From Sphaerochaetaceae bacterium (GTDB lineage: Bacteria; Spirochaetota; Spirochaetia; Sphaerochaetales; Sphaerochaetaceae): a stretch of 43,387 nucleotides of DNA. Position numbers and translations under genes: made by a program. The notes under the pieces are model-generated. The model did no database searches. It was given only the letters and a program-made list of their open reading frames with translations, and had not been told where the DNA came from. Positions 1 to 43,387 of this stretch are shown one piece after another; the stretch's first letter is position 1; each line of letters starts with the position of its first letter. The stretch is taken from NCBI GenBank assembly GCA_024684115.1, contig JAIKXP010000005.1:1-43387 (forward strand), read 5' to 3'.

Positions 1-1071
1 TTCTACAAGAAGAACACAGGAAAGGACCTTGAAGACAAGGACCTCAAGCCTGCAACAATCAGCCACGAGATTCTTACAGACCTCCTTAGAGGCAAGCTTG
101 GATTCAACGGAACAGTTGTATCAGATGCTTCCCACATGGTCGGACTCACAGGCGCCGGAAAGAGAAGTGACATTGTCCCGGGCGCAATCATGGCCGGTAT
201 TGACATGCTTCTTTTCTTCAACGACATTGATGAAGACTTTGAGTACATGAAGAGTGCCTACCTTGACGGCAGACTTACAGAGGAGCGCGTAGATGAAGCT
301 CTTCACAGAATCCTTGCCCTTAAGGCCCACGTTGGTCTCGACCACTGGACCATGGACAAATTCCCGAAGAAGGAAGACCTCTGCAAGATCGGTGCAGAAG
401 AAAACAGATTCGTTGCAAAGGAAATTGCAGACAAGGGAATTACACTTGTTAAGAGTACAGAGAAGCTCTTCCCGATTTCTCCGGAAAAGCAGAAGAGAAT
501 TCTTCTTGTCAGCGTAGGACCTCATCCAAACCAGTTCCTGGCTGCTGCCGGTATGGCTCTTGACGGATCTAAGCTTACAAATGACCTTAAGGCAAAACTC
601 GAGGAGAGGGGATTTGAGGTTACAATCTACGTTGATCCGATTGCAAAGATCATGCAGATTGTCAAGGAAAAGGGACCTGGTGTTCTTGAAGAGCTCAAGA
701 AGGGCGGCAAGGGCAACAAGGGTATTTACGGAATGAAGCAGAAGGTAAGCGACCTTACAGATAACTATGACATGGTTCTCTGTTTTGCAAATGTTCCGGG
801 AACAATGAAGACCAACCAGAGACTCGAATGGGCCATTTCAAAGGGAGGCTGGGACAACCCGTGGTATGTTGATGAGCTGCCTGTAGTCTTTGTCAGCTTC
901 AACTGTCCGTTCCACCTTGCAGACGTTCCTCAGGTCAAGAACTTCATTAACTGCTATGACTCACACGAGTTTACTCTTGATGCACTCATGGACAAGATGA
1001 CAGGCGTCAGCGAGTTCAAGGGAGTCAGCCCGGTAGATGCATTCTGCGGAATGATTGACACAAGAATCTAA
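1..1071 (+). CDS. Glycoside hydrolase family 3 protein, 3' part (beta-N-acetylhexosaminidase/beta-glucosidase-like)
   Basis: The reading frame is open from base 1 and ends at the TAA at 1069-1071, so the 5' part lies outside the window. The visible 356 residues begin within the GH3 catalytic barrel. The motif GFNGTVVSDASHM carries the likely nucleophile Asp (visible residue 42), as in NagZ-type and beta-glucosidase-type GH3 enzymes. It is followed by the usual AIMAGIDMLLF segment and a small-helix region (RVDEALHRILALKAHVGL). The remaining ~240 residues form a C-terminal domain resembling the second GH3 domain. It would hydrolyse beta-linked sugars or amino sugars. The upstream KHFPG-type motif that separates NagZ from glucosidases is outside the window, so substrate is open. 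A HAD phosphatase follows 15 bp downstream with its own Shine-Dalgarno site, probably in the same transcript. Confidence 0.8.
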   Translation, partial: FYKKNTGKDLEDKDLKPATISHEILTDLLRGKLGFNGTVVSDASHMVGLTGAGKRSDIVPGAIMAGIDMLLFFNDIDEDFEYMKSAYLDGRLTEERVDEALHRILALKAHVGLDHWTMDKFPKKEDLCKIGAEENRFVAKEIADKGITLVKSTEKLFPISPEKQKRILLVSVGPHPNQFLAAAGMALDGSKLTNDLKAKLEERGFEVTIYVDPIAKIMQIVKEKGPGVLEELKKGGKGNKGIYGMKQKVSDLTDNYDMVLCFANVPGTMKTNQRLEWAISKGGWDNPWYVDELPVVFVSFNCPFHLADVPQVKNFINCYDSHEFTLDALMDKMTGVSEFKGVSPVDAFCGMIDTRI

Positions 1072-1086
1072 GCCGGAGGTCTCTGT

Positions 1087-1974
1087 ATGGGCGATGTATT
1101 AACTGATATGAAGAGAACCAAAGACTACCTGGTCTGTATAGACAGCGACGGTTGTCTTCTGGATAACATGGAGCTCAAGCACAAGGAGTGCTTCTGTCCG
1201 GCAGTTGTAAATGTATGGAACCTTCAGGGTGCATCAAAGTATGTCCGTGAAGTCCACGAATGGGTAAACCTCTATTCACGCTCACGCGGATGGAACCGTT
1301 TCCCGGCAGTTGTAAGAACACTTGAACTCTCGTATGCAAGGCCTGAGCTCAAGGAGCGCGGCTATGTAATTCCGGACCTCTCACCGCTCAAGAAGTGGAT
1401 TGAAGAGACTCCGAGCCTCAGCGCCGTAGCAATTGATGAGTATGCAAAATCTCACCCGGACTGCGACCCTCTGCTGCTGCAGGCAGCACAGTGGTCAAGG
1501 GAGGTTGATGCGAACATTGCGCATATTGTGCGCGGAATCCTGCCTTTCCCGGGAGTCAAGGAGGCCATCCTTAAGCTCAAGGAGTTCGCAGACGTAGTTG
1601 TCGTATCTGCCACCCCTCATGACGCACTGGTCAGAGAGCTTACTGCGGTTGGAATTGCACCTCTTATGACAGCAATTGCAGGTCAGGAGCTCGGCACCAA
1701 GAGCCAGTGCATAAAGAAGGCCATGACTCACGGATATGAACCGGACCACGTGCTCAAGATTGGAGACGCCCCGAGCGACTATAAGGCTGCCCAGGACAAC
1801 GGCGTTCTCTTTAACCCGATTGTCGCAGGAGACGAGAGAAACAGCTGGCTTAACGTCAGGGAAGTTTCCGCTGAGAAGTTCAGGAACGGCACCTTCAAGG
1901 GTGAGTATCAGGAAAACATCCTGAAGAACTTCTTCACATCCCTCGCGGAAGAGCCTGTCTGGAAGATTAAATAA
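1087..1974 (+). CDS. HAD-superfamily phosphatase
   Basis: A 295-residue protein with the HAD motif I DSDGCLLDN (nucleophile Asp19, acid/base Asp21). Motif II is near VVVSATPHDAL, and the motif IV-like KIGDAPSDYKAA is near the C-terminus. The insert between motif I and the core, about residues 30-155, is long and helical, like a C1 cap. HAD enzymes of this layout remove phosphate from sugar phosphates or other small metabolites. The substrate cannot be told from sequence. GGAGG at 1076-1080 lies 6 nt before the ATG and supports this start. The gene follows a GH3 glycosidase by 15 bp and is closed by a strong terminator, so the pair is likely one operon end. The family call is firm. Confidence 0.85.
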   Translation: MGDVLTDMKRTKDYLVCIDSDGCLLDNMELKHKECFCPAVVNVWNLQGASKYVREVHEWVNLYSRSRGWNRFPAVVRTLELSYARPELKERGYVIPDLSPLKKWIEETPSLSAVAIDEYAKSHPDCDPLLLQAAQWSREVDANIAHIVRGILPFPGVKEAILKLKEFADVVVVSATPHDALVRELTAVGIAPLMTAIAGQELGTKSQCIKKAMTHGYEPDHVLKIGDAPSDYKAAQDNGVLFNPIVAGDERNSWLNVREVSAEKFRNGTFKGEYQENILKNFFTSLAEEPVWKIK

Positions 1975-1986
1975 GTTCTATAAGGA

Positions 1987-2032
1987 AGGTGTTCAGAAAG
2001 CTCATTTCAGGGCCTCTGAACACCTTTTTTTT
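1987..2032 (+). terminator. Rho-independent terminator
   Basis: An 11-bp perfect stem (AGGTGTTCAGA at 1987-1997 pairing with TCTGAACACCT at 2015-2025) is followed by an uninterrupted T tract to 2032. It closes the GH3-HAD transcript. Confidence 0.93.
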
Positions 2033-2040
2033 GCTATAAT
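2032..2040 (+). promoter_or_regulatory. Extended -10 promoter element
   Basis: TGCTATAAT is a perfect extended -10 sequence directly after the preceding terminator. The predicted transcript start is near 2047, so the leader would contain little more than the GGAG ribosome site (2047-2050). The same nine bases recur at 20205-20213. Confidence 0.6.
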
Positions 2041-2054
2041 TACCATGGAGTGAG

Positions 2055-3026
2055 ATGGCTATGAAAATTGTTGTACTTGACGGTTATACGGAAAACCCCG
2101 GAGACCTTTCCTGGGACGCACTCAGAATGCTTGGCGAGCTGACGGTCTATGACAGAACATCCTTCGGGGAATCTCCTCTGATTGCCTCACGCATAGGGGA
2201 CAGCGAGATTGTTATCACAAACAAGACTCCTATTTCAAGGCAGACCATGGAAGCCTGCCCGGGCATCCGGGCAATATCCGTTCTTGCGACCGGCTACAAC
2301 GTAGTCGACTGCGCCTGTGCAGCTGAGAAGGGTATTCCGGTCATGAATGTTCCCTCCTATGGAACGGCATCCGTTAGTCAGTTTTCAATAGCTCTTCTTC
2401 TTGAAATCTGCCACCACATAGGGCACCACAGCCAGTCCGTAAGGGACGGAAAGTGGGCCTCTTCATCCGACTGGTGTTACTGGGACTATCCCCTCATAGA
2501 GCTTGAAGGAAAGACCATGGGAATAATAGGTTTCGGAAGAATTGGCCGCTCTGAGGGCAGGATAGCCCGCGCCCTTGGTATGAATGTCTTAGCCTGTGAC
2601 CCGCACAGAGATGAAAGCGGAATGGAGATAGCCCGCTACGTTGATCTTGAAGAGCTTTTTGCTTCTTCGGACGTAATTTCCCTTCACTGCAATTTAACAG
2701 AGGAAAACACCGGCCTCATCAATAAGGAAAACATAGGTAAGATGAAGGACGGGGTGATCATAATCAACAACGCCCGCGGTGGCCTTATAAATGAGAACGA
2801 CCTCTACGAGGCCCTTGAAAGCGGTAAGGTATATGCTGCCGGCCTTGATGTTGTCTCCACTGAGCCCATCAGGGAAGACAACCCTCTCCTCAAGGCCAGA
2901 AACTGCCTGATAACTCCCCACATATCCTGGGCTCCGAAGGAGAGCAGACAGAGGATTATGGACACAACTTTTGCAAATATAAAATCTTTTATTGAGGGAA
3001 AACCGCAGAATACCGTAAACATGTAG
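2055..3026 (+). CDS. D-2-hydroxyacid dehydrogenase (glycerate/hydroxypyruvate-reductase-like)
   Basis: A 323-residue NAD(P)-dependent dehydrogenase that interconverts a 2-oxoacid and a D-2-hydroxyacid, probably in the cytosol. The Rossmann motif GIIGFGRIG is present (Gly159, Gly161, Gly164). The catalytic set is complete: Arg241 in NNARGG, Glu270 in STEP and His289 in TPHIS. The start MKIVVLDGYT-NPGDLSW is typical of glycerate dehydrogenase-like members, so glyoxylate or hydroxypyruvate reduction is the best guess. Two ATGs compete: 2055, 4 nt after GGAG, and 2061, 10 nt after it. The second matches the family N-terminus better but the first is kept here. It has its own promoter and is followed by a flavodoxin-like gene after 56 bp. 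Confidence 0.88.
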   Translation: MAMKIVVLDGYTENPGDLSWDALRMLGELTVYDRTSFGESPLIASRIGDSEIVITNKTPISRQTMEACPGIRAISVLATGYNVVDCACAAEKGIPVMNVPSYGTASVSQFSIALLLEICHHIGHHSQSVRDGKWASSSDWCYWDYPLIELEGKTMGIIGFGRIGRSEGRIARALGMNVLACDPHRDESGMEIARYVDLEELFASSDVISLHCNLTEENTGLINKENIGKMKDGVIIINNARGGLINENDLYEALESGKVYAAGLDVVSTEPIREDNPLLKARNCLITPHISWAPKESRQRIMDTTFANIKSFIEGKPQNTVNM

Positions 3027-3082
3027 TTTAGCTATGGAACAGTTTTCCCTGCAGTTATATTCTGTCTTCAGGAGATAAAACC

Positions 3083-3490
3083 ATGAAATACGCCGTAAGA
3101 TACTACACAAAAACAGGCAATACAAAGAAACTTGCCGAGGCTATCGCAAAAGTTCTCAAGACAGAGGCCCTTCCTCTTGAAGCCGGCCTTGATGAAAAGA
3201 CAGACATTCTCTTTCTCGGAAATTCCTACTACGCCTTCTCAATTGACCCGGAAGTCCGCAAGTTCATACGCTCACTGGACAGCTCAAAGGTCGGTAAGAT
3301 TGTTAACTTCGGCTCAGCTGCCATGCTGAACTCCACATGGAAAAAGGTTAAGGCCGAGGCTGATAAGGCTGGAATCCCCATGGAGGAGAAAGAGTTCCAC
3401 TGTCGCGGCGAATTCAAGGGAATTCACAAGGGTAAGCCTGATGAAGAGGATCTTAAGGCTGCCGCAGAATTTGCAAAGAGCTTTCTCTGA
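3083..3490 (+). CDS. Flavodoxin-like protein
   Basis: A 135-residue protein with the flavodoxin P-loop-like phosphate-binding segment near residues 8-14 (YTKTGNTKKLAEAIAK). The later segments ILFLGNSYYAFSIDP and IVNFGSAAML fit the FMN-binding loops. It is a short-chain flavodoxin-fold protein that probably carries electrons through FMN. The partner is unknown. AGGAG lies 8 nt before the ATG. It lies in line between the hydroxyacid dehydrogenase and a TIM-barrel gene that starts 11 bp downstream, so it is probably co-transcribed with them. A second, unrelated-looking flavodoxin occurs at 34565. Confidence 0.8.
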   Translation: MKYAVRYYTKTGNTKKLAEAIAKVLKTEALPLEAGLDEKTDILFLGNSYYAFSIDPEVRKFIRSLDSSKVGKIVNFGSAAMLNSTWKKVKAEADKAGIPMEEKEFHCRGEFKGIHKGKPDEEDLKAAAEFAKSFL

Positions 3491-3501
3491 GAGGTCATTT
3501 A

Positions 3502-4377
3502 ATGGGAGTCGGACTGTCTCTGTCAGGAGTTAGGAACATGGAAAGTCTGAGGAAGATTTCCACAGACTTCCCGGACTGCTCATTTGAATTATCATACAGT
3601 TTTAATCCTGATCTGCTTGAAGAAGCAGTATCTCTTCTTCAAGGCCGCATTGTGTCCGTGCATGCCCTGACTCCCAAACGCGAATTCTTTCCCAATCTTG
3701 GCTGGCAGGGTGCACTGTCCTGGTCAGAGAATGAAATTCTCAAAGATGCAGAGTACGCCTCCTCACTCGGAGCCAGGCGCCTTGTTCTTCATCCCGGCTA
3801 TGCCATGAAGGATATGATTTACACAGACACTGAGAAAAGGCTCATCCAGGTTGAAAAATCACCTCTTAAGAACTATAGCATTGAGGGCTTTCCGCGAATT
3901 GCCTCTCCTGACTATCTTAACTGCGCTGAGTACCGTGAGGCCTTTGAAGTTATGGTTGAGAACGCTGTAAAAGTCTCTTCGGAGGTTGAAAAATCCGGGG
4001 TAGAGCTGTGCTTTGAAAACCTTGTTCCAAGGCCGGGCTACCTGTTCATCCACCCAAAGGAGATGCATCTGCTCTCTGAAAAGGGTCTCAGCCTATGCCT
4101 TGATACCGGTCACCTTCAGGTCTCTTCCGCAGTCTTCGGTTTTGATCCTGTAACTGAGGCCTGCAGTATTATTGAAACCGGGGCCGTTAAGACCATGCAC
4201 GTTCATTCAAACGGCTCAAGAGACGGTTTCTACATGGATTCCCACGAGAACCCGGGACTCTACATAAAGGACCTTAAAAAGCTTGTGGACTGCGCCAGGG
4301 CAAACGGAGCTGAGCTTATCAGCGAGGTAAAGGATGACCCGTACCTCAGTGTAAACCTTCTTACTTCTCTGTACTGA
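3502..4377 (+). CDS. Sugar phosphate isomerase/epimerase-like TIM-barrel protein
   Basis: A 291-residue protein of the xylose isomerase-like/AP endonuclease 2 TIM-barrel family. Features are the alternating strands VSVHALTPKREFFP, RLVLHPGY, VELCFENLVPRPG, LCLDTGHLQVS and TMHVHSN, each ending in metal-ligand-type residues (His, Glu, Asp, His). The pattern E...D-x-GH...H...E is the classic divalent-metal site of this superfamily. The reaction is probably isomerisation or epimerisation of a sugar or sugar acid, but the substrate is not identifiable. It starts 11 bp after the flavodoxin-like gene and its 3' end overlaps the minus-strand neighbour by 17 bp. Confidence 0.8.
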   Translation: MGVGLSLSGVRNMESLRKISTDFPDCSFELSYSFNPDLLEEAVSLLQGRIVSVHALTPKREFFPNLGWQGALSWSENEILKDAEYASSLGARRLVLHPGYAMKDMIYTDTEKRLIQVEKSPLKNYSIEGFPRIASPDYLNCAEYREAFEVMVENAVKVSSEVEKSGVELCFENLVPRPGYLFIHPKEMHLLSEKGLSLCLDTGHLQVSSAVFGFDPVTEACSIIETGAVKTMHVHSNGSRDGFYMDSHENPGLYIKDLKKLVDCARANGAELISEVKDDPYLSVNLLTSLY

Positions 4378-5269
4378 GAGCCGTCTTTATGTTGTCCAGT
4401 ACCTTTCTGCTCAGGAGGTCAAAGGCCTGCTCAGTCATTCCTGCTGTGTAGCAGGTGCAGATAAGGTTCTTTCTGTCCTTAAGCTCTTCATAAATCTCTC
4501 CGACTCCTTCTTTAGAGTCCGAGCAGAAAATATTTGAATCATTTTCAATCCACTTCTTAAGTTCACCCATATCGGAAGCGGGTCCTATTGAAGTGTTAAT
4601 CATAATCTTTCCGTTTCCAAGAGCCTTGAACTGTTCTTCGTGAAGAAGTATTGCGTTTCTGTTCAGGCATGTAATAACTACATCTGACCATGAAAGAAGC
4701 TCATCAAGAGGGCTGTAGTTCATTCCCAGCTTTTCCATCTCTTCCTTTCTGGACCTTGCAAAGTACTTAATCTTAGCGCCCAGATGTGAAAGGGCTCTGG
4801 CTGTGAGCTGGCCGCTTGTTCCGAAACCTACAAAGCCAACCTTAAGACCTGTGAGCTCAAGAGGGCGCTTCTTCCACCTGGGGTAGTCGTAGCCGTGAAG
4901 TATTCTTACAAGCTGGTAGATAACATATTCGGTTACTCCGTGGTCTCCGTAATCCCGTATTCCGTATACTGTAATCCCGTGCTTCTCTGAATAATCTATA
5001 TCTACGTTTGCGCTTTCCTTAGAGTAGAGGGAGCAGCACATGCCTATGTACTTAAGATTCGGGCACCTGCTTATGACAGATGCCGGGACTCTGGGTTCCG
5101 TGCGCACCAGAAGTGCATCTGCATCTCCTATCCATGAGACAAGTTCATCTTCCGAGACCGGAAGATGCGGATGTTTTTCTATTGTTTCAGCATATTCTTC
5201 GAGCTCTTTCTCTGCCCAGTCCTGAAGTCCTGAATCTCCTGCCTCAACCAGCTTCCTGAATTTCCTCAT
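4361..5269 (-). CDS. 2-hydroxyacid dehydrogenase-like protein lacking catalytic Arg and His
   Basis: A 302-residue protein with the fold of D-isomer-specific 2-hydroxyacid dehydrogenases. The NAD-binding motif GFVGFGTSG (Gly148, Gly150, Gly153) is intact. The family Arg in the NxARG motif is Ile228 here (INTSIGP), and the catalytic His of TPHIAG is Tyr274 (CTCYTAGMTEQA). Either the protein uses another chemistry or it is a non-catalytic NAD-binding protein. The start follows AAGGAGG with good spacing. It converges with the TIM-barrel gene and the two overlap by 17 bp. It is unlike the intact dehydrogenase at 2055, so it is not a recent duplicate. The family call is firm and the biochemical role unknown. 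Confidence 0.83.
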   Translation of the reverse strand: MRKFRKLVEAGDSGLQDWAEKELEEYAETIEKHPHLPVSEDELVSWIGDADALLVRTEPRVPASVISRCPNLKYIGMCCSLYSKESANVDIDYSEKHGITVYGIRDYGDHGVTEYVIYQLVRILHGYDYPRWKKRPLELTGLKVGFVGFGTSGQLTARALSHLGAKIKYFARSRKEEMEKLGMNYSPLDELLSWSDVVITCLNRNAILLHEEQFKALGNGKIMINTSIGPASDMGELKKWIENDSNIFCSDSKEGVGEIYEELKDRKNLICTCYTAGMTEQAFDLLSRKVLDNIKTALSTEK

Positions 5270-5371
5270 CTTTCCCTCCTTGATAATCCCTCTATGCTCT
5301 TAATCTTATTTACTAAATGCTGTGTCATCAATATGGCAAAGTCTTCTGAATTGATGTTTAATTAGTCCGTC

Positions 5372-6286
5372 ATGAAGAAGAATTATCTTTCAGTTACATG
5401 GGCCGTTGTGCCTCTGGCAATTTTCTGCCAGGCTGCATGGGGTTCTGCCTTTCCTCTCATCAAAAAGGGTTACTCACTTTTCGGGATAAGCGGTGTTGCT
5501 TCTCCTCTTGTCTTTGGCGGTATAAGGTTTGTACTCGCTTCCGTACTCCTCTTTGCTGTTGTGCTTTTCAGGGACAGGAAGTTCCCGCTTCCAGACAGGA
5601 ATCAGCTCAAGGGGCTGCTTCTTCTGGGTACAATCCAGAGCTATCTTGTATATGTTTTTGAATACATTGCTCTCAACTACTGCTCAGGGGCCAGCAGTTC
5701 AATCGTTAACTCCGTCCAGCCTTTTGCCATGACCATCTTTGCCTGTTACGTCTTCCGCACCGAGAAGATGAACTTTATGAAAATTCTGGGAATAAGCCTC
5801 GGTTTTGCAGGAATCATAATCTGTTTTACCGGTCAGGAATTCGGCAGGGTCACCTTCCTCGGGGAGGGCTTCATGATAATAAGCTCATGCCTTTTTGCTC
5901 TTGGTGCCAATTTTGCCAAGAAGCTGGTCACAGGAGGAGATACGGTTGTTACAACTGCTTACAACCTCTTGATCGGCGGATTTGAGCTTCTTCTCACCGG
6001 CCTCATCTTCGGTGGACGCATGACGGACGGAGGAGCAGAGGGCTACGGTATTCTCCTCATCCTGGCTCTGATCTCTGCCGTGTGCTTTCTTATCTGGACA
6101 GCCCTGTCAAAGTTCAACCACATAAGCCGTATAGCTCCCTATCAGTTCGTAAACCCCATTTCCGGTGTAATCTGCTCAGCGCTGATTCTCGGAGAGGATC
6201 TCTTTAAGTTCAAATACCTCATTACCCTTGTTCTTGTAAGCCTAGGAATCATAATCACCAACTCTGCAGTAAGGGATAAACAGTAG
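5372..6286 (+). CDS. EamA/DMT-family transporter
   Basis: A 304-residue integral membrane protein with about ten hydrophobic helices in two five-helix halves, the arrangement of the drug/metabolite transporter (EamA, formerly DUF6) family. The first half has AIFCQAAWGSAFPLIKKG at its start and SSIVNSVQPFAMTIFA in helix 4. The second half ends with the family-type segment NPISGVICSALILGE. Members export amino acids, metabolites or drugs. Nothing here identifies the substrate. No Shine-Dalgarno sequence precedes the ATG; a TTTAAT hexamer ends 9 nt upstream, so the mRNA may have almost no leader. It stands alone, followed by a repeat-bearing non-coding stretch. Confidence 0.85.
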   Translation: MKKNYLSVTWAVVPLAIFCQAAWGSAFPLIKKGYSLFGISGVASPLVFGGIRFVLASVLLFAVVLFRDRKFPLPDRNQLKGLLLLGTIQSYLVYVFEYIALNYCSGASSSIVNSVQPFAMTIFACYVFRTEKMNFMKILGISLGFAGIIICFTGQEFGRVTFLGEGFMIISSCLFALGANFAKKLVTGGDTVVTTAYNLLIGGFELLLTGLIFGGRMTDGGAEGYGILLILALISAVCFLIWTALSKFNHISRIAPYQFVNPISGVICSALILGEDLFKFKYLITLVLVSLGIIITNSAVRDKQ

Positions 6287-6310
6287 CTTTCATACCGGAT
6301 AACCCTTACA

Positions 6311-6597
6311 ATTATAAAATGGATGAAGATATAAGACCTTGCAAAGCTTTAAGAGGCTTATAAATACCCCTTTTCCCCTTTGTCTTTCAGTGAAAAGTTT
6401 TTTTCAGATAAAATGGATGAAGAAATTTAGATAATCGTCCTCAGAATTATAAAATGGATGAAGACACAAGGGCTTGCAACCCTTTAAGCTATCTATAAAT
6501 ATCCCTTTTCCCCTTTATCTTTCAGTGAAAAGTTTTTTTCAGATTAAATGGATGAAGAATTTTAGATAATCGACCTCAGAATTATGAATTGGATGAA
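6311..6597. repeat. 135-bp tandem repeat (two full copies plus a partial third)
   Basis: Copies start at 6311, 6446 and 6581, exactly 135 bp apart. The first two are full length; the third stops after about 17 bp. Each full copy holds two instances of a sub-repeat close to TAAAATGGATGAAGA, about 94 bp apart, so the sub-repeat occurs five times, the last two degenerate. Between them are CTTGCAA, a run CCCTTTTCCCC and a weak hairpin CTTTCAGTGAAAAG followed by seven Ts. Both copies contain a 14-codon frame beginning MDED and ending in TAA at the same position (6319-6363 and 6454-6498), without a ribosome site. The surrounding region 6287-6717 holds no convincing gene; 6598-6671 shows nothing recognisable. 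Confidence 0.9.
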
Positions 6598-6671
6598 GCG
6601 AGTCTTTAAAACCCCCATCAGGAAGGTACTGAGCTATCAGGATTGTGAATGAGTACTTTCAATAGATTTTG

Positions 6672-6709
6672 AAATAAAAAGGCTGTAACTCTCAGCGGAA
6701 GTTACAGCC
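6672..6709 (-). terminator. Rho-independent terminator of the ABC exporter operon
   Basis: On the minus strand a 10-bp perfect stem (6681-6690 with 6700-6709, GGCTGTAACT type) with a 9-nt loop is followed by a T-rich tail (6680-6672). It lies 9 bp after the stop of the ATPase gene. Confidence 0.9.
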
Positions 6710-6717
6710 CTGTAATC

Positions 6718-8661
6718 TTATTCAAGTTCAAATGCACCGGTGTACAGCTGCCAGTAGGTGCCCTTCATCTCAAGAAGCTGCTCGTGAGTGCCTCTTTCAA
6801 TGATTCTTCCATGTTCAAGAACCATGATGGCGTTGCTGTTTCTGATTGTAGAAAGGCGGTGGGCAATTACGAAGACCGTTCTGCCCTTCATAAGGTTGTC
6901 CATACCCTTCTGAACAAGAGCCTCGGTTCTTGTATCAATGGAGGAGGTGGCCTCATCCATTATGAGAACCGGCGGATTTGCAACTGCAGCCCTGGCAATG
7001 GAGATGAGCTGTCTCTGGCCCTGGGAAATTCCAGAACCGTTACCGGTAAGCATGGTGTTGTACCCATCCGGCAGACGGGAGATGAAGCTGTCTGCATTTG
7101 CAAGCTTTGCTGCTTCAATGCACTCTTCATCCGTTGCATCCAGTCGTCCATACCTAATGTTCTCAAGAACAGTACCGGTGAAGAGGTTAACCTCCTGCAG
7201 AACTATTCCGAGGGACTTTCTGAGGTCTGCCTTCCTGATCTTGTTAATATTGATTCCATCGTAGCGGATCTTTCCGTCTTCAATATCGTAGAAGCGGTTG
7301 ATGAGGTTTGTAATGGTTGTCTTACCGGCACCGGTTGAACCTACAAAGGCAATCTTCTGGCCCGGTTTTGCATACAGAGAAACATCAAAGAGAATCTGTT
7401 TGCCTTCAGTGTAGCTGAAATCCACGTTCTCCATGACAATGTCTCCCCTGAGCGGGGTGTAGGTAATACTTCCGTCTGCTGAATGCGGATGACGGAAAGC
7501 CCACTTTCCTGTCTGCTTCTCGCTCTCGATTATGTTTCCGTCCTTATCAGTATCAACGTTGACAAGGGTTACATAGCCTTCATCCTGTTCAACCTCCTGG
7601 TCAATCAGGGTAAAGATACGGGAAGCTCCTGCAAGACCCATGGTGAATGTGTTGACCTGCATGGAGAGGTTTCCGATTACCTGGCTCATGGACTTGGCCA
7701 TGGAGAGGAAGGAAACGATAATTCCGATTGAAACAGTTGAGAAACCGGAAAGGCTCAGGTTTGTAACTCCGAAGTGAACCATTAGGGTGCCGAGCAGGGC
7801 AAGGATAACATAGAGAATGTTACCCAGGTTGTTATTCACAGGTCCCAGAATGTTTCCAAGCTTGTTGGCCTTTGTGCTGTCGCTTCTAAGCTGTTCGTTG
7901 AGCCTGTCAAAATCCTCTTTGGCTTCATCCTGATGGCAGAAGACCTTAACAACCTTCTGGCCTTCCATCATTTCTTCAATAAAGCCTTCCTCGGCAGCAA
8001 TGGAGCGCTGCTGGCTTACCATGTACTTTCCTGACTTCTGGGCAACGCCTGCGGAAATCCTGACTATAAAGAACAGACCGATAATTACAGCAAGTGTGAG
8101 CCAGACGCTGTAAATAAGCATCATGGTAAACACTGAAACAATTGAGAGTGTACTTTCAATCAGGGCAGGAATACAGCGGCCTATGAGTTCACGGATAGAG
8201 TCCGTGTCATTGGTATAGGTTGACATGATCTCCCCGTGAGGGTTGGTGTCAAAATACTTTATGGGAAGCTTTTCCATCTTGCAGAACATGTCGTTTCTGA
8301 GGTTCCTCAGAGTGCCCTGAGAAACTTCAGCCATAACCAGGCTTCTGATCAGGTTTGCAGCTATTGCAGCAAGGTAGAAAACTCCCATGGTCAGAATAAT
8401 TCCAATGAAGTCTTTCCATACACTGTCCATTCCAAGGCTCATGCCCGGGACAATTACGTTATCAAGAAGACGTCTGATGGATTCTGTTGAAACAAGAGAG
8501 GCAACGGAAGCGAGGATAATACAGAAGATGACCACTATCATCTGCTTTCCGTAATCCTTTCTGACATATCCGAGAATACGCTTGAAGGTGCCCTTTTTAA
8601 TCTGCGGCTTCATACCGCCTTTTCTGTCAAATTTCATATTTCTTCCGGGTCCAGCCATCAT
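6718..8661 (-). CDS. ABC exporter half-transporter, catalytically competent subunit
   Basis: A 647-residue fused membrane-ATPase protein. Six transmembrane helices (about residues 40-345) form a type-IV exporter domain. A linker of about 40 residues follows (365-405) and then the ATPase. Walker A is GSTGAGKTT (441-449), and Walker B ends with the catalytic Glu570 (LIMDEAT). The H-loop IAHRLST is intact. The signature is the degenerate ISQGQ (545-549). It overlaps the upstream exporter gene by ATGA, so the two are translationally coupled and probably form a heterodimer of the BmrCD/LmrCD/TM287-288 kind, with this protein supplying the active-site glutamate. Substrates of such pumps include drugs, lipids and peptides; none is indicated by sequence. 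Two in-frame ATGs open the gene. Confidence 0.92.
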   Translation of the reverse strand: MMAGPGRNMKFDRKGGMKPQIKKGTFKRILGYVRKDYGKQMIVVIFCIILASVASLVSTESIRRLLDNVIVPGMSLGMDSVWKDFIGIILTMGVFYLAAIAANLIRSLVMAEVSQGTLRNLRNDMFCKMEKLPIKYFDTNPHGEIMSTYTNDTDSIRELIGRCIPALIESTLSIVSVFTMMLIYSVWLTLAVIIGLFFIVRISAGVAQKSGKYMVSQQRSIAAEEGFIEEMMEGQKVVKVFCHQDEAKEDFDRLNEQLRSDSTKANKLGNILGPVNNNLGNILYVILALLGTLMVHFGVTNLSLSGFSTVSIGIIVSFLSMAKSMSQVIGNLSMQVNTFTMGLAGASRIFTLIDQEVEQDEGYVTLVNVDTDKDGNIIESEKQTGKWAFRHPHSADGSITYTPLRGDIVMENVDFSYTEGKQILFDVSLYAKPGQKIAFVGSTGAGKTTITNLINRFYDIEDGKIRYDGININKIRKADLRKSLGIVLQEVNLFTGTVLENIRYGRLDATDEECIEAAKLANADSFISRLPDGYNTMLTGNGSGISQGQRQLISIARAAVANPPVLIMDEATSSIDTRTEALVQKGMDNLMKGRTVFVIAHRLSTIRNSNAIMVLEHGRIIERGTHEQLLEMKGTYWQLYTGAFELE

Positions 8662-10394
8662 GCACCTTCCTTTGCGTTGGTCTGAGAATCCCAGACTTCG
8701 TAGTAGATACCCTTTCTGGCTATCAGCTCTTCATGGGTTCCGGATTCGACAACCCTGCCTTCATCCATGACGATTATGGTGTCGGCTTCTTCAACGGAAG
8801 AAACCCTCTGGGCAATTATGAGCTTGGTAGTCCCCGGCAGGTAGTCGGCAAGAGTCTTTCTCAAAAGAGCATCTGTGCGTGTGTCTACAGCACTTGTTGA
8901 GTCATCGAGAATCAGAACCTTCGGCTTTGCAATCAGGGCTCTGGCAATGCACAGTCTCTGCTTCTGTCCGCCTGAAACGTTGGTTCCGCCTCTTTCAATC
9001 TTTGTCTCGTAGCCCTCAGGAAGCTGCTCTATGAACTCATGGGCCTGGGCAGCACGGCATGCAAGTTCAATCTCTTCATCAGTGGCATCTTCCTTACCCC
9101 ACCTTATGTTTTCCCTGATGGTGCCTGAGAAGAGGACATTCTTCTGAAGAACAATTGCAATCTGCTTTCTTAGTGAATCAAGGTCGTACTCCCTGACATC
9201 TGTTCCGCCAACCTTAACAGAGCCTTCGCTCACGTCGTAAAGTCTGGGGATGAGCTGGATTAGGGTACTCTTTGATGAGCCTGTGGAACCTATGATTCCA
9301 ACGGTCTGGCCGCTCTTGATATGAAGATCCACATTCTTAAGCGAATCATCTCCGCCCTGATTTCTGTATCTGAAACTGACTTTTTCAAAGTCGATGCTCC
9401 CGTCTCTGACGTCCTTTTTTCCGTTCTCAGGAGACTTGAGGCTGCTGTCAGTTTTAAGTACTTCAGTAATTCTTCTGGCTCCTTCAAGGGAGATGGAACA
9501 CATGACTACTATCATGGAGAGCATCATCATGGACATGAGGATCTGCATGCTGTAGGTCATGAAAGATGAAAGCTGGCCAGGGCTCATGTCGCTTCCGCCG
9601 GAGGAGATTATGATTCTGGCTCCGATAAAGCTGATGAGAAGTATGGCTCCGTATCCGCAGAACATCATGACAGGACCGTTGAGGGCAAGAATGCGCTCAG
9701 CAAAAGTGAAGTCCTTCTTAACGTTCTCACTGGTCTTTTTGAATTTTTCAATCTCAAAGTCCTCACGTACAAAGGACTTTACAACCCTGATTCCATTTAC
9801 GTTTTCCTGAATGGAAGCGTTCATGGCGTCGTATCTTTTGAAAATTCTCTTGAATACAGGGAAGACCGTGCGGCCAATGAGGAAGAGGGCTATTCCCAGA
9901 ACAGGTATTATTCCCATGAAAATGGTGGCAACCTGTGAGTTGATCCTGAAGCTCATGATGACTGAGAAGATAAGCATGAGAGGGCTTCTGACAGCAGTCC
10001 TGATAATCATCATGAATGCCATCTGGACGTTTGTTACGTCGGTAGTCATTCTGGTGATAAGACTTGAGGTTGAAAACTTATCAACGTCCTGAAATGAAAA
10101 GTCCTGTATGTGGTAGAAAACATCATGTCTTAAGTTTGCGGCAAAACCTGCACTGGCTGTAGCTGCGTTACGGCCTGACATGACGCCACAGAAGAGGGAG
10201 AACAGAGCCATGGCAAGCAGAATTCCTCCCAATTTCAGGAGTTCAGACATATTTTCCGTATACATGTGGTCAATGAGGGAAGCCATAATCATAGGAATTA
10301 TGCATTCCATAGCTACTTCACCAATCATGAACAACGGTGTCAGGAGTGCGTTCTTCTTGTACTGCCTGACACTATTAAATAATAGTTTTAGCAT
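8658..10394 (-). CDS. ABC exporter half-transporter, degenerate-site subunit
   Basis: A 578-residue half-transporter with six helices (about 15-310) followed by an ATPase. Walker A reads GSTGSSKST (369-377) with Ser in place of the usual last Gly. The signature VSGGQ (473-477) is canonical. Walker B ends in Asp498 instead of Glu (LILDDST), and the H-loop His is Gln529 (IIAQR). The partner at 6718 has the opposite pattern, so the dimer should have one active and one degenerate ATP site, a known property of heterodimeric exporters. No Shine-Dalgarno site is visible; TAAATT ends 7 nt before the ATG. It is transcribed divergently from the AAGDPIM lipoprotein gene across 170 bp. Confidence 0.92.
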   Translation of the reverse strand: MLKLLFNSVRQYKKNALLTPLFMIGEVAMECIIPMIMASLIDHMYTENMSELLKLGGILLAMALFSLFCGVMSGRNAATASAGFAANLRHDVFYHIQDFSFQDVDKFSTSSLITRMTTDVTNVQMAFMMIIRTAVRSPLMLIFSVIMSFRINSQVATIFMGIIPVLGIALFLIGRTVFPVFKRIFKRYDAMNASIQENVNGIRVVKSFVREDFEIEKFKKTSENVKKDFTFAERILALNGPVMMFCGYGAILLISFIGARIIISSGGSDMSPGQLSSFMTYSMQILMSMMMLSMIVVMCSISLEGARRITEVLKTDSSLKSPENGKKDVRDGSIDFEKVSFRYRNQGGDDSLKNVDLHIKSGQTVGIIGSTGSSKSTLIQLIPRLYDVSEGSVKVGGTDVREYDLDSLRKQIAIVLQKNVLFSGTIRENIRWGKEDATDEEIELACRAAQAHEFIEQLPEGYETKIERGGTNVSGGQKQRLCIARALIAKPKVLILDDSTSAVDTRTDALLRKTLADYLPGTTKLIIAQRVSSVEEADTIIVMDEGRVVESGTHEELIARKGIYYEVWDSQTNAKEGA

Positions 10395-10530
10395 GTAGAG
10401 AAATTTATTAAAAAAAACCCGATTGGTCTACAGAACAGGAGTTAATACATACAATTATAGTCATAATGACGCTTTATTTCTTTGACCTGTAACTTGATGA
10501 CTGCTAAAGTGTTTATACAGGTAGACATCT

Positions 10531-10536
10531 TATATT
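10531..10536 (+). promoter_or_regulatory. Candidate -10 element of the AAGDPIM lipoprotein gene
   Basis: TATATT lies 7 nt before an in-frame ATG (10544) and 28 nt before the Shine-Dalgarno-led ATG (10565). A 7-bp dyad, ACCTGTA (10485-10491) with TACAGGT (10516-10522), lies just upstream and could bind a regulator. The rest of 10395-10530 shows nothing recognisable. Confidence 0.4.
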
Positions 10537-10564
10537 CCTGAATATGTCGGAAGGAGGCTTGAAA

Positions 10565-10909
10565 ATGAGTAAAAACAAGTTATTGATCTTCATCTGTGTG
10601 GTGCTTCTGGCTTTACTCTGCTCATGCGCCGCAGCTCAGCAGCAGATTGCTGCCGTCAATCAGGCTAAGGTAGCTTCTGTGAATATTGCACCGATCAAGT
10701 TTGCCGGAGATCCGATCATGAGAAATGCAGCCGGAGACCCGATCATGCTTCAGGGTAAGTTCACAGCGGCAGGAGACCCGATCATGCTCACAACCCTCAA
10801 AACAGCAGCAGGGGACCCGATCATGATGGACATAAAGGGTAACTATTATATCCTCAACGCAGCCGGAGATCCTATCATGGTAACCGCTGCAGGCGACCCG
10901 ATCATGTAA
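10565..10909 (+). CDS. Small lipoprotein with six AAGDPIM repeats
   Basis: A 114-residue protein of no family I recognise. The N-terminus is a lipoprotein signal: MSKNK, a hydrophobic run LLIFICVVLLALL, then a lipobox-like LCSC, so Cys21 would be lipidated. A short Ala/Gln-rich linker follows. From about residue 46 to the last residue the chain is six copies of (F/A)AGDPIM, separated by spacers of 2, 6, 6, 11 and 2 residues. The last copy is the C-terminus. Codons for Ala, Gly, Asp and Pro vary between copies, so the repeats are kept at the protein level. AAGGAGG lies 7 nt before this ATG. An in-frame ATG at 10544 would add seven residues and could be used from a leaderless mRNA. The stop overlaps the convergent HAD gene by 8 bp. 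Surface ligand, metal site or repeated-core peptide are all possible; function is unknown. Confidence 0.8.
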   Translation: MSKNKLLIFICVVLLALLCSCAAAQQQIAAVNQAKVASVNIAPIKFAGDPIMRNAAGDPIMLQGKFTAAGDPIMLTTLKTAAGDPIMMDIKGNYYILNAAGDPIMVTAAGDPIM

Positions 10910-11711
10910 TAAACTTTTCTATTATTTCTGATACGCCTGCCTGGTTGTTGTCTTTCTCAGTAATGTAGTCTGCAGCCTGTTTTGCCCCGCTTGTGGCATT
11001 TAACATGGCGCAGCCCGTGCCGGCGGCTCTGATCATGTCTATATCGTTGTCATGGTCGCCGGCAGCTATCGTATCTTTTATATCTACTCCAAGAAGTTTT
11101 GCCATCTTCTCCAGGGCGCTGCCTTTGTTCAGGCCCCTGTTTACTATCTCCATAAATTCATCTCTTGAGAAATAACAGGACAGTTCATCACCCGCCCAGG
11201 AGAGAATCCAATCCCTGAGCTTTAAAAGAGGCTCCTGGCTGTGCATGTCAGCTATGAGCATTTTTACGGGAGGTTCCTGAAGGTTGTCTATGCTGTCCAG
11301 GATTCTGAATGGAATGCGCATTCTGGTACAGGCCATACGGACAATATCATTGTCACAGCGTTTTTCTACGAGAACCTCGTTGTCATTGTAGGTCTGTATG
11401 TGTATGCCGCGTCTTTCGGCCTCATGAAAGACCTTTCTCACTGTTTCAAGCTTTAGGGGAGAGCGGTAGATTACCTTGCTGTTGAATGTGTCGTACAGGA
11501 CACCTCCATTGTAGGAGATTATGTAGCTGCCCCTGCCGGTCAGGCCAAGATCTTCAGCCATCATGACTGCACTGTGAAGCGGACGGCCGGTTGCCAGGAT
11601 TACGAAGTGGCCTTTTTCAAGCATTTTTCTGATAGAAGCCGTGTTCTGCTCCGGGATGGTTCTGTCATCTGCAAGTAGCGTGCCGTCAATATCAAGAAAT
11701 AATGCCTTCAT
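10902..11711 (-). CDS. Cof-type HAD phosphatase
   Basis: A 269-residue member of the HAD-IIB (Cof) group. Motif I is MKALFLDIDGTLLADD at the start, followed by ILATGRP (motif II), then a beta-alpha cap, and IAAGDHDNDIDMI (motif IV) near the C-terminus. These enzymes dephosphorylate sugar phosphates or flavin and pyridoxal phosphates. The substrate is not evident. The open frame extends to a TTG at 11738, but the ATG at 11711 is preferred because it begins directly before motif I and follows AGAGG at 5 nt. That ribosome site lies inside a hairpin (11716-11733). The stop overlaps the lipoprotein gene. It follows the ascorbate minus-strand operon but is separated from its HPr gene by 81 bp. Confidence 0.88.
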   Translation of the reverse strand: MKALFLDIDGTLLADDRTIPEQNTASIRKMLEKGHFVILATGRPLHSAVMMAEDLGLTGRGSYIISYNGGVLYDTFNSKVIYRSPLKLETVRKVFHEAERRGIHIQTYNDNEVLVEKRCDNDIVRMACTRMRIPFRILDSIDNLQEPPVKMLIADMHSQEPLLKLRDWILSWAGDELSCYFSRDEFMEIVNRGLNKGSALEKMAKLLGVDIKDTIAAGDHDNDIDMIRAAGTGCAMLNATSGAKQAADYITEKDNNQAGVSEIIEKFIT

Positions 11712-11715
11712 TCCT

Positions 11716-11733
11716 GCCTCTATAAAGAGAGGC
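11716..11733 (-). promoter_or_regulatory. Hairpin enclosing the ribosome-binding site of the Cof-type phosphatase
   Basis: Six base pairs (GCCTCT at 11716-11721 with AGAGGC at 11728-11733) around a six-base loop. In the minus-strand mRNA the arm nearer the ATG contains the AGAGG ribosome site, so folding would hide it. The structure is visible; regulation is inferred. Confidence 0.4.
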
Positions 11734-11792
11734 TGCAACTTTTACAGGAAAACCTGTTATGTCACAGCCCCTTAGTCAAAAAAATAATATAA

Positions 11793-12053
11793 TCAGAGGT
11801 TTGCTTCAAGCCATGAAGAAAGCTTCTGAGCAACGGCATCCTCATTTTCACCATCTACGGTAAAAGTGACTGTATCGCCGGATTTTACGCCAAGGCCCAT
11901 CACTGAAAGAAGGCGTGTAGCATCAACTGCCTTTTCTCCCTTTGCAAGAGTAACCTTTACTCCTTCAAGAGCCTTTATTTCCTTAACGAGATTTCCCGCC
12001 GGACGTGCATGGATTCCGACAGGATCCTTTACTGTGAACTCAAATGATTTCAT
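11793..12053 (-). CDS. HPr-family phosphocarrier protein, in the ascorbate operon
   Basis: An 86-residue HPr. The phosphorylatable His15 lies in GIHARPAG. It takes phosphate from enzyme I and passes it to EIIA proteins. It is the last gene of the minus-strand ascorbate operon, 14 bp after ulaF, so it probably feeds UlaC, which is encoded divergently. At the position of the regulatory Ser46 of Firmicute HPr there is an Arg (DATRLLSVMGLG), so HPr-kinase control at that site is not expected. A second HPr is encoded at 24251 beside enzyme I. The two differ along their whole length and are not a recent copy of each other. AGGAGAAAG lies before the ATG. Confidence 0.9.
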   Translation of the reverse strand: MKSFEFTVKDPVGIHARPAGNLVKEIKALEGVKVTLAKGEKAVDATRLLSVMGLGVKSGDTVTFTVDGENEDAVAQKLSSWLEANL

Positions 12054-12067
12054 ATCTTTCTCCTGTT

Positions 12068-12763
12068 TCAGTTCTGTCCGTAGTAGGCATTTGCGCCATG
12101 CTTACGGTAGTAGTGTTTATCCTGAAGCTCCTGAGGAGCATCTTCAACCTTAGGGTTAATCAATTCTGTTCTGTAAGCCATCTTTGCAACTTCTTCAAGA
12201 ACAACTGCGCAGTGAACTGCATCTATGGCGTTCTTTCCCCAGCAGAAAGGTCCGTGATTTTTGCAAAGTGCTGCGCTGACTGCCTCATAATCAATGTTCA
12301 GTCTTGCAAACTCATTTACAATCAGGTGTCCTGTATTTTCTTCATAGGCATCTGCAATCTCTTCCTTATTCAGGCATCTGAGGCAGGGAACTGGACCGTA
12401 GAAATAATCTGCATGGGTCGTCCCGTAGCAGGGAATGCTTCTTCCGCTCTGAGCCCAGCTTGTTGCGTATGAAGAGTGGGTGTGTACAACTCCGCCAATA
12501 TTCGGGAAGGCCTTGTAAAGCTCCACATGTGTAGGTGTGTCTGAAGAAGGCTTGTAATGACCCTCTACAACCTTTCCGTTAAGGTCTACTACAACCATGT
12601 CCCCGGCCTTCATCACTTCGTAATCAACTCCACTGGGTTTGATTACAAACAGTCCGCTCTCTCTGTCGATTGCTGATACATTTCCCCATGTGAATGTTAC
12701 CAGACCATAGTGCGGTAAAAGCATATTTGCTTCGTATACTTCTTTTTTTAGCTGTTCAAGCAT
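12068..12763 (-). CDS. ulaF: L-ribulose-5-phosphate 4-epimerase
   Basis: A 231-residue class II aldolase-type epimerase converting L-ribulose 5-phosphate to D-xylulose 5-phosphate, the last step of L-ascorbate breakdown. The zinc ligands His94, His96 and His170 (VVHTHSS and CKNHG), Asp75 (SSDTPTH) and Asp119 (THADY) all match the AraD/UlaF active site within one residue. The phosphate-binding region TWGNVSAID is present. The length equals the family norm. The start is 3 bp after ulaE, and context (ulaE, ulaG and divergent ulaCAB) favours UlaF over the arabinose enzyme AraD. It may serve both pathways. Confidence 0.93.
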
Positions 12764-12766
12764 GTG

Positions 12767-13633
12767 TCAGTCCTCCAGTTCTTTTGCCGCTGCTTCAATC
12801 TTTGCTCTCAGGAAGGCAGAGGCATCTGTAATGGTTTTTATGTAATCCTGTCCCTTCTGGTACCAGAACTCGCCGGTAAAGATTCTTACCCCCATGGAGA
12901 GAACTTCTTTAATACACCTTTCATACTCTGTATGGCCGCCTGGGTCTCCGAAGTTCATATCCCTGTATAGGCCCGGCTTTGTTTCCTTGAGGTGTGTGGC
13001 AAAAATATGGCCATGACCGGTTTTTATGTCGTTTACTACATCATGGCCGTACAGGACTGCCGCATTCTTGAGATTGCCTATATCGGGATAGACTCCGAGG
13101 TACGGAGAGCTGATCATGTTCACGTACTTCATGGATTTTTCAACTGTGTCCATAAACGGCGTTTCCATGGTCTCAAAGGCAAGAATTACTCCGCTTTCTG
13201 CTGCCATCTGTGTGCTCAGTGCAAGGTTTTCTGCAAAGTACTTCTGAGTGTCCTCATCTCCGTTTTCGTAGTACACGTCGTATCCCGCAAGCTGGATTAT
13301 GGATACTCCGCTGTAATCGGCAAAGCGGATAGCCTTCTCCATTATCTGAAGAGATTTTTTGCGGGTCTCTGCATCATGTGAGCCCATTGGGTATTTTCTG
13401 TGGCCGGAAAGACACATGGTAAGAAGGGGAGTGCCCATAACCCTTGAGAGGTTTCCAAGTTCACGTATGCGGGAACTGTCCCAGTCAAGACGATCAAGGC
13501 GGGCATCTGATTCATCAATACTTATTTCAAGGCGGTCAAAATCGCAGGAGCGGGCAATTGCAAACATTTCTGCAAAGTCCTTTCCTGCAGGTATGGCCTT
13601 TTCATACAGTCCGAGAGAGTATTCCATAATCAT
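12767..13633 (-). CDS. ulaE: L-xylulose-5-phosphate 3-epimerase
   Basis: A 288-residue TIM-barrel epimerase converting L-xylulose 5-phosphate to L-ribulose 5-phosphate. Very close to UlaE/SgbU: LGLYEKAIPAG at the start, then SIDESDARLDRLDW, CLSGHRKYPMGS, IQLAGYDVYY, YPDIGNL and THLKETKPG. The metal ligands Glu and Asp/His in these motifs are present. Two ATGs occur at the start (13633 and 13627), with GAGGA just upstream. The second has the better spacing. The gene lies 5 bp after the beta-propeller gene and 3 bp before ulaF, clearly one transcript. Confidence 0.93.
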   Translation of the reverse strand: MIMEYSLGLYEKAIPAGKDFAEMFAIARSCDFDRLEISIDESDARLDRLDWDSSRIRELGNLSRVMGTPLLTMCLSGHRKYPMGSHDAETRKKSLQIMEKAIRFADYSGVSIIQLAGYDVYYENGDEDTQKYFAENLALSTQMAAESGVILAFETMETPFMDTVEKSMKYVNMISSPYLGVYPDIGNLKNAAVLYGHDVVNDIKTGHGHIFATHLKETKPGLYRDMNFGDPGGHTEYERCIKEVLSMGVRIFTGEFWYQKGQDYIKTITDASAFLRAKIEAAAKELED

Positions 13634-13638
13634 GGTCC

Positions 13639-14691
13639 TCAGACGTGAAGCTCGTAGAGGGCAACCTCGTCAGTCTCGCGGTTTGCTGCAAAGAGCATGT
13701 GCTTATCTCCGTCTCTGTAGTACATGACGTTCGTAGGACCGGCACCCTTATCAAGTACTTCAATTACGTAGTCTTTTCCATTGTGATAAAGGACAAAGAG
13801 CTCATTGTCTTCTCTTCTGTTTCCGAGGAATGCGTACTGCTTTCCATTAAGTTCTGCTCCCCATATTGCATGGAGGAACGGCATCTTCTTCTCGGCATGG
13901 TAGATGCATCTGAAAGCTCCGTTTTCTTTTTTGTAGACTGTAAGATTCTCTCCGTGGAACGGTGAGAGTACCAGAAGTTCCTTCTCTCCGTCTCCGTCAT
14001 AGTCCTGGTAGAGCATATCGCTTGCGCAGTCTTCAATAAGAGTCTCGTACGTCCATTCGCCACCCTTCTGTGCAGGAGGAGTTACCTTGTAAACGCCGTT
14101 GTCTGTTCCAACGAGGGCGTAGTTGTATCCGTCTTCAGTGCACTTGCAGAATCCGTGGTTCTTGTACAGTCCGCTTACAAGCGGGGTGAGAACAAGCTGG
14201 TTCTCCTCTGAGTAATCACGGATGTTCTTCGGAAGTTCTGCGACCCAGATTCTTCCGGGACATGTCCAGTCATCCTTGAAGGCGTGTGCGCTCTTGAGAG
14301 TACATGCTATCAGGTAGTGTTCGCCGTTTCTCTCAAGAATTCCGAATCTATGTACGAACGGAAGGTCACAGAGCTTGTGGCAGCTCCATTTTCCGTCTGC
14401 TTCTCTTGTGTAGTAAGAGATGGTTGCTGCAGCACTGTTGTTTGGAGAGTAGAACTCTCTGGTGGCAAGAAGAACAGGGTCATTATCTGCAGTAAACGGG
14501 TACTGGCAGACTGTCATGACTCCACCCGGGCCTTCCCAGAGTGTGTCTGTCCTTTCACCCTTGAGGTTGTAGATGTAGCATGGATCTGACTTTTCAGCGG
14601 CAACAACAAGGTGTCTTTCTCCGTCGTAGTCAAACTCTGTGAGTGCATAGCACTTATTAAGATGATCAATTACTTTTTTATCAGCTTTCAT
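13639..14691 (-). CDS. Cytosolic beta-propeller-like (VCBS/FG-GAP-type) protein in the ascorbate operon
   Basis: A 350-residue protein with no signal peptide or membrane helix. It consists of repeated beta-strand units, several with the pattern Y-D-x-D-G: TEFDYDGERHLVVAAE near the start, QDYDGDGEKELLVLSP near residue 220 and YYRDGDKHMLFAANRETDEVAL at the end. The DYDGDGE segment is a typical FG-GAP/VCBS calcium-type loop, so a seven-bladed propeller is likely. I do not recognise it as any Ula protein. It lies between ulaG and ulaE, where ulaD might be expected, with 5 bp to ulaE. A catalytic role in the pathway, a sugar-acid lactonase-like role or a binding role are all possible. AAGGAAAA precedes the ATG. 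Confidence 0.75.
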   Translation of the reverse strand: MKADKKVIDHLNKCYALTEFDYDGERHLVVAAEKSDPCYIYNLKGERTDTLWEGPGGVMTVCQYPFTADNDPVLLATREFYSPNNSAAATISYYTREADGKWSCHKLCDLPFVHRFGILERNGEHYLIACTLKSAHAFKDDWTCPGRIWVAELPKNIRDYSEENQLVLTPLVSGLYKNHGFCKCTEDGYNYALVGTDNGVYKVTPPAQKGGEWTYETLIEDCASDMLYQDYDGDGEKELLVLSPFHGENLTVYKKENGAFRCIYHAEKKMPFLHAIWGAELNGKQYAFLGNRREDNELFVLYHNGKDYVIEVLDKGAGPTNVMYYRDGDKHMLFAANRETDEVALYELHV

Positions 14692-14720
14692 TAGTTTTCC
14701 TTATGCTTCTAAAGGTCACA

Positions 14721-14745
14721 ATAGCCGGCTTTGAAGGCCGGCTAT
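14721..14745 (-). promoter_or_regulatory. Intercistronic stem-loop in the ascorbate operon
   Basis: A perfect 9-bp stem, ATAGCCGGC (14721-14729) with GCCGGCTAT (14737-14745), and a 7-nt loop lie between ulaG and the propeller gene. No T tract follows on the minus strand. It may protect the ulaG 3' end or give differential expression, rather than terminate fully. Confidence 0.6.
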
Positions 14746-14766
14746 CGGGGGTTTTCGAAAATGAAA

Positions 14767-15870
14767 TCAGAGCACGCTGCGGAACGGAACGTTCGGTTCG
14801 TTTTCAAAGCAGTCGTGGAATCCTCTGTCGTGGTGGTAGGCCATGCGGTCCTTGTCATCCGGATATACGTAGTGTCCGCCAACTTCCCAGAAGAACGGAT
14901 GGAACTTGTAGTCCAGGCGGTCTTTTCTCATTTCCCAGAGAACCTTTATTTCGTTTACATCTGCCTGGAAGTTTGTCCATACGTCGTGGTGGATCGGGAT
15001 AACAACCTTACAGTTGAGGGCTTCAGCCATTCTGAGAACATCTGTAGCTTCCATCTTGTCCTGTATGCCGACAGGGTTCAGGCCGTAAGCAGCTGTTGCA
15101 ACATCAATATCGTAGTCCTTGCCATGCTTTGCAAAGTAGATGGAGTAGTGTGAGTCACCGCTGTGATAGATGTTTCCACCAGGAGTTTTGATGATATAGT
15201 TGACTGCCTTCTCGTCCATGTCTGTCGGGCACTTGCCTGCCAGATCCTCGCGGTCCGGACCTGTTGAATCTGTTGTGACAATACATGTCCTGTCGAATGA
15301 ATCAACTGCAACAATCTCAAGGTCCTTGATTTTGACTACATCACCGGGCTTAACGACAATACACTGCTCTTTTGGTACGCCCCAGCTTACCCAGTAGTCA
15401 ACGCACTTCTGTGCACCGATAAAAGGAACAGGAATTTCCTTTCCGTTTGCATCAGTTGTTGTCATCTTTGTATTTACAACATGTGCAGCAAGCTCAGCAC
15501 TCATGTGGTCCTGGTGATAGTGTGTAGCCAGAACAGCATCAAGATGGTTAATCTTAAACGGATCAATTACGAAAGGAACGTTGCGGAGGTTTGGCTGCAT
15601 GGCGCGTACGCCGGCCATATTTGCCATCTGGTGGCCAACCTTCATCTTGCCGTCTCCGTGTGTGCGCTTTCCGTTACCTGCCCAGAGGTCTACTGTAATG
15701 TTTGCTCCTCCAGGGGTTTTGAACCACATGCCTACACATCCAAGCCACCACATTGCTACAGTATTTGGCTTGACATCCCAGTTTTCAATTTCTTCAGTAA
15801 GCCATGTACCCCACTCGGGGAATGTGCTCATGACCCATTTTTCTCTTGTCATCTCGCTAATCTTGCTCAT
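14767..15870 (-). CDS. ulaG: L-ascorbate-6-phosphate lactonase
   Basis: A 367-residue metallo-beta-lactamase-fold hydrolase that opens the lactone of L-ascorbate 6-phosphate to 3-keto-L-gulonate 6-phosphate. The metal motif THYHQDH gives His117, His119, Asp121 and His122. Further ligands occur in HSGDSHYS and the C-terminal [11 protein letters not shown]. The N-terminus with [14 protein letters not shown] and [12 protein letters not shown] is characteristic of UlaG. It is the first gene of the minus-strand ascorbate operon, with AAGGAG 7 nt before the ATG. It is divergent from ulaC across 280 bp containing candidate DeoR-type operators. Confidence 0.95.
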
Positions 15871-15883
15871 GTTAAACTCCTTA

Positions 15884-15926
15884 ATATCTTAAAAGATATC
15901 GAACAAAAACCGAACACTTTAGAACA
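15884..15926. promoter_or_regulatory. Candidate operator cluster upstream of ulaG
   Basis: GAACA occurs at 15901, 15912 and 15922, that is at one-turn spacing. The first two form GAACAAAAACCGAACA, which matches the reverse complement of 20182-20197 at 14 of 16 positions. Beside it is a palindrome ATATCTT-AA-AAGATAT (15884-15899) that abuts the ulaG ribosome site. Binding by the DeoR-type protein encoded at 19289 is inferred from the recurrence of the motif. Confidence 0.55.
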
Positions 15927-15967
15927 TTGGCCATCTTGGCCGATATTCTATTAGAAATCAATATAAA

Positions 15968-15996
15968 TCATAAGTTTATGAATACGCATAAGTCAA
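15968..15996 (-). promoter_or_regulatory. Candidate promoter of ulaG operon
   Basis: On the minus strand TTGACT (15996-15991) and TTATGA (15973-15968) are separated by 17 bp. The predicted start, near 15961, lies upstream of the GAACA cluster, so a bound repressor would block elongation. The -10 is imperfect. Confidence 0.4.
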
Positions 15997-16064
15997 CATA
16001 AAGTTTTTAAAAAATGTCCTAAACTTGTTTGTTTGTGTAAAAATAATATGAAATGAAAAAAATC

Positions 16065-16080
16065 AAACAAAAAACAAACA
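16065..16080. promoter_or_regulatory. Candidate operator upstream of ulaC
   Basis: AAACAAAAAACAAACA matches the ulaG-side site at 13 of 16 positions and the site at 20087-20102 at 14 of 16. It lies just before the -35 of the ulaC promoter. A weaker reverse-oriented relative, CTTGTTTGTTTGTG, is at 16024-16037. Confidence 0.45.
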
Positions 16081-16086
16081 TTATTG

Positions 16087-16115
16087 TTGCTTTGTAAATA
16101 AACCTGTTTTACTAT
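16087..16115 (+). promoter_or_regulatory. Candidate promoter of the ulaCAB operon
   Basis: TTGCTT (16087-16092) and TACTAT (16110-16115) are separated by exactly 17 bp, upstream of ulaC. The leader would be about 29 nt and contains a GGAGGAGAGG ribosome site. Confidence 0.5.
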
Positions 16116-16150
16116 GTTTACGTGAACTGCCGGAAAATGGAGGAGAGGCT

Positions 16151-16633
16151 ATGAAGGACATATTTAAAGAGATAGTAGAAAAAAAGCATTACCGTTTTAT
16201 CAGCGGAGAAAACGTAAGCTGGCAGGAAGCTGTACGTCTAAGCGCTGAGACGCTGGTAGCTGATGGATCTGTAAGTCCCGATTTTTACAAGCAGATTGTT
16301 TCCTGTATTGAGAAATACGGCCCTTATGTTGTCTTTGACTATAACGTGGCCATGCCTCATACAACAGAAAACGCCGATGGTGCCTACAAGAGCGCAATAG
16401 GCTTCATGGTTTCCGAAAAATTAATTGATTTCGGCTGCGACGAGGATGGAGAGAAGAAAGAAGCAAATCTCTTCTTTACTCTGTCTTCTGCCAGTTCTGA
16501 AGAGCATATGGAGAACATTATGGCTCTTTCTCAGTACTTCATGAATGAAGACCTTCTTAATGCTCTGAAGAAAGCAAAAAGCGGAGAAGACATTCTTGCA
16601 GCCGCTGCTGCTTATCCCTGTGAGGAAGAGTAA
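16151..16633 (+). CDS. ulaC: Ascorbate-type PTS EIIA component
   Basis: A 160-residue mannitol/fructose-type EIIA (PTS-2 EIIA domain). The phosphorylatable His lies in YNVAMPHTTEN, the usual position about 70 residues in. It accepts phosphate from HPr and passes it to UlaB. The C-terminal SASSEEHMENIMALSQYF matches the family helix. GGAGGAGAGG precedes the ATG. It heads the plus-strand operon ulaC-ulaA-ulaB. A small dyad, CGTATC/GATACG (16649-16671), lies in the 62-bp gap to ulaA and may affect relative expression. Confidence 0.9.
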   Translation: MKDIFKEIVEKKHYRFISGENVSWQEAVRLSAETLVADGSVSPDFYKQIVSCIEKYGPYVVFDYNVAMPHTTENADGAYKSAIGFMVSEKLIDFGCDEDGEKKEANLFFTLSSASSEEHMENIMALSQYFMNEDLLNALKKAKSGEDILAAAAAYPCEEE

Positions 16634-16695
16634 TTATTTGAAACTGCTCGTATCGACATATGGGAGATACGTAAAAAATACATAGGAGAAAAAGT

Positions 16696-18180
16696 ATGCA
16701 GATTCTAAACGCTATCTGGACCTTTTTTGCAACTTATATTCTGCAGAAGGCCCCTTACATGGTCGGATTTCTTACACTTTTAGGCTACTGCCTGATGGGT
16801 AAGAAATGGTACGATACGCTGGCTGGAACTCTTAAGGCTATCATTGGTATGTTAATCCTTAATGTCGGTTCCGGTGGACTGGTTAGCAACTTCCGCCCGA
16901 TTCTTGCAGGTCTTAAGGAAAGATTTAACCTCACAGCTTGTGTTATTGACCCGTACTATGGTCAGAATGCTGTTACAGCAGGTGTTGAAGAGGTCTTCGG
17001 AAAGGGCTTCTCACAGGTTATGACACTGTTGCTTATTGCATTCATTGTCAACATTCTTCTTGTTCGCTTTAACAAGCTTACAAAGTGCCGCACACTGTTC
17101 ACCACAGGTCACGTTCAGGTTCAGCAGGCTGCTACAGCTTACTGGCTCATTCTCTTTGCACTTCCGGCACTCCGCAACAACAACGTTGCTCTGATGGTTG
17201 TTATGTCAGTTATCCTCGGTGCTTACTGGGCAGTTGGATCCAACCTCACAGTTAAGCCTATGCAGGAACTCACAGACGGTGCAGGCTTCGCTATTGCCCA
17301 CCAGCAGATGTTCGGTATTCGTCTTGCTTACTGGCTCTCAGGAAAGCTCTTCGGCGGAAAGAAGGGAAAGAAGGTTAAGAAAGTCGGTGAGCTTGAAATG
17401 CCTGGCTTCTTCTCAATTTTCAATGAGAACATGGTTTGTACAGCCATCCTCATGACTGTCTTCTTCGGAATCATCATGATTGTTATCGGCAAGCCATTCT
17501 TTGTTGCAAACGGAGCTACAAAGGAATCAGAGAACTTTGCATATTACATCTTCAACACATCACTTCAGTTTGCAGTCTATCTCGCAATCCTGCAGCTTGG
17601 TGTCCGCACATTCGTTGCAGAACTTACAGCTTCCTTCCAGGGTATTGCTGATAAGCTTCTCCCATCTTCAGTTCCTGGTGTTGACTGTGCTGTATGTTAC
17701 GGTTTCGGTGACTCCAACGCTGTTACATTCGGCTTCCTCGCCGGTCTTACAGGTCAGATTCTTGCAATCGTCGCACTTATCGTTCTCGGATCTCCGACAA
17801 TCATCATCTGCGGATTCGTACCGGTATTCTTCGACAACGCAACAATCGGTCTTGTTGCTAACGAGAAGGGTGGTCTCAAGGCTTGTCTTATCATTCCGTT
17901 CTTCACAGGTATCATCCAGGTCGTTGGTGCTGCTCTGATTGCCGGTTGGGTTGGTCTTGCAAACTACGGTGGTTACCTTGGAATGTTCGACTGGGATACA
18001 GTATGGCCGCTCTTTACAGTTGTCATGCACTACCTCGGATACTTCGGTGTCGGTATCGTTGTTGTAGTTCTTCTTGCAATCCCGCAGATCGAGTACCGTA
18101 TGGACCCGAAGGGCTACTTCCTTATTACAGAGGACTATGAGAAGTATAAGGAGTACAAGGCCGGTAAGGCTTCAAAATAA
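16696..18180 (+). CDS. ulaA: PTS ascorbate transporter membrane component EIIC
   Basis: A 494-residue integral membrane protein of the UlaA (SgaT) family, which imports L-ascorbate coupled to phosphorylation. It has about eleven hydrophobic segments, starting LNAIWTFFATYILQKAPYMVGFLTLLGYCLMGKKW in two membrane-associated stretches. Typical family segments are LIGMLILNVGSGGL-like near 55-65, AFANITHGQ-like AHQQMFG near 200, and VPGVDCAVCYGFGDSNAVTFGFLAG near 330. The length is slightly above the E. coli protein. It is encoded between ulaC and ulaB. Codon use is strongly biased to a few codons, suggesting high expression. Confidence 0.93.
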   Translation: MQILNAIWTFFATYILQKAPYMVGFLTLLGYCLMGKKWYDTLAGTLKAIIGMLILNVGSGGLVSNFRPILAGLKERFNLTACVIDPYYGQNAVTAGVEEVFGKGFSQVMTLLLIAFIVNILLVRFNKLTKCRTLFTTGHVQVQQAATAYWLILFALPALRNNNVALMVVMSVILGAYWAVGSNLTVKPMQELTDGAGFAIAHQQMFGIRLAYWLSGKLFGGKKGKKVKKVGELEMPGFFSIFNENMVCTAILMTVFFGIIMIVIGKPFFVANGATKESENFAYYIFNTSLQFAVYLAILQLGVRTFVAELTASFQGIADKLLPSSVPGVDCAVCYGFGDSNAVTFGFLAGLTGQILAIVALIVLGSPTIIICGFVPVFFDNATIGLVANEKGGLKACLIIPFFTGIIQVVGAALIAGWVGLANYGGYLGMFDWDTVWPLFTVVMHYLGYFGVGIVVVVLLAIPQIEYRMDPKGYFLITEDYEKYKEYKAGKASK

Positions 18181-18211
18181 CTGTTAATAAACTAAAGAGA
18201 GAGGACTTTAG

Positions 18212-18517
18212 ATGAAACTTGATAATAAAAAAATTCTTGCGTGCTGTGCAAATGGAGCCGGCTCTTCACTTATGATGGAAAATGCTATTAAAAAAGTTTT
18301 TAACAGATATGGCATTAAAGTCGCAGAACTCAGACATTGTTCTGTATCAGAAGGGAAAAGCGCTGCAAAGAATTACGATATAGTATTCTGCGCACGTACA
18401 TTTGCAAAAAATTTCGATGACCTTGTTAAAATTGGCAAGACAGTTATTCCATTGAAAAACGTCATGTCCGACAAGGAAATAGAAGCAGCACTTCAGGAAG
18501 CTGATCTCCTAAACTAA
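18212..18517 (+). CDS. ulaB: PTS ascorbate-type EIIB component
   Basis: A 101-residue EIIB of the lactose/ascorbate fold. The phosphorylated cysteine is in the P-loop-like LACCANGAGSSLMM near residue 11. It receives phosphate from UlaC and transfers it to ascorbate held by UlaA. AGAGAGGA precedes the ATG. It is the third gene of the ulaCAB transcript and is followed by a stem-loop terminator. Confidence 0.92.
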   Translation: MKLDNKKILACCANGAGSSLMMENAIKKVFNRYGIKVAELRHCSVSEGKSAAKNYDIVFCARTFAKNFDDLVKIGKTVIPLKNVMSDKEIEAALQEADLLN

Positions 18518-18551
18518 CCCTCCTTTACTGGAAATAATTTCTGATTTGCTC

Positions 18552-18598
18552 AGGACTGTGGCTGGGTCGGATAAACGGCCCGCCGCAGTCCTTCTTTT
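18552..18598 (+). terminator. Terminator after ulaB
   Basis: An 11-bp stem with one G-T pair (AGGACTGTGGC at 18552-18562 with GCCGCAGTCCT at 18582-18592), followed by TCTTTT. The short T tract may allow read-through into the HAD and regulator genes. Confidence 0.75.
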
Positions 18599-18603
18599 AC
18601 AGT

Positions 18604-19299
18604 ATGATTAAAGCAATTTTTTTTGATATAGACGGCACTCTTTACAGCTACGAAAAAGGCAACAGAAAGGCAATGGAGGCCCTTGCTGATTACGCACATA
18701 AGAACTTTTCATGGGAGTCAGAGACCTTGTTTTCAGTCCTGCAGGAAGTAAATGCAGCCATTGTCTCAGAGCTGAATTCTACCTCTGCCATCCACAACCG
18801 CCTTATCCGTTTTCAGCGTGCACTGTATAAGTACGGCATACCGGTTTTTCCCCATGCCATGAACATGTATCTCCTTTATTGGAATACACTTATAGAGTCA
18901 TCAGCTGCTTTTGAAGGGGTCTCTCAGGCTTTGTCTTCTCTGAAAGATTCAGGATTCAAGATAATGGCTGTTACTAACATGACGGCCTTTATACAGTTTA
19001 TAAAGTTGCAAGACCTTTACCTCACAAAATATTTTGATTATATTTTAACAAGTGAAGAGGTTGGTTCTGAGAAACCTGACTTTAAAATGTTTCATAAAGC
19101 TTCAGAACTCTCTGGCTGCAACATATCAGAATGTGTGTATGTAGGGGATAGTATCAAAAACGATTACTATGGAGCTTTAGAAGCAGGTATGAAGGCCATC
19201 TGGTTTTGTGGAGAGGAAACTGGAACAGTAGAAGATGTACTGTCTTTTTCCAAATGGTCTGATTTGCCGGGTATTATAGGATCCCTAAATGATCACTGA
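18604..19299 (+). CDS. HAD-superfamily hydrolase, beta-phosphoglucomutase/YjjG-like
   Basis: A 231-residue HAD with a C1 helical cap. Motif I FFDIDGTLYSYEKG gives Asp8 and Asp10. Motif II is IMAVTNMTAF, motif III the Lys in EEVGSEKPD, and motif IV VYVGDSIKNDYYGA. It is likely a small-molecule phosphatase that acts on sugar phosphates or nucleotides. It starts 12 bp after the ulaB terminator with no Shine-Dalgarno site. Its stop overlaps the following regulator gene, so the two are coupled. It could help remove dead-end sugar phosphates in the ascorbate pathway, but that is inference. Confidence 0.87.
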   Translation: MIKAIFFDIDGTLYSYEKGNRKAMEALADYAHKNFSWESETLFSVLQEVNAAIVSELNSTSAIHNRLIRFQRALYKYGIPVFPHAMNMYLLYWNTLIESSAAFEGVSQALSSLKDSGFKIMAVTNMTAFIQFIKLQDLYLTKYFDYILTSEEVGSEKPDFKMFHKASELSGCNISECVYVGDSIKNDYYGALEAGMKAIWFCGEETGTVEDVLSFSKWSDLPGIIGSLNDH

Positions 19300-20092
19300 A
19301 GGAAATATACTTGAAATGAAGCAAGACAGAAAGGCTGTCGATGAAAGGCAGCACATGATTCTCGAGATGGTCAAGGAACGTGGAGAGGTTCATACAGAGG
19401 AATTGTCTGAGGCACTTGGTATCTCCCTGATGACCGTGAGAAGATACTTAAGGTCACTCGAAGAGAGGGGTGTTTTACAGAGGGTTCACGGAGGAGCTGT
19501 TTCCAAAGAGAAGAGCAGTACTGTAAGAGCTACTGAGGAAGTTAACAACTGCAGACGCCGTATATCAGAATATGCTGCCGGACTTGTTTCCGAAAATGAG
19601 ACTATCTACATAAACGGCAGTATGACAGCACTTAATATGCTCAAGTATGCTGAAGACAAGACCATAATTGTTATAACCAACAACGGGGCAGCAGTGGCCG
19701 GAAATTTTGGTTCCTCAGTTTCTATCAAACTTACAGGAGGTCTTCTTCATAACCATATTCTGGTTGGAGACATGACCATGCAGACTCTTCTTGAAACTCA
19801 TGCAGACAAGGCTTTTCTCGGATGTGCCGCAGTCTACGATGACGGAGAATTCCGCTACGACGTTCCCACAGAAATCGGTATAAACGAAATTATGGTAGCC
19901 AGGACAAGAGAGCATCTGTATATTCTTGCAGACCACACCAAACTCCGTCCACGGACTGAAAAGGGAAATTCCTACGGAAGCTGCCGCTACAGTTGTGCCC
20001 ACACCCTTATAACTGATGAGCTTGCAGATCCTCAGGTACTTGAAAGTCTGCGGCAGGAAGGAATAAACGTAATAACTGTTCCTGTTAAATAA
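19289..20092 (+). CDS. DeoR/GlpR-family transcription regulator, probable ascorbate-locus repressor
   Basis: A 267-residue DeoR-type regulator. The winged helix-turn-helix (about residues 20-75) contains the family signature with LSEALGISLMTVRRYLRSLEERG followed by VHGGAV in two adjacent stretches. The C-terminal sugar-phosphate sensor domain has the usual NGS, TNNG, GG and DHTKL-type motifs (ILADHTKLRP). Such proteins repress sugar operons and release DNA on binding a phosphorylated intermediate. The location next to ulaCAB and the repeated GAACA-type sites at 15901, 16065, 20087 and 20182 suggest it is the UlaR-like repressor of this locus. The ATG at 19289 overlaps the HAD stop by 11 bp. 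An ATG at 19316 is an alternative start. Confidence 0.88.
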   Translation: MITEGNILEMKQDRKAVDERQHMILEMVKERGEVHTEELSEALGISLMTVRRYLRSLEERGVLQRVHGGAVSKEKSSTVRATEEVNNCRRRISEYAAGLVSENETIYINGSMTALNMLKYAEDKTIIVITNNGAAVAGNFGSSVSIKLTGGLLHNHILVGDMTMQTLLETHADKAFLGCAAVYDDGEFRYDVPTEIGINEIMVARTREHLYILADHTKLRPRTEKGNSYGSCRYSCAHTLITDELADPQVLESLRQEGINVITVPVK

Positions 20093-20102
20093 AACACAAA
20101 CA
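20087..20102. promoter_or_regulatory. Candidate operator at the 3' end of the DeoR-type gene
   Basis: AAATAAAACACAAACA overlaps the stop codon and matches 16065-16080 at 14 of 16 positions. It lies upstream of the DUF3592-like gene. Confidence 0.35.
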
Positions 20103-20181
20103 TACTTTCTTGTGCTGAACGCACTAAAACTATCAAATTAACTTAAATCTGTTCGAATATAACTACAAAAACACATATTTA

Positions 20182-20197
20182 TGTTCGTTTTCTGTTC
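20182..20197. promoter_or_regulatory. Candidate operator before the DUF3592-like gene
   Basis: TGTTCGTTTTCTGTTC is the reverse complement of a sequence matching the ulaG-side site at 14 of 16 bases. With the preceding ATGTTCG it also resembles a GlpR half-site. Another TGTTCG lies at 20150-20155, about three helical turns away. Confidence 0.45.
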
Positions 20198-20204
20198 TCT
20201 CATG

Positions 20205-20213
20205 TGCTATAAT
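20205..20213 (+). promoter_or_regulatory. Extended -10 promoter element
   Basis: TGCTATAAT, identical to that at 2032-2040. It ends 17 nt before the start at 20231, with ribosome site GGAGG at 20220-20224. The adjacent candidate operator would let the DeoR-type regulator control it. Confidence 0.6.
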
Positions 20214-20230
20214 AATTATGGAGGACAGAG

Positions 20231-21052
20231 ATGCCTGATTTATCTTCATTAATAATGTATATTCCCGGAATCATCATCTTCCTGATCGGTACCGGAGAAA
20301 TCAGAAAGTATAACAGGATGCGTCGCCCGCAGTCACATAGAAGCGGGGAAGTTAAGTATTGTAAGCATATTATTGAAAAAGATGAGCAGGACCGTGAAGT
20401 TTTCAACTTCTATCAGGTTCAGGTTGACTCTGTAAATCCACAGACCGGAAAGAAAGAACATTTAACCATTAATTCTCCGACAGAGTACAATGCACATCAG
20501 AATGTGAAGCTGTACTTTGATGAAGTTACGGGAAAGCCGTCATTTCTTACGGATATAGACGAGAGAGTATTCAATCCCTGGGTGACTGCAATCTGTGGAG
20601 CACTGCTCATACTCCTTGCTTTCTATCAGAACAAGGGACAGCAGATTCCAGCCATGATCTGTCTTTCTATAATTATGGTTGTCGCAGGCGTGAGCCTTGT
20701 ATTCAATTATATTTCACTGAAAAAGAAGAATCTTCAGACAATTGACGGAGTTATTACAGGAACATATGAACGCCAGATATCTAAAAAGGGACGTTTTTCC
20801 GGCGCCGCCAAATATACATATTATCCTATTGTTAAGTATGAACTTGAGGGTCTGGAGTCAATTAGAAGGTGTAACATCAACTCAAGTAGAAAGCAATCTT
20901 TTAAGGAAGGAGAAACAATGAAACTCTATTGGTCTCCTTCTGAGAATGGCATCAGAGAACGTTGCCCCAATAAATTTCTCCTGATTGTCGGAATACTGCT
21001 GACCGTGGCAGGTATTCTTGCCGGAGCCAGTATTGTTTCCGCTCTGGCATAA
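20231..21052 (+). CDS. DUF3592-like membrane protein
   Basis: A 273-residue protein with four hydrophobic helices: SLIMYIPGIIIFLIGTG near the start, NPWVTAICGALLILLAFY near 118, a third around IPAMICLSIIMVVAGVSLVF near 140-160, and LLIVGILLTVAGILAGASIV at the end. Between them are two beta-rich segments of similar build: one with YCKHIIEKDEQDREVFNFYQ and the other with VITGTYERQISKKGRF, each followed by a variant of LYFDEVTGKPS/LYWSPSENG. This duplicated layout is that of DUF3592 proteins, whose function is unknown. It is a single-gene unit with its own promoter and terminator. Confidence 0.7.
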   Translation: MPDLSSLIMYIPGIIIFLIGTGEIRKYNRMRRPQSHRSGEVKYCKHIIEKDEQDREVFNFYQVQVDSVNPQTGKKEHLTINSPTEYNAHQNVKLYFDEVTGKPSFLTDIDERVFNPWVTAICGALLILLAFYQNKGQQIPAMICLSIIMVVAGVSLVFNYISLKKKNLQTIDGVITGTYERQISKKGRFSGAAKYTYYPIVKYELEGLESIRRCNINSSRKQSFKEGETMKLYWSPSENGIRERCPNKFLLIVGILLTVAGILAGASIVSALA

Positions 21053-21104
21053 AGAAGCTCCCTGATTAATCTTACCTGTATTCCCAGTATTACCAGATTC
21101 CGAC

Positions 21105-21137
21105 CGGGGCTGATTCTTAACTGAACAGCCCCGTTTT
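21105..21137 (+). terminator. Rho-independent terminator
   Basis: An 8-bp stem CGGGGCTG (21105-21112) with CAGCCCCG (21126-21133), followed by TTTT. It ends the DUF3592-like unit. The azlC promoter starts directly after it. Confidence 0.8.
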
Positions 21138-21139
21138 AC

Positions 21140-21145
21140 TATACT
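21140..21145 (+). promoter_or_regulatory. -10 element of a probable leaderless azlC mRNA
   Basis: TATACT ends 7 nt before the azlC ATG, and no Shine-Dalgarno sequence lies between. Transcription would begin at or next to the start codon. Confidence 0.5.
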
Positions 21146-21152
21146 GACACAG

Positions 21153-21839
21153 ATGAAAAAGCGTACAGTCAGTGAAGCATTTTACAAATCTCTTCCCGTT
21201 CTTGCGGGTTATGTAGTGTTAGGCATAGGATTTGGAATCCTTATGCAGAAGGCGGGGTACGGTGTACTTCTTACTGCAGCTATGAGCATATTTATTTTTG
21301 CAGGCTCTCTTCAGTACGTAGGAGTATCCCTCCTCTCCGGTGGAGCCGGTATTATTACCACAGCCTTAACCTCCCTCATGGTAAATGCACGCCATCTTTT
21401 CTACAGCATTTCCATGACTGAAAGGTACAGGGACAGCGGTAAGTACAAACCCTACCTTATCTTTGCCCTCACGGATGAAACCTATTCGCTTCTCTGTGAC
21501 GGAAAAATACCTGAGGGGTGTGACAAAAACCTCTTCAGGTTCCTTGTATCCCTGTTCAACCAGTGCTACTGGGTTACAGGCAGTATAATAGGTTGTCTTC
21601 TTGGTTCTGTTCTTCCTTTCTCAACAGCCGGAATAGAGTTCTCCATGACGGCTCTGTTTGTAGCTTCCTTCACAGAGCAGTTCATAACTACCCGTGATCA
21701 TATCCCCGCCATAACCGGTCTTGTTTCCACCCTGCTGTGCCTTCTGGCCTTCGGAAGTGAGAACTTCCTCATTCCGGCCATGGTGCTGATAACAATTGTG
21801 CTTACCATAGTGAGGGGAAAAGAGGAGGGTGAGAAATGA
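21153..21839 (+). CDS. azlC: AzlC-family branched-chain amino acid exporter subunit
   Basis: A 228-residue membrane protein with about five to six helices. The family-typical segments are [34 protein letters not shown] and [14 protein letters not shown] (the NARH-Y-S motif), then [10 protein letters not shown]. AzlC with AzlD (BrnF/BrnE in Corynebacterium) exports branched-chain amino acids and methionine. azlD follows with an ATGA overlap, so both are translated from one mRNA. The ATG has no ribosome site and lies 7 nt after a -10-like sequence. A branched-chain importer (BrnQ) is encoded at 31206. Confidence 0.92.
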
Positions 21840-22147
21840 GGGAGTATCTTCTTGTCTTCATCATGGCCTTTGTTACCATAATCCTCAGGTTTCTTCCCTT
21901 CATTGTTTTCAGAAAGAAGGTTCCGCCTTACATTCAGTACCTTGGAAAGGTTCTGCCCCAGGCCATAATCGGCATGCTTGTAATCTACTGCCTCAAGGAC
22001 GTATCTTTTGCCTCTTCTTCCCAGGCTCTTCCGGTTGTAATTGCAGTTCTATCCGTGGTACTGCTTCAGGTCATAAAGAGGAATTCGCTTGTAAGTATTC
22101 TTGGCGGAACCGTTATATACATGGTTCTTGTGCAGGTTATTTTTTAG
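21836..22147 (+). CDS. azlD: AzlD-family branched-chain amino acid exporter subunit
   Basis: A 103-residue protein with three to four helices: [54 protein letters not shown] and a final [17 protein letters not shown]. The R-F-L-PF and VLP-AI-GMLVIY motifs are those of AzlD, the small partner of AzlC. GGAGGG precedes the start, which overlaps the azlC stop (ATGA). Its stop overlaps the convergent acylphosphatase gene by 4 bp. Confidence 0.9.
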
Positions 22148-22425
22148 AGAACCCTGAATTTCCTTTCATGCGGCTCTTCAGGTATTTCATTTACCAGGGC
22201 TTTATCAATATGGATATGATTTACGCTCTTTATCTGAAGAAGGAACTTTCTCAGAGAAGAAAGGCTGCCCTGTACTTCCATTTCAACCCTGCCGTCCGGG
22301 AGGTTTTTAACCCAGCCGGTGAGGTAGAGGGCCTTGCAGAAGTAGTAGGCTGTGTAGCGGAAGCCCACATGCTGGACCCTGCCTGAGAAATAGATGTGCC
22401 ATCTTGCTGTGTTTGATTCACCCAT
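22144..22425 (-). CDS. acyP: Acylphosphatase
   Basis: A 93-residue acylphosphatase, hydrolysing acyl phosphates such as acetyl phosphate or 1,3-bisphosphoglycerate. The signature [15 protein letters not shown] holds the phosphate-binding loop and the catalytic Arg. The second signature [17 protein letters not shown] holds the catalytic Asn. The length is typical. No ribosome site precedes the ATG, and TATCAT ends 7 nt upstream, suggesting a leaderless transcript. It converges with azlD with a 4-bp overlap. Confidence 0.92.
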
Positions 22426-22432
22426 GGGCTAA

Positions 22433-22438
22433 ATGATA
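22433..22438 (-). promoter_or_regulatory. -10 element of a probable leaderless acyP mRNA
   Basis: On the minus strand TATCAT ends 7 nt before the ATG, with no Shine-Dalgarno sequence between. Confidence 0.45.
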
Positions 22439-22452
22439 CTGCACAAAACCCT

Positions 22453-22496
22453 GGAGTAATACTATTTACCAGAAAAAATTCTAAAAGTATTACCCC
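22453..22496. promoter_or_regulatory. Inverted repeat upstream of acyP
   Basis: GGAGTAATACT (22453-22463) is repeated in inverted form as AGTATTACCCC (22486-22496), 10 of 11 bases matching, with a 22-nt spacer. It could be a two-site operator or a long hairpin. It is not a terminator because no T tract follows on either side at once. Confidence 0.4.
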
Positions 22497-22504
22497 TCAT
22501 GCAT

Positions 22505-22531
22505 AAAAAATCGGGCACCCGAAGGTGCCCG
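22505..22531 (-). terminator. Rho-independent terminator after ptsI
   Basis: On the minus strand CGGGCACC-TTCG-GGTGCCCG (22531-22512), an 8-bp stem closed by a stable UUCG tetraloop, is followed by ATTTTTT. It lies 19 bp after the ptsI stop. Confidence 0.95.
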
Positions 22532-22550
22532 CAGTGTAATTCCGGTTAAA

Positions 22551-24233
22551 TCAGCTTAACTGAGTCTTGTCACCGAGGAGGGAGGAGAGAACCTCATCCC
22601 TTACCTGAGCCACGTTTGTATCACGGACTTTCTGTCTGAGAGGCAGAACAGCTCTCGGAGAAACGCTGAGCTCATCAATTCCGATTGAAAGGAATGTGTC
22701 TGTAAGAGAAAGGTCTGCACCGAGCTCTCCACAGATACCAACCCAGATTCCGTTCTTGTGAGCATTGTCACAGACCATCTTCAGAAGACGGAGAACTGCC
22801 GGGTGATGAGGATTGAAGAATCTTCCAAGATCTGCATTCTGTCTGTCACAGGCAAGAGTGTACTGTGTCAGGTCGTTTGTACCGCAGGAGAAGAAGTCTA
22901 CTTCCTTTGCAAGGCGGTCGCTCATGACGGCAGCAGCAGGTGTCTCAATCATGATACCGATCTGAACATCATTGCTGAAAGCCTTTCCTTCTGCAGTAAG
23001 CTCAGCCTTGACTCTTTCACACATCTTCTTGGCTTCTCTGACTTCCCATACACTTGTTACCATCGGGAACATAATGCACAGGTGGCCGAAAGCTGAAGCT
23101 CTGTAGAGGGCTCTGAGCTGTGTGCGGAAAATCTCAGGTCTGTTGAGACAGATACGGAGGGCACGGTTACCCATGGCCGGGTTCTCTTCCTTTGGAAGAT
23201 CAAAGTATCCGATCTGCTTGTCAGCACCAATATCGAGTGTTCTGATTACAACTTCCTTGTCTCCCATGTCTGAAAGAACTTTCTTGTAAGCTTCAAACTG
23301 GTAGTCTTCTGTCGGATAGTCGTCACAGTTCAGATAAAGGAACTCTGAGCGGAAAAGACCAATACCGCCTGCATCATTTCCAAGAACAGGGGCTACATCG
23401 TCCGGAGAACCAATGTTGCAGTAAATGCGAATGGTCTGTCCGTCTTTTGTCTTGTTCTCAAGGCCCTTGAGCTTCTCAAGCATCTCGCGTGTCTTCTTCT
23501 GCTCTTCAAGCTTTGCAAGCATGACTTTTCTTGTGTTGTCATCAGAATCAACAATAATCTGGCCCTTTGTTCCGTCAATAATGACTTCGCGGCCTTCATA
23601 TTCTTTCTTAATCTGATCACCTACACCGATGATTGCAGGAATACCCATTGTCCTTGCGAGAATAGCTGTGTGGCTTGAGCCGCTTCCGCCTTCAGTGATG
23701 AAGCCGAGAATCTTGCTCTTGTCCAGCTGGACTGTCTCACTCGGAGCAAGGTCATCTGCTGCGAGGATTACAGGAACATCTGAATCAATTCCGCCCTGTA
23801 CAGCACCTGTAAGGATGGAGATGATTCTTGAAGAAACGTCTTTAACGTCAGCAGCACGAGCCTGCATGTACGGATCATCCATAGATGCAAACATCTCTGC
23901 GAACTGTGCACAGACATCAGAAACAGCAGCTTCAGCATTTAAAAACTCTTCTTCAATGAGTCCCTGAATTGCTTCTTCATAGTCAAGATCCTCGGCCATG
24001 AGCTGGTGGGTCTCAAAGAGAAGGGCTGCCTCGTCTCCGGCTTCTTCCCTTGCCTTGTCGGCAAGCTTGCCAAGCTGTTCAATAGCCTTTTCCTGAGAAG
24101 CCTTGAAGCGTTCCCATTCTTTTTCAGCATTCTTGACTGTAGCGCGGACAATTTCTGATTTTGCTCTCTGATAGAAGTAAAGAGGACCTATTGCAATTCC
24201 TGTAGAAACGCCTTTTCCCTGAATAGAAATCAT
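22551..24233 (-). CDS. ptsI: PTS enzyme I (phosphoenolpyruvate-protein phosphotransferase)
   Basis: A 560-residue enzyme I that starts the PTS phosphate relay by taking phosphate from PEP and passing it to HPr. The phosphorylated His188 lies in EGGSGSSHTAILARTMG. The PEP-binding C-terminal barrel shows GIGLFRSEFLYL, the conserved FSCGTNDLTQYTLACDR and the catalytic-Cys motif GICGELGAD. The length is near the family norm. AAGGAG lies before the ATG, 17 bp after the HPr gene. It is probably the only enzyme I needed for both the sucrose-type and ascorbate-type systems in the window. Confidence 0.96.
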   Translation of the reverse strand: MISIQGKGVSTGIAIGPLYFYQRAKSEIVRATVKNAEKEWERFKASQEKAIEQLGKLADKAREEAGDEAALLFETHQLMAEDLDYEEAIQGLIEEEFLNAEAAVSDVCAQFAEMFASMDDPYMQARAADVKDVSSRIISILTGAVQGGIDSDVPVILAADDLAPSETVQLDKSKILGFITEGGSGSSHTAILARTMGIPAIIGVGDQIKKEYEGREVIIDGTKGQIIVDSDDNTRKVMLAKLEEQKKTREMLEKLKGLENKTKDGQTIRIYCNIGSPDDVAPVLGNDAGGIGLFRSEFLYLNCDDYPTEDYQFEAYKKVLSDMGDKEVVIRTLDIGADKQIGYFDLPKEENPAMGNRALRICLNRPEIFRTQLRALYRASAFGHLCIMFPMVTSVWEVREAKKMCERVKAELTAEGKAFSNDVQIGIMIETPAAAVMSDRLAKEVDFFSCGTNDLTQYTLACDRQNADLGRFFNPHHPAVLRLLKMVCDNAHKNGIWVGICGELGADLSLTDTFLSIGIDELSVSPRAVLPLRQKVRDTNVAQVRDEVLSSLLGDKTQLS

Positions 24234-24250
24234 ATCAAACTCCTTTCAGA

Positions 24251-24508
24251 TTAAAGGTTTGCCTTGAAGAAAGCCTCGATTCCTGCAGCTGCTGCATCTT
24301 CATCAGCGCCTTCAACTGTAACTTTTACAGTCTCTCCCTGCTTGATACCAAGACCCATAAGAGCCATGAGCTTAAGAGCATTAACAGCCTTTTCGCCTTT
24401 TGCGACTGTAACTGTTGATGTGTACTTCTTGACTTCCTTAACAAGGAGTCCTGCCGGACGTGCGTGGATTCCTACAGGATCTGTAATTGTATATTCAAAT
24501 GTTTTCAT
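24251..24508 (-). CDS. ptsH: HPr phosphocarrier protein (main copy)
   Basis: An 85-residue HPr with His15 in GIHARPAG, encoded directly upstream of ptsI as in most PTS operons. The residue at the Ser46 position is Lys46 (NALKLMALMGLG), so it lacks the site used by HPr kinase for carbon-catabolite signalling. The second HPr in the window (11793) has Arg there. GAGGAG precedes the ATG. It lies 50 bp after the EIIBCA gene. Confidence 0.95.
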   Translation of the reverse strand: MKTFEYTITDPVGIHARPAGLLVKEVKKYTSTVTVAKGEKAVNALKLMALMGLGIKQGETVKVTVEGADEDAAAAGIEAFFKANL

Positions 24509-24558
24509 AAAACTTTCTTCTCCTCTTTTATAAAGTTTAAACTGGCATGTTGCCTGCG

Positions 24559-26403
24559 TTAACCGCAGACAACATTTTCAAGATCTTCTGAATTTGTAAG
24601 AAGAACGGCAACAGTCTTCTTGAAACCGGCCTTTTCAATCTTAGCCATATCAAAACGGATAAGAGGCTGGCCAGCCTTGACTGCAGTACCTTCAGATACG
24701 AGGCATGTGAAACCTTCACCGTTCATATTGACTGTATCAATACCGACGTGGATGAGAAGTTCCATACCGTTGCTCTCAATACCTACAGCATGCTTGCTTT
24801 CGGCAACTGAAGAGATTGTTCCGTCAAAAGGAGCTACTACGAGACCTTCAACAGGTTCAACTCCGACACCGTCTCCGAGAACGCCGGATGAGAAAGTAGC
24901 GTCAGCAATCTTTTCTCTCTTGATGACTGTTCCCTTAACCGGCTGCTTTACAACGCCGTTCTTGCACTTGATGACTACAGGTGCATCAAAAGGCTTTGCT
25001 TCAACCTTCTTGTCTTCAGCCTTTGGAGCTTCTTCAGGTTTCTCTTCCTTCCAGATGACAGTTGCTACTGCAAATGCAATACCGCCGGAAATCAGAAGAA
25101 GGATTGTGTAAGTAAGCTTGTTGTTGATGATGAGGTATCCAGGAATACCTGTAACGCCGTAAGCTGTTGCTCCGAGGCTTGCAAGAGCTCCGAAGAGGCT
25201 ACCTACTGCACCACCGATAACACCGGCAATGAACGGCTTCATGAAACGGAAGTTGACACCGAAGATAGCCGGCTCAGTAATTCCGAGTGCTGCTGAAAGT
25301 GATGATGGGAAAGCAACTGATTTGAGCTTTGCATTCTTGCACTTTACTGCTACAGCAATACAGGCACCGAACTGTGCGAAGTTGGCAGCTGAAGCGATCG
25401 GCATCCAGATGTTGAGGCCGCCGGAAGCGAGCATACCTGCTTCAATAACGTTGTACATGTGGTGGAGACCCATGACAACTGTGAACGGATAGATAGCACC
25501 CATGATGAGAGCTCCAATACCGCCTGTTGAAGTTACGAGCCACTGTGCACCGGCAAGAACCCAGTTCTCAAGGACTGAGAAGATAGGTCCGATAACCATA
25601 AATGTAGCGAAAGCTGTTACGAGAACTGTTACGAGCGGAGTTACGAAGAGGTCAATCATCTCAGGGACATGCTTGTGGAGCCACTTTTCAAGCGTGGACA
25701 TAAGCAGGACTGCGAGAATGACCGGGATAACATGTCCCTGGTAACCTACTGCCGAAATCTTGAGGAATCCGAGCTGGATCCAGACCTCCGGCTGATTTGT
25801 CGGTGTGACTGTCCATGCGTTCATAAGAGCCGGGTGGACCATCATGATACCGATAACTGCTCCGAGGAAGATGTTTCCTCCAAATACTCTTGCTGAAGAA
25901 ACAGCAACAAGAACAGGGAGAAGGGCGAAAGCTGTGTTTGCAACCATGTCAAGGAACTGGAACCATCCGGATGCTGCGAAAGCAGGGATGACTTTTGCAA
26001 GAGCTTCTACGAGACCCATCATAAGACCAGATGCAACGATTGCCGGAAGAATAGGTACGAAGACATCACCAGGAGTCTTGAGAATCTTCTTCCAGAGAGG
26101 CATCTTTGAAGCGGCAGCTTTCTTAACATCATCCTTTGATGCTGCAGAAACACCTGTTACGGCGAGGAACTCGTCATAAACCTTGTTTACTGTACCAGTA
26201 CCGATAATGAGCTGAAGCTGTCCGTTTGATTCGAACATACCCTTGACGCCTTCAACGTCTTCAAGGGCCTTCTTGTTGATTTTGCTGTTGTCAGCAATTA
26301 CCAGACGCAGTCTTGTGGCGCAGTGTGCTGCGCTGACTACGTTTGCACCGCCGCCAATGTTGGCAGCGATCTGCTCGGCACATTTTCTGTAGTCGAGAGC
26401 CAT
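24559..26403 (-). CDS. scrA: Sucrose-type PTS transporter EIIBCA
   Basis: A 614-residue glucose-superfamily PTS permease with domains in the order B-C-A. EIIB spans about 1-85, with the phosphorylated Cys28 in AAHCATRLRL. EIIC spans about 105-455, with about ten helices and segments such as ASGLMMGLVEAL and GAIYPFTVVMGLHHMYN. A charged Glu/Lys/Pro linker is around 460-480. EIIA is Crr-like (about 490-614), with His538 (SKHAVGIES) and His552 (LLIHVGID). EIIC resembles sucrose/trehalose/beta-glucoside members. Sucrose is preferred because a fructokinase and an amylosucrase-like enzyme lie just upstream. GGAGG lies before the ATG, and a terminator-like hairpin lies 25 bp before that. Confidence 0.87.
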   Translation of the reverse strand: MALDYRKCAEQIAANIGGGANVVSAAHCATRLRLVIADNSKINKKALEDVEGVKGMFESNGQLQLIIGTGTVNKVYDEFLAVTGVSAASKDDVKKAAASKMPLWKKILKTPGDVFVPILPAIVASGLMMGLVEALAKVIPAFAASGWFQFLDMVANTAFALLPVLVAVSSARVFGGNIFLGAVIGIMMVHPALMNAWTVTPTNQPEVWIQLGFLKISAVGYQGHVIPVILAVLLMSTLEKWLHKHVPEMIDLFVTPLVTVLVTAFATFMVIGPIFSVLENWVLAGAQWLVTSTGGIGALIMGAIYPFTVVMGLHHMYNVIEAGMLASGGLNIWMPIASAANFAQFGACIAVAVKCKNAKLKSVAFPSSLSAALGITEPAIFGVNFRFMKPFIAGVIGGAVGSLFGALASLGATAYGVTGIPGYLIINNKLTYTILLLISGGIAFAVATVIWKEEKPEEAPKAEDKKVEAKPFDAPVVIKCKNGVVKQPVKGTVIKREKIADATFSSGVLGDGVGVEPVEGLVVAPFDGTISSVAESKHAVGIESNGMELLIHVGIDTVNMNGEGFTCLVSEGTAVKAGQPLIRFDMAKIEKAGFKKTVAVLLTNSEDLENVVCG

Positions 26404-26427
26404 ATTTTTCCTCCTGAAAATAAAAAA

Positions 26428-26449
26428 CCGTGGGTATGGACACCCACGG
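26428..26449 (-). terminator. Terminator or attenuator directly before scrA
   Basis: On the minus strand an 8-bp stem, CCGTGGGT-like (26449-26442 with 26435-26428), with a 6-nt loop is followed by TTTTTTATTTT and then directly by the scrA ribosome site. It may end the fructokinase-amylosucrase-HAD transcript. Because a -10-like sequence lies upstream of it (26515-26510), it may also act as an attenuator for scrA-ptsH-ptsI. Confidence 0.8.
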
Positions 26450-26474
26450 CAAAGGTTTTATCCTTAAACATTCT

Positions 26475-26515
26475 ACTTCTACATTATTAAGAAGTAAAGA
26501 AAAAGAATAATTATA
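26475..26515 (-). promoter_or_regulatory. Candidate promoter and leader hairpin for scrA-ptsH-ptsI
   Basis: TATAAT (minus strand, 26515-26510) lies between the HAD stop and the hairpin. A second small stem, ACTTCT with AGAAGT (26475-26480/26490-26495), lies in the putative leader. No match to the BglG/SacY antiterminator consensus is visible. Confidence 0.35.
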
Positions 26516-26525
26516 AAGAACTTTT

Positions 26526-27350
26526 TTATATCAGACCGAGCTCAAGAAAGGCTTTGAATAGACCGTCCTCAGTAACAGCCGGGCAGACCATTCTGCTTTT
26601 TGCTTTCAGAGCAGGGCTTCCGTTGTCCATACAGACACTCATTCCGACAGTCTCAATCATCTCAAGGTCGTTCATGCTGTCCCCGAAACCTATGGTATCT
26701 TCAATTGGAATTCCATAGTAGTCGGCAACAATCTTAACTCCGCGGCCCTTGTCGAATTTTTTGTTTACGACTTCACCGTTGAGGCAGTTGTGAGCAGCAA
26801 CGTCCTGGACAACAAAGTTGAAGTCCTTCTCCATAGCCTTCTTAGCCTCATCAAGCTGGTCGTAGGTTTTGCACATGAATACAATCTTATAGATGGGTCT
26901 GCCGTCATACTCGCTCATCGGGCGTATATTCAGCTGCTCTGCAAGTGCCTTTCTCCATCTCATAAGTTCGCTGTTTCCCTCCGAAGCGCCGGCCAGGAAT
27001 TCTCCCAGATCCTCGTCTCCGTAGGTAACATCTCTTGATTCAATTGTGCGGAAAACTCCCTGATTTCTGAGTGTCCTCATTCCGGTCTCAGCCTGCTCCT
27101 GAGTCATCGGGCAGTCAAAAAGGACCTTGTCTCCCGTGAAAACGTGTCCGCCACCGCAGGCAACGGCTCCGTCAAATCCATAGGCGAGAACCGGAGCCAG
27201 CATGCCGGGGTTGCGTCCAGTGCACAGAAAAACCTTATGTCCGTTCTCCATGGCCTTTCTTACTGCCTTGAGAGCGCTCTCAGGAGGGGTATTGCTGCCG
27301 GCCTCCGTAAGGGTGCCGTCAATGTCCAGAAAAATAAGTTTCTTATTCAT
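26526..27350 (-). CDS. Cof-type HAD phosphatase of the sucrose cluster
   Basis: A 274-residue HAD-IIB protein. Motif I is MNKKLIFLDIDGTLTEAG, motif II VFLCTGRNPG, and motif IV GFGDSMNDLEMI. The cap domain lies about 85-190. The open frame reaches a GTG at 27374, but the ATG at 27350 fits motif I and has GGAG 8 nt upstream. It is 2 bp downstream of the amylosucrase-like gene, so they are coupled. Because the adjacent transporter should produce sucrose 6-phosphate and amylosucrases use free sucrose, a sucrose-6-phosphate phosphatase role fits the context. This is inference: Cof-type enzymes are promiscuous and plant/cyanobacterial sucrose phosphatases are only distant relatives. Confidence 0.87.
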   Translation of the reverse strand: MNKKLIFLDIDGTLTEAGSNTPPESALKAVRKAMENGHKVFLCTGRNPGMLAPVLAYGFDGAVACGGGHVFTGDKVLFDCPMTQEQAETGMRTLRNQGVFRTIESRDVTYGDEDLGEFLAGASEGNSELMRWRKALAEQLNIRPMSEYDGRPIYKIVFMCKTYDQLDEAKKAMEKDFNFVVQDVAAHNCLNGEVVNKKFDKGRGVKIVADYYGIPIEDTIGFGDSMNDLEMIETVGMSVCMDNGSPALKAKSRMVCPAVTEDGLFKAFLELGLI

Positions 27351-27352
27351 TT

Positions 27353-29200
27353 TCAAAACTCCGTGCAGAACCACTTGAAGTCAAACGGTTCAATATCTGC
27401 AAAGGCATGACCGTGATTCTTTCCGGTCATGAGGTTCTTGTATTTTTCATTCTGAAGCATCCAGACTGACTGTTTTTTGCCTGTGAAGTTAAAGTATGCA
27501 ACAACCTTTTCACCCTTGTAGTATCTTCCTATTCCGATTACACCGACATTTGCAGTAGGCTCGAGCCATGTATCTGCAGTTGAGTCAAAGGCTCTGTGTT
27601 CATCCCTGATCTTCTCAAGTCTTCTGATGGCCCTGAACATGCGGTACTCGACTGTTCCGCTCTTCTTGCGTCTTGCAGCCTTATCCCAGTCAAGGTTTCC
27701 TCTGTGGAGGTAACGGCTGTCCTCAGCCTTAAGCGGATTGTCATGGTAGTTGTAGTCATTTTCCTGGGCTATCTCGTCTCCGCTGTAGAGAACAGGAACT
27801 CCGCTTAAGGTGAACATGAATGCATGAAGCATAATATCAAGGTGAAGTGCCTTATCAAGAGCAACCGGATTATCTGAATCAAGGGCGCTCTCAATTCCGC
27901 AAAGGGAAGCTGTTGTTCCGCAGAGTCTTGCATCTCCAAGGCGCGGATCATCATTGTAAAGCTCACCGCGGGCAAAACTTTCACCCCATTTTCCTGTAAG
28001 GAAGTCGTTGAGGTACTTCTTGTGGGAGACTTCCATCTGACCGAACTGAGAGAGGAACGGGTAATCAAGACCCCATCCAATATCATCATGACACCTCAGA
28101 TAGTTGAGGAATGTGTAGTCCTTCGGAAGCCTGAAGACCTGTTCCATCTGGTGGGACAGAAGTCTTACATCCTGAGTTGCAACCGTGTGCCAGATTGTGG
28201 CCATTGTTGTAACGTTGTAGAGAAGGTGGCACTCCGGCTTTTCAACTGTTCCGAAGTAAGGAACAACCTTACTCGGTTCCATGACAACTTCTCCAAGGAG
28301 AAGTGTTCCCGGACATACAATTTCACATACCATTCTCATCATTCTGACCATGTTGTGAACCTGCGGCAGGTTGCGGCAGCTTGTTCCGAGCTGTTTCCAG
28401 ATGTAAGGAACAGCATCAAGACGGATAATATCCACTCCGTGGTTACAGAGGTTGAGCATATTGTCTGTCATGTCGTTGAAGACAACAGGGTTTGCATAGT
28501 TAAGGTCCCACTGGTAGGGATAGAAGGTAGTCATAACAACCTTCTTTGCCTCATCACACCAGCTGAAGTTGCCCGGTGCAGTTACAGGGAATACCTGAGG
28601 TACAGTCTGTTCGAACTGATTTGGAATATCCCAGTTATCGTAGAAGAAATAGCGGTCCTGATACTCCTTTTCTCCGGCTCTGGCTCTCTTTGCCCACTCG
28701 TGGTCTTCACTTGTATGGTTCATGACAAAGTCCAGACATACTGAAATGCCTCTCTTGTGGCAGTCGGTAGCAAGTGCCTTGAGGTCTGCCATGGTTCCAA
28801 GCTCCGGCTGAACCTTGCGGAAGTTGCTTACGGCATAACCACCGTCGCTCTTTCCTTCAGGGCTCTCAAGAAGCGGCATGAGGTGCAGATAGTTGACTCC
28901 GCATTCCTCAACGTAATCCAGCTTTTCCTTAACTCCCTTAAGGTTTCCGGCAAAGCAGTTTACGTACATGAGCATACCTGTGAGGTTGTTTCCCTTGTAC
29001 CAGTCAGGGAAGGCTTCTCTTGCCCTGTCTATCTTTTTCAGGGACTCTGAACGCTCATTGTAAAGTCTGTTAAGCATTGAGACAAAGTACTCATATGCCT
29101 GCATGTCGTTATGGTAAAGCTCACAGTAGAGATACCTGAGCTCTTCTTCATGTCTGTTGAATCTGTTCAGAAATTCTTCATTCCAGTTTGATTTGTCCAT
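27353..29200 (-). CDS. Amylosucrase-like GH13 glucosyltransferase
   Basis: A 615-residue GH13 enzyme very like Neisseria amylosucrase. The N-terminal helical domain comes first, then HLMPLLESPEGKSDGGYAVS, the nucleophile Asp262 in DIIRLDAVPYIWKQLGTS, the acid/base Glu304 in LLGEVVM and Asp372 in LRCHDDIGW. Amylosucrase moves the glucose of sucrose onto an alpha-1,4-glucan and frees fructose. Some relatives simply hydrolyse sucrose. It has no signal peptide, so it acts in the cytosol. Its ATG overlaps the fructokinase stop (TAATG) and the HAD phosphatase follows after 2 bp. Fructose would be taken by the fructokinase and glucan could be stored. Sucrose 6-phosphate as direct substrate cannot be excluded. 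Confidence 0.9.
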   Translation of the reverse strand: MDKSNWNEEFLNRFNRHEEELRYLYCELYHNDMQAYEYFVSMLNRLYNERSESLKKIDRAREAFPDWYKGNNLTGMLMYVNCFAGNLKGVKEKLDYVEECGVNYLHLMPLLESPEGKSDGGYAVSNFRKVQPELGTMADLKALATDCHKRGISVCLDFVMNHTSEDHEWAKRARAGEKEYQDRYFFYDNWDIPNQFEQTVPQVFPVTAPGNFSWCDEAKKVVMTTFYPYQWDLNYANPVVFNDMTDNMLNLCNHGVDIIRLDAVPYIWKQLGTSCRNLPQVHNMVRMMRMVCEIVCPGTLLLGEVVMEPSKVVPYFGTVEKPECHLLYNVTTMATIWHTVATQDVRLLSHQMEQVFRLPKDYTFLNYLRCHDDIGWGLDYPFLSQFGQMEVSHKKYLNDFLTGKWGESFARGELYNDDPRLGDARLCGTTASLCGIESALDSDNPVALDKALHLDIMLHAFMFTLSGVPVLYSGDEIAQENDYNYHDNPLKAEDSRYLHRGNLDWDKAARRKKSGTVEYRMFRAIRRLEKIRDEHRAFDSTADTWLEPTANVGVIGIGRYYKGEKVVAYFNFTGKKQSVWMLQNEKYKNLMTGKNHGHAFADIEPFDFKWFCTEF

Positions 29201-30135
29201 TATTCTACCTCCTTAAAATATGGCATGGCCGGCATGGCACCGCTGCGGCTTGTTGTAATTGAAGCGGCCCTGTTTGCAAAATCCACATACTTTGTGAGCT
29301 CTTCTTTCGTGAGATTCTCTATGCTGCCCCTCTTTGCCAGGCAACTGAGCAATGCTCCGAAAAATGTATCTCCGGCTCCGTTTGTATCAGCAACCTTTAC
29401 TCTGTACCCCGGTACGGTTGCAAATGTGTCTTTTGTGCAGAAGAGGGCTCCATCCGGTCCAAGTGTTACAAGAACCAGCTTCAATCCTTTATCAAGCAGT
29501 ACCTTTGCGGCCTTCATGGGCTCCTTTTCTCCTGTAAGGAGCTCCGTCTCTTCATCACTGATTTTTATAATGTCACAGTAGGGCAGTACATCTCTCATGC
29601 GGCGTACTGCAACCTGGTGGTCATCCCACAGGCTTGCCCTGAAGTTGGGGTCATAGGTAACAATGACACCTTCCTCCTTTGCCCTGCTGACTACATTCAT
29701 AATTACTTCCCTGCATGCAGGATCTGTGAGGCTGACACTTCCAAAATGTAAAATGTCCGTGCCTCTGATATGCTTCATGGCCTCCGTCTCATCAATCTGG
29801 GTGTCTGCGCCAGGAGTTCTGAAGAAGGAGAAGCTTCTCTCTCCGGATGGTGCAACGGTAACTACTGCCAGGGTTGTTCCGGTTCTGGAAGTAACCTGCA
29901 GTCCGTCAGTGTTTACACCGTATCTTAAAAGAGCCTGCCTGAGAAGTTCACCGAAAGAATCTTTGCCTACACAACCTACAAAGGCTGTTTCTACTCCCAG
30001 TTTTGAGGCTGCTACTGCTACGTTTGCAGGAGCTCCTCCCGGATTTGCGGCAAAATGTGTTATTCCGTTTGAGTCAATAGAAGTCTGGGTGAGATCAACA
30101 AGTACCTCACCTATAGTCGTAATTTTTAATGTCAT
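29200..30135 (-). CDS. scrK: Fructokinase (PfkB family)
   Basis: A 311-residue ribokinase/PfkB-family sugar kinase. The N-terminal motif FAANPGGAPANVAVAASKLG and the C-terminal catalytic motif DTNGAGDTFFGALLS, with its Asp base, are both intact. Fructokinase is the best call: it heads an operon with the amylosucrase-like gene, whose product is fructose, to which it is joined by a TAATG overlap. The ATG has no ribosome site. TACTAT ends 6 nt before it, so the operon mRNA is probably leaderless at its 5' end. Confidence 0.9.
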   Translation of the reverse strand: MTLKITTIGEVLVDLTQTSIDSNGITHFAANPGGAPANVAVAASKLGVETAFVGCVGKDSFGELLRQALLRYGVNTDGLQVTSRTGTTLAVVTVAPSGERSFSFFRTPGADTQIDETEAMKHIRGTDILHFGSVSLTDPACREVIMNVVSRAKEEGVIVTYDPNFRASLWDDHQVAVRRMRDVLPYCDIIKISDEETELLTGEKEPMKAAKVLLDKGLKLVLVTLGPDGALFCTKDTFATVPGYRVKVADTNGAGDTFFGALLSCLAKRGSIENLTKEELTKYVDFANRAASITTSRSGAMPAMPYFKEVE

Positions 30136-30141
30136 GACAAG

Positions 30142-30147
30142 ATAGTA
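30142..30147 (-). promoter_or_regulatory. -10 element of a probable leaderless fructokinase mRNA
   Basis: On the minus strand TACTAT ends 6 nt before the ATG. The intervening CTTGTC is not a ribosome site. Confidence 0.45.
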
Positions 30148-30184
30148 CTATAAAAATAATTATTGTTATAGAGTCTCAGAAGCC

Positions 30185-30940
30185 TCAATCCACGGTATTA
30201 ACCAGTGTTCCGAGCTTTTCAATGCTGATTTCTACCACATCTCCGCTTTCAAGTCTGCTGATTCCGCTCGGTGTTCCGGTAAGGATTATGTCTCCGGCAT
30301 TCAGTGTCATGACATGTGAAAGATAGCTTACCAGATAAGGCACCGGGAAAATCAGGTTCCTTGTGTTCGAATGCTGCTTTACAACTCCGTTTACCTTTGT
30401 CGTAAGTTCAAGGTTACCCGGGTCTGCCTCAGTCTCAATATAGGGACCGACCGGACAGAATGTGTCAAAACCTTTTGCCACGGTCCACTGGCCGTTCTTT
30501 GGCTGAAGGTCTCTGGCGGTAACGTCATTTGCAATTGTATAGCCCAGTATGTAATCAGCAGCCTCTTCTACACTGACAGAGCGACACTTTCTGGAGATTA
30601 CTACTGTAAGTTCTCCCTCGTAATCCAGGTGCTCTGACATGTCTTTAGGGTAGTGAATCTTTCCGAACGGATCCAGAATTGCAGTAGAAGCTTTCATAAA
30701 TACAACTGGCTTCTCCGGTAGCGGCAGCTTGAACTCTTCTGCATGGTCGCGGTAGTTTAATCCTATGCAAAGCGCCTTGCTGAACACTGCGGGAGCCAGC
30801 AGTTTCACATCTTTGCAACTGGCAGTCTCTCCTGTTTCCTTTCCGCCTTCAAAATAGCTTCTGTCCAGGATTCTTATCTTTTCTCCATCCAGAACACCGT
30901 AAAACTCTTTATCATTCTGTTCAAAACGTACGTACTTCAT
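30185..30940 (-). CDS. Fumarylacetoacetate hydrolase-family protein
   Basis: A 251-residue FAH-fold protein. The metal-binding acidic residues occur in EHLDYEGELTVVIS and AIANDVTARDLQ-like YTIANDVTARDLQ, and the loop GDIILTGTPSGIS is present near the end. Members cleave C-C bonds or decarboxylate/tautomerise oxo-diacids: fumarylpyruvate, 2-hydroxyhepta-diene-dioate, oxaloacetate. The short length and N-terminal domain are those of the YcgM-like group, often acylpyruvase or oxaloacetate tautomerase. The substrate here is not fixed. It stands alone, with a TAGAAT hexamer 6 nt before the ATG and a weak AAAGG between them. Confidence 0.88.
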   Translation of the reverse strand: MKYVRFEQNDKEFYGVLDGEKIRILDRSYFEGGKETGETASCKDVKLLAPAVFSKALCIGLNYRDHAEEFKLPLPEKPVVFMKASTAILDPFGKIHYPKDMSEHLDYEGELTVVISRKCRSVSVEEAADYILGYTIANDVTARDLQPKNGQWTVAKGFDTFCPVGPYIETEADPGNLELTTKVNGVVKQHSNTRNLIFPVPYLVSYLSHVMTLNAGDIILTGTPSGISRLESGDVVEISIEKLGTLVNTVD

Positions 30941-30990
30941 ACCTTTATTCTATACCTTTAACCGCAAATGGATAAAGAACTAAGTCAGAT

Positions 30991-31110
30991 GTATCAGAAA
31001 TCAACATTTTTCTCCGTCTCTGATACAAATGTATTGTGAAATGCAAAATTTTTTCTATCTCCAATGCATATGTCATGTAGTATGGAATTTTTTCTCCTTC
31101 CACAATACAT
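30991..31110. repeat. Three tandem ~41-bp hairpin units
   Basis: Three divergent units (about 30991-31030, 31031-31071 and 31072-31110) share a centre close to A-TTTTTT-CTCC and flanking arms. Unit 1 has perfect 8-bp arms GTATCAGA/TCTGATAC (30991-30998, 31019-31026). Unit 2 pairs GTATTG (31031) with CAATGC (31062), using one wobble pair. Unit 3 pairs TGGAA with TTCCA. The arms differ but mostly remain complementary. GTATTGTG of unit 2 is also fully complementary to CACAATAC (31101-31108) of unit 3. The units lie between the FAH gene and brnQ. Confidence 0.65.
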
Positions 31111-31144
31111 TTACGGGTGAAATATTCAATCAGCTGAAGAGATG

Positions 31145-31179
31145 AAAAAAACAAGACCGGTTCCTAAGACCCGGCCTTG
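31145..31179 (-). terminator. Rho-independent terminator after brnQ
   Basis: On the minus strand a 9-bp stem with one wobble pair (31179-31171 with 31160-31152) and a 10-nt loop is followed by seven Ts (31151-31145). Confidence 0.9.
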
Positions 31180-31205
31180 TAATTCAGGAGAAAAAACTGT
31201 CGTAT

Positions 31206-32537
31206 TTATTCAGCAACAGGTTTTGCAAAGTGGAGGATAAGACCGATTGCCAGTCCTATCAGGGAAGGAACAACCCAACCGAGACCTATGTCAAAGAACG
31301 GAAGGATTTCTCTTGCAAGATTTACCGCCGGGGTGACCGGGCTGGGCAGAGTCTTCAGCAAATCAAAGACTGCAGCAACTGCGGCAAAGCCTGTAACCCA
31401 TTTATAGACCCTTGAGTCATGGCCGAACCACTTACCGGTAAGAGCCAGAAGGATAAGGGTAATAGCCATGGGGTAGATGAACATGAGAACAGGAATTGAA
31501 TAGGTAATGATTGAATTCAGTCCTATATTTGAAACGAGGAAAGAGAAAGCCGTTATGATAATGGCAAGAGTTCTATACTTAATCTTCCCCTTGAACATTT
31601 TTTCAAATGATTCACTGCAACTGATTACCAGCCCCATGGCAGTCTTAAGACAAGCAAATGTAATGGTGAGGGCCAGGAGTATGCTTCCTGCCTTTCCCAG
31701 ATAGTGTGTAGAAATCTGAGCCAGGGCAATTCCACCGTTATCTGATGTGGCAAACAGGCCGCGGCTCTGGGCACCCATAATAATTGTAAGGAGATAGATG
31801 ATAGCCATGAGGGCTCCGGTCCAGACACCTGAACGGATAACGTCTTTTGCAATTCTTGAGTCTTTTGTTATACCCATTGAACGGATAATGTTTATGACAA
31901 CAATTCCAAAGGCAAGTCCGGCTATTGCATCCATGGTTCCGTAGCCTTCAATAAAGCCGTTGAAGAAGGCTGCATTTTTATATGCCTCAGCAGGCTCTAT
32001 CTCTGAAACTGAGGCTCCCGGGTTTGCCAGGGCACACACAACCAGTATCAGAAGAAGTGTCAGGAACACGGGGTTTATGAACTTTCCGATTGAGGTTGTG
32101 ATTTTTCCCGGCTTCAGGGAGAAGAGAAGAACTATAACAAAAAAGACAAGAGAGAAGATTAGCTGTGCCACGGCAAGGTTTGCATCTGTTCCGAGAATGG
32201 AGGTCATCCCCACTGTAAAAGATGTTGTTGCACATCTCGGAATTGCAAAGAAAGGACCGATTGTAAGGTACAGAAGGCAGGTAAAGAAATAACCGTATCC
32301 CGGAGAAACCCTGGAGGAAAGTTCCTGCAGACCGTCAGAATGTGTTGATCCTATGGCTGCTACACCGAGAATGGGAATTCCTACTGCCGTAATGATGAAT
32401 CCTATGGTTGCCGGCCATACGCTGCTGCCTGCTATCTGTCCGAGATGGACGGGGAAGATGAGGTTTCCGGCTCCGAAGAACATGCCGAAGAGCGTACTTG
32501 CTACAATTATTGTCTGTTTTGATGTGAGTTTTTTCAT
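31206..32537 (-). CDS. brnQ: Branched-chain amino acid transport protein BrnQ (LIVCS family)
   Basis: A 443-residue, twelve-helix membrane protein that imports leucine, isoleucine and valine with sodium or protons. Family motifs: TLFGMFFGAGNLIFPVHLGQ at the start, AIGSTHSDGLQELSSRVSP, PFFAIPRCATTSFTVGM, and IYPMAITLILLALTG near the end. The length is typical. GGGAG precedes the ATG. A LysR-type regulator is transcribed divergently across 102 bp that holds a perfect 17-bp dyad, so brnQ is probably its target. The AzlCD exporter encoded at 21153 would act in the opposite direction. Confidence 0.94.
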   Translation of the reverse strand: MKKLTSKQTIIVASTLFGMFFGAGNLIFPVHLGQIAGSSVWPATIGFIITAVGIPILGVAAIGSTHSDGLQELSSRVSPGYGYFFTCLLYLTIGPFFAIPRCATTSFTVGMTSILGTDANLAVAQLIFSLVFFVIVLLFSLKPGKITTSIGKFINPVFLTLLLILVVCALANPGASVSEIEPAEAYKNAAFFNGFIEGYGTMDAIAGLAFGIVVINIIRSMGITKDSRIAKDVIRSGVWTGALMAIIYLLTIIMGAQSRGLFATSDNGGIALAQISTHYLGKAGSILLALTITFACLKTAMGLVISCSESFEKMFKGKIKYRTLAIIITAFSFLVSNIGLNSIITYSIPVLMFIYPMAITLILLALTGKWFGHDSRVYKWVTGFAAVAAVFDLLKTLPSPVTPAVNLAREILPFFDIGLGWVVPSLIGLAIGLILHFAKPVAE

Positions 32538-32596
32538 AAAACGTTCTCCCGATTAAAAATTATAAAAAAGAATTGGGGTAATTAAAAATCCGAATA

Positions 32597-32602
32597 TATA
32601 AT
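32597..32602 (+). promoter_or_regulatory. Candidate -10 element of the LysR-type gene
   Basis: A perfect TATAAT 37 nt before the GTG start and immediately upstream of the dyad at 32608-32624. Confidence 0.5.
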
Positions 32603-32607
32603 ACATA

Positions 32608-32624
32608 TATGACAAAATGTCATA
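32608..32624. promoter_or_regulatory. LysR-type operator candidate between brnQ and the regulator
   Basis: TATGACA-AAA-TGTCATA is a perfect 7-bp dyad with 3-bp spacer and fits the T-N11-A form of LysR boxes. It overlaps the expected transcription start of the regulator gene, the usual autoregulatory position. Confidence 0.6.
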
Positions 32625-32639
32625 CTTTGGAGCATAACG

Positions 32640-33530
32640 GTGGACAGCAGGAAACTTGAGATACTGGTTGCAGTTACGGACCTCGGCTCCTTTTCAAGGG
32701 CTTCTGAGGTAGTTGGTTACACACAGAGCGGACTTACCCACATGATGGACAGCCTTGAAAACGAGATAGGCTTTCCCGTAATAGACAGGGGACACAGGGG
32801 AATTACGCTTAATGAAAACGGTCAGGCCCTCATTCCCCTTATAAAGGAATTTCTCAGGGCAAACACGGAGCTTAATAACAGGATCTCTGAAATCAAGCAG
32901 GAGAAGGCCGGGGTTGTAAGGGTTGCAGCCTATGCCAGCATGGCTCTCAACTGGCTGCCTCAGATTCTCTACAACTTCAGAAGAACATGTCCTGAGGTTA
33001 ACATTGACCTCAGAATGGTCGACCATGCAATTGAACCGTTTGAACTTCTGGACAGCGGGAAGACCGACTTCATTTTCGCAAGCAGGCAGGATAGGATGAA
33101 CTGCGAGTGGTTCCCTCTTTACAGTGAGCCTTTATATGCAATTCTTCCGGCTTCCTATCCTATAGCCGGGCGCACCAGTTTCCCTGTGGAGGAGTTTGCA
33201 GGAAAGGAATTTCTCATGCCGTATGGTCAGTTTGACAAGGAAGTCCTGAAGGTCCTGGGTCCTGTGTTTAATAAGGTTGAGTGCAGAAACACAAAGGTTG
33301 ATGATGAGACTGTCATGAGGATGGTCGGCCACGGACTTGGCGTTACCATTATGAGCGAACTCATGATCCGCGGAAGAAGGGACGATGTCATGTGTGTTCC
33401 TCTCTCTCCCCCTGCCGTTCGCGAACTCGGTATGGGAATTAAAAGTGAATCCATAAACCAATACTCAATCCGCAGCCTCATTGACTGTGTAAAGTCAATG
33501 ATTGGCAGTTTAAGCGGGTCCAAACCTTGA
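32640..33530 (+). CDS. LysR-family transcription regulator
   Basis: A 296-residue LysR-type protein. The N-terminal winged helix (about 1-60) reads ILVAVTDLGSFSRASEVVG-YTQSGLTHMMDSLENEIG, followed by the linker helix and an effector-binding domain of two Rossmann-like lobes (about 90-290). The start is GTG, with GGAG 8 nt upstream and no better in-frame ATG. It is divergent from brnQ and probably senses an amino acid or metabolite to control it. A small hairpin-plus-T tract just after the stop separates it from the aldo/keto reductase gene. Confidence 0.92.
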   Translation: MDSRKLEILVAVTDLGSFSRASEVVGYTQSGLTHMMDSLENEIGFPVIDRGHRGITLNENGQALIPLIKEFLRANTELNNRISEIKQEKAGVVRVAAYASMALNWLPQILYNFRRTCPEVNIDLRMVDHAIEPFELLDSGKTDFIFASRQDRMNCEWFPLYSEPLYAILPASYPIAGRTSFPVEEFAGKEFLMPYGQFDKEVLKVLGPVFNKVECRNTKVDDETVMRMVGHGLGVTIMSELMIRGRRDDVMCVPLSPPAVRELGMGIKSESINQYSIRSLIDCVKSMIGSLSGSKP

Positions 33531-33548
33531 AAACGGAACCGTTTTTTT
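33531..33548 (+). terminator. Weak terminator after the LysR-type gene
   Basis: AAACGG-AA-CCGTTT with a run of seven Ts, directly after the stop codon. The stem is short, so read-through is possible. Confidence 0.55.
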
Positions 33549-33577
33549 CCTATTCTGAGCACAGGGGAAAACAGATT

Positions 33578-34456
33578 ATGAACTATAAGTTACTTACTGA
33601 CGGTTACAGGCTATTAAACGGTACCACCATTCCTTGTGTCGGATTCGGCACATGGCAGACTCCTGACGGAGAAGTGGGTTACAACAGTGTTCTTTCAGCC
33701 CTAAAGAGCGGCTACAGGCACATTGATACGGCAACAGCCTACGGAAATGAAGAAAGCGTAGGAAGGGCTATCAACGACTTCATCAGAAGCGGCGGCGCCA
33801 GACGTGATGAAATCTTTGTCACAACAAAGCTCGCAAATCCGGATCACGGTTACGAACAGGCCCGTGCAGCAATAGACAGATCCCTCAAGGCCATCGGTCT
33901 TGATTATGTGGATCTCTACCTGATTCACTGGCCAAATCCTGCAAAGTTCAGAGATCACTGGAAAGAGGCAAATGCCGGTTCCTGGAAGGCCATGGAAGAG
34001 GCTTATGCTGAAGGAAAACTCCGTGCAATAGGCGTTTCAAACTTCTGTGAACGCCACTATGAAGCTCTTATGGAGAGTGCAAAGATTCTTCCTATGGTAA
34101 ACCAGATCAAGGTGTGCCCGGGAATTCCTCAGACTGAACTTGTAGCCTTCAGTAAGAAAAAGGGTATGGTTGTTGAGGCTTACAGCCCGCTTGGAACAGG
34201 CGGAATCTTCTCAAGCGAACTTATGATTTCTCTTTCTGAGAAGTATAAGAAGAGTATTGCACAGATATGTGTCAGATGGAGTCTTCAGAACGGACTGCTT
34301 CCACTTCCGAAGAGCGTTACTGAATCAAGAATCCTTGAAAACACAGATGTTTTTGACTTTGAGCTCTCAGAAGAAGATGTGAAGGCAATTGCCGACATAG
34401 ATTTTGCAGTTCTCGGCATAAAGGCTCCGAGAAATCCGGACGAAACAACCTTCTGA
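33578..34456 (+). CDS. Aldo/keto reductase
   Basis: A 292-residue NADPH-dependent carbonyl reductase with the (beta/alpha)8 fold. The catalytic tetrad is present: Asp50 and Tyr55 in GYRHIDTATAYGNEESVG, Lys in FVTTKL and His in YLIHWPNP. The C-terminal NADPH-binding motif PLPKSVTESRILEN is present. Members reduce aldehydes, methylglyoxal or 2,5-diketo-D-gluconate. The open frame extends to a TTG at 33527 that overlaps the LysR stop and crosses a terminator-like hairpin. The ATG at 33578 with AGGGGA 9 nt upstream is therefore the better start. Confidence 0.9.
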   Translation: MNYKLLTDGYRLLNGTTIPCVGFGTWQTPDGEVGYNSVLSALKSGYRHIDTATAYGNEESVGRAINDFIRSGGARRDEIFVTTKLANPDHGYEQARAAIDRSLKAIGLDYVDLYLIHWPNPAKFRDHWKEANAGSWKAMEEAYAEGKLRAIGVSNFCERHYEALMESAKILPMVNQIKVCPGIPQTELVAFSKKKGMVVEAYSPLGTGGIFSSELMISLSEKYKKSIAQICVRWSLQNGLLPLPKSVTESRILENTDVFDFELSEEDVKAIADIDFAVLGIKAPRNPDETTF

Positions 34457-34492
34457 TTTTTAACACAGACAGACGCATAAAACTCAATTAAG

Positions 34493-34525
34493 AACAGGAC
34501 TTGACCGCACAAGTTAAGTCCTGTT
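34493..34525 (+). terminator. Large dyad after the aldo/keto reductase gene
   Basis: AACAGGACTT (34493-34502) pairs with AAGTCCTGTT (34516-34525). An internal ACTTG/CAAGT can pair instead. Only ATATT follows, so it may be a terminator of modest strength. Its last bases run into the next promoter. Confidence 0.5.
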
Positions 34526-34556
34526 ATATTAAGTTAGCTATGGCTAACCATAGCTG
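34525..34556 (+). promoter_or_regulatory. Promoter and 5' hairpin of the flavodoxin gene
   Basis: TATATT (34525-34530), with TG one base before it, predicts a start near 34537. The mRNA would then open with the perfect hairpin AGCTATGG-CTAA-CCATAGCT (34536-34555), followed directly by GGAGG. A competing hairpin GTTAGC-TATG-GCTAAC (34533-34548) overlaps it. Confidence 0.5.
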
Positions 34557-34564
34557 GAGGTTTT

Positions 34565-34990
34565 ATGAGTAAAGTAGCAGTAGTTTACTGGAGCGGTACA
34601 GGCAACACAGAACAGATGGCTCAGGCAGTTCTTGATGGAGTCAAGAGTGCAGGAGCAGATGCAGATCTTCTTACATGTTCTGAGTTTTCATCAGCTAAGG
34701 CAGCCGATTATTCAGCATTTGCATTCGGTTGTCCGGCTATGGGAGATGAGGTCCTTGAAGAAGGTGAGTTTGATCCTATGTTCACAGAGTGTGAATCTTC
34801 TCTCAGCGGAAAGAAAGTTTTTCTCTTCGGTTCTTACGGCTGGGGAGACGGTGCATGGATGGAAAACTGGAAGGAGCGCTGTGCTTCTGACGGAGTTGTC
34901 CTTGCATCAGACCCGGTTATCTGCATGAATGCACCTGAAGATGACACTCTTGAAGCCCTTAAGGCCGCAGGTATTGAGCTTTCAAAGTAA
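34565..34990 (+). CDS. Flavodoxin
   Basis: A 141-residue short-chain flavodoxin carrying FMN as an electron shuttle in the cytosol. The phosphate loop WSGTGNTEQMAQ is at residues 9-20. The first aromatic FMN loop is AFGCPAMGDE and the second is FLFGSYGWGDGAWM. Closest in build to clostridial/Megasphaera-type flavodoxins. GGAGG lies 4 nt before the ATG, directly after a 5' hairpin. A strong terminator follows. Codon use is biased in the manner of the highly expressed PTS genes. Confidence 0.93.
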   Translation: MSKVAVVYWSGTGNTEQMAQAVLDGVKSAGADADLLTCSEFSSAKAADYSAFAFGCPAMGDEVLEEGEFDPMFTECESSLSGKKVFLFGSYGWGDGAWMENWKERCASDGVVLASDPVICMNAPEDDTLEALKAAGIELSK

Positions 34991-35012
34991 GCACTGGTGT
35001 ATTACACCTTCT

Positions 35013-35046
35013 GGCTGTGACTTCTCTCAGGTCGCAGCCTTTTTTA
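35013..35046 (+). terminator. Rho-independent terminator after flavodoxin
   Basis: A 9-bp stem GGCTGTGAC (35013-35021) with GTCGCAGCC (35031-35039), followed by a T run. Further small stems lie at 34996-35008 and around 35118-35135 in the gap before the next gene. Confidence 0.9.
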
Positions 35047-35146
35047 TGCCCCTCAGCATTTAGTAAAACAGTGCTGGAAACACAAACAAAACCCCCGGGT
35101 TTTTCTACAGCTCCAGCTCGGGCTTGAGAATGCCCGGTTCTCATAT

Positions 35147-35152
35147 TAATAT
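35147..35152 (+). promoter_or_regulatory. -10 element of a probable leaderless DUF2007 mRNA
   Basis: TAATAT ends 6 nt before the ATG at 35159. No Shine-Dalgarno sequence is present. Confidence 0.4.
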
Positions 35153-35158
35153 TTGTGT

Positions 35159-35407
35159 ATGAATGAAATAAAACTTGAAACTGTCTACACGACTTATGAC
35201 TCTCTGCAGGCAGATATGGCTGAAGCACTTCTCAAGTCAAATGAAATCCCGTTTGTCAGAATCAATCATGATGCAGGCTCCTACAGTGTTCTTTATCTCG
35301 GGCGCTCAACAAAGGCTGAAATAGAGGTTCAGGTGAACAGCCCTGATGTTGAAAGGGCCCTTGAGGTACTCGGGGTCATGGGAGAAGGGGAAAACTCTGA
35401 CGAATAA
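35159..35407 (+). CDS. DUF2007-family protein
   Basis: An 82-residue protein with the DUF2007 layout: a strand with ETVYTTYDSLQADMAEALLKS, then EIPFVRINHDAG, and a closing VNSPDVERALEVL. DUF2007 members resemble the small PII-like/ACT fold and are described as putative signal transducers; their role is unknown. The frame can be read from a TTG at 35153, but the ATG at 35159 is the first good start. No ribosome site is visible. It lies 68 bp before the DUF134-NifX gene, whose promoter palindromes begin just at its stop. Confidence 0.75.
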   Translation: MNEIKLETVYTTYDSLQADMAEALLKSNEIPFVRINHDAGSYSVLYLGRSTKAEIEVQVNSPDVERALEVLGVMGEGENSDE

Positions 35408-35462
35408 TTGACATATGCCAGAAACAGTCTTATCTTATAAGAGTAATTGGCATATGTCAGAA
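35408..35462 (+). promoter_or_regulatory. Promoter with twin CATATG palindromes before the DUF134-NifX gene
   Basis: TTGACATATGCCAGAA (35408-35423) and TTGGCATATGTCAGAA (35447-35462) are two near-identical sites, each with palindromic core TGRCATATGYCA, 39 bp apart. The first contains a -35-like TTGACA. TATCTT follows 17 bp later at 35431-35436, and the second site sits at the expected transcript start. Self-regulation by the encoded DUF134 domain is inferred. Confidence 0.6.
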
Positions 35463-35475
35463 AAGGAGAGGGGAC

Positions 35476-36231
35476 ATGCCCAGACCTAAAAGGTGCAGGA
35501 GAATATGCAGCTATCCTCAGTTCTGGAGCTTTGGACCGGAAGGTTCGAAGGAAACGGATGTGGTGCTGCTGAAGCTTGATGAGCTTGAAACCGTAAGACT
35601 GATTGACCATCAGAAAAAGACGCAGGAGGAATGCGCTCTTGAGATGGGAGTATCAAGGGCTACGGTTACATCAATCTATGAAAGTGCACGTTTTAAGATC
35701 TCAGATGCCCTTTTAAACGGGAAGCGCATCCACATAACCGGAGGCGCCTACCAGATAGATTCCATTCCCGACAGTGCAAAAATCAACGAAATAGGAGTCA
35801 ACATGGTTAGAATTGCAGTTACTTACGACAACGGAATGGTAGGCCAGCATTTTGGCAGAACAGAACAGTTCAAGGTTTACGATATTGATGTAGACAAGAG
35901 AGAAGTCACAGGTTCTCAGGTTGTAGATACAAACGGTGAAGGACACGGAGCACTTGCAGGTTTCCTCAGGGCAGCTGAAGTACAGATCCTCATCTGCGGC
36001 GGAATTGGAATGGGAGCAAGAGCAGGTCTTTCTCAGGTTGGAATCGAGATTCTTCCGGGAGTAAGCGGAAATGCAGATGAAGTAGTAAAAGCATTCCTTG
36101 GAGGAACACTTGAGTACGACCCGAATACAGAGTGTCACCATCATGATCATGAAGAAGGTCATCAGTGTGGCCACGGTGAGGGCCATGAATGCGGACACGG
36201 TCACGGAGAAGGCCACAGCTGCTGTCACTGA
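35476..36231 (+). CDS. DUF134 - NifX/NifB-type fusion protein with His-rich tail
   Basis: A 251-residue two-domain protein. Residues 1-95 are a DUF134 helix-turn-helix domain (MPRPKRCRRICSYPQF at the start, then the helix-turn-helix ECALEMGVSRATVTSIYESA). Residues 110-220 are a dinitrogenase iron-molybdenum cofactor-type domain (IAVTYDNGMVGQHFGRTEQF and LICGGIGMGARAGLSQ). The last 28 residues are rich in His, Cys, Gly and Glu, likely a metal-binding tail. DUF134 is DNA-binding and NifX-type domains bind metal clusters, so a metal- or cluster-responsive regulator is a fair inference. AGGAGAGG precedes the ATG. No nitrogenase genes are near. Confidence 0.88.
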   Translation: MPRPKRCRRICSYPQFWSFGPEGSKETDVVLLKLDELETVRLIDHQKKTQEECALEMGVSRATVTSIYESARFKISDALLNGKRIHITGGAYQIDSIPDSAKINEIGVNMVRIAVTYDNGMVGQHFGRTEQFKVYDIDVDKREVTGSQVVDTNGEGHGALAGFLRAAEVQILICGGIGMGARAGLSQVGIEILPGVSGNADEVVKAFLGGTLEYDPNTECHHHDHEEGHQCGHGEGHECGHGHGEGHSCCH

Positions 36232-36257
36232 TTGTTGAGTTTAATGCGGTGAAAATG

Positions 36258-36263
36258 TATATT
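36258..36263 (+). promoter_or_regulatory. -10 element of a probable leaderless GtrA-like mRNA
   Basis: TATATT, preceded by TG, ends 7 nt before the ATG at 36271. The gap TCTCCGT is not a ribosome site. Confidence 0.45.
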
Positions 36264-36270
36264 TCTCCGT

Positions 36271-36672
36271 ATGAAAAATAAAGAACTTATGAGGACGGTT
36301 AAGTTTACGCTGTTCTCAATTTCGGCCGGTATAGTTCAGATCCTTGCTTTTACTCTTATGAATGAGCTTTTGGATCTGCCGTACTGGCCTTGTTATCTTA
36401 CGGCACTTATTCTTTCAGTGCTGTGGAACTTTACCCTTAACAGAAACTACACATTCAAGAGTGCTTCAAACGTGCCTGTGGCCATGCTCAAAGTACTGGG
36501 CTACTATGCGGTTTTCACACCTCTTTCAACACTGCTTGGAAGTTATCTTGCAGATACACTTATGTGGAACGAGTACCTTGTAACCGCACTGAACATGATT
36601 CTTAACTTTACTACAGAGTACCTGTTTGACCGTTTTGTAGTCTTCAGAGACAGTATTGATACAAAGGCCTGA
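36271..36672 (+). CDS. GtrA-like family membrane protein
   Basis: A 133-residue protein with four transmembrane helices: LFSISAGIVQILAFTLMNEL, a second around WPCYLTALILSVLWNFTLN, a third MLKVLGYYAVFTPLSTLLGSY, and a final ALNMILNFTTEYLFDRFVVF. The motif NFTLNRNYTFKS and the C-terminal FDRFVVF are those of the GtrA/DPMS family. GtrA proteins are thought to flip undecaprenyl-phosphate-linked sugars for cell-surface glycosylation. No partner glycosyltransferase is adjacent. No ribosome site is present. Its stop is 4 bp from that of the convergent hexokinase gene. Confidence 0.87.
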   Translation: MKNKELMRTVKFTLFSISAGIVQILAFTLMNELLDLPYWPCYLTALILSVLWNFTLNRNYTFKSASNVPVAMLKVLGYYAVFTPLSTLLGSYLADTLMWNEYLVTALNMILNFTTEYLFDRFVVFRDSIDTKA

Positions 36673-36676
36673 AGCC

Positions 36677-37894
36677 TCAGATGCTCAGAGCTCCTATTGC
36701 GCTTCCAATGGTCGGGGAGTTCTCTATGCGTGTGAAAACAGCACTGCGACCCTTTGACTTCAGGTAGTTTTCAAGGTAGGCACCGGTTTTCTCACAGACA
36801 CCCGGGGTGAGGTAGAAGGTAGAACCGTCTGCATTTATGAGAACAGGTTTATCCTTTCCGTACCCGGATTTGAGAACTGAGGCTGCAAGGTTTGCAGCGG
36901 TGAACTTTGCTGAGCGGCTTATGTAGGCGTCTGCAAGAACCTTTACTGTCTCCCTGTCCTTCTTATTTTCAGCGTGAATTGTTGACTTCTCCCCGTTGAG
37001 GAAGTTTGAAAGCTGGATTGTATCTACATTTTCAAAGGTGCAGTCTTTAGAAAGAAGGCCTTCTTCAGCTGCCTGTCTGAGAACGAACTCAAAACCGTTA
37101 CCGAGGTATCTGCCGCTTATCATCTTTTCAAGAATGTACTGGTCAGGAGCCGGTGTGGAGGCAAGGAAGAGGTTGTCTATGTCTCCGGTAGGGAAGGAAA
37201 GGTTTCCTGATTCTTCGTTGATTATAGTGTCTTTCTCAACATAGGCGGTGTTGGTTCCGGTTCCGAGAATGAATCCCATGCAGCCTTCACAGCCTTTTTC
37301 AGCTACCTTTGAAATGCCGGCAAGAAGGGTTGCAACAGTGTCATTCAGAATAATCAGTTTCTTATCATCTGTTTTGTGACCGCGGCGGGAAAGCTCAAGA
37401 AGAAGCTCTTCTCCAATCTTCTTTCCTATTACCTCCGGAGCGCTGATTTCCTTTGTCATAAGAAGACAGATTCCATCATGATTGCTGAGAACTTCAACAG
37501 GGTAGGAGAAGCAGAAACCTATGCGGTTGCTCCTGTCTATGAGGCGCTCAACTGCATCTGCTATCTGGCTGAAGAACTCCTTTGCACTCAGAGTTCCCTT
37601 TGAGCCGGGCATGTTTGTTTTCTGGAAATCTTCAATTCTGGTGCTTCCGTCCTCTTCAAATGAAACAAGACAGGTTCTGAGGTTTGTTCCTCCGGCATCT
37701 ATTACTATTACCTTTTCTCCGGGATTCACCGAATCTACCGGGGAACAGTAGCTGTTGATCATGGCAAGGTCGGACTTTTTCCCGTCAAGACCGTTTTCCA
37801 TCTGTCTGAGTTTATAGGAGCAAAGCTCATCTATGTCGTAGCTTTCTTCTGACAGACAGTGTCTGTCGAGGAATTCCTTGATTTTAATATCCAT
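36677..37894 (-). CDS. Hexokinase
   Basis: A 405-residue actin-fold sugar kinase of the eukaryotic-type hexokinase family, as found in Treponema. Phosphate-1 motif VIDAGGTNLRTCLV is near residue 65. The sugar-binding region FCFSYPVEV is near 148. The catalytic Asp is in LILNDTVATLLAG near 188, and GFILGTGTNTAYVE is near 212. It makes glucose 6-phosphate from ATP and glucose, supplying glycolysis with sugar freed in the cell, for example from glucan or glycosidase products. It has GAGGAAGG before the ATG. Which hexoses it uses is not evident. Encoded convergently with the GtrA-like gene. Confidence 0.9.
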   Translation of the reverse strand: MDIKIKEFLDRHCLSEESYDIDELCSYKLRQMENGLDGKKSDLAMINSYCSPVDSVNPGEKVIVIDAGGTNLRTCLVSFEEDGSTRIEDFQKTNMPGSKGTLSAKEFFSQIADAVERLIDRSNRIGFCFSYPVEVLSNHDGICLLMTKEISAPEVIGKKIGEELLLELSRRGHKTDDKKLIILNDTVATLLAGISKVAEKGCEGCMGFILGTGTNTAYVEKDTIINEESGNLSFPTGDIDNLFLASTPAPDQYILEKMISGRYLGNGFEFVLRQAAEEGLLSKDCTFENVDTIQLSNFLNGEKSTIHAENKKDRETVKVLADAYISRSAKFTAANLAASVLKSGYGKDKPVLINADGSTFYLTPGVCEKTGAYLENYLKSKGRSAVFTRIENSPTIGSAIGALSI

Positions 37895-37922
37895 AAAACA
37901 CCTTCCTCATGTTATGAGTTTA

Positions 37923-38645
37923 CTAGAATACGAATACTCCGTTTTCATAAACTGTGTCGTTGATTCTGTATTCTCCTATAGATTTTATTACAAGCTTTGA
38001 TTTGTTTTCCACACTTACAAGGAAGTCTCCGACAACCTTTACCGGCTGTTCAAGCTGAAGGCCGAAAAGGTTTAGGTTTGTCGAAACCTTGACCGGATTA
38101 TTTTCAGTTATCCCTGAGTAGATTATTTCAGAAACATTCAGTCCTTCATAACCTTCGGGAAATGAGAAAACAACGGATCCGCTTATAAGGTAGTCGCCCG
38201 GCTCATAATGTCTTGAACTGAGGCCGTAGTAGACGGCTCCGAGCAGCGGGTCGGAAACGGCTTTAGAAAATGAAGAGATAATGTTGGAGAAGAAGTTCGT
38301 GTTTTCAGCTCCCATGTGTTTTGAAATTTCCCTGGTAAAACTGTTCGGGTCTGCCAGGAAGAAAGTAATTCTTGAAGGAAGTCCGGAATCCTGGGCGGTT
38401 ATGGCAATTGATGGAAGTTCTATTGCAGTATTTCCGTAGTTTGTTGTAAGTACTGCTGCAGCACTGTCTACCACGACCGTTATGGCTTTCTGAATATCTT
38501 CTTTTGACGCAAAAACATAATCACCCGGGTCGTCAACCGTGACAGCAGGATAGGGTTTCGGGTCATTGTTAATGGAGTCATTTACTGCAAAAACCGAGGT
38601 TAAGATGAACATCAAAAACACAGTGGCAGACAGATATCTCTTCAT
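37923..38645 (-). CDS. Exported protein of unknown function
   Basis: A 240-residue protein that I do not recognise. The preferred start is the ATG at 38645: it gives a clean signal peptide (MKRYLSATVFLMFILTSVFA, cleavage expected after VFA). Extending to the TTG at 38690 would add a second unlikely hydrophobic run. The mature part is beta-rich and polar, with DDPGDYVFASKEDIQKAITVVV near the start and several short strands ending VENKSKLVIKSIGEYRI. No lipobox or membrane anchor is seen, so a periplasmic location is likely. TATAAT lies 10 nt before the ATG with no ribosome site, implying a leader of only a few bases. It is divergent from exonuclease I. Confidence 0.7.
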   Translation of the reverse strand: MKRYLSATVFLMFILTSVFAVNDSINNDPKPYPAVTVDDPGDYVFASKEDIQKAITVVVDSAAAVLTTNYGNTAIELPSIAITAQDSGLPSRITFFLADPNSFTREISKHMGAENTNFFSNIISSFSKAVSDPLLGAVYYGLSSRHYEPGDYLISGSVVFSFPEGYEGLNVSEIIYSGITENNPVKVSTNLNLFGLQLEQPVKVVGDFLVSVENKSKLVIKSIGEYRINDTVYENGVFVF

Positions 38646-38655
38646 GGAAATAAAT

Positions 38656-38661
38656 ATTATA
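38656..38661 (-). promoter_or_regulatory. -10 element of the exported-protein gene
   Basis: A perfect TATAAT on the minus strand ending 10 nt before the ATG at 38645. The predicted leader is about 4 nt and has no ribosome site. Confidence 0.5.
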
Positions 38662-38735
38662 CACACCAATTTATATTTGCAAGGGCGCAAGCCTTATGTG
38701 AAAAAAGCATGTATCCGAAACACCTGAAGTTATGT

Positions 38736-38741
38736 TATATT
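38736..38741 (+). promoter_or_regulatory. -10 element of a probable leaderless sbcB mRNA
   Basis: TGTTATATT is an extended -10 ending 6 nt before the ATG. The same nine bases precede the flavodoxin gene at 34522-34530. No ribosome site is present. Confidence 0.55.
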
Positions 38742-38747
38742 TAACAT

Positions 38748-40208
38748 ATGAGTAGCACTATTGAAAGCTTTTTCTGGTATGATCTTGAAACATTCGGAAC
38801 TGACCCGTTCAACGACAGGATAGCTCAGTTTGCCGGCATACGTACGGACACAGACTTGAACCCGATAGGGGATCCTGTCATGCTCTACTGCCGCCTGTCT
38901 CCGGACTATATCCCGCAGCGGTCAGCCTGCGCGGTTACGGGCATTGTCCCTCAGACGCTTAAAGAAAAAAAGGCCATACCTGAAAGCGAGTTCATAGAGC
39001 AGATTAACTCCATTTTCAGTGTCCGTGGAACATGTGTTGCAGGATTCAATAACATTAAGTTTGATGATGAGTTCATAAGAAACGCCCTCTACAGGAATTT
39101 TCTTGACCCCTATGAAAGGGAGTACAAGAACAACTGCTCAAGGTGGGATATAATCAACCTGGTGCGGGCCTGTCACGACTTAAGGCCGCAGGGCATAAAC
39201 TGGCCCTATTCAAATGAAGAGAAGAGGCCGGTCTTCAAGCTCACAGCCATGACTGAGGCAAATAACATAGAACAGGTAGGAGCTCATGACGCACTTGTAG
39301 ATGTCATGGCTACAATTGCAGTTGCAAAACTGATAAAGGAAAAACAGCCAAGGCTTTACGAGTACTACCTAAGCCTCAGGGATAAGAAAAACGTTATGAA
39401 CGTGCTGGGTCTTGGAAGAACGGGGAGCAGGCCGGTTCTCTATACAAACAACGCATTCAGAACGGAACTCGGGGCTACGACCCTCATCCTGCCTCTTACC
39501 GTTTCCAACGGAATCAGCAACAACGTAATCTGTATAAATCTTGCAGAAGACCCGGCTCCGCTTATCAGTGCTGCCGGCGGCAGGAAAGAGGATCTTGAGA
39601 AGGTAATCTTTGACAGGGACAATCCTCTTGTTGTAAGGATTGCAGTGAACAGAATTCCGTTCATAGCTCCTGCAAATACAATCAATGAAAAGGATTACGT
39701 AAGGCTTGGAATAGACCGCCGCATATGCTTGCAGCACATGGAAACCATAGTAAACCACTATGCAGAGCTCGTTTCCGTGCTCAAGGATTTTACCTTCGGA
39801 GAGCAGAGTCAGCCGGTGGACCCGGACTGTGCCATCTACTCCGGATTCTTCTCTGATTATGACAAGAGTCTTTTCAGGATGATAAGAAGAACGGAGCCGG
39901 CCAGAAGACTTGAGCTGGACCTGAATTTCCAGGACCCGCGCTGCAGGAGCATGCTCTGGCGCCACGTGTGCAGAAACTATCCAGAGCTTCTGACTCCAAA
40001 GCAGCTGGAGAGCTGGAAGTACTTTGCAGTGAACCGCCTCATGAGTCCACCGGGCGGAGGCTACAACATTTATCAGAGTGAAGAGGACATAAAGCTTGAA
40101 CTCAACAACCCTGAGACTGATGAAAAGACAAAGGCAATCTACTCAAAGCTTCTTGAGTATCTCGTTGCACTGAGAAAGTATCTTGGAATGAATGACAGGG
40201 CTCAGTAA
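38748..40208 (+). CDS. sbcB: Exodeoxyribonuclease I
   Basis: A 486-residue DEDD-family 3'-5' exonuclease acting on single-stranded DNA, near the 475 residues of E. coli ExoI. The exonuclease motifs are FFWYDLETFGTDPFNDRIAQF, split as motif I with Asp12 and Glu14; FNNIKFDDEFIRN (motif II); and GAHDALVDVMAT (motif III). The SH3-like and helical C-terminal ExoI domains follow, with LELDLNFQDPR. It degrades ssDNA in repair and recombination and in E. coli is stimulated by SSB, whose gene lies close by at 42005. No ribosome site precedes the ATG. It ends 1 bp from the convergent phosphomannomutase stop. Confidence 0.9.
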   Translation: MSSTIESFFWYDLETFGTDPFNDRIAQFAGIRTDTDLNPIGDPVMLYCRLSPDYIPQRSACAVTGIVPQTLKEKKAIPESEFIEQINSIFSVRGTCVAGFNNIKFDDEFIRNALYRNFLDPYEREYKNNCSRWDIINLVRACHDLRPQGINWPYSNEEKRPVFKLTAMTEANNIEQVGAHDALVDVMATIAVAKLIKEKQPRLYEYYLSLRDKKNVMNVLGLGRTGSRPVLYTNNAFRTELGATTLILPLTVSNGISNNVICINLAEDPAPLISAAGGRKEDLEKVIFDRDNPLVVRIAVNRIPFIAPANTINEKDYVRLGIDRRICLQHMETIVNHYAELVSVLKDFTFGEQSQPVDPDCAIYSGFFSDYDKSLFRMIRRTEPARRLELDLNFQDPRCRSMLWRHVCRNYPELLTPKQLESWKYFAVNRLMSPPGGGYNIYQSEEDIKLELNNPETDEKTKAIYSKLLEYLVALRKYLGMNDRAQ

Positions 40209-41879
40209 TCAGAGCCCCTCAGCTGCTTTAAGAATCATGCTCCTCTGCCAGTCAAGAAGACTGTCATGAAGCTCAACTTCATTTCCCTTAACGTCTGCAA
40301 GTATCCTTAGAACGGGTTCTGTTCCGCTTGGCCTCATCCAGATGTAGGCACAAATATTCTTATCCCCGTCAAGCAGAGCCATCTTCAGTCCTCCGGGAGT
40401 GCCGTTTCCTTCTCCGGTGAGCTCTTCTATTCCCTTGGTCCTGATTTCCAGATAATCCTTGATTCCGTACTTTTCAAGCTCAGCTTTTTTCTCTTCCCAG
40501 AAAGATGGGAAGTTCTTTTCGTAAGAAGCTTTAAGTGATGAGAAATTCCTTGTCTTGAGGCGGATTATTGCCGCCGGGGCAAAGACACTGGTTGTTGTGT
40601 AGGCGGGCAGCTCCCTCAAAGCCTGAGGAATTGTAATTCCGTCGGCTATCAGGCTTGCCATACTCATGATGGTGTTCATGGGGTCCCTTACCCTGGCAGG
40701 CCAGGTAATGTTCCCTCCATTAGAACCCTCTCCGAGTATGGGCACTGCGTATCCCTGATCCCTGAGGCTCTGTCCGAGATTGACGACATTGGCTTCTCCG
40801 ACCTCTGCGTGCATTGTCTTAGCTCCGAATCTTGCTGCAAGTTCATCAATTCTCATGGAAGTAGGGCCGTTTACTGCAACTGCAAGATTTTGTGTCCCGT
40901 TCTTTGCAGCGTTTCTTAAAACGGCATAGACACAGAGAGCGAATACTTCCTGAGCCTGAATTATCTTTGCCTGTCCGTCATCATCAATGTATACAAGGTT
41001 GCCCCTGTCTCCGTCATTGTCCGGGGTGTAGCCCAGCACAAAGGAAGGGTCCTTTTCATGCATTTTTTCAAGCATGTTCCTGCATGGCCTGAGGTTTTCT
41101 CCCTCAGGAACAATTGCGTGCTTTATCTCTGAAGCTGTGTCGTTTATGAAGCAGCATTTAAATCCCATCTCGGGAAGGAAGGTTTTATCAATACTCAGGC
41201 ACCTTGCGCTTCCGTTTAAGTCTCCGACTATTCCGATTGCTGCCTTTCTGATTTTCCCTATGAAATCTTCAGTCTTTCCTTCAGGACATGCAGTTTTAAG
41301 CACAAAAGCCCTGTAGTCTTCAAGGCACTGCTTCTTAAGTGAGCAGTCCTCGGAAACCTCTATGTTCCCGCAGGAAAGGTAGACTTTCTCAAGTTCACTT
41401 ACGCTTGAGATCTTCTTTTTAAGCTCTTCTATGAGTACAGAAGCTATTTCTGCTGCAAATACTCCTCCATGAGCTCCGCCCTTTATTCCGTTGTGTCCCA
41501 CCGGGTTGTGGCTGGCAGATACATACACAAAGCCCTTGTAAGGATGAACAGCAGACTGAGCCATAATCTCAGGAGCAGAGCAGATTCCGCAGTACCTTAC
41601 ACTGCAGCCCATGTGGGTGAGGGTTCTGTAAAGAATGCCGCAGATGGCTTCTCCGGTGGGTCTTGCATCTCTTGCAAGGAGAATTTCAGATCCCTCCAGT
41701 TTCTCAAGGTATTCACCGAACACCAGGCCTATGGCTGTGCAGATAAGTGAATCTTCAGGTGTAATTTCAGTTGTGAAATCTTCTTCATCTCCGGAAGCGG
41801 CAAAAACTTTGCGCCAGCCGCTTGCTGATAAGATCATGTTTTCAAATGTTTTTTCAAGCTTGACTTGTGTAGTAATCAT
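40209..41879 (-). CDS. Phosphoglucomutase/phosphomannomutase
   Basis: A 556-residue alpha-D-phosphohexomutase. The catalytic phosphoserine is Ser123 in YVSASHNPVGHNG. The metal loop TPDNDGDRGNLVY is near 300, the sugar-binding loop GEGSNGG near 395, and the phosphate-binding loop MRPSGTEPVLRI near the C-terminus. It interconverts hexose 1- and 6-phosphates for glycolysis and polysaccharide synthesis. The frame continues to a GTG at 41903, but the ATG at 41879 is preferred: TACAAT ends exactly 6 nt before it and no ribosome site serves either codon, suggesting a leaderless mRNA. The protein is longer than many bacterial homologues. Confidence 0.9.
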   Translation of the reverse strand: MITTQVKLEKTFENMILSASGWRKVFAASGDEEDFTTEITPEDSLICTAIGLVFGEYLEKLEGSEILLARDARPTGEAICGILYRTLTHMGCSVRYCGICSAPEIMAQSAVHPYKGFVYVSASHNPVGHNGIKGGAHGGVFAAEIASVLIEELKKKISSVSELEKVYLSCGNIEVSEDCSLKKQCLEDYRAFVLKTACPEGKTEDFIGKIRKAAIGIVGDLNGSARCLSIDKTFLPEMGFKCCFINDTASEIKHAIVPEGENLRPCRNMLEKMHEKDPSFVLGYTPDNDGDRGNLVYIDDDGQAKIIQAQEVFALCVYAVLRNAAKNGTQNLAVAVNGPTSMRIDELAARFGAKTMHAEVGEANVVNLGQSLRDQGYAVPILGEGSNGGNITWPARVRDPMNTIMSMASLIADGITIPQALRELPAYTTTSVFAPAAIIRLKTRNFSSLKASYEKNFPSFWEEKKAELEKYGIKDYLEIRTKGIEELTGEGNGTPGGLKMALLDGDKNICAYIWMRPSGTEPVLRILADVKGNEVELHDSLLDWQRSMILKAAEGL

Positions 41880-41885
41880 GCTGCT

Positions 41886-41891
41886 ATTGTA
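41886..41891 (-). promoter_or_regulatory. -10 element of a probable leaderless phosphomannomutase mRNA
   Basis: TACAAT on the minus strand ends 6 nt before the ATG at 41879. The six intervening bases AGCAGC do not form a ribosome site. Confidence 0.45.
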
Positions 41892-41916
41892 TTTGTTTTT
41901 CACTCAGAGAGAAAGA

Positions 41917-41940
41917 GCCGCAGAGAAAAACATCTGCGGC
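41917..41940 (-). terminator. Terminator after ssb
   Basis: On the minus strand an 8-bp perfect stem GCCGCAGA/TCTGCGGC (41940-41933 with 41924-41917) is followed by a T/C-rich tail. It separates ssb from the phosphomannomutase promoter. Confidence 0.7.
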
Positions 41941-42004
41941 CCCTGATATGAGTAAAAAAATAATTCAGGTCCGGTGTTATAAATATTACTGAATCAGCCT
42001 CCTT

Positions 42005-42538
42005 TTATTCAAAATCAACCTGAGTTTCCTCCTGACCTTCTTCGGCCAGAGGCTCTTCCTCTGTAGTGAGGGTGTTGTCTTCTGATATGGGTTCTTCTGA
42101 AGCTGTTAAGTTTTCATCTTCAGACCGGCGTGCGTCTTCCCTCATTCTTTCAGTCATGGCTGAATCCATGCGGGTAGGCTGCTCGACAGGAGCAGAATCA
42201 CTGCGTTTTTCAGGTTTGAATTCAATGTGCTCAGCCACAATGCATATTCTCTCCCTGTTTCTTTCCTCCCTGTCCTTCCATCTGGTCTGTTTGATTCTTC
42301 CGACTATCCTCACCGTTCTTCCTTTCTTCAGTATCTGGTCACAGACAATTGCTGCCTGTCCCCATACTTCAACCTGGAAGAAAGAAGTGTCCTGAACCCA
42401 GTTCTTGTTTTTGTCATAGTAGAACCGGGCTGTTGCAATGGAGAACCTGGTTACAAAGGTTCCTCTTTCCTGAATCTCTTTGAACTCAGGATCTCTGACA
42501 AGTCTGCCTTCAATTAGAATTGTGTTGAGATCGTTCAT
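42005..42538 (-). CDS. ssb: Single-stranded DNA-binding protein
   Basis: A 177-residue SSB with one OB fold (about 1-108): MNDLNTILIEGRLVRDPEF at the start, then FVTRFSIATARFYYD, SFFQVEVWGQAA, GRTVRIVGRIKQTRW and ICIVAEHIEF. The rest is a flexible Glu/Thr/Ser-rich acidic tail. The usual C-terminal partner-binding tip DDDIPF is absent; the chain ends QVDFE, with one Phe near the end. GGAG lies 7 nt before the ATG. SSB coats ssDNA in replication and repair, and exonuclease I is encoded nearby. The region 42539-42774 upstream shows no gene; it holds the divergent control region for pyrH. Confidence 0.92.
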   Translation of the reverse strand: MNDLNTILIEGRLVRDPEFKEIQERGTFVTRFSIATARFYYDKNKNWVQDTSFFQVEVWGQAAIVCDQILKKGRTVRIVGRIKQTRWKDREERNRERICIVAEHIEFKPEKRSDSAPVEQPTRMDSAMTERMREDARRSEDENLTASEEPISEDNTLTTEEEPLAEEGQEETQVDFE

Positions 42539-42774
42539 CTGATACTCCGGTAAAGGCCGGTTGCCGGTGTTTCTGCCACACAGAACATGTATCCGGCTGA
42601 CCGTTTTCTGCCTTTCTGATACCTAAGGAGCAAAAGGAGGCATGCTTGTTGAAATTTACTCTGAGACAGATTAGAATTATTTCAGTTAAAAATTCCGAAA
42701 AACGGCATTTTAAGCTGTCAGAAACGGGGTTTTGAAACTATAAAAATATTTTAAGTTTTTTTCAGAGGCATTAA

Positions 42775-43387
42775 ATGAAACTTTCAGTTCTTTCTCTCGG
42801 CGGTTCAATCATTTCACCTGATAATGTTAACAGTGAATTTCTTTCAGACCTTGTAAAGGGTGTTACAAAGTACCTAAATGATAACCCCGAAGATAAGCTG
42901 ATTTTTGTCTGCGGAGGCGGAGCCCCGGCAAGAAACTATCAGAAGGCATACAGAGCTGTTGTTTCAGAAGAGGAAAAGCAGAACGCACTTGCCCAGGACT
43001 GGATCGGAATCAAGGCAACACATCTGAACGCAGAGCTGGTTAAGGCTGTTTTCGGAGACCTCTGCCAGGACACAGTTGTTACAAACCCGACCGTTGAGGA
43101 CATTCCTTTCAAGGGAAGAATCCTTGTAGCAGGCGGCTGGAAGCCAGGTTTTTCAACAGATACAGATGCTGTTTATCTTGCAAAGCGTTTCGGAGCAAAA
43201 CTCGTCGTAAACCTTTCAAACATCAGGAAAGTCTATACAGCAGACCCGAAAAAAGACCCCAATGCAAAACCTGTAGACAGCATGTCATGGGTTGAGTTCA
43301 GAAAGATGGTAGGAGATGAATGGGTTCCGGGAAAGAACGTTCCGTTTGATCCTATTGCCTCACGTCTCGGACAGGAAGCAGGACTTA
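42775..43387 (+). CDS. pyrH: UMP kinase, archaeal/spirochaetal type, 5' part
   Basis: The frame opens at the ATG at 42775 (AGAGG 6 nt upstream) and runs off the right edge after 204 codons. The sequence starts MKLSVLSLGGSIISPDN, an amino-acid kinase-fold glycine loop, then VCGGGAPARNYQKAYRAV, VVTNPTVEDIPFKGRILVAGGWKPG, FSTDTDAVYLAKRFGAKLVVNL and the ADPKKDPNAKP loop. The W-K-PG-FSTD segment and short build match the archaeal UMP kinase group, which is also known in spirochaetes, rather than the common bacterial PyrH. It phosphorylates UMP to UDP in pyrimidine synthesis. The C-terminus is outside the window. Confidence 0.88.
   Translation, partial: MKLSVLSLGGSIISPDNVNSEFLSDLVKGVTKYLNDNPEDKLIFVCGGGAPARNYQKAYRAVVSEEEKQNALAQDWIGIKATHLNAELVKAVFGDLCQDTVVTNPTVEDIPFKGRILVAGGWKPGFSTDTDAVYLAKRFGAKLVVNLSNIRKVYTADPKKDPNAKPVDSMSWVEFRKMVGDEWVPGKNVPFDPIASRLGQEAGL

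Follow-up and report, generated by a model that had tools for sequence, protein, structure and literature searches.

What kind of exported protein is built on six copies of one short motif, and at which level is that motif kept constant? The question is raised by a small gene in a stretch of 43,387 nucleotides (contig JAIKXP010000005.1 of the Sphaerochaetaceae bacterium assembly GCA_024684115.1), referred to here as the window. The ORF at 10565-10909 on the forward strand translates to 114 aa, in which FAGDPIM occurs once and AAGDPIM five times. This bears out the sequence-only reading, made before any database search, that six (A/F)AGDPIM copies with irregular spacers are present and that the terminal copy is the C-terminus of the protein. 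The seven-residue motifs are separated by 2, 6, 6, 11 and 2 residues, and the exact GDPIM copies follow each other at periods of 9, 13, 13, 18 and 9 residues. A degenerate DNA pattern for GDPIM, GGNGAYCCNATHATG, matches the draft genome (1.58 Mb) at 6 places, each of them inside this ORF, and the reversed control of the pattern has none in the same genome. When the mature protein was shuffled 20,000 times no 5-mer exceeded 4 copies, as against the six observed for GDPIM. The start at ATG 10565 is taken as correct, since a strong AAGGAGG lies upstream and similar purine-rich ribosome-binding sites precede the start in all seven of the spirochaete relatives described below (7/7). The N-terminus is typified by a type II signal with the lipobox LCS/C at residues 18-21, which supplies the Cys at +1. 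An antisense ORF (10625-10918, reverse strand) was rejected, as it is conserved less than the sense frame. At its 3' end the repeat gene overlaps a convergent gene for a HAD-type hydrolase (10902-11738, reverse strand) by 8 bp at the stop codons (10902-10909).

Features of the GDPIM repeat gene and its surroundings, in window coordinates
Feature	Position	Strand	Basis or remark
Ribosome-binding site AAGGAGG, 7 nt upstream of ATG	10551..10557	+	sequence; comparable purine-rich sites in relatives
Lipoprotein-type signal peptide MSKNKLLIFICVVLLALLCS	10565..10624	+	sequence; lipobox LCS/C
Mature repeat protein, Cys21 to stop	10625..10909	+	translation; AlphaFold2 repeat region
GDPIM copy 1, as FAGDPIM	10706..10720	+	degenerate DNA pattern
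GDPIM copy 2	10733..10747	+	degenerate DNA pattern
GDPIM copy 3	10772..10786	+	degenerate DNA pattern
GDPIM copy 4	10811..10825	+	degenerate DNA pattern
Diverged unit GNYYI between copies 4 and 5, in 9-residue register	10838..10852	+	interval statistics and hhalign
GDPIM copy 5	10865..10879	+	degenerate DNA pattern
GDPIM copy 6, the C-terminus	10892..10906	+	degenerate DNA pattern
Two divergent ABC half-transporter genes, outside the GDPIM system	6718..10394	-	adjacency also in L013 only

The 11-residue interval MDIKGNYYILN had earlier been counted as a spacer; its length was given correctly, but it is not a plain spacer and contains a seventh, diverged repeat unit that stays in register. Thus, hhalign aligns KGNYYI of the window protein to AGDPIM, and of 18 distinct intervals 18 residues long, 13 have a Gly at offset 9. 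The diverged in-register units of these intervals read DGKEVV, DGEQKM, DGEEIM and KGNYYI, which, judged by their residues, are typical beta-hairpin turns. This supports a hairpin reading of the repeat and at the same time implies that structure by itself does not require GDPIM. The AlphaFold2 model of the window protein, computed with eight sequences, has a pLDDT of about 81-88 across most of the repeat region and places five strands at residues 61-66, 72-79, 85-89, 94-97 and 103-106 with GD in the turns, so that the GDPIM units are predicted to fold as hairpins, the model being compatible with a meander as well as a solenoid. Foldseek searches of PDB and BFVD with this model returned no significant match, and the weak matches included propellers and OspA variants.

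Whole-genome and contig searches recovered seven distinct small exported relatives, all within one spirochaete family and distributed over three genera (g1, g9 and g14), with g1 represented by 4/4 genomes including that of the window. A sample of 393 Spirochaetota genomes contained no GDPIM carrier outside this family, its sole carrier being the window's own genome. A weak match (G153) was dropped because its locus, L082, is without a GDPI motif. Where record titles or isolate names give a source for the relatives, it is usually the rumen. Each relative retains four to seven GDPIM copies in an open frame, and the linkers LTTLKTA and MDxKGNYYILN are likewise retained; homologues without the motif or a disrupted frame, either of which had been named beforehand as grounds for abandoning the repeat, were not encountered. 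That the protein ends exactly in the repeat is true of the window protein but is not general, as L012 and L014 extend beyond the last copy. A lipobox is present in L008, L009, L012, L013 and L014; L010 and L011 possess a signal without a usable lipobox, indicating that lipidation is common but not essential.

These relatives also reveal the level at which the motif is conserved. In 10/10 pairs of five relatives, compared over a gap-free alignment across 68 residues, the GDPIM codons have a pN of 0.0 with a pS of 0.44-1.11; the linkers of the same five have a pN of 0.035-0.154. Synonymous sites are thus near saturation while the GDPIM amino acids are unchanged between close relatives, and the proposal that the motif rather than the DNA is conserved, first made from codon differences between copies, is upheld between genomes. 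The Ile codon is always ATC in the window gene, with ATT and ATA also used in the relatives, and the 39 spirochaete GDPIM copies are encoded by 27 distinct 15-mers whose codon choice is broadly like the background of the host genes.

The contig search also matched metagenome-assembled genomes (MAGs) named UBP6, which is listed as Candidatus Asafiota and comes from rumen, sludge and sediments (PMC11382960). GDPIM motifs are present in 24 of 28 UBP6 genomes, at 3 to 114 copies each, with no match to a control pattern in the same 28 genomes; all genomes in the comparison are MAGs or drafts. The ruminant-derived UBP6 mostly have a nonapeptide, AAGDPIMxx, and the others a hexapeptide, xGDPIM, in which x is A, S or Q. 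The 631 UBP6 copies are encoded by 52 distinct 15-mers, with codons broadly like the host background. Profile comparison of the spirochaete and UBP6 arrays gave 99.7% probability (E 9.7e-27), a result that, the motif being simple, concerns the repeat and not the ancestry of whole proteins. On the basis of this patchy distribution, the GDPIM module may have been transferred from rumen UBP6 to the spirochaetes.

The proteins that host the arrays in UBP6 are architecturally diverse. Among them are alpha-2-macroglobulins and ZU5 proteins that also carry Lcl_C or C-type lectin domains, as well as a NosD-type beta-helix protein, one of FGE-sulfatase type, a dockerin/PKD protein and an alpha-amylase. 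A majority of the hosts have the array within the ZU5 domain, which was found in L024, L060 and L089, among others. AlphaFold2 predicts the ZU5 domain of one UBP6 protein well, with a match to the ankyrin-type ZU5, but the nonapeptide array of this protein has a pLDDT of about 31-54 and is not resolved; the host sequences that flank the arrays suggest that these occupy beta-hairpin loops. From 110 distinct UBP6 array proteins with an upstream region, 95 pass a lipobox rule, 13 more were recognized by eye (mostly with Pro within the hydrophobic core) and 2 are without a proper start, so that all those with an intact start (108/108) are of the lipoprotein type. Other signal-bearing long ORFs of the same UBP6 loci pass the rule in 48 of 108 cases, a contrast to be read qualitatively, as the rule is home-made, paralogy is heavy and the 108 hosts are not 108 independent events.

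Several individual UBP6 loci are of interest in their own right. At L024:9572-10297 and other loci the ZU5 domain ends in an invariant GHF[ST]xYTF directly after the array. This contains HF/S, the autoproteolysis site of PIDD/NUP98-type domains, and by this analogy the ZU5 array lipoproteins of UBP6 may be self-cleaving. L096 and L112 encode bacterial alpha-2-macroglobulin lipoproteins in which the MG2 domain is preceded by one or two GDPIM units, and L074:5837-9217 an alpha-amylase lipoprotein with a GGDPIM array immediately ahead of the catalytic domain. A ZU5 paralogue at L067:9590-10312 has an array in decay, with the frame kept (GEPIM, GNPIM, GEPTM, GDQVM), and could help to show at which positions change is tolerated.

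The window protein stays below the cut-off of every Pfam and NCBIfam model, and none of the papers searched has AAGDPIM, the matches to GDPIM appearing unrelated as judged by title and abstract; the earlier statement that no known family has this motif therefore stands. We propose that GDPIM repeats, defined by at least two copies in an exported protein and by conservation at the peptide level, form a repeat family of their own, to be placed broadly with the tandem-repeat modules of exported proteins. Among potentially comparable systems, about 27 profile positions of the PGDYG family (PF14083) resemble two repeat units. However, only about a quarter of that domain is matched: the window protein scores 15.9 bits against a cut-off of 27, and the UBP6 array of L050 reaches 36.2 bits via repeated partial matches, the best stretch being profile positions 68-95 of 102, so that its score is raised only by repetition and membership was rejected. 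Bacterial surface proteins with ZU5 domains (PF00791) have been discussed as autoproteolytic surface modules (PMC3482391); most UBP6 hosts have their array inside this domain, but ZU5 does not ordinarily contain such an array and the window protein has no ZU5. The OspA-type free-standing beta sheet of spirochaete lipoproteins likewise consists of repeated hairpins in a lipoprotein, but the window protein is far smaller and motif-based, and has neither sequence relation nor significant structural match to it.

The above observations provide some clues regarding what the repeat might do. We tentatively propose, at somewhat less than even confidence, that it is an exported beta-hairpin module under sequence-specific selection, probably for multivalent binding to a partner that is either part of the envelope or extracellular. 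The gene product would be exported and stand alone, with a lipid anchor in most members, and its mature part would fold into a small beta sheet made up of seven hairpin units; in every unit A-G-D would form the turn and P-I-M would begin the next strand. UBP6 would insert the same module, as tandem arrays, into loops that lie exposed in a wide range of unrelated lipoproteins. A turn alone would not need the five core residues to be kept so strictly, while the spacing of the units is free, ranging from 6 to 24 residues, which suggests that a putative partner reads GDPIM as a sequence, with the tandem copies potentially providing multivalent binding and avidity. The invariant core, free spacing, varied host folds and lipoprotein hosts together point to sequence-specific recognition, and the window protein itself may be displayed on the surface as a putative binding protein. 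Multivalency and lipid anchoring, both anticipated by the sequence-only reading, remain plausible and the window protein has the lipobox, although this is missing in two of its relatives, as noted above.

Alternatively, the arrays might be a sorting or modification tag, by which an envelope enzyme or export machine recognizes lipoproteins for surface delivery, cross-linking or some other modification, with the spirochaete protein as a minimal substrate. Such a tag would be in keeping with arrays placed in loops of unrelated folds whatever the function of the host, always in lipoproteins, and with a core that is invariant while its spacing varies. However, GDPIM occurs in only one protein of the spirochaete, which lacks a cargo domain, two relatives are devoid of the lipobox and no enzyme gene accompanies the repeat gene; we give this explanation a rather low probability. 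The module might also be a purely structural spacer with no specific ligand. It would then be a beta-hairpin extender, compatible with itself, and would serve to lengthen loops or to build a small stable sheet. That the arrays are inserted at hairpin positions of several folds and that the diverged units are interchangeable in register are compatible with this. But many turn and strand residues would then do, and yet hundreds of copies show no variation at five residues while synonymous sites are saturated; we give the spacer the same rather low probability.

A more distant possibility is a calcium-binding beta-roll like that of the RTX nonapeptide repeats (CyaA, haemolysins, MIS38-type lipase), which have in common with the GDPIM arrays a 9-residue tandem period, export and a weak resemblance of the arrays: phmmer matches a UBP6 array to the RTX blocks of the adenylate cyclase-haemolysin at E 9.5e-6, though without the RTX signature. 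This signature was tested as GGxGxDxUx, with Gly at 1, 2 and 4 and the calcium-binding Asp at 6. In the HMMER register AGDPIM is paired with AGDDVL, placing Pro at Asp 6, and the 9-unit GDPIM profile has Ser/Thr/Ala/Asn and mostly Ala at the positions of Gly 1 and 2, so that the Gly-Gly-x-Gly-x-Asp site is absent and RTX membership was rejected. Moreover, the period is not strictly 9, since the window protein also has periods of 13 and 18 and many UBP6 genomes a period of 6, and spacings of 6, 13 and 15 residues would break a roll. Foldseek returned no RTX structure for the window model, and the GDPIM hosts are lipoproteins; an RTX-like roll is improbable.

It had also been suggested that the repeats might be cleaved-core peptides and that the neighboring ABC exporter is of a kind that commonly partners exported peptides, although the lipobox was taken to favor surface anchoring. 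A small, precursor-sized protein with repeats beside a heterodimeric ABC exporter would indeed be expected of a RiPP-like precursor that holds several cores of a secreted peptide and relies on that transporter for export or cleavage. But the exporter pair accompanies the repeat gene only in the window and L013, the other relatives occurring in four different contexts, and it was discarded as a functional partner. Across five unrelated genomic contexts the repeat gene has no common neighbor, and no gene for maturation or a modifying enzyme was found near it in any of them. Furthermore, the signal is a Sec-type lipoprotein signal, the linkers are conserved together with the motif and the same repeat occurs within large multidomain proteins, all of which render a RiPP-like precursor highly improbable. 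Least credible of all is a DNA-level repeat or selfish element translated by chance, for while many tandem copies per UBP6 genome might suggest one, it is contradicted by synonymous positions that are saturated and follow genomic codon usage, and by confinement to one frame and one strand, with the antisense ORF conserved less. A phage or plasmid origin was rejected, with 0 matches in viral contigs, plasmids and phages.

Elsewhere in the window, genes at 12068-18180 were recognized by eye as a likely set for L-ascorbate uptake and use (UlaF-, UlaE- and UlaG-like proteins and PTS IIA/IIC), inside which an unexplained 350-aa protein is encoded at 13639-14691. A DNA-binding-like protein at 35476-36231 has a His/Cys-rich C-terminal tail, HHHDHEEGHQCGHGEGHECGHGHGEGHSCCH, which is probably metal-binding.

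To return to the favored interpretation of a sequence-specific binding module, a bolder extension, which we offer as speculation with a rather small chance of being right, is that the GDPIM arrays form a phylum-wide recognition code on UBP6 lipoproteins, read by a dedicated receptor, transporter or modifying enzyme, and that rumen spirochaetes have acquired a stand-alone array that takes part in this interaction, which might then link different species of the rumen. The invariance of GDPIM over hundreds of copies, in two phyla and at least six unrelated exported folds, and in one of these phyla in lipoproteins only, points to a recognition event that has not been described. The arrays might thus offer a handle on the cell surface of the uncultured phylum UBP6, a short GDPIM peptide could be used as bait for the partner, and the motif would present a case of a repeat module common to phyla of the rumen.
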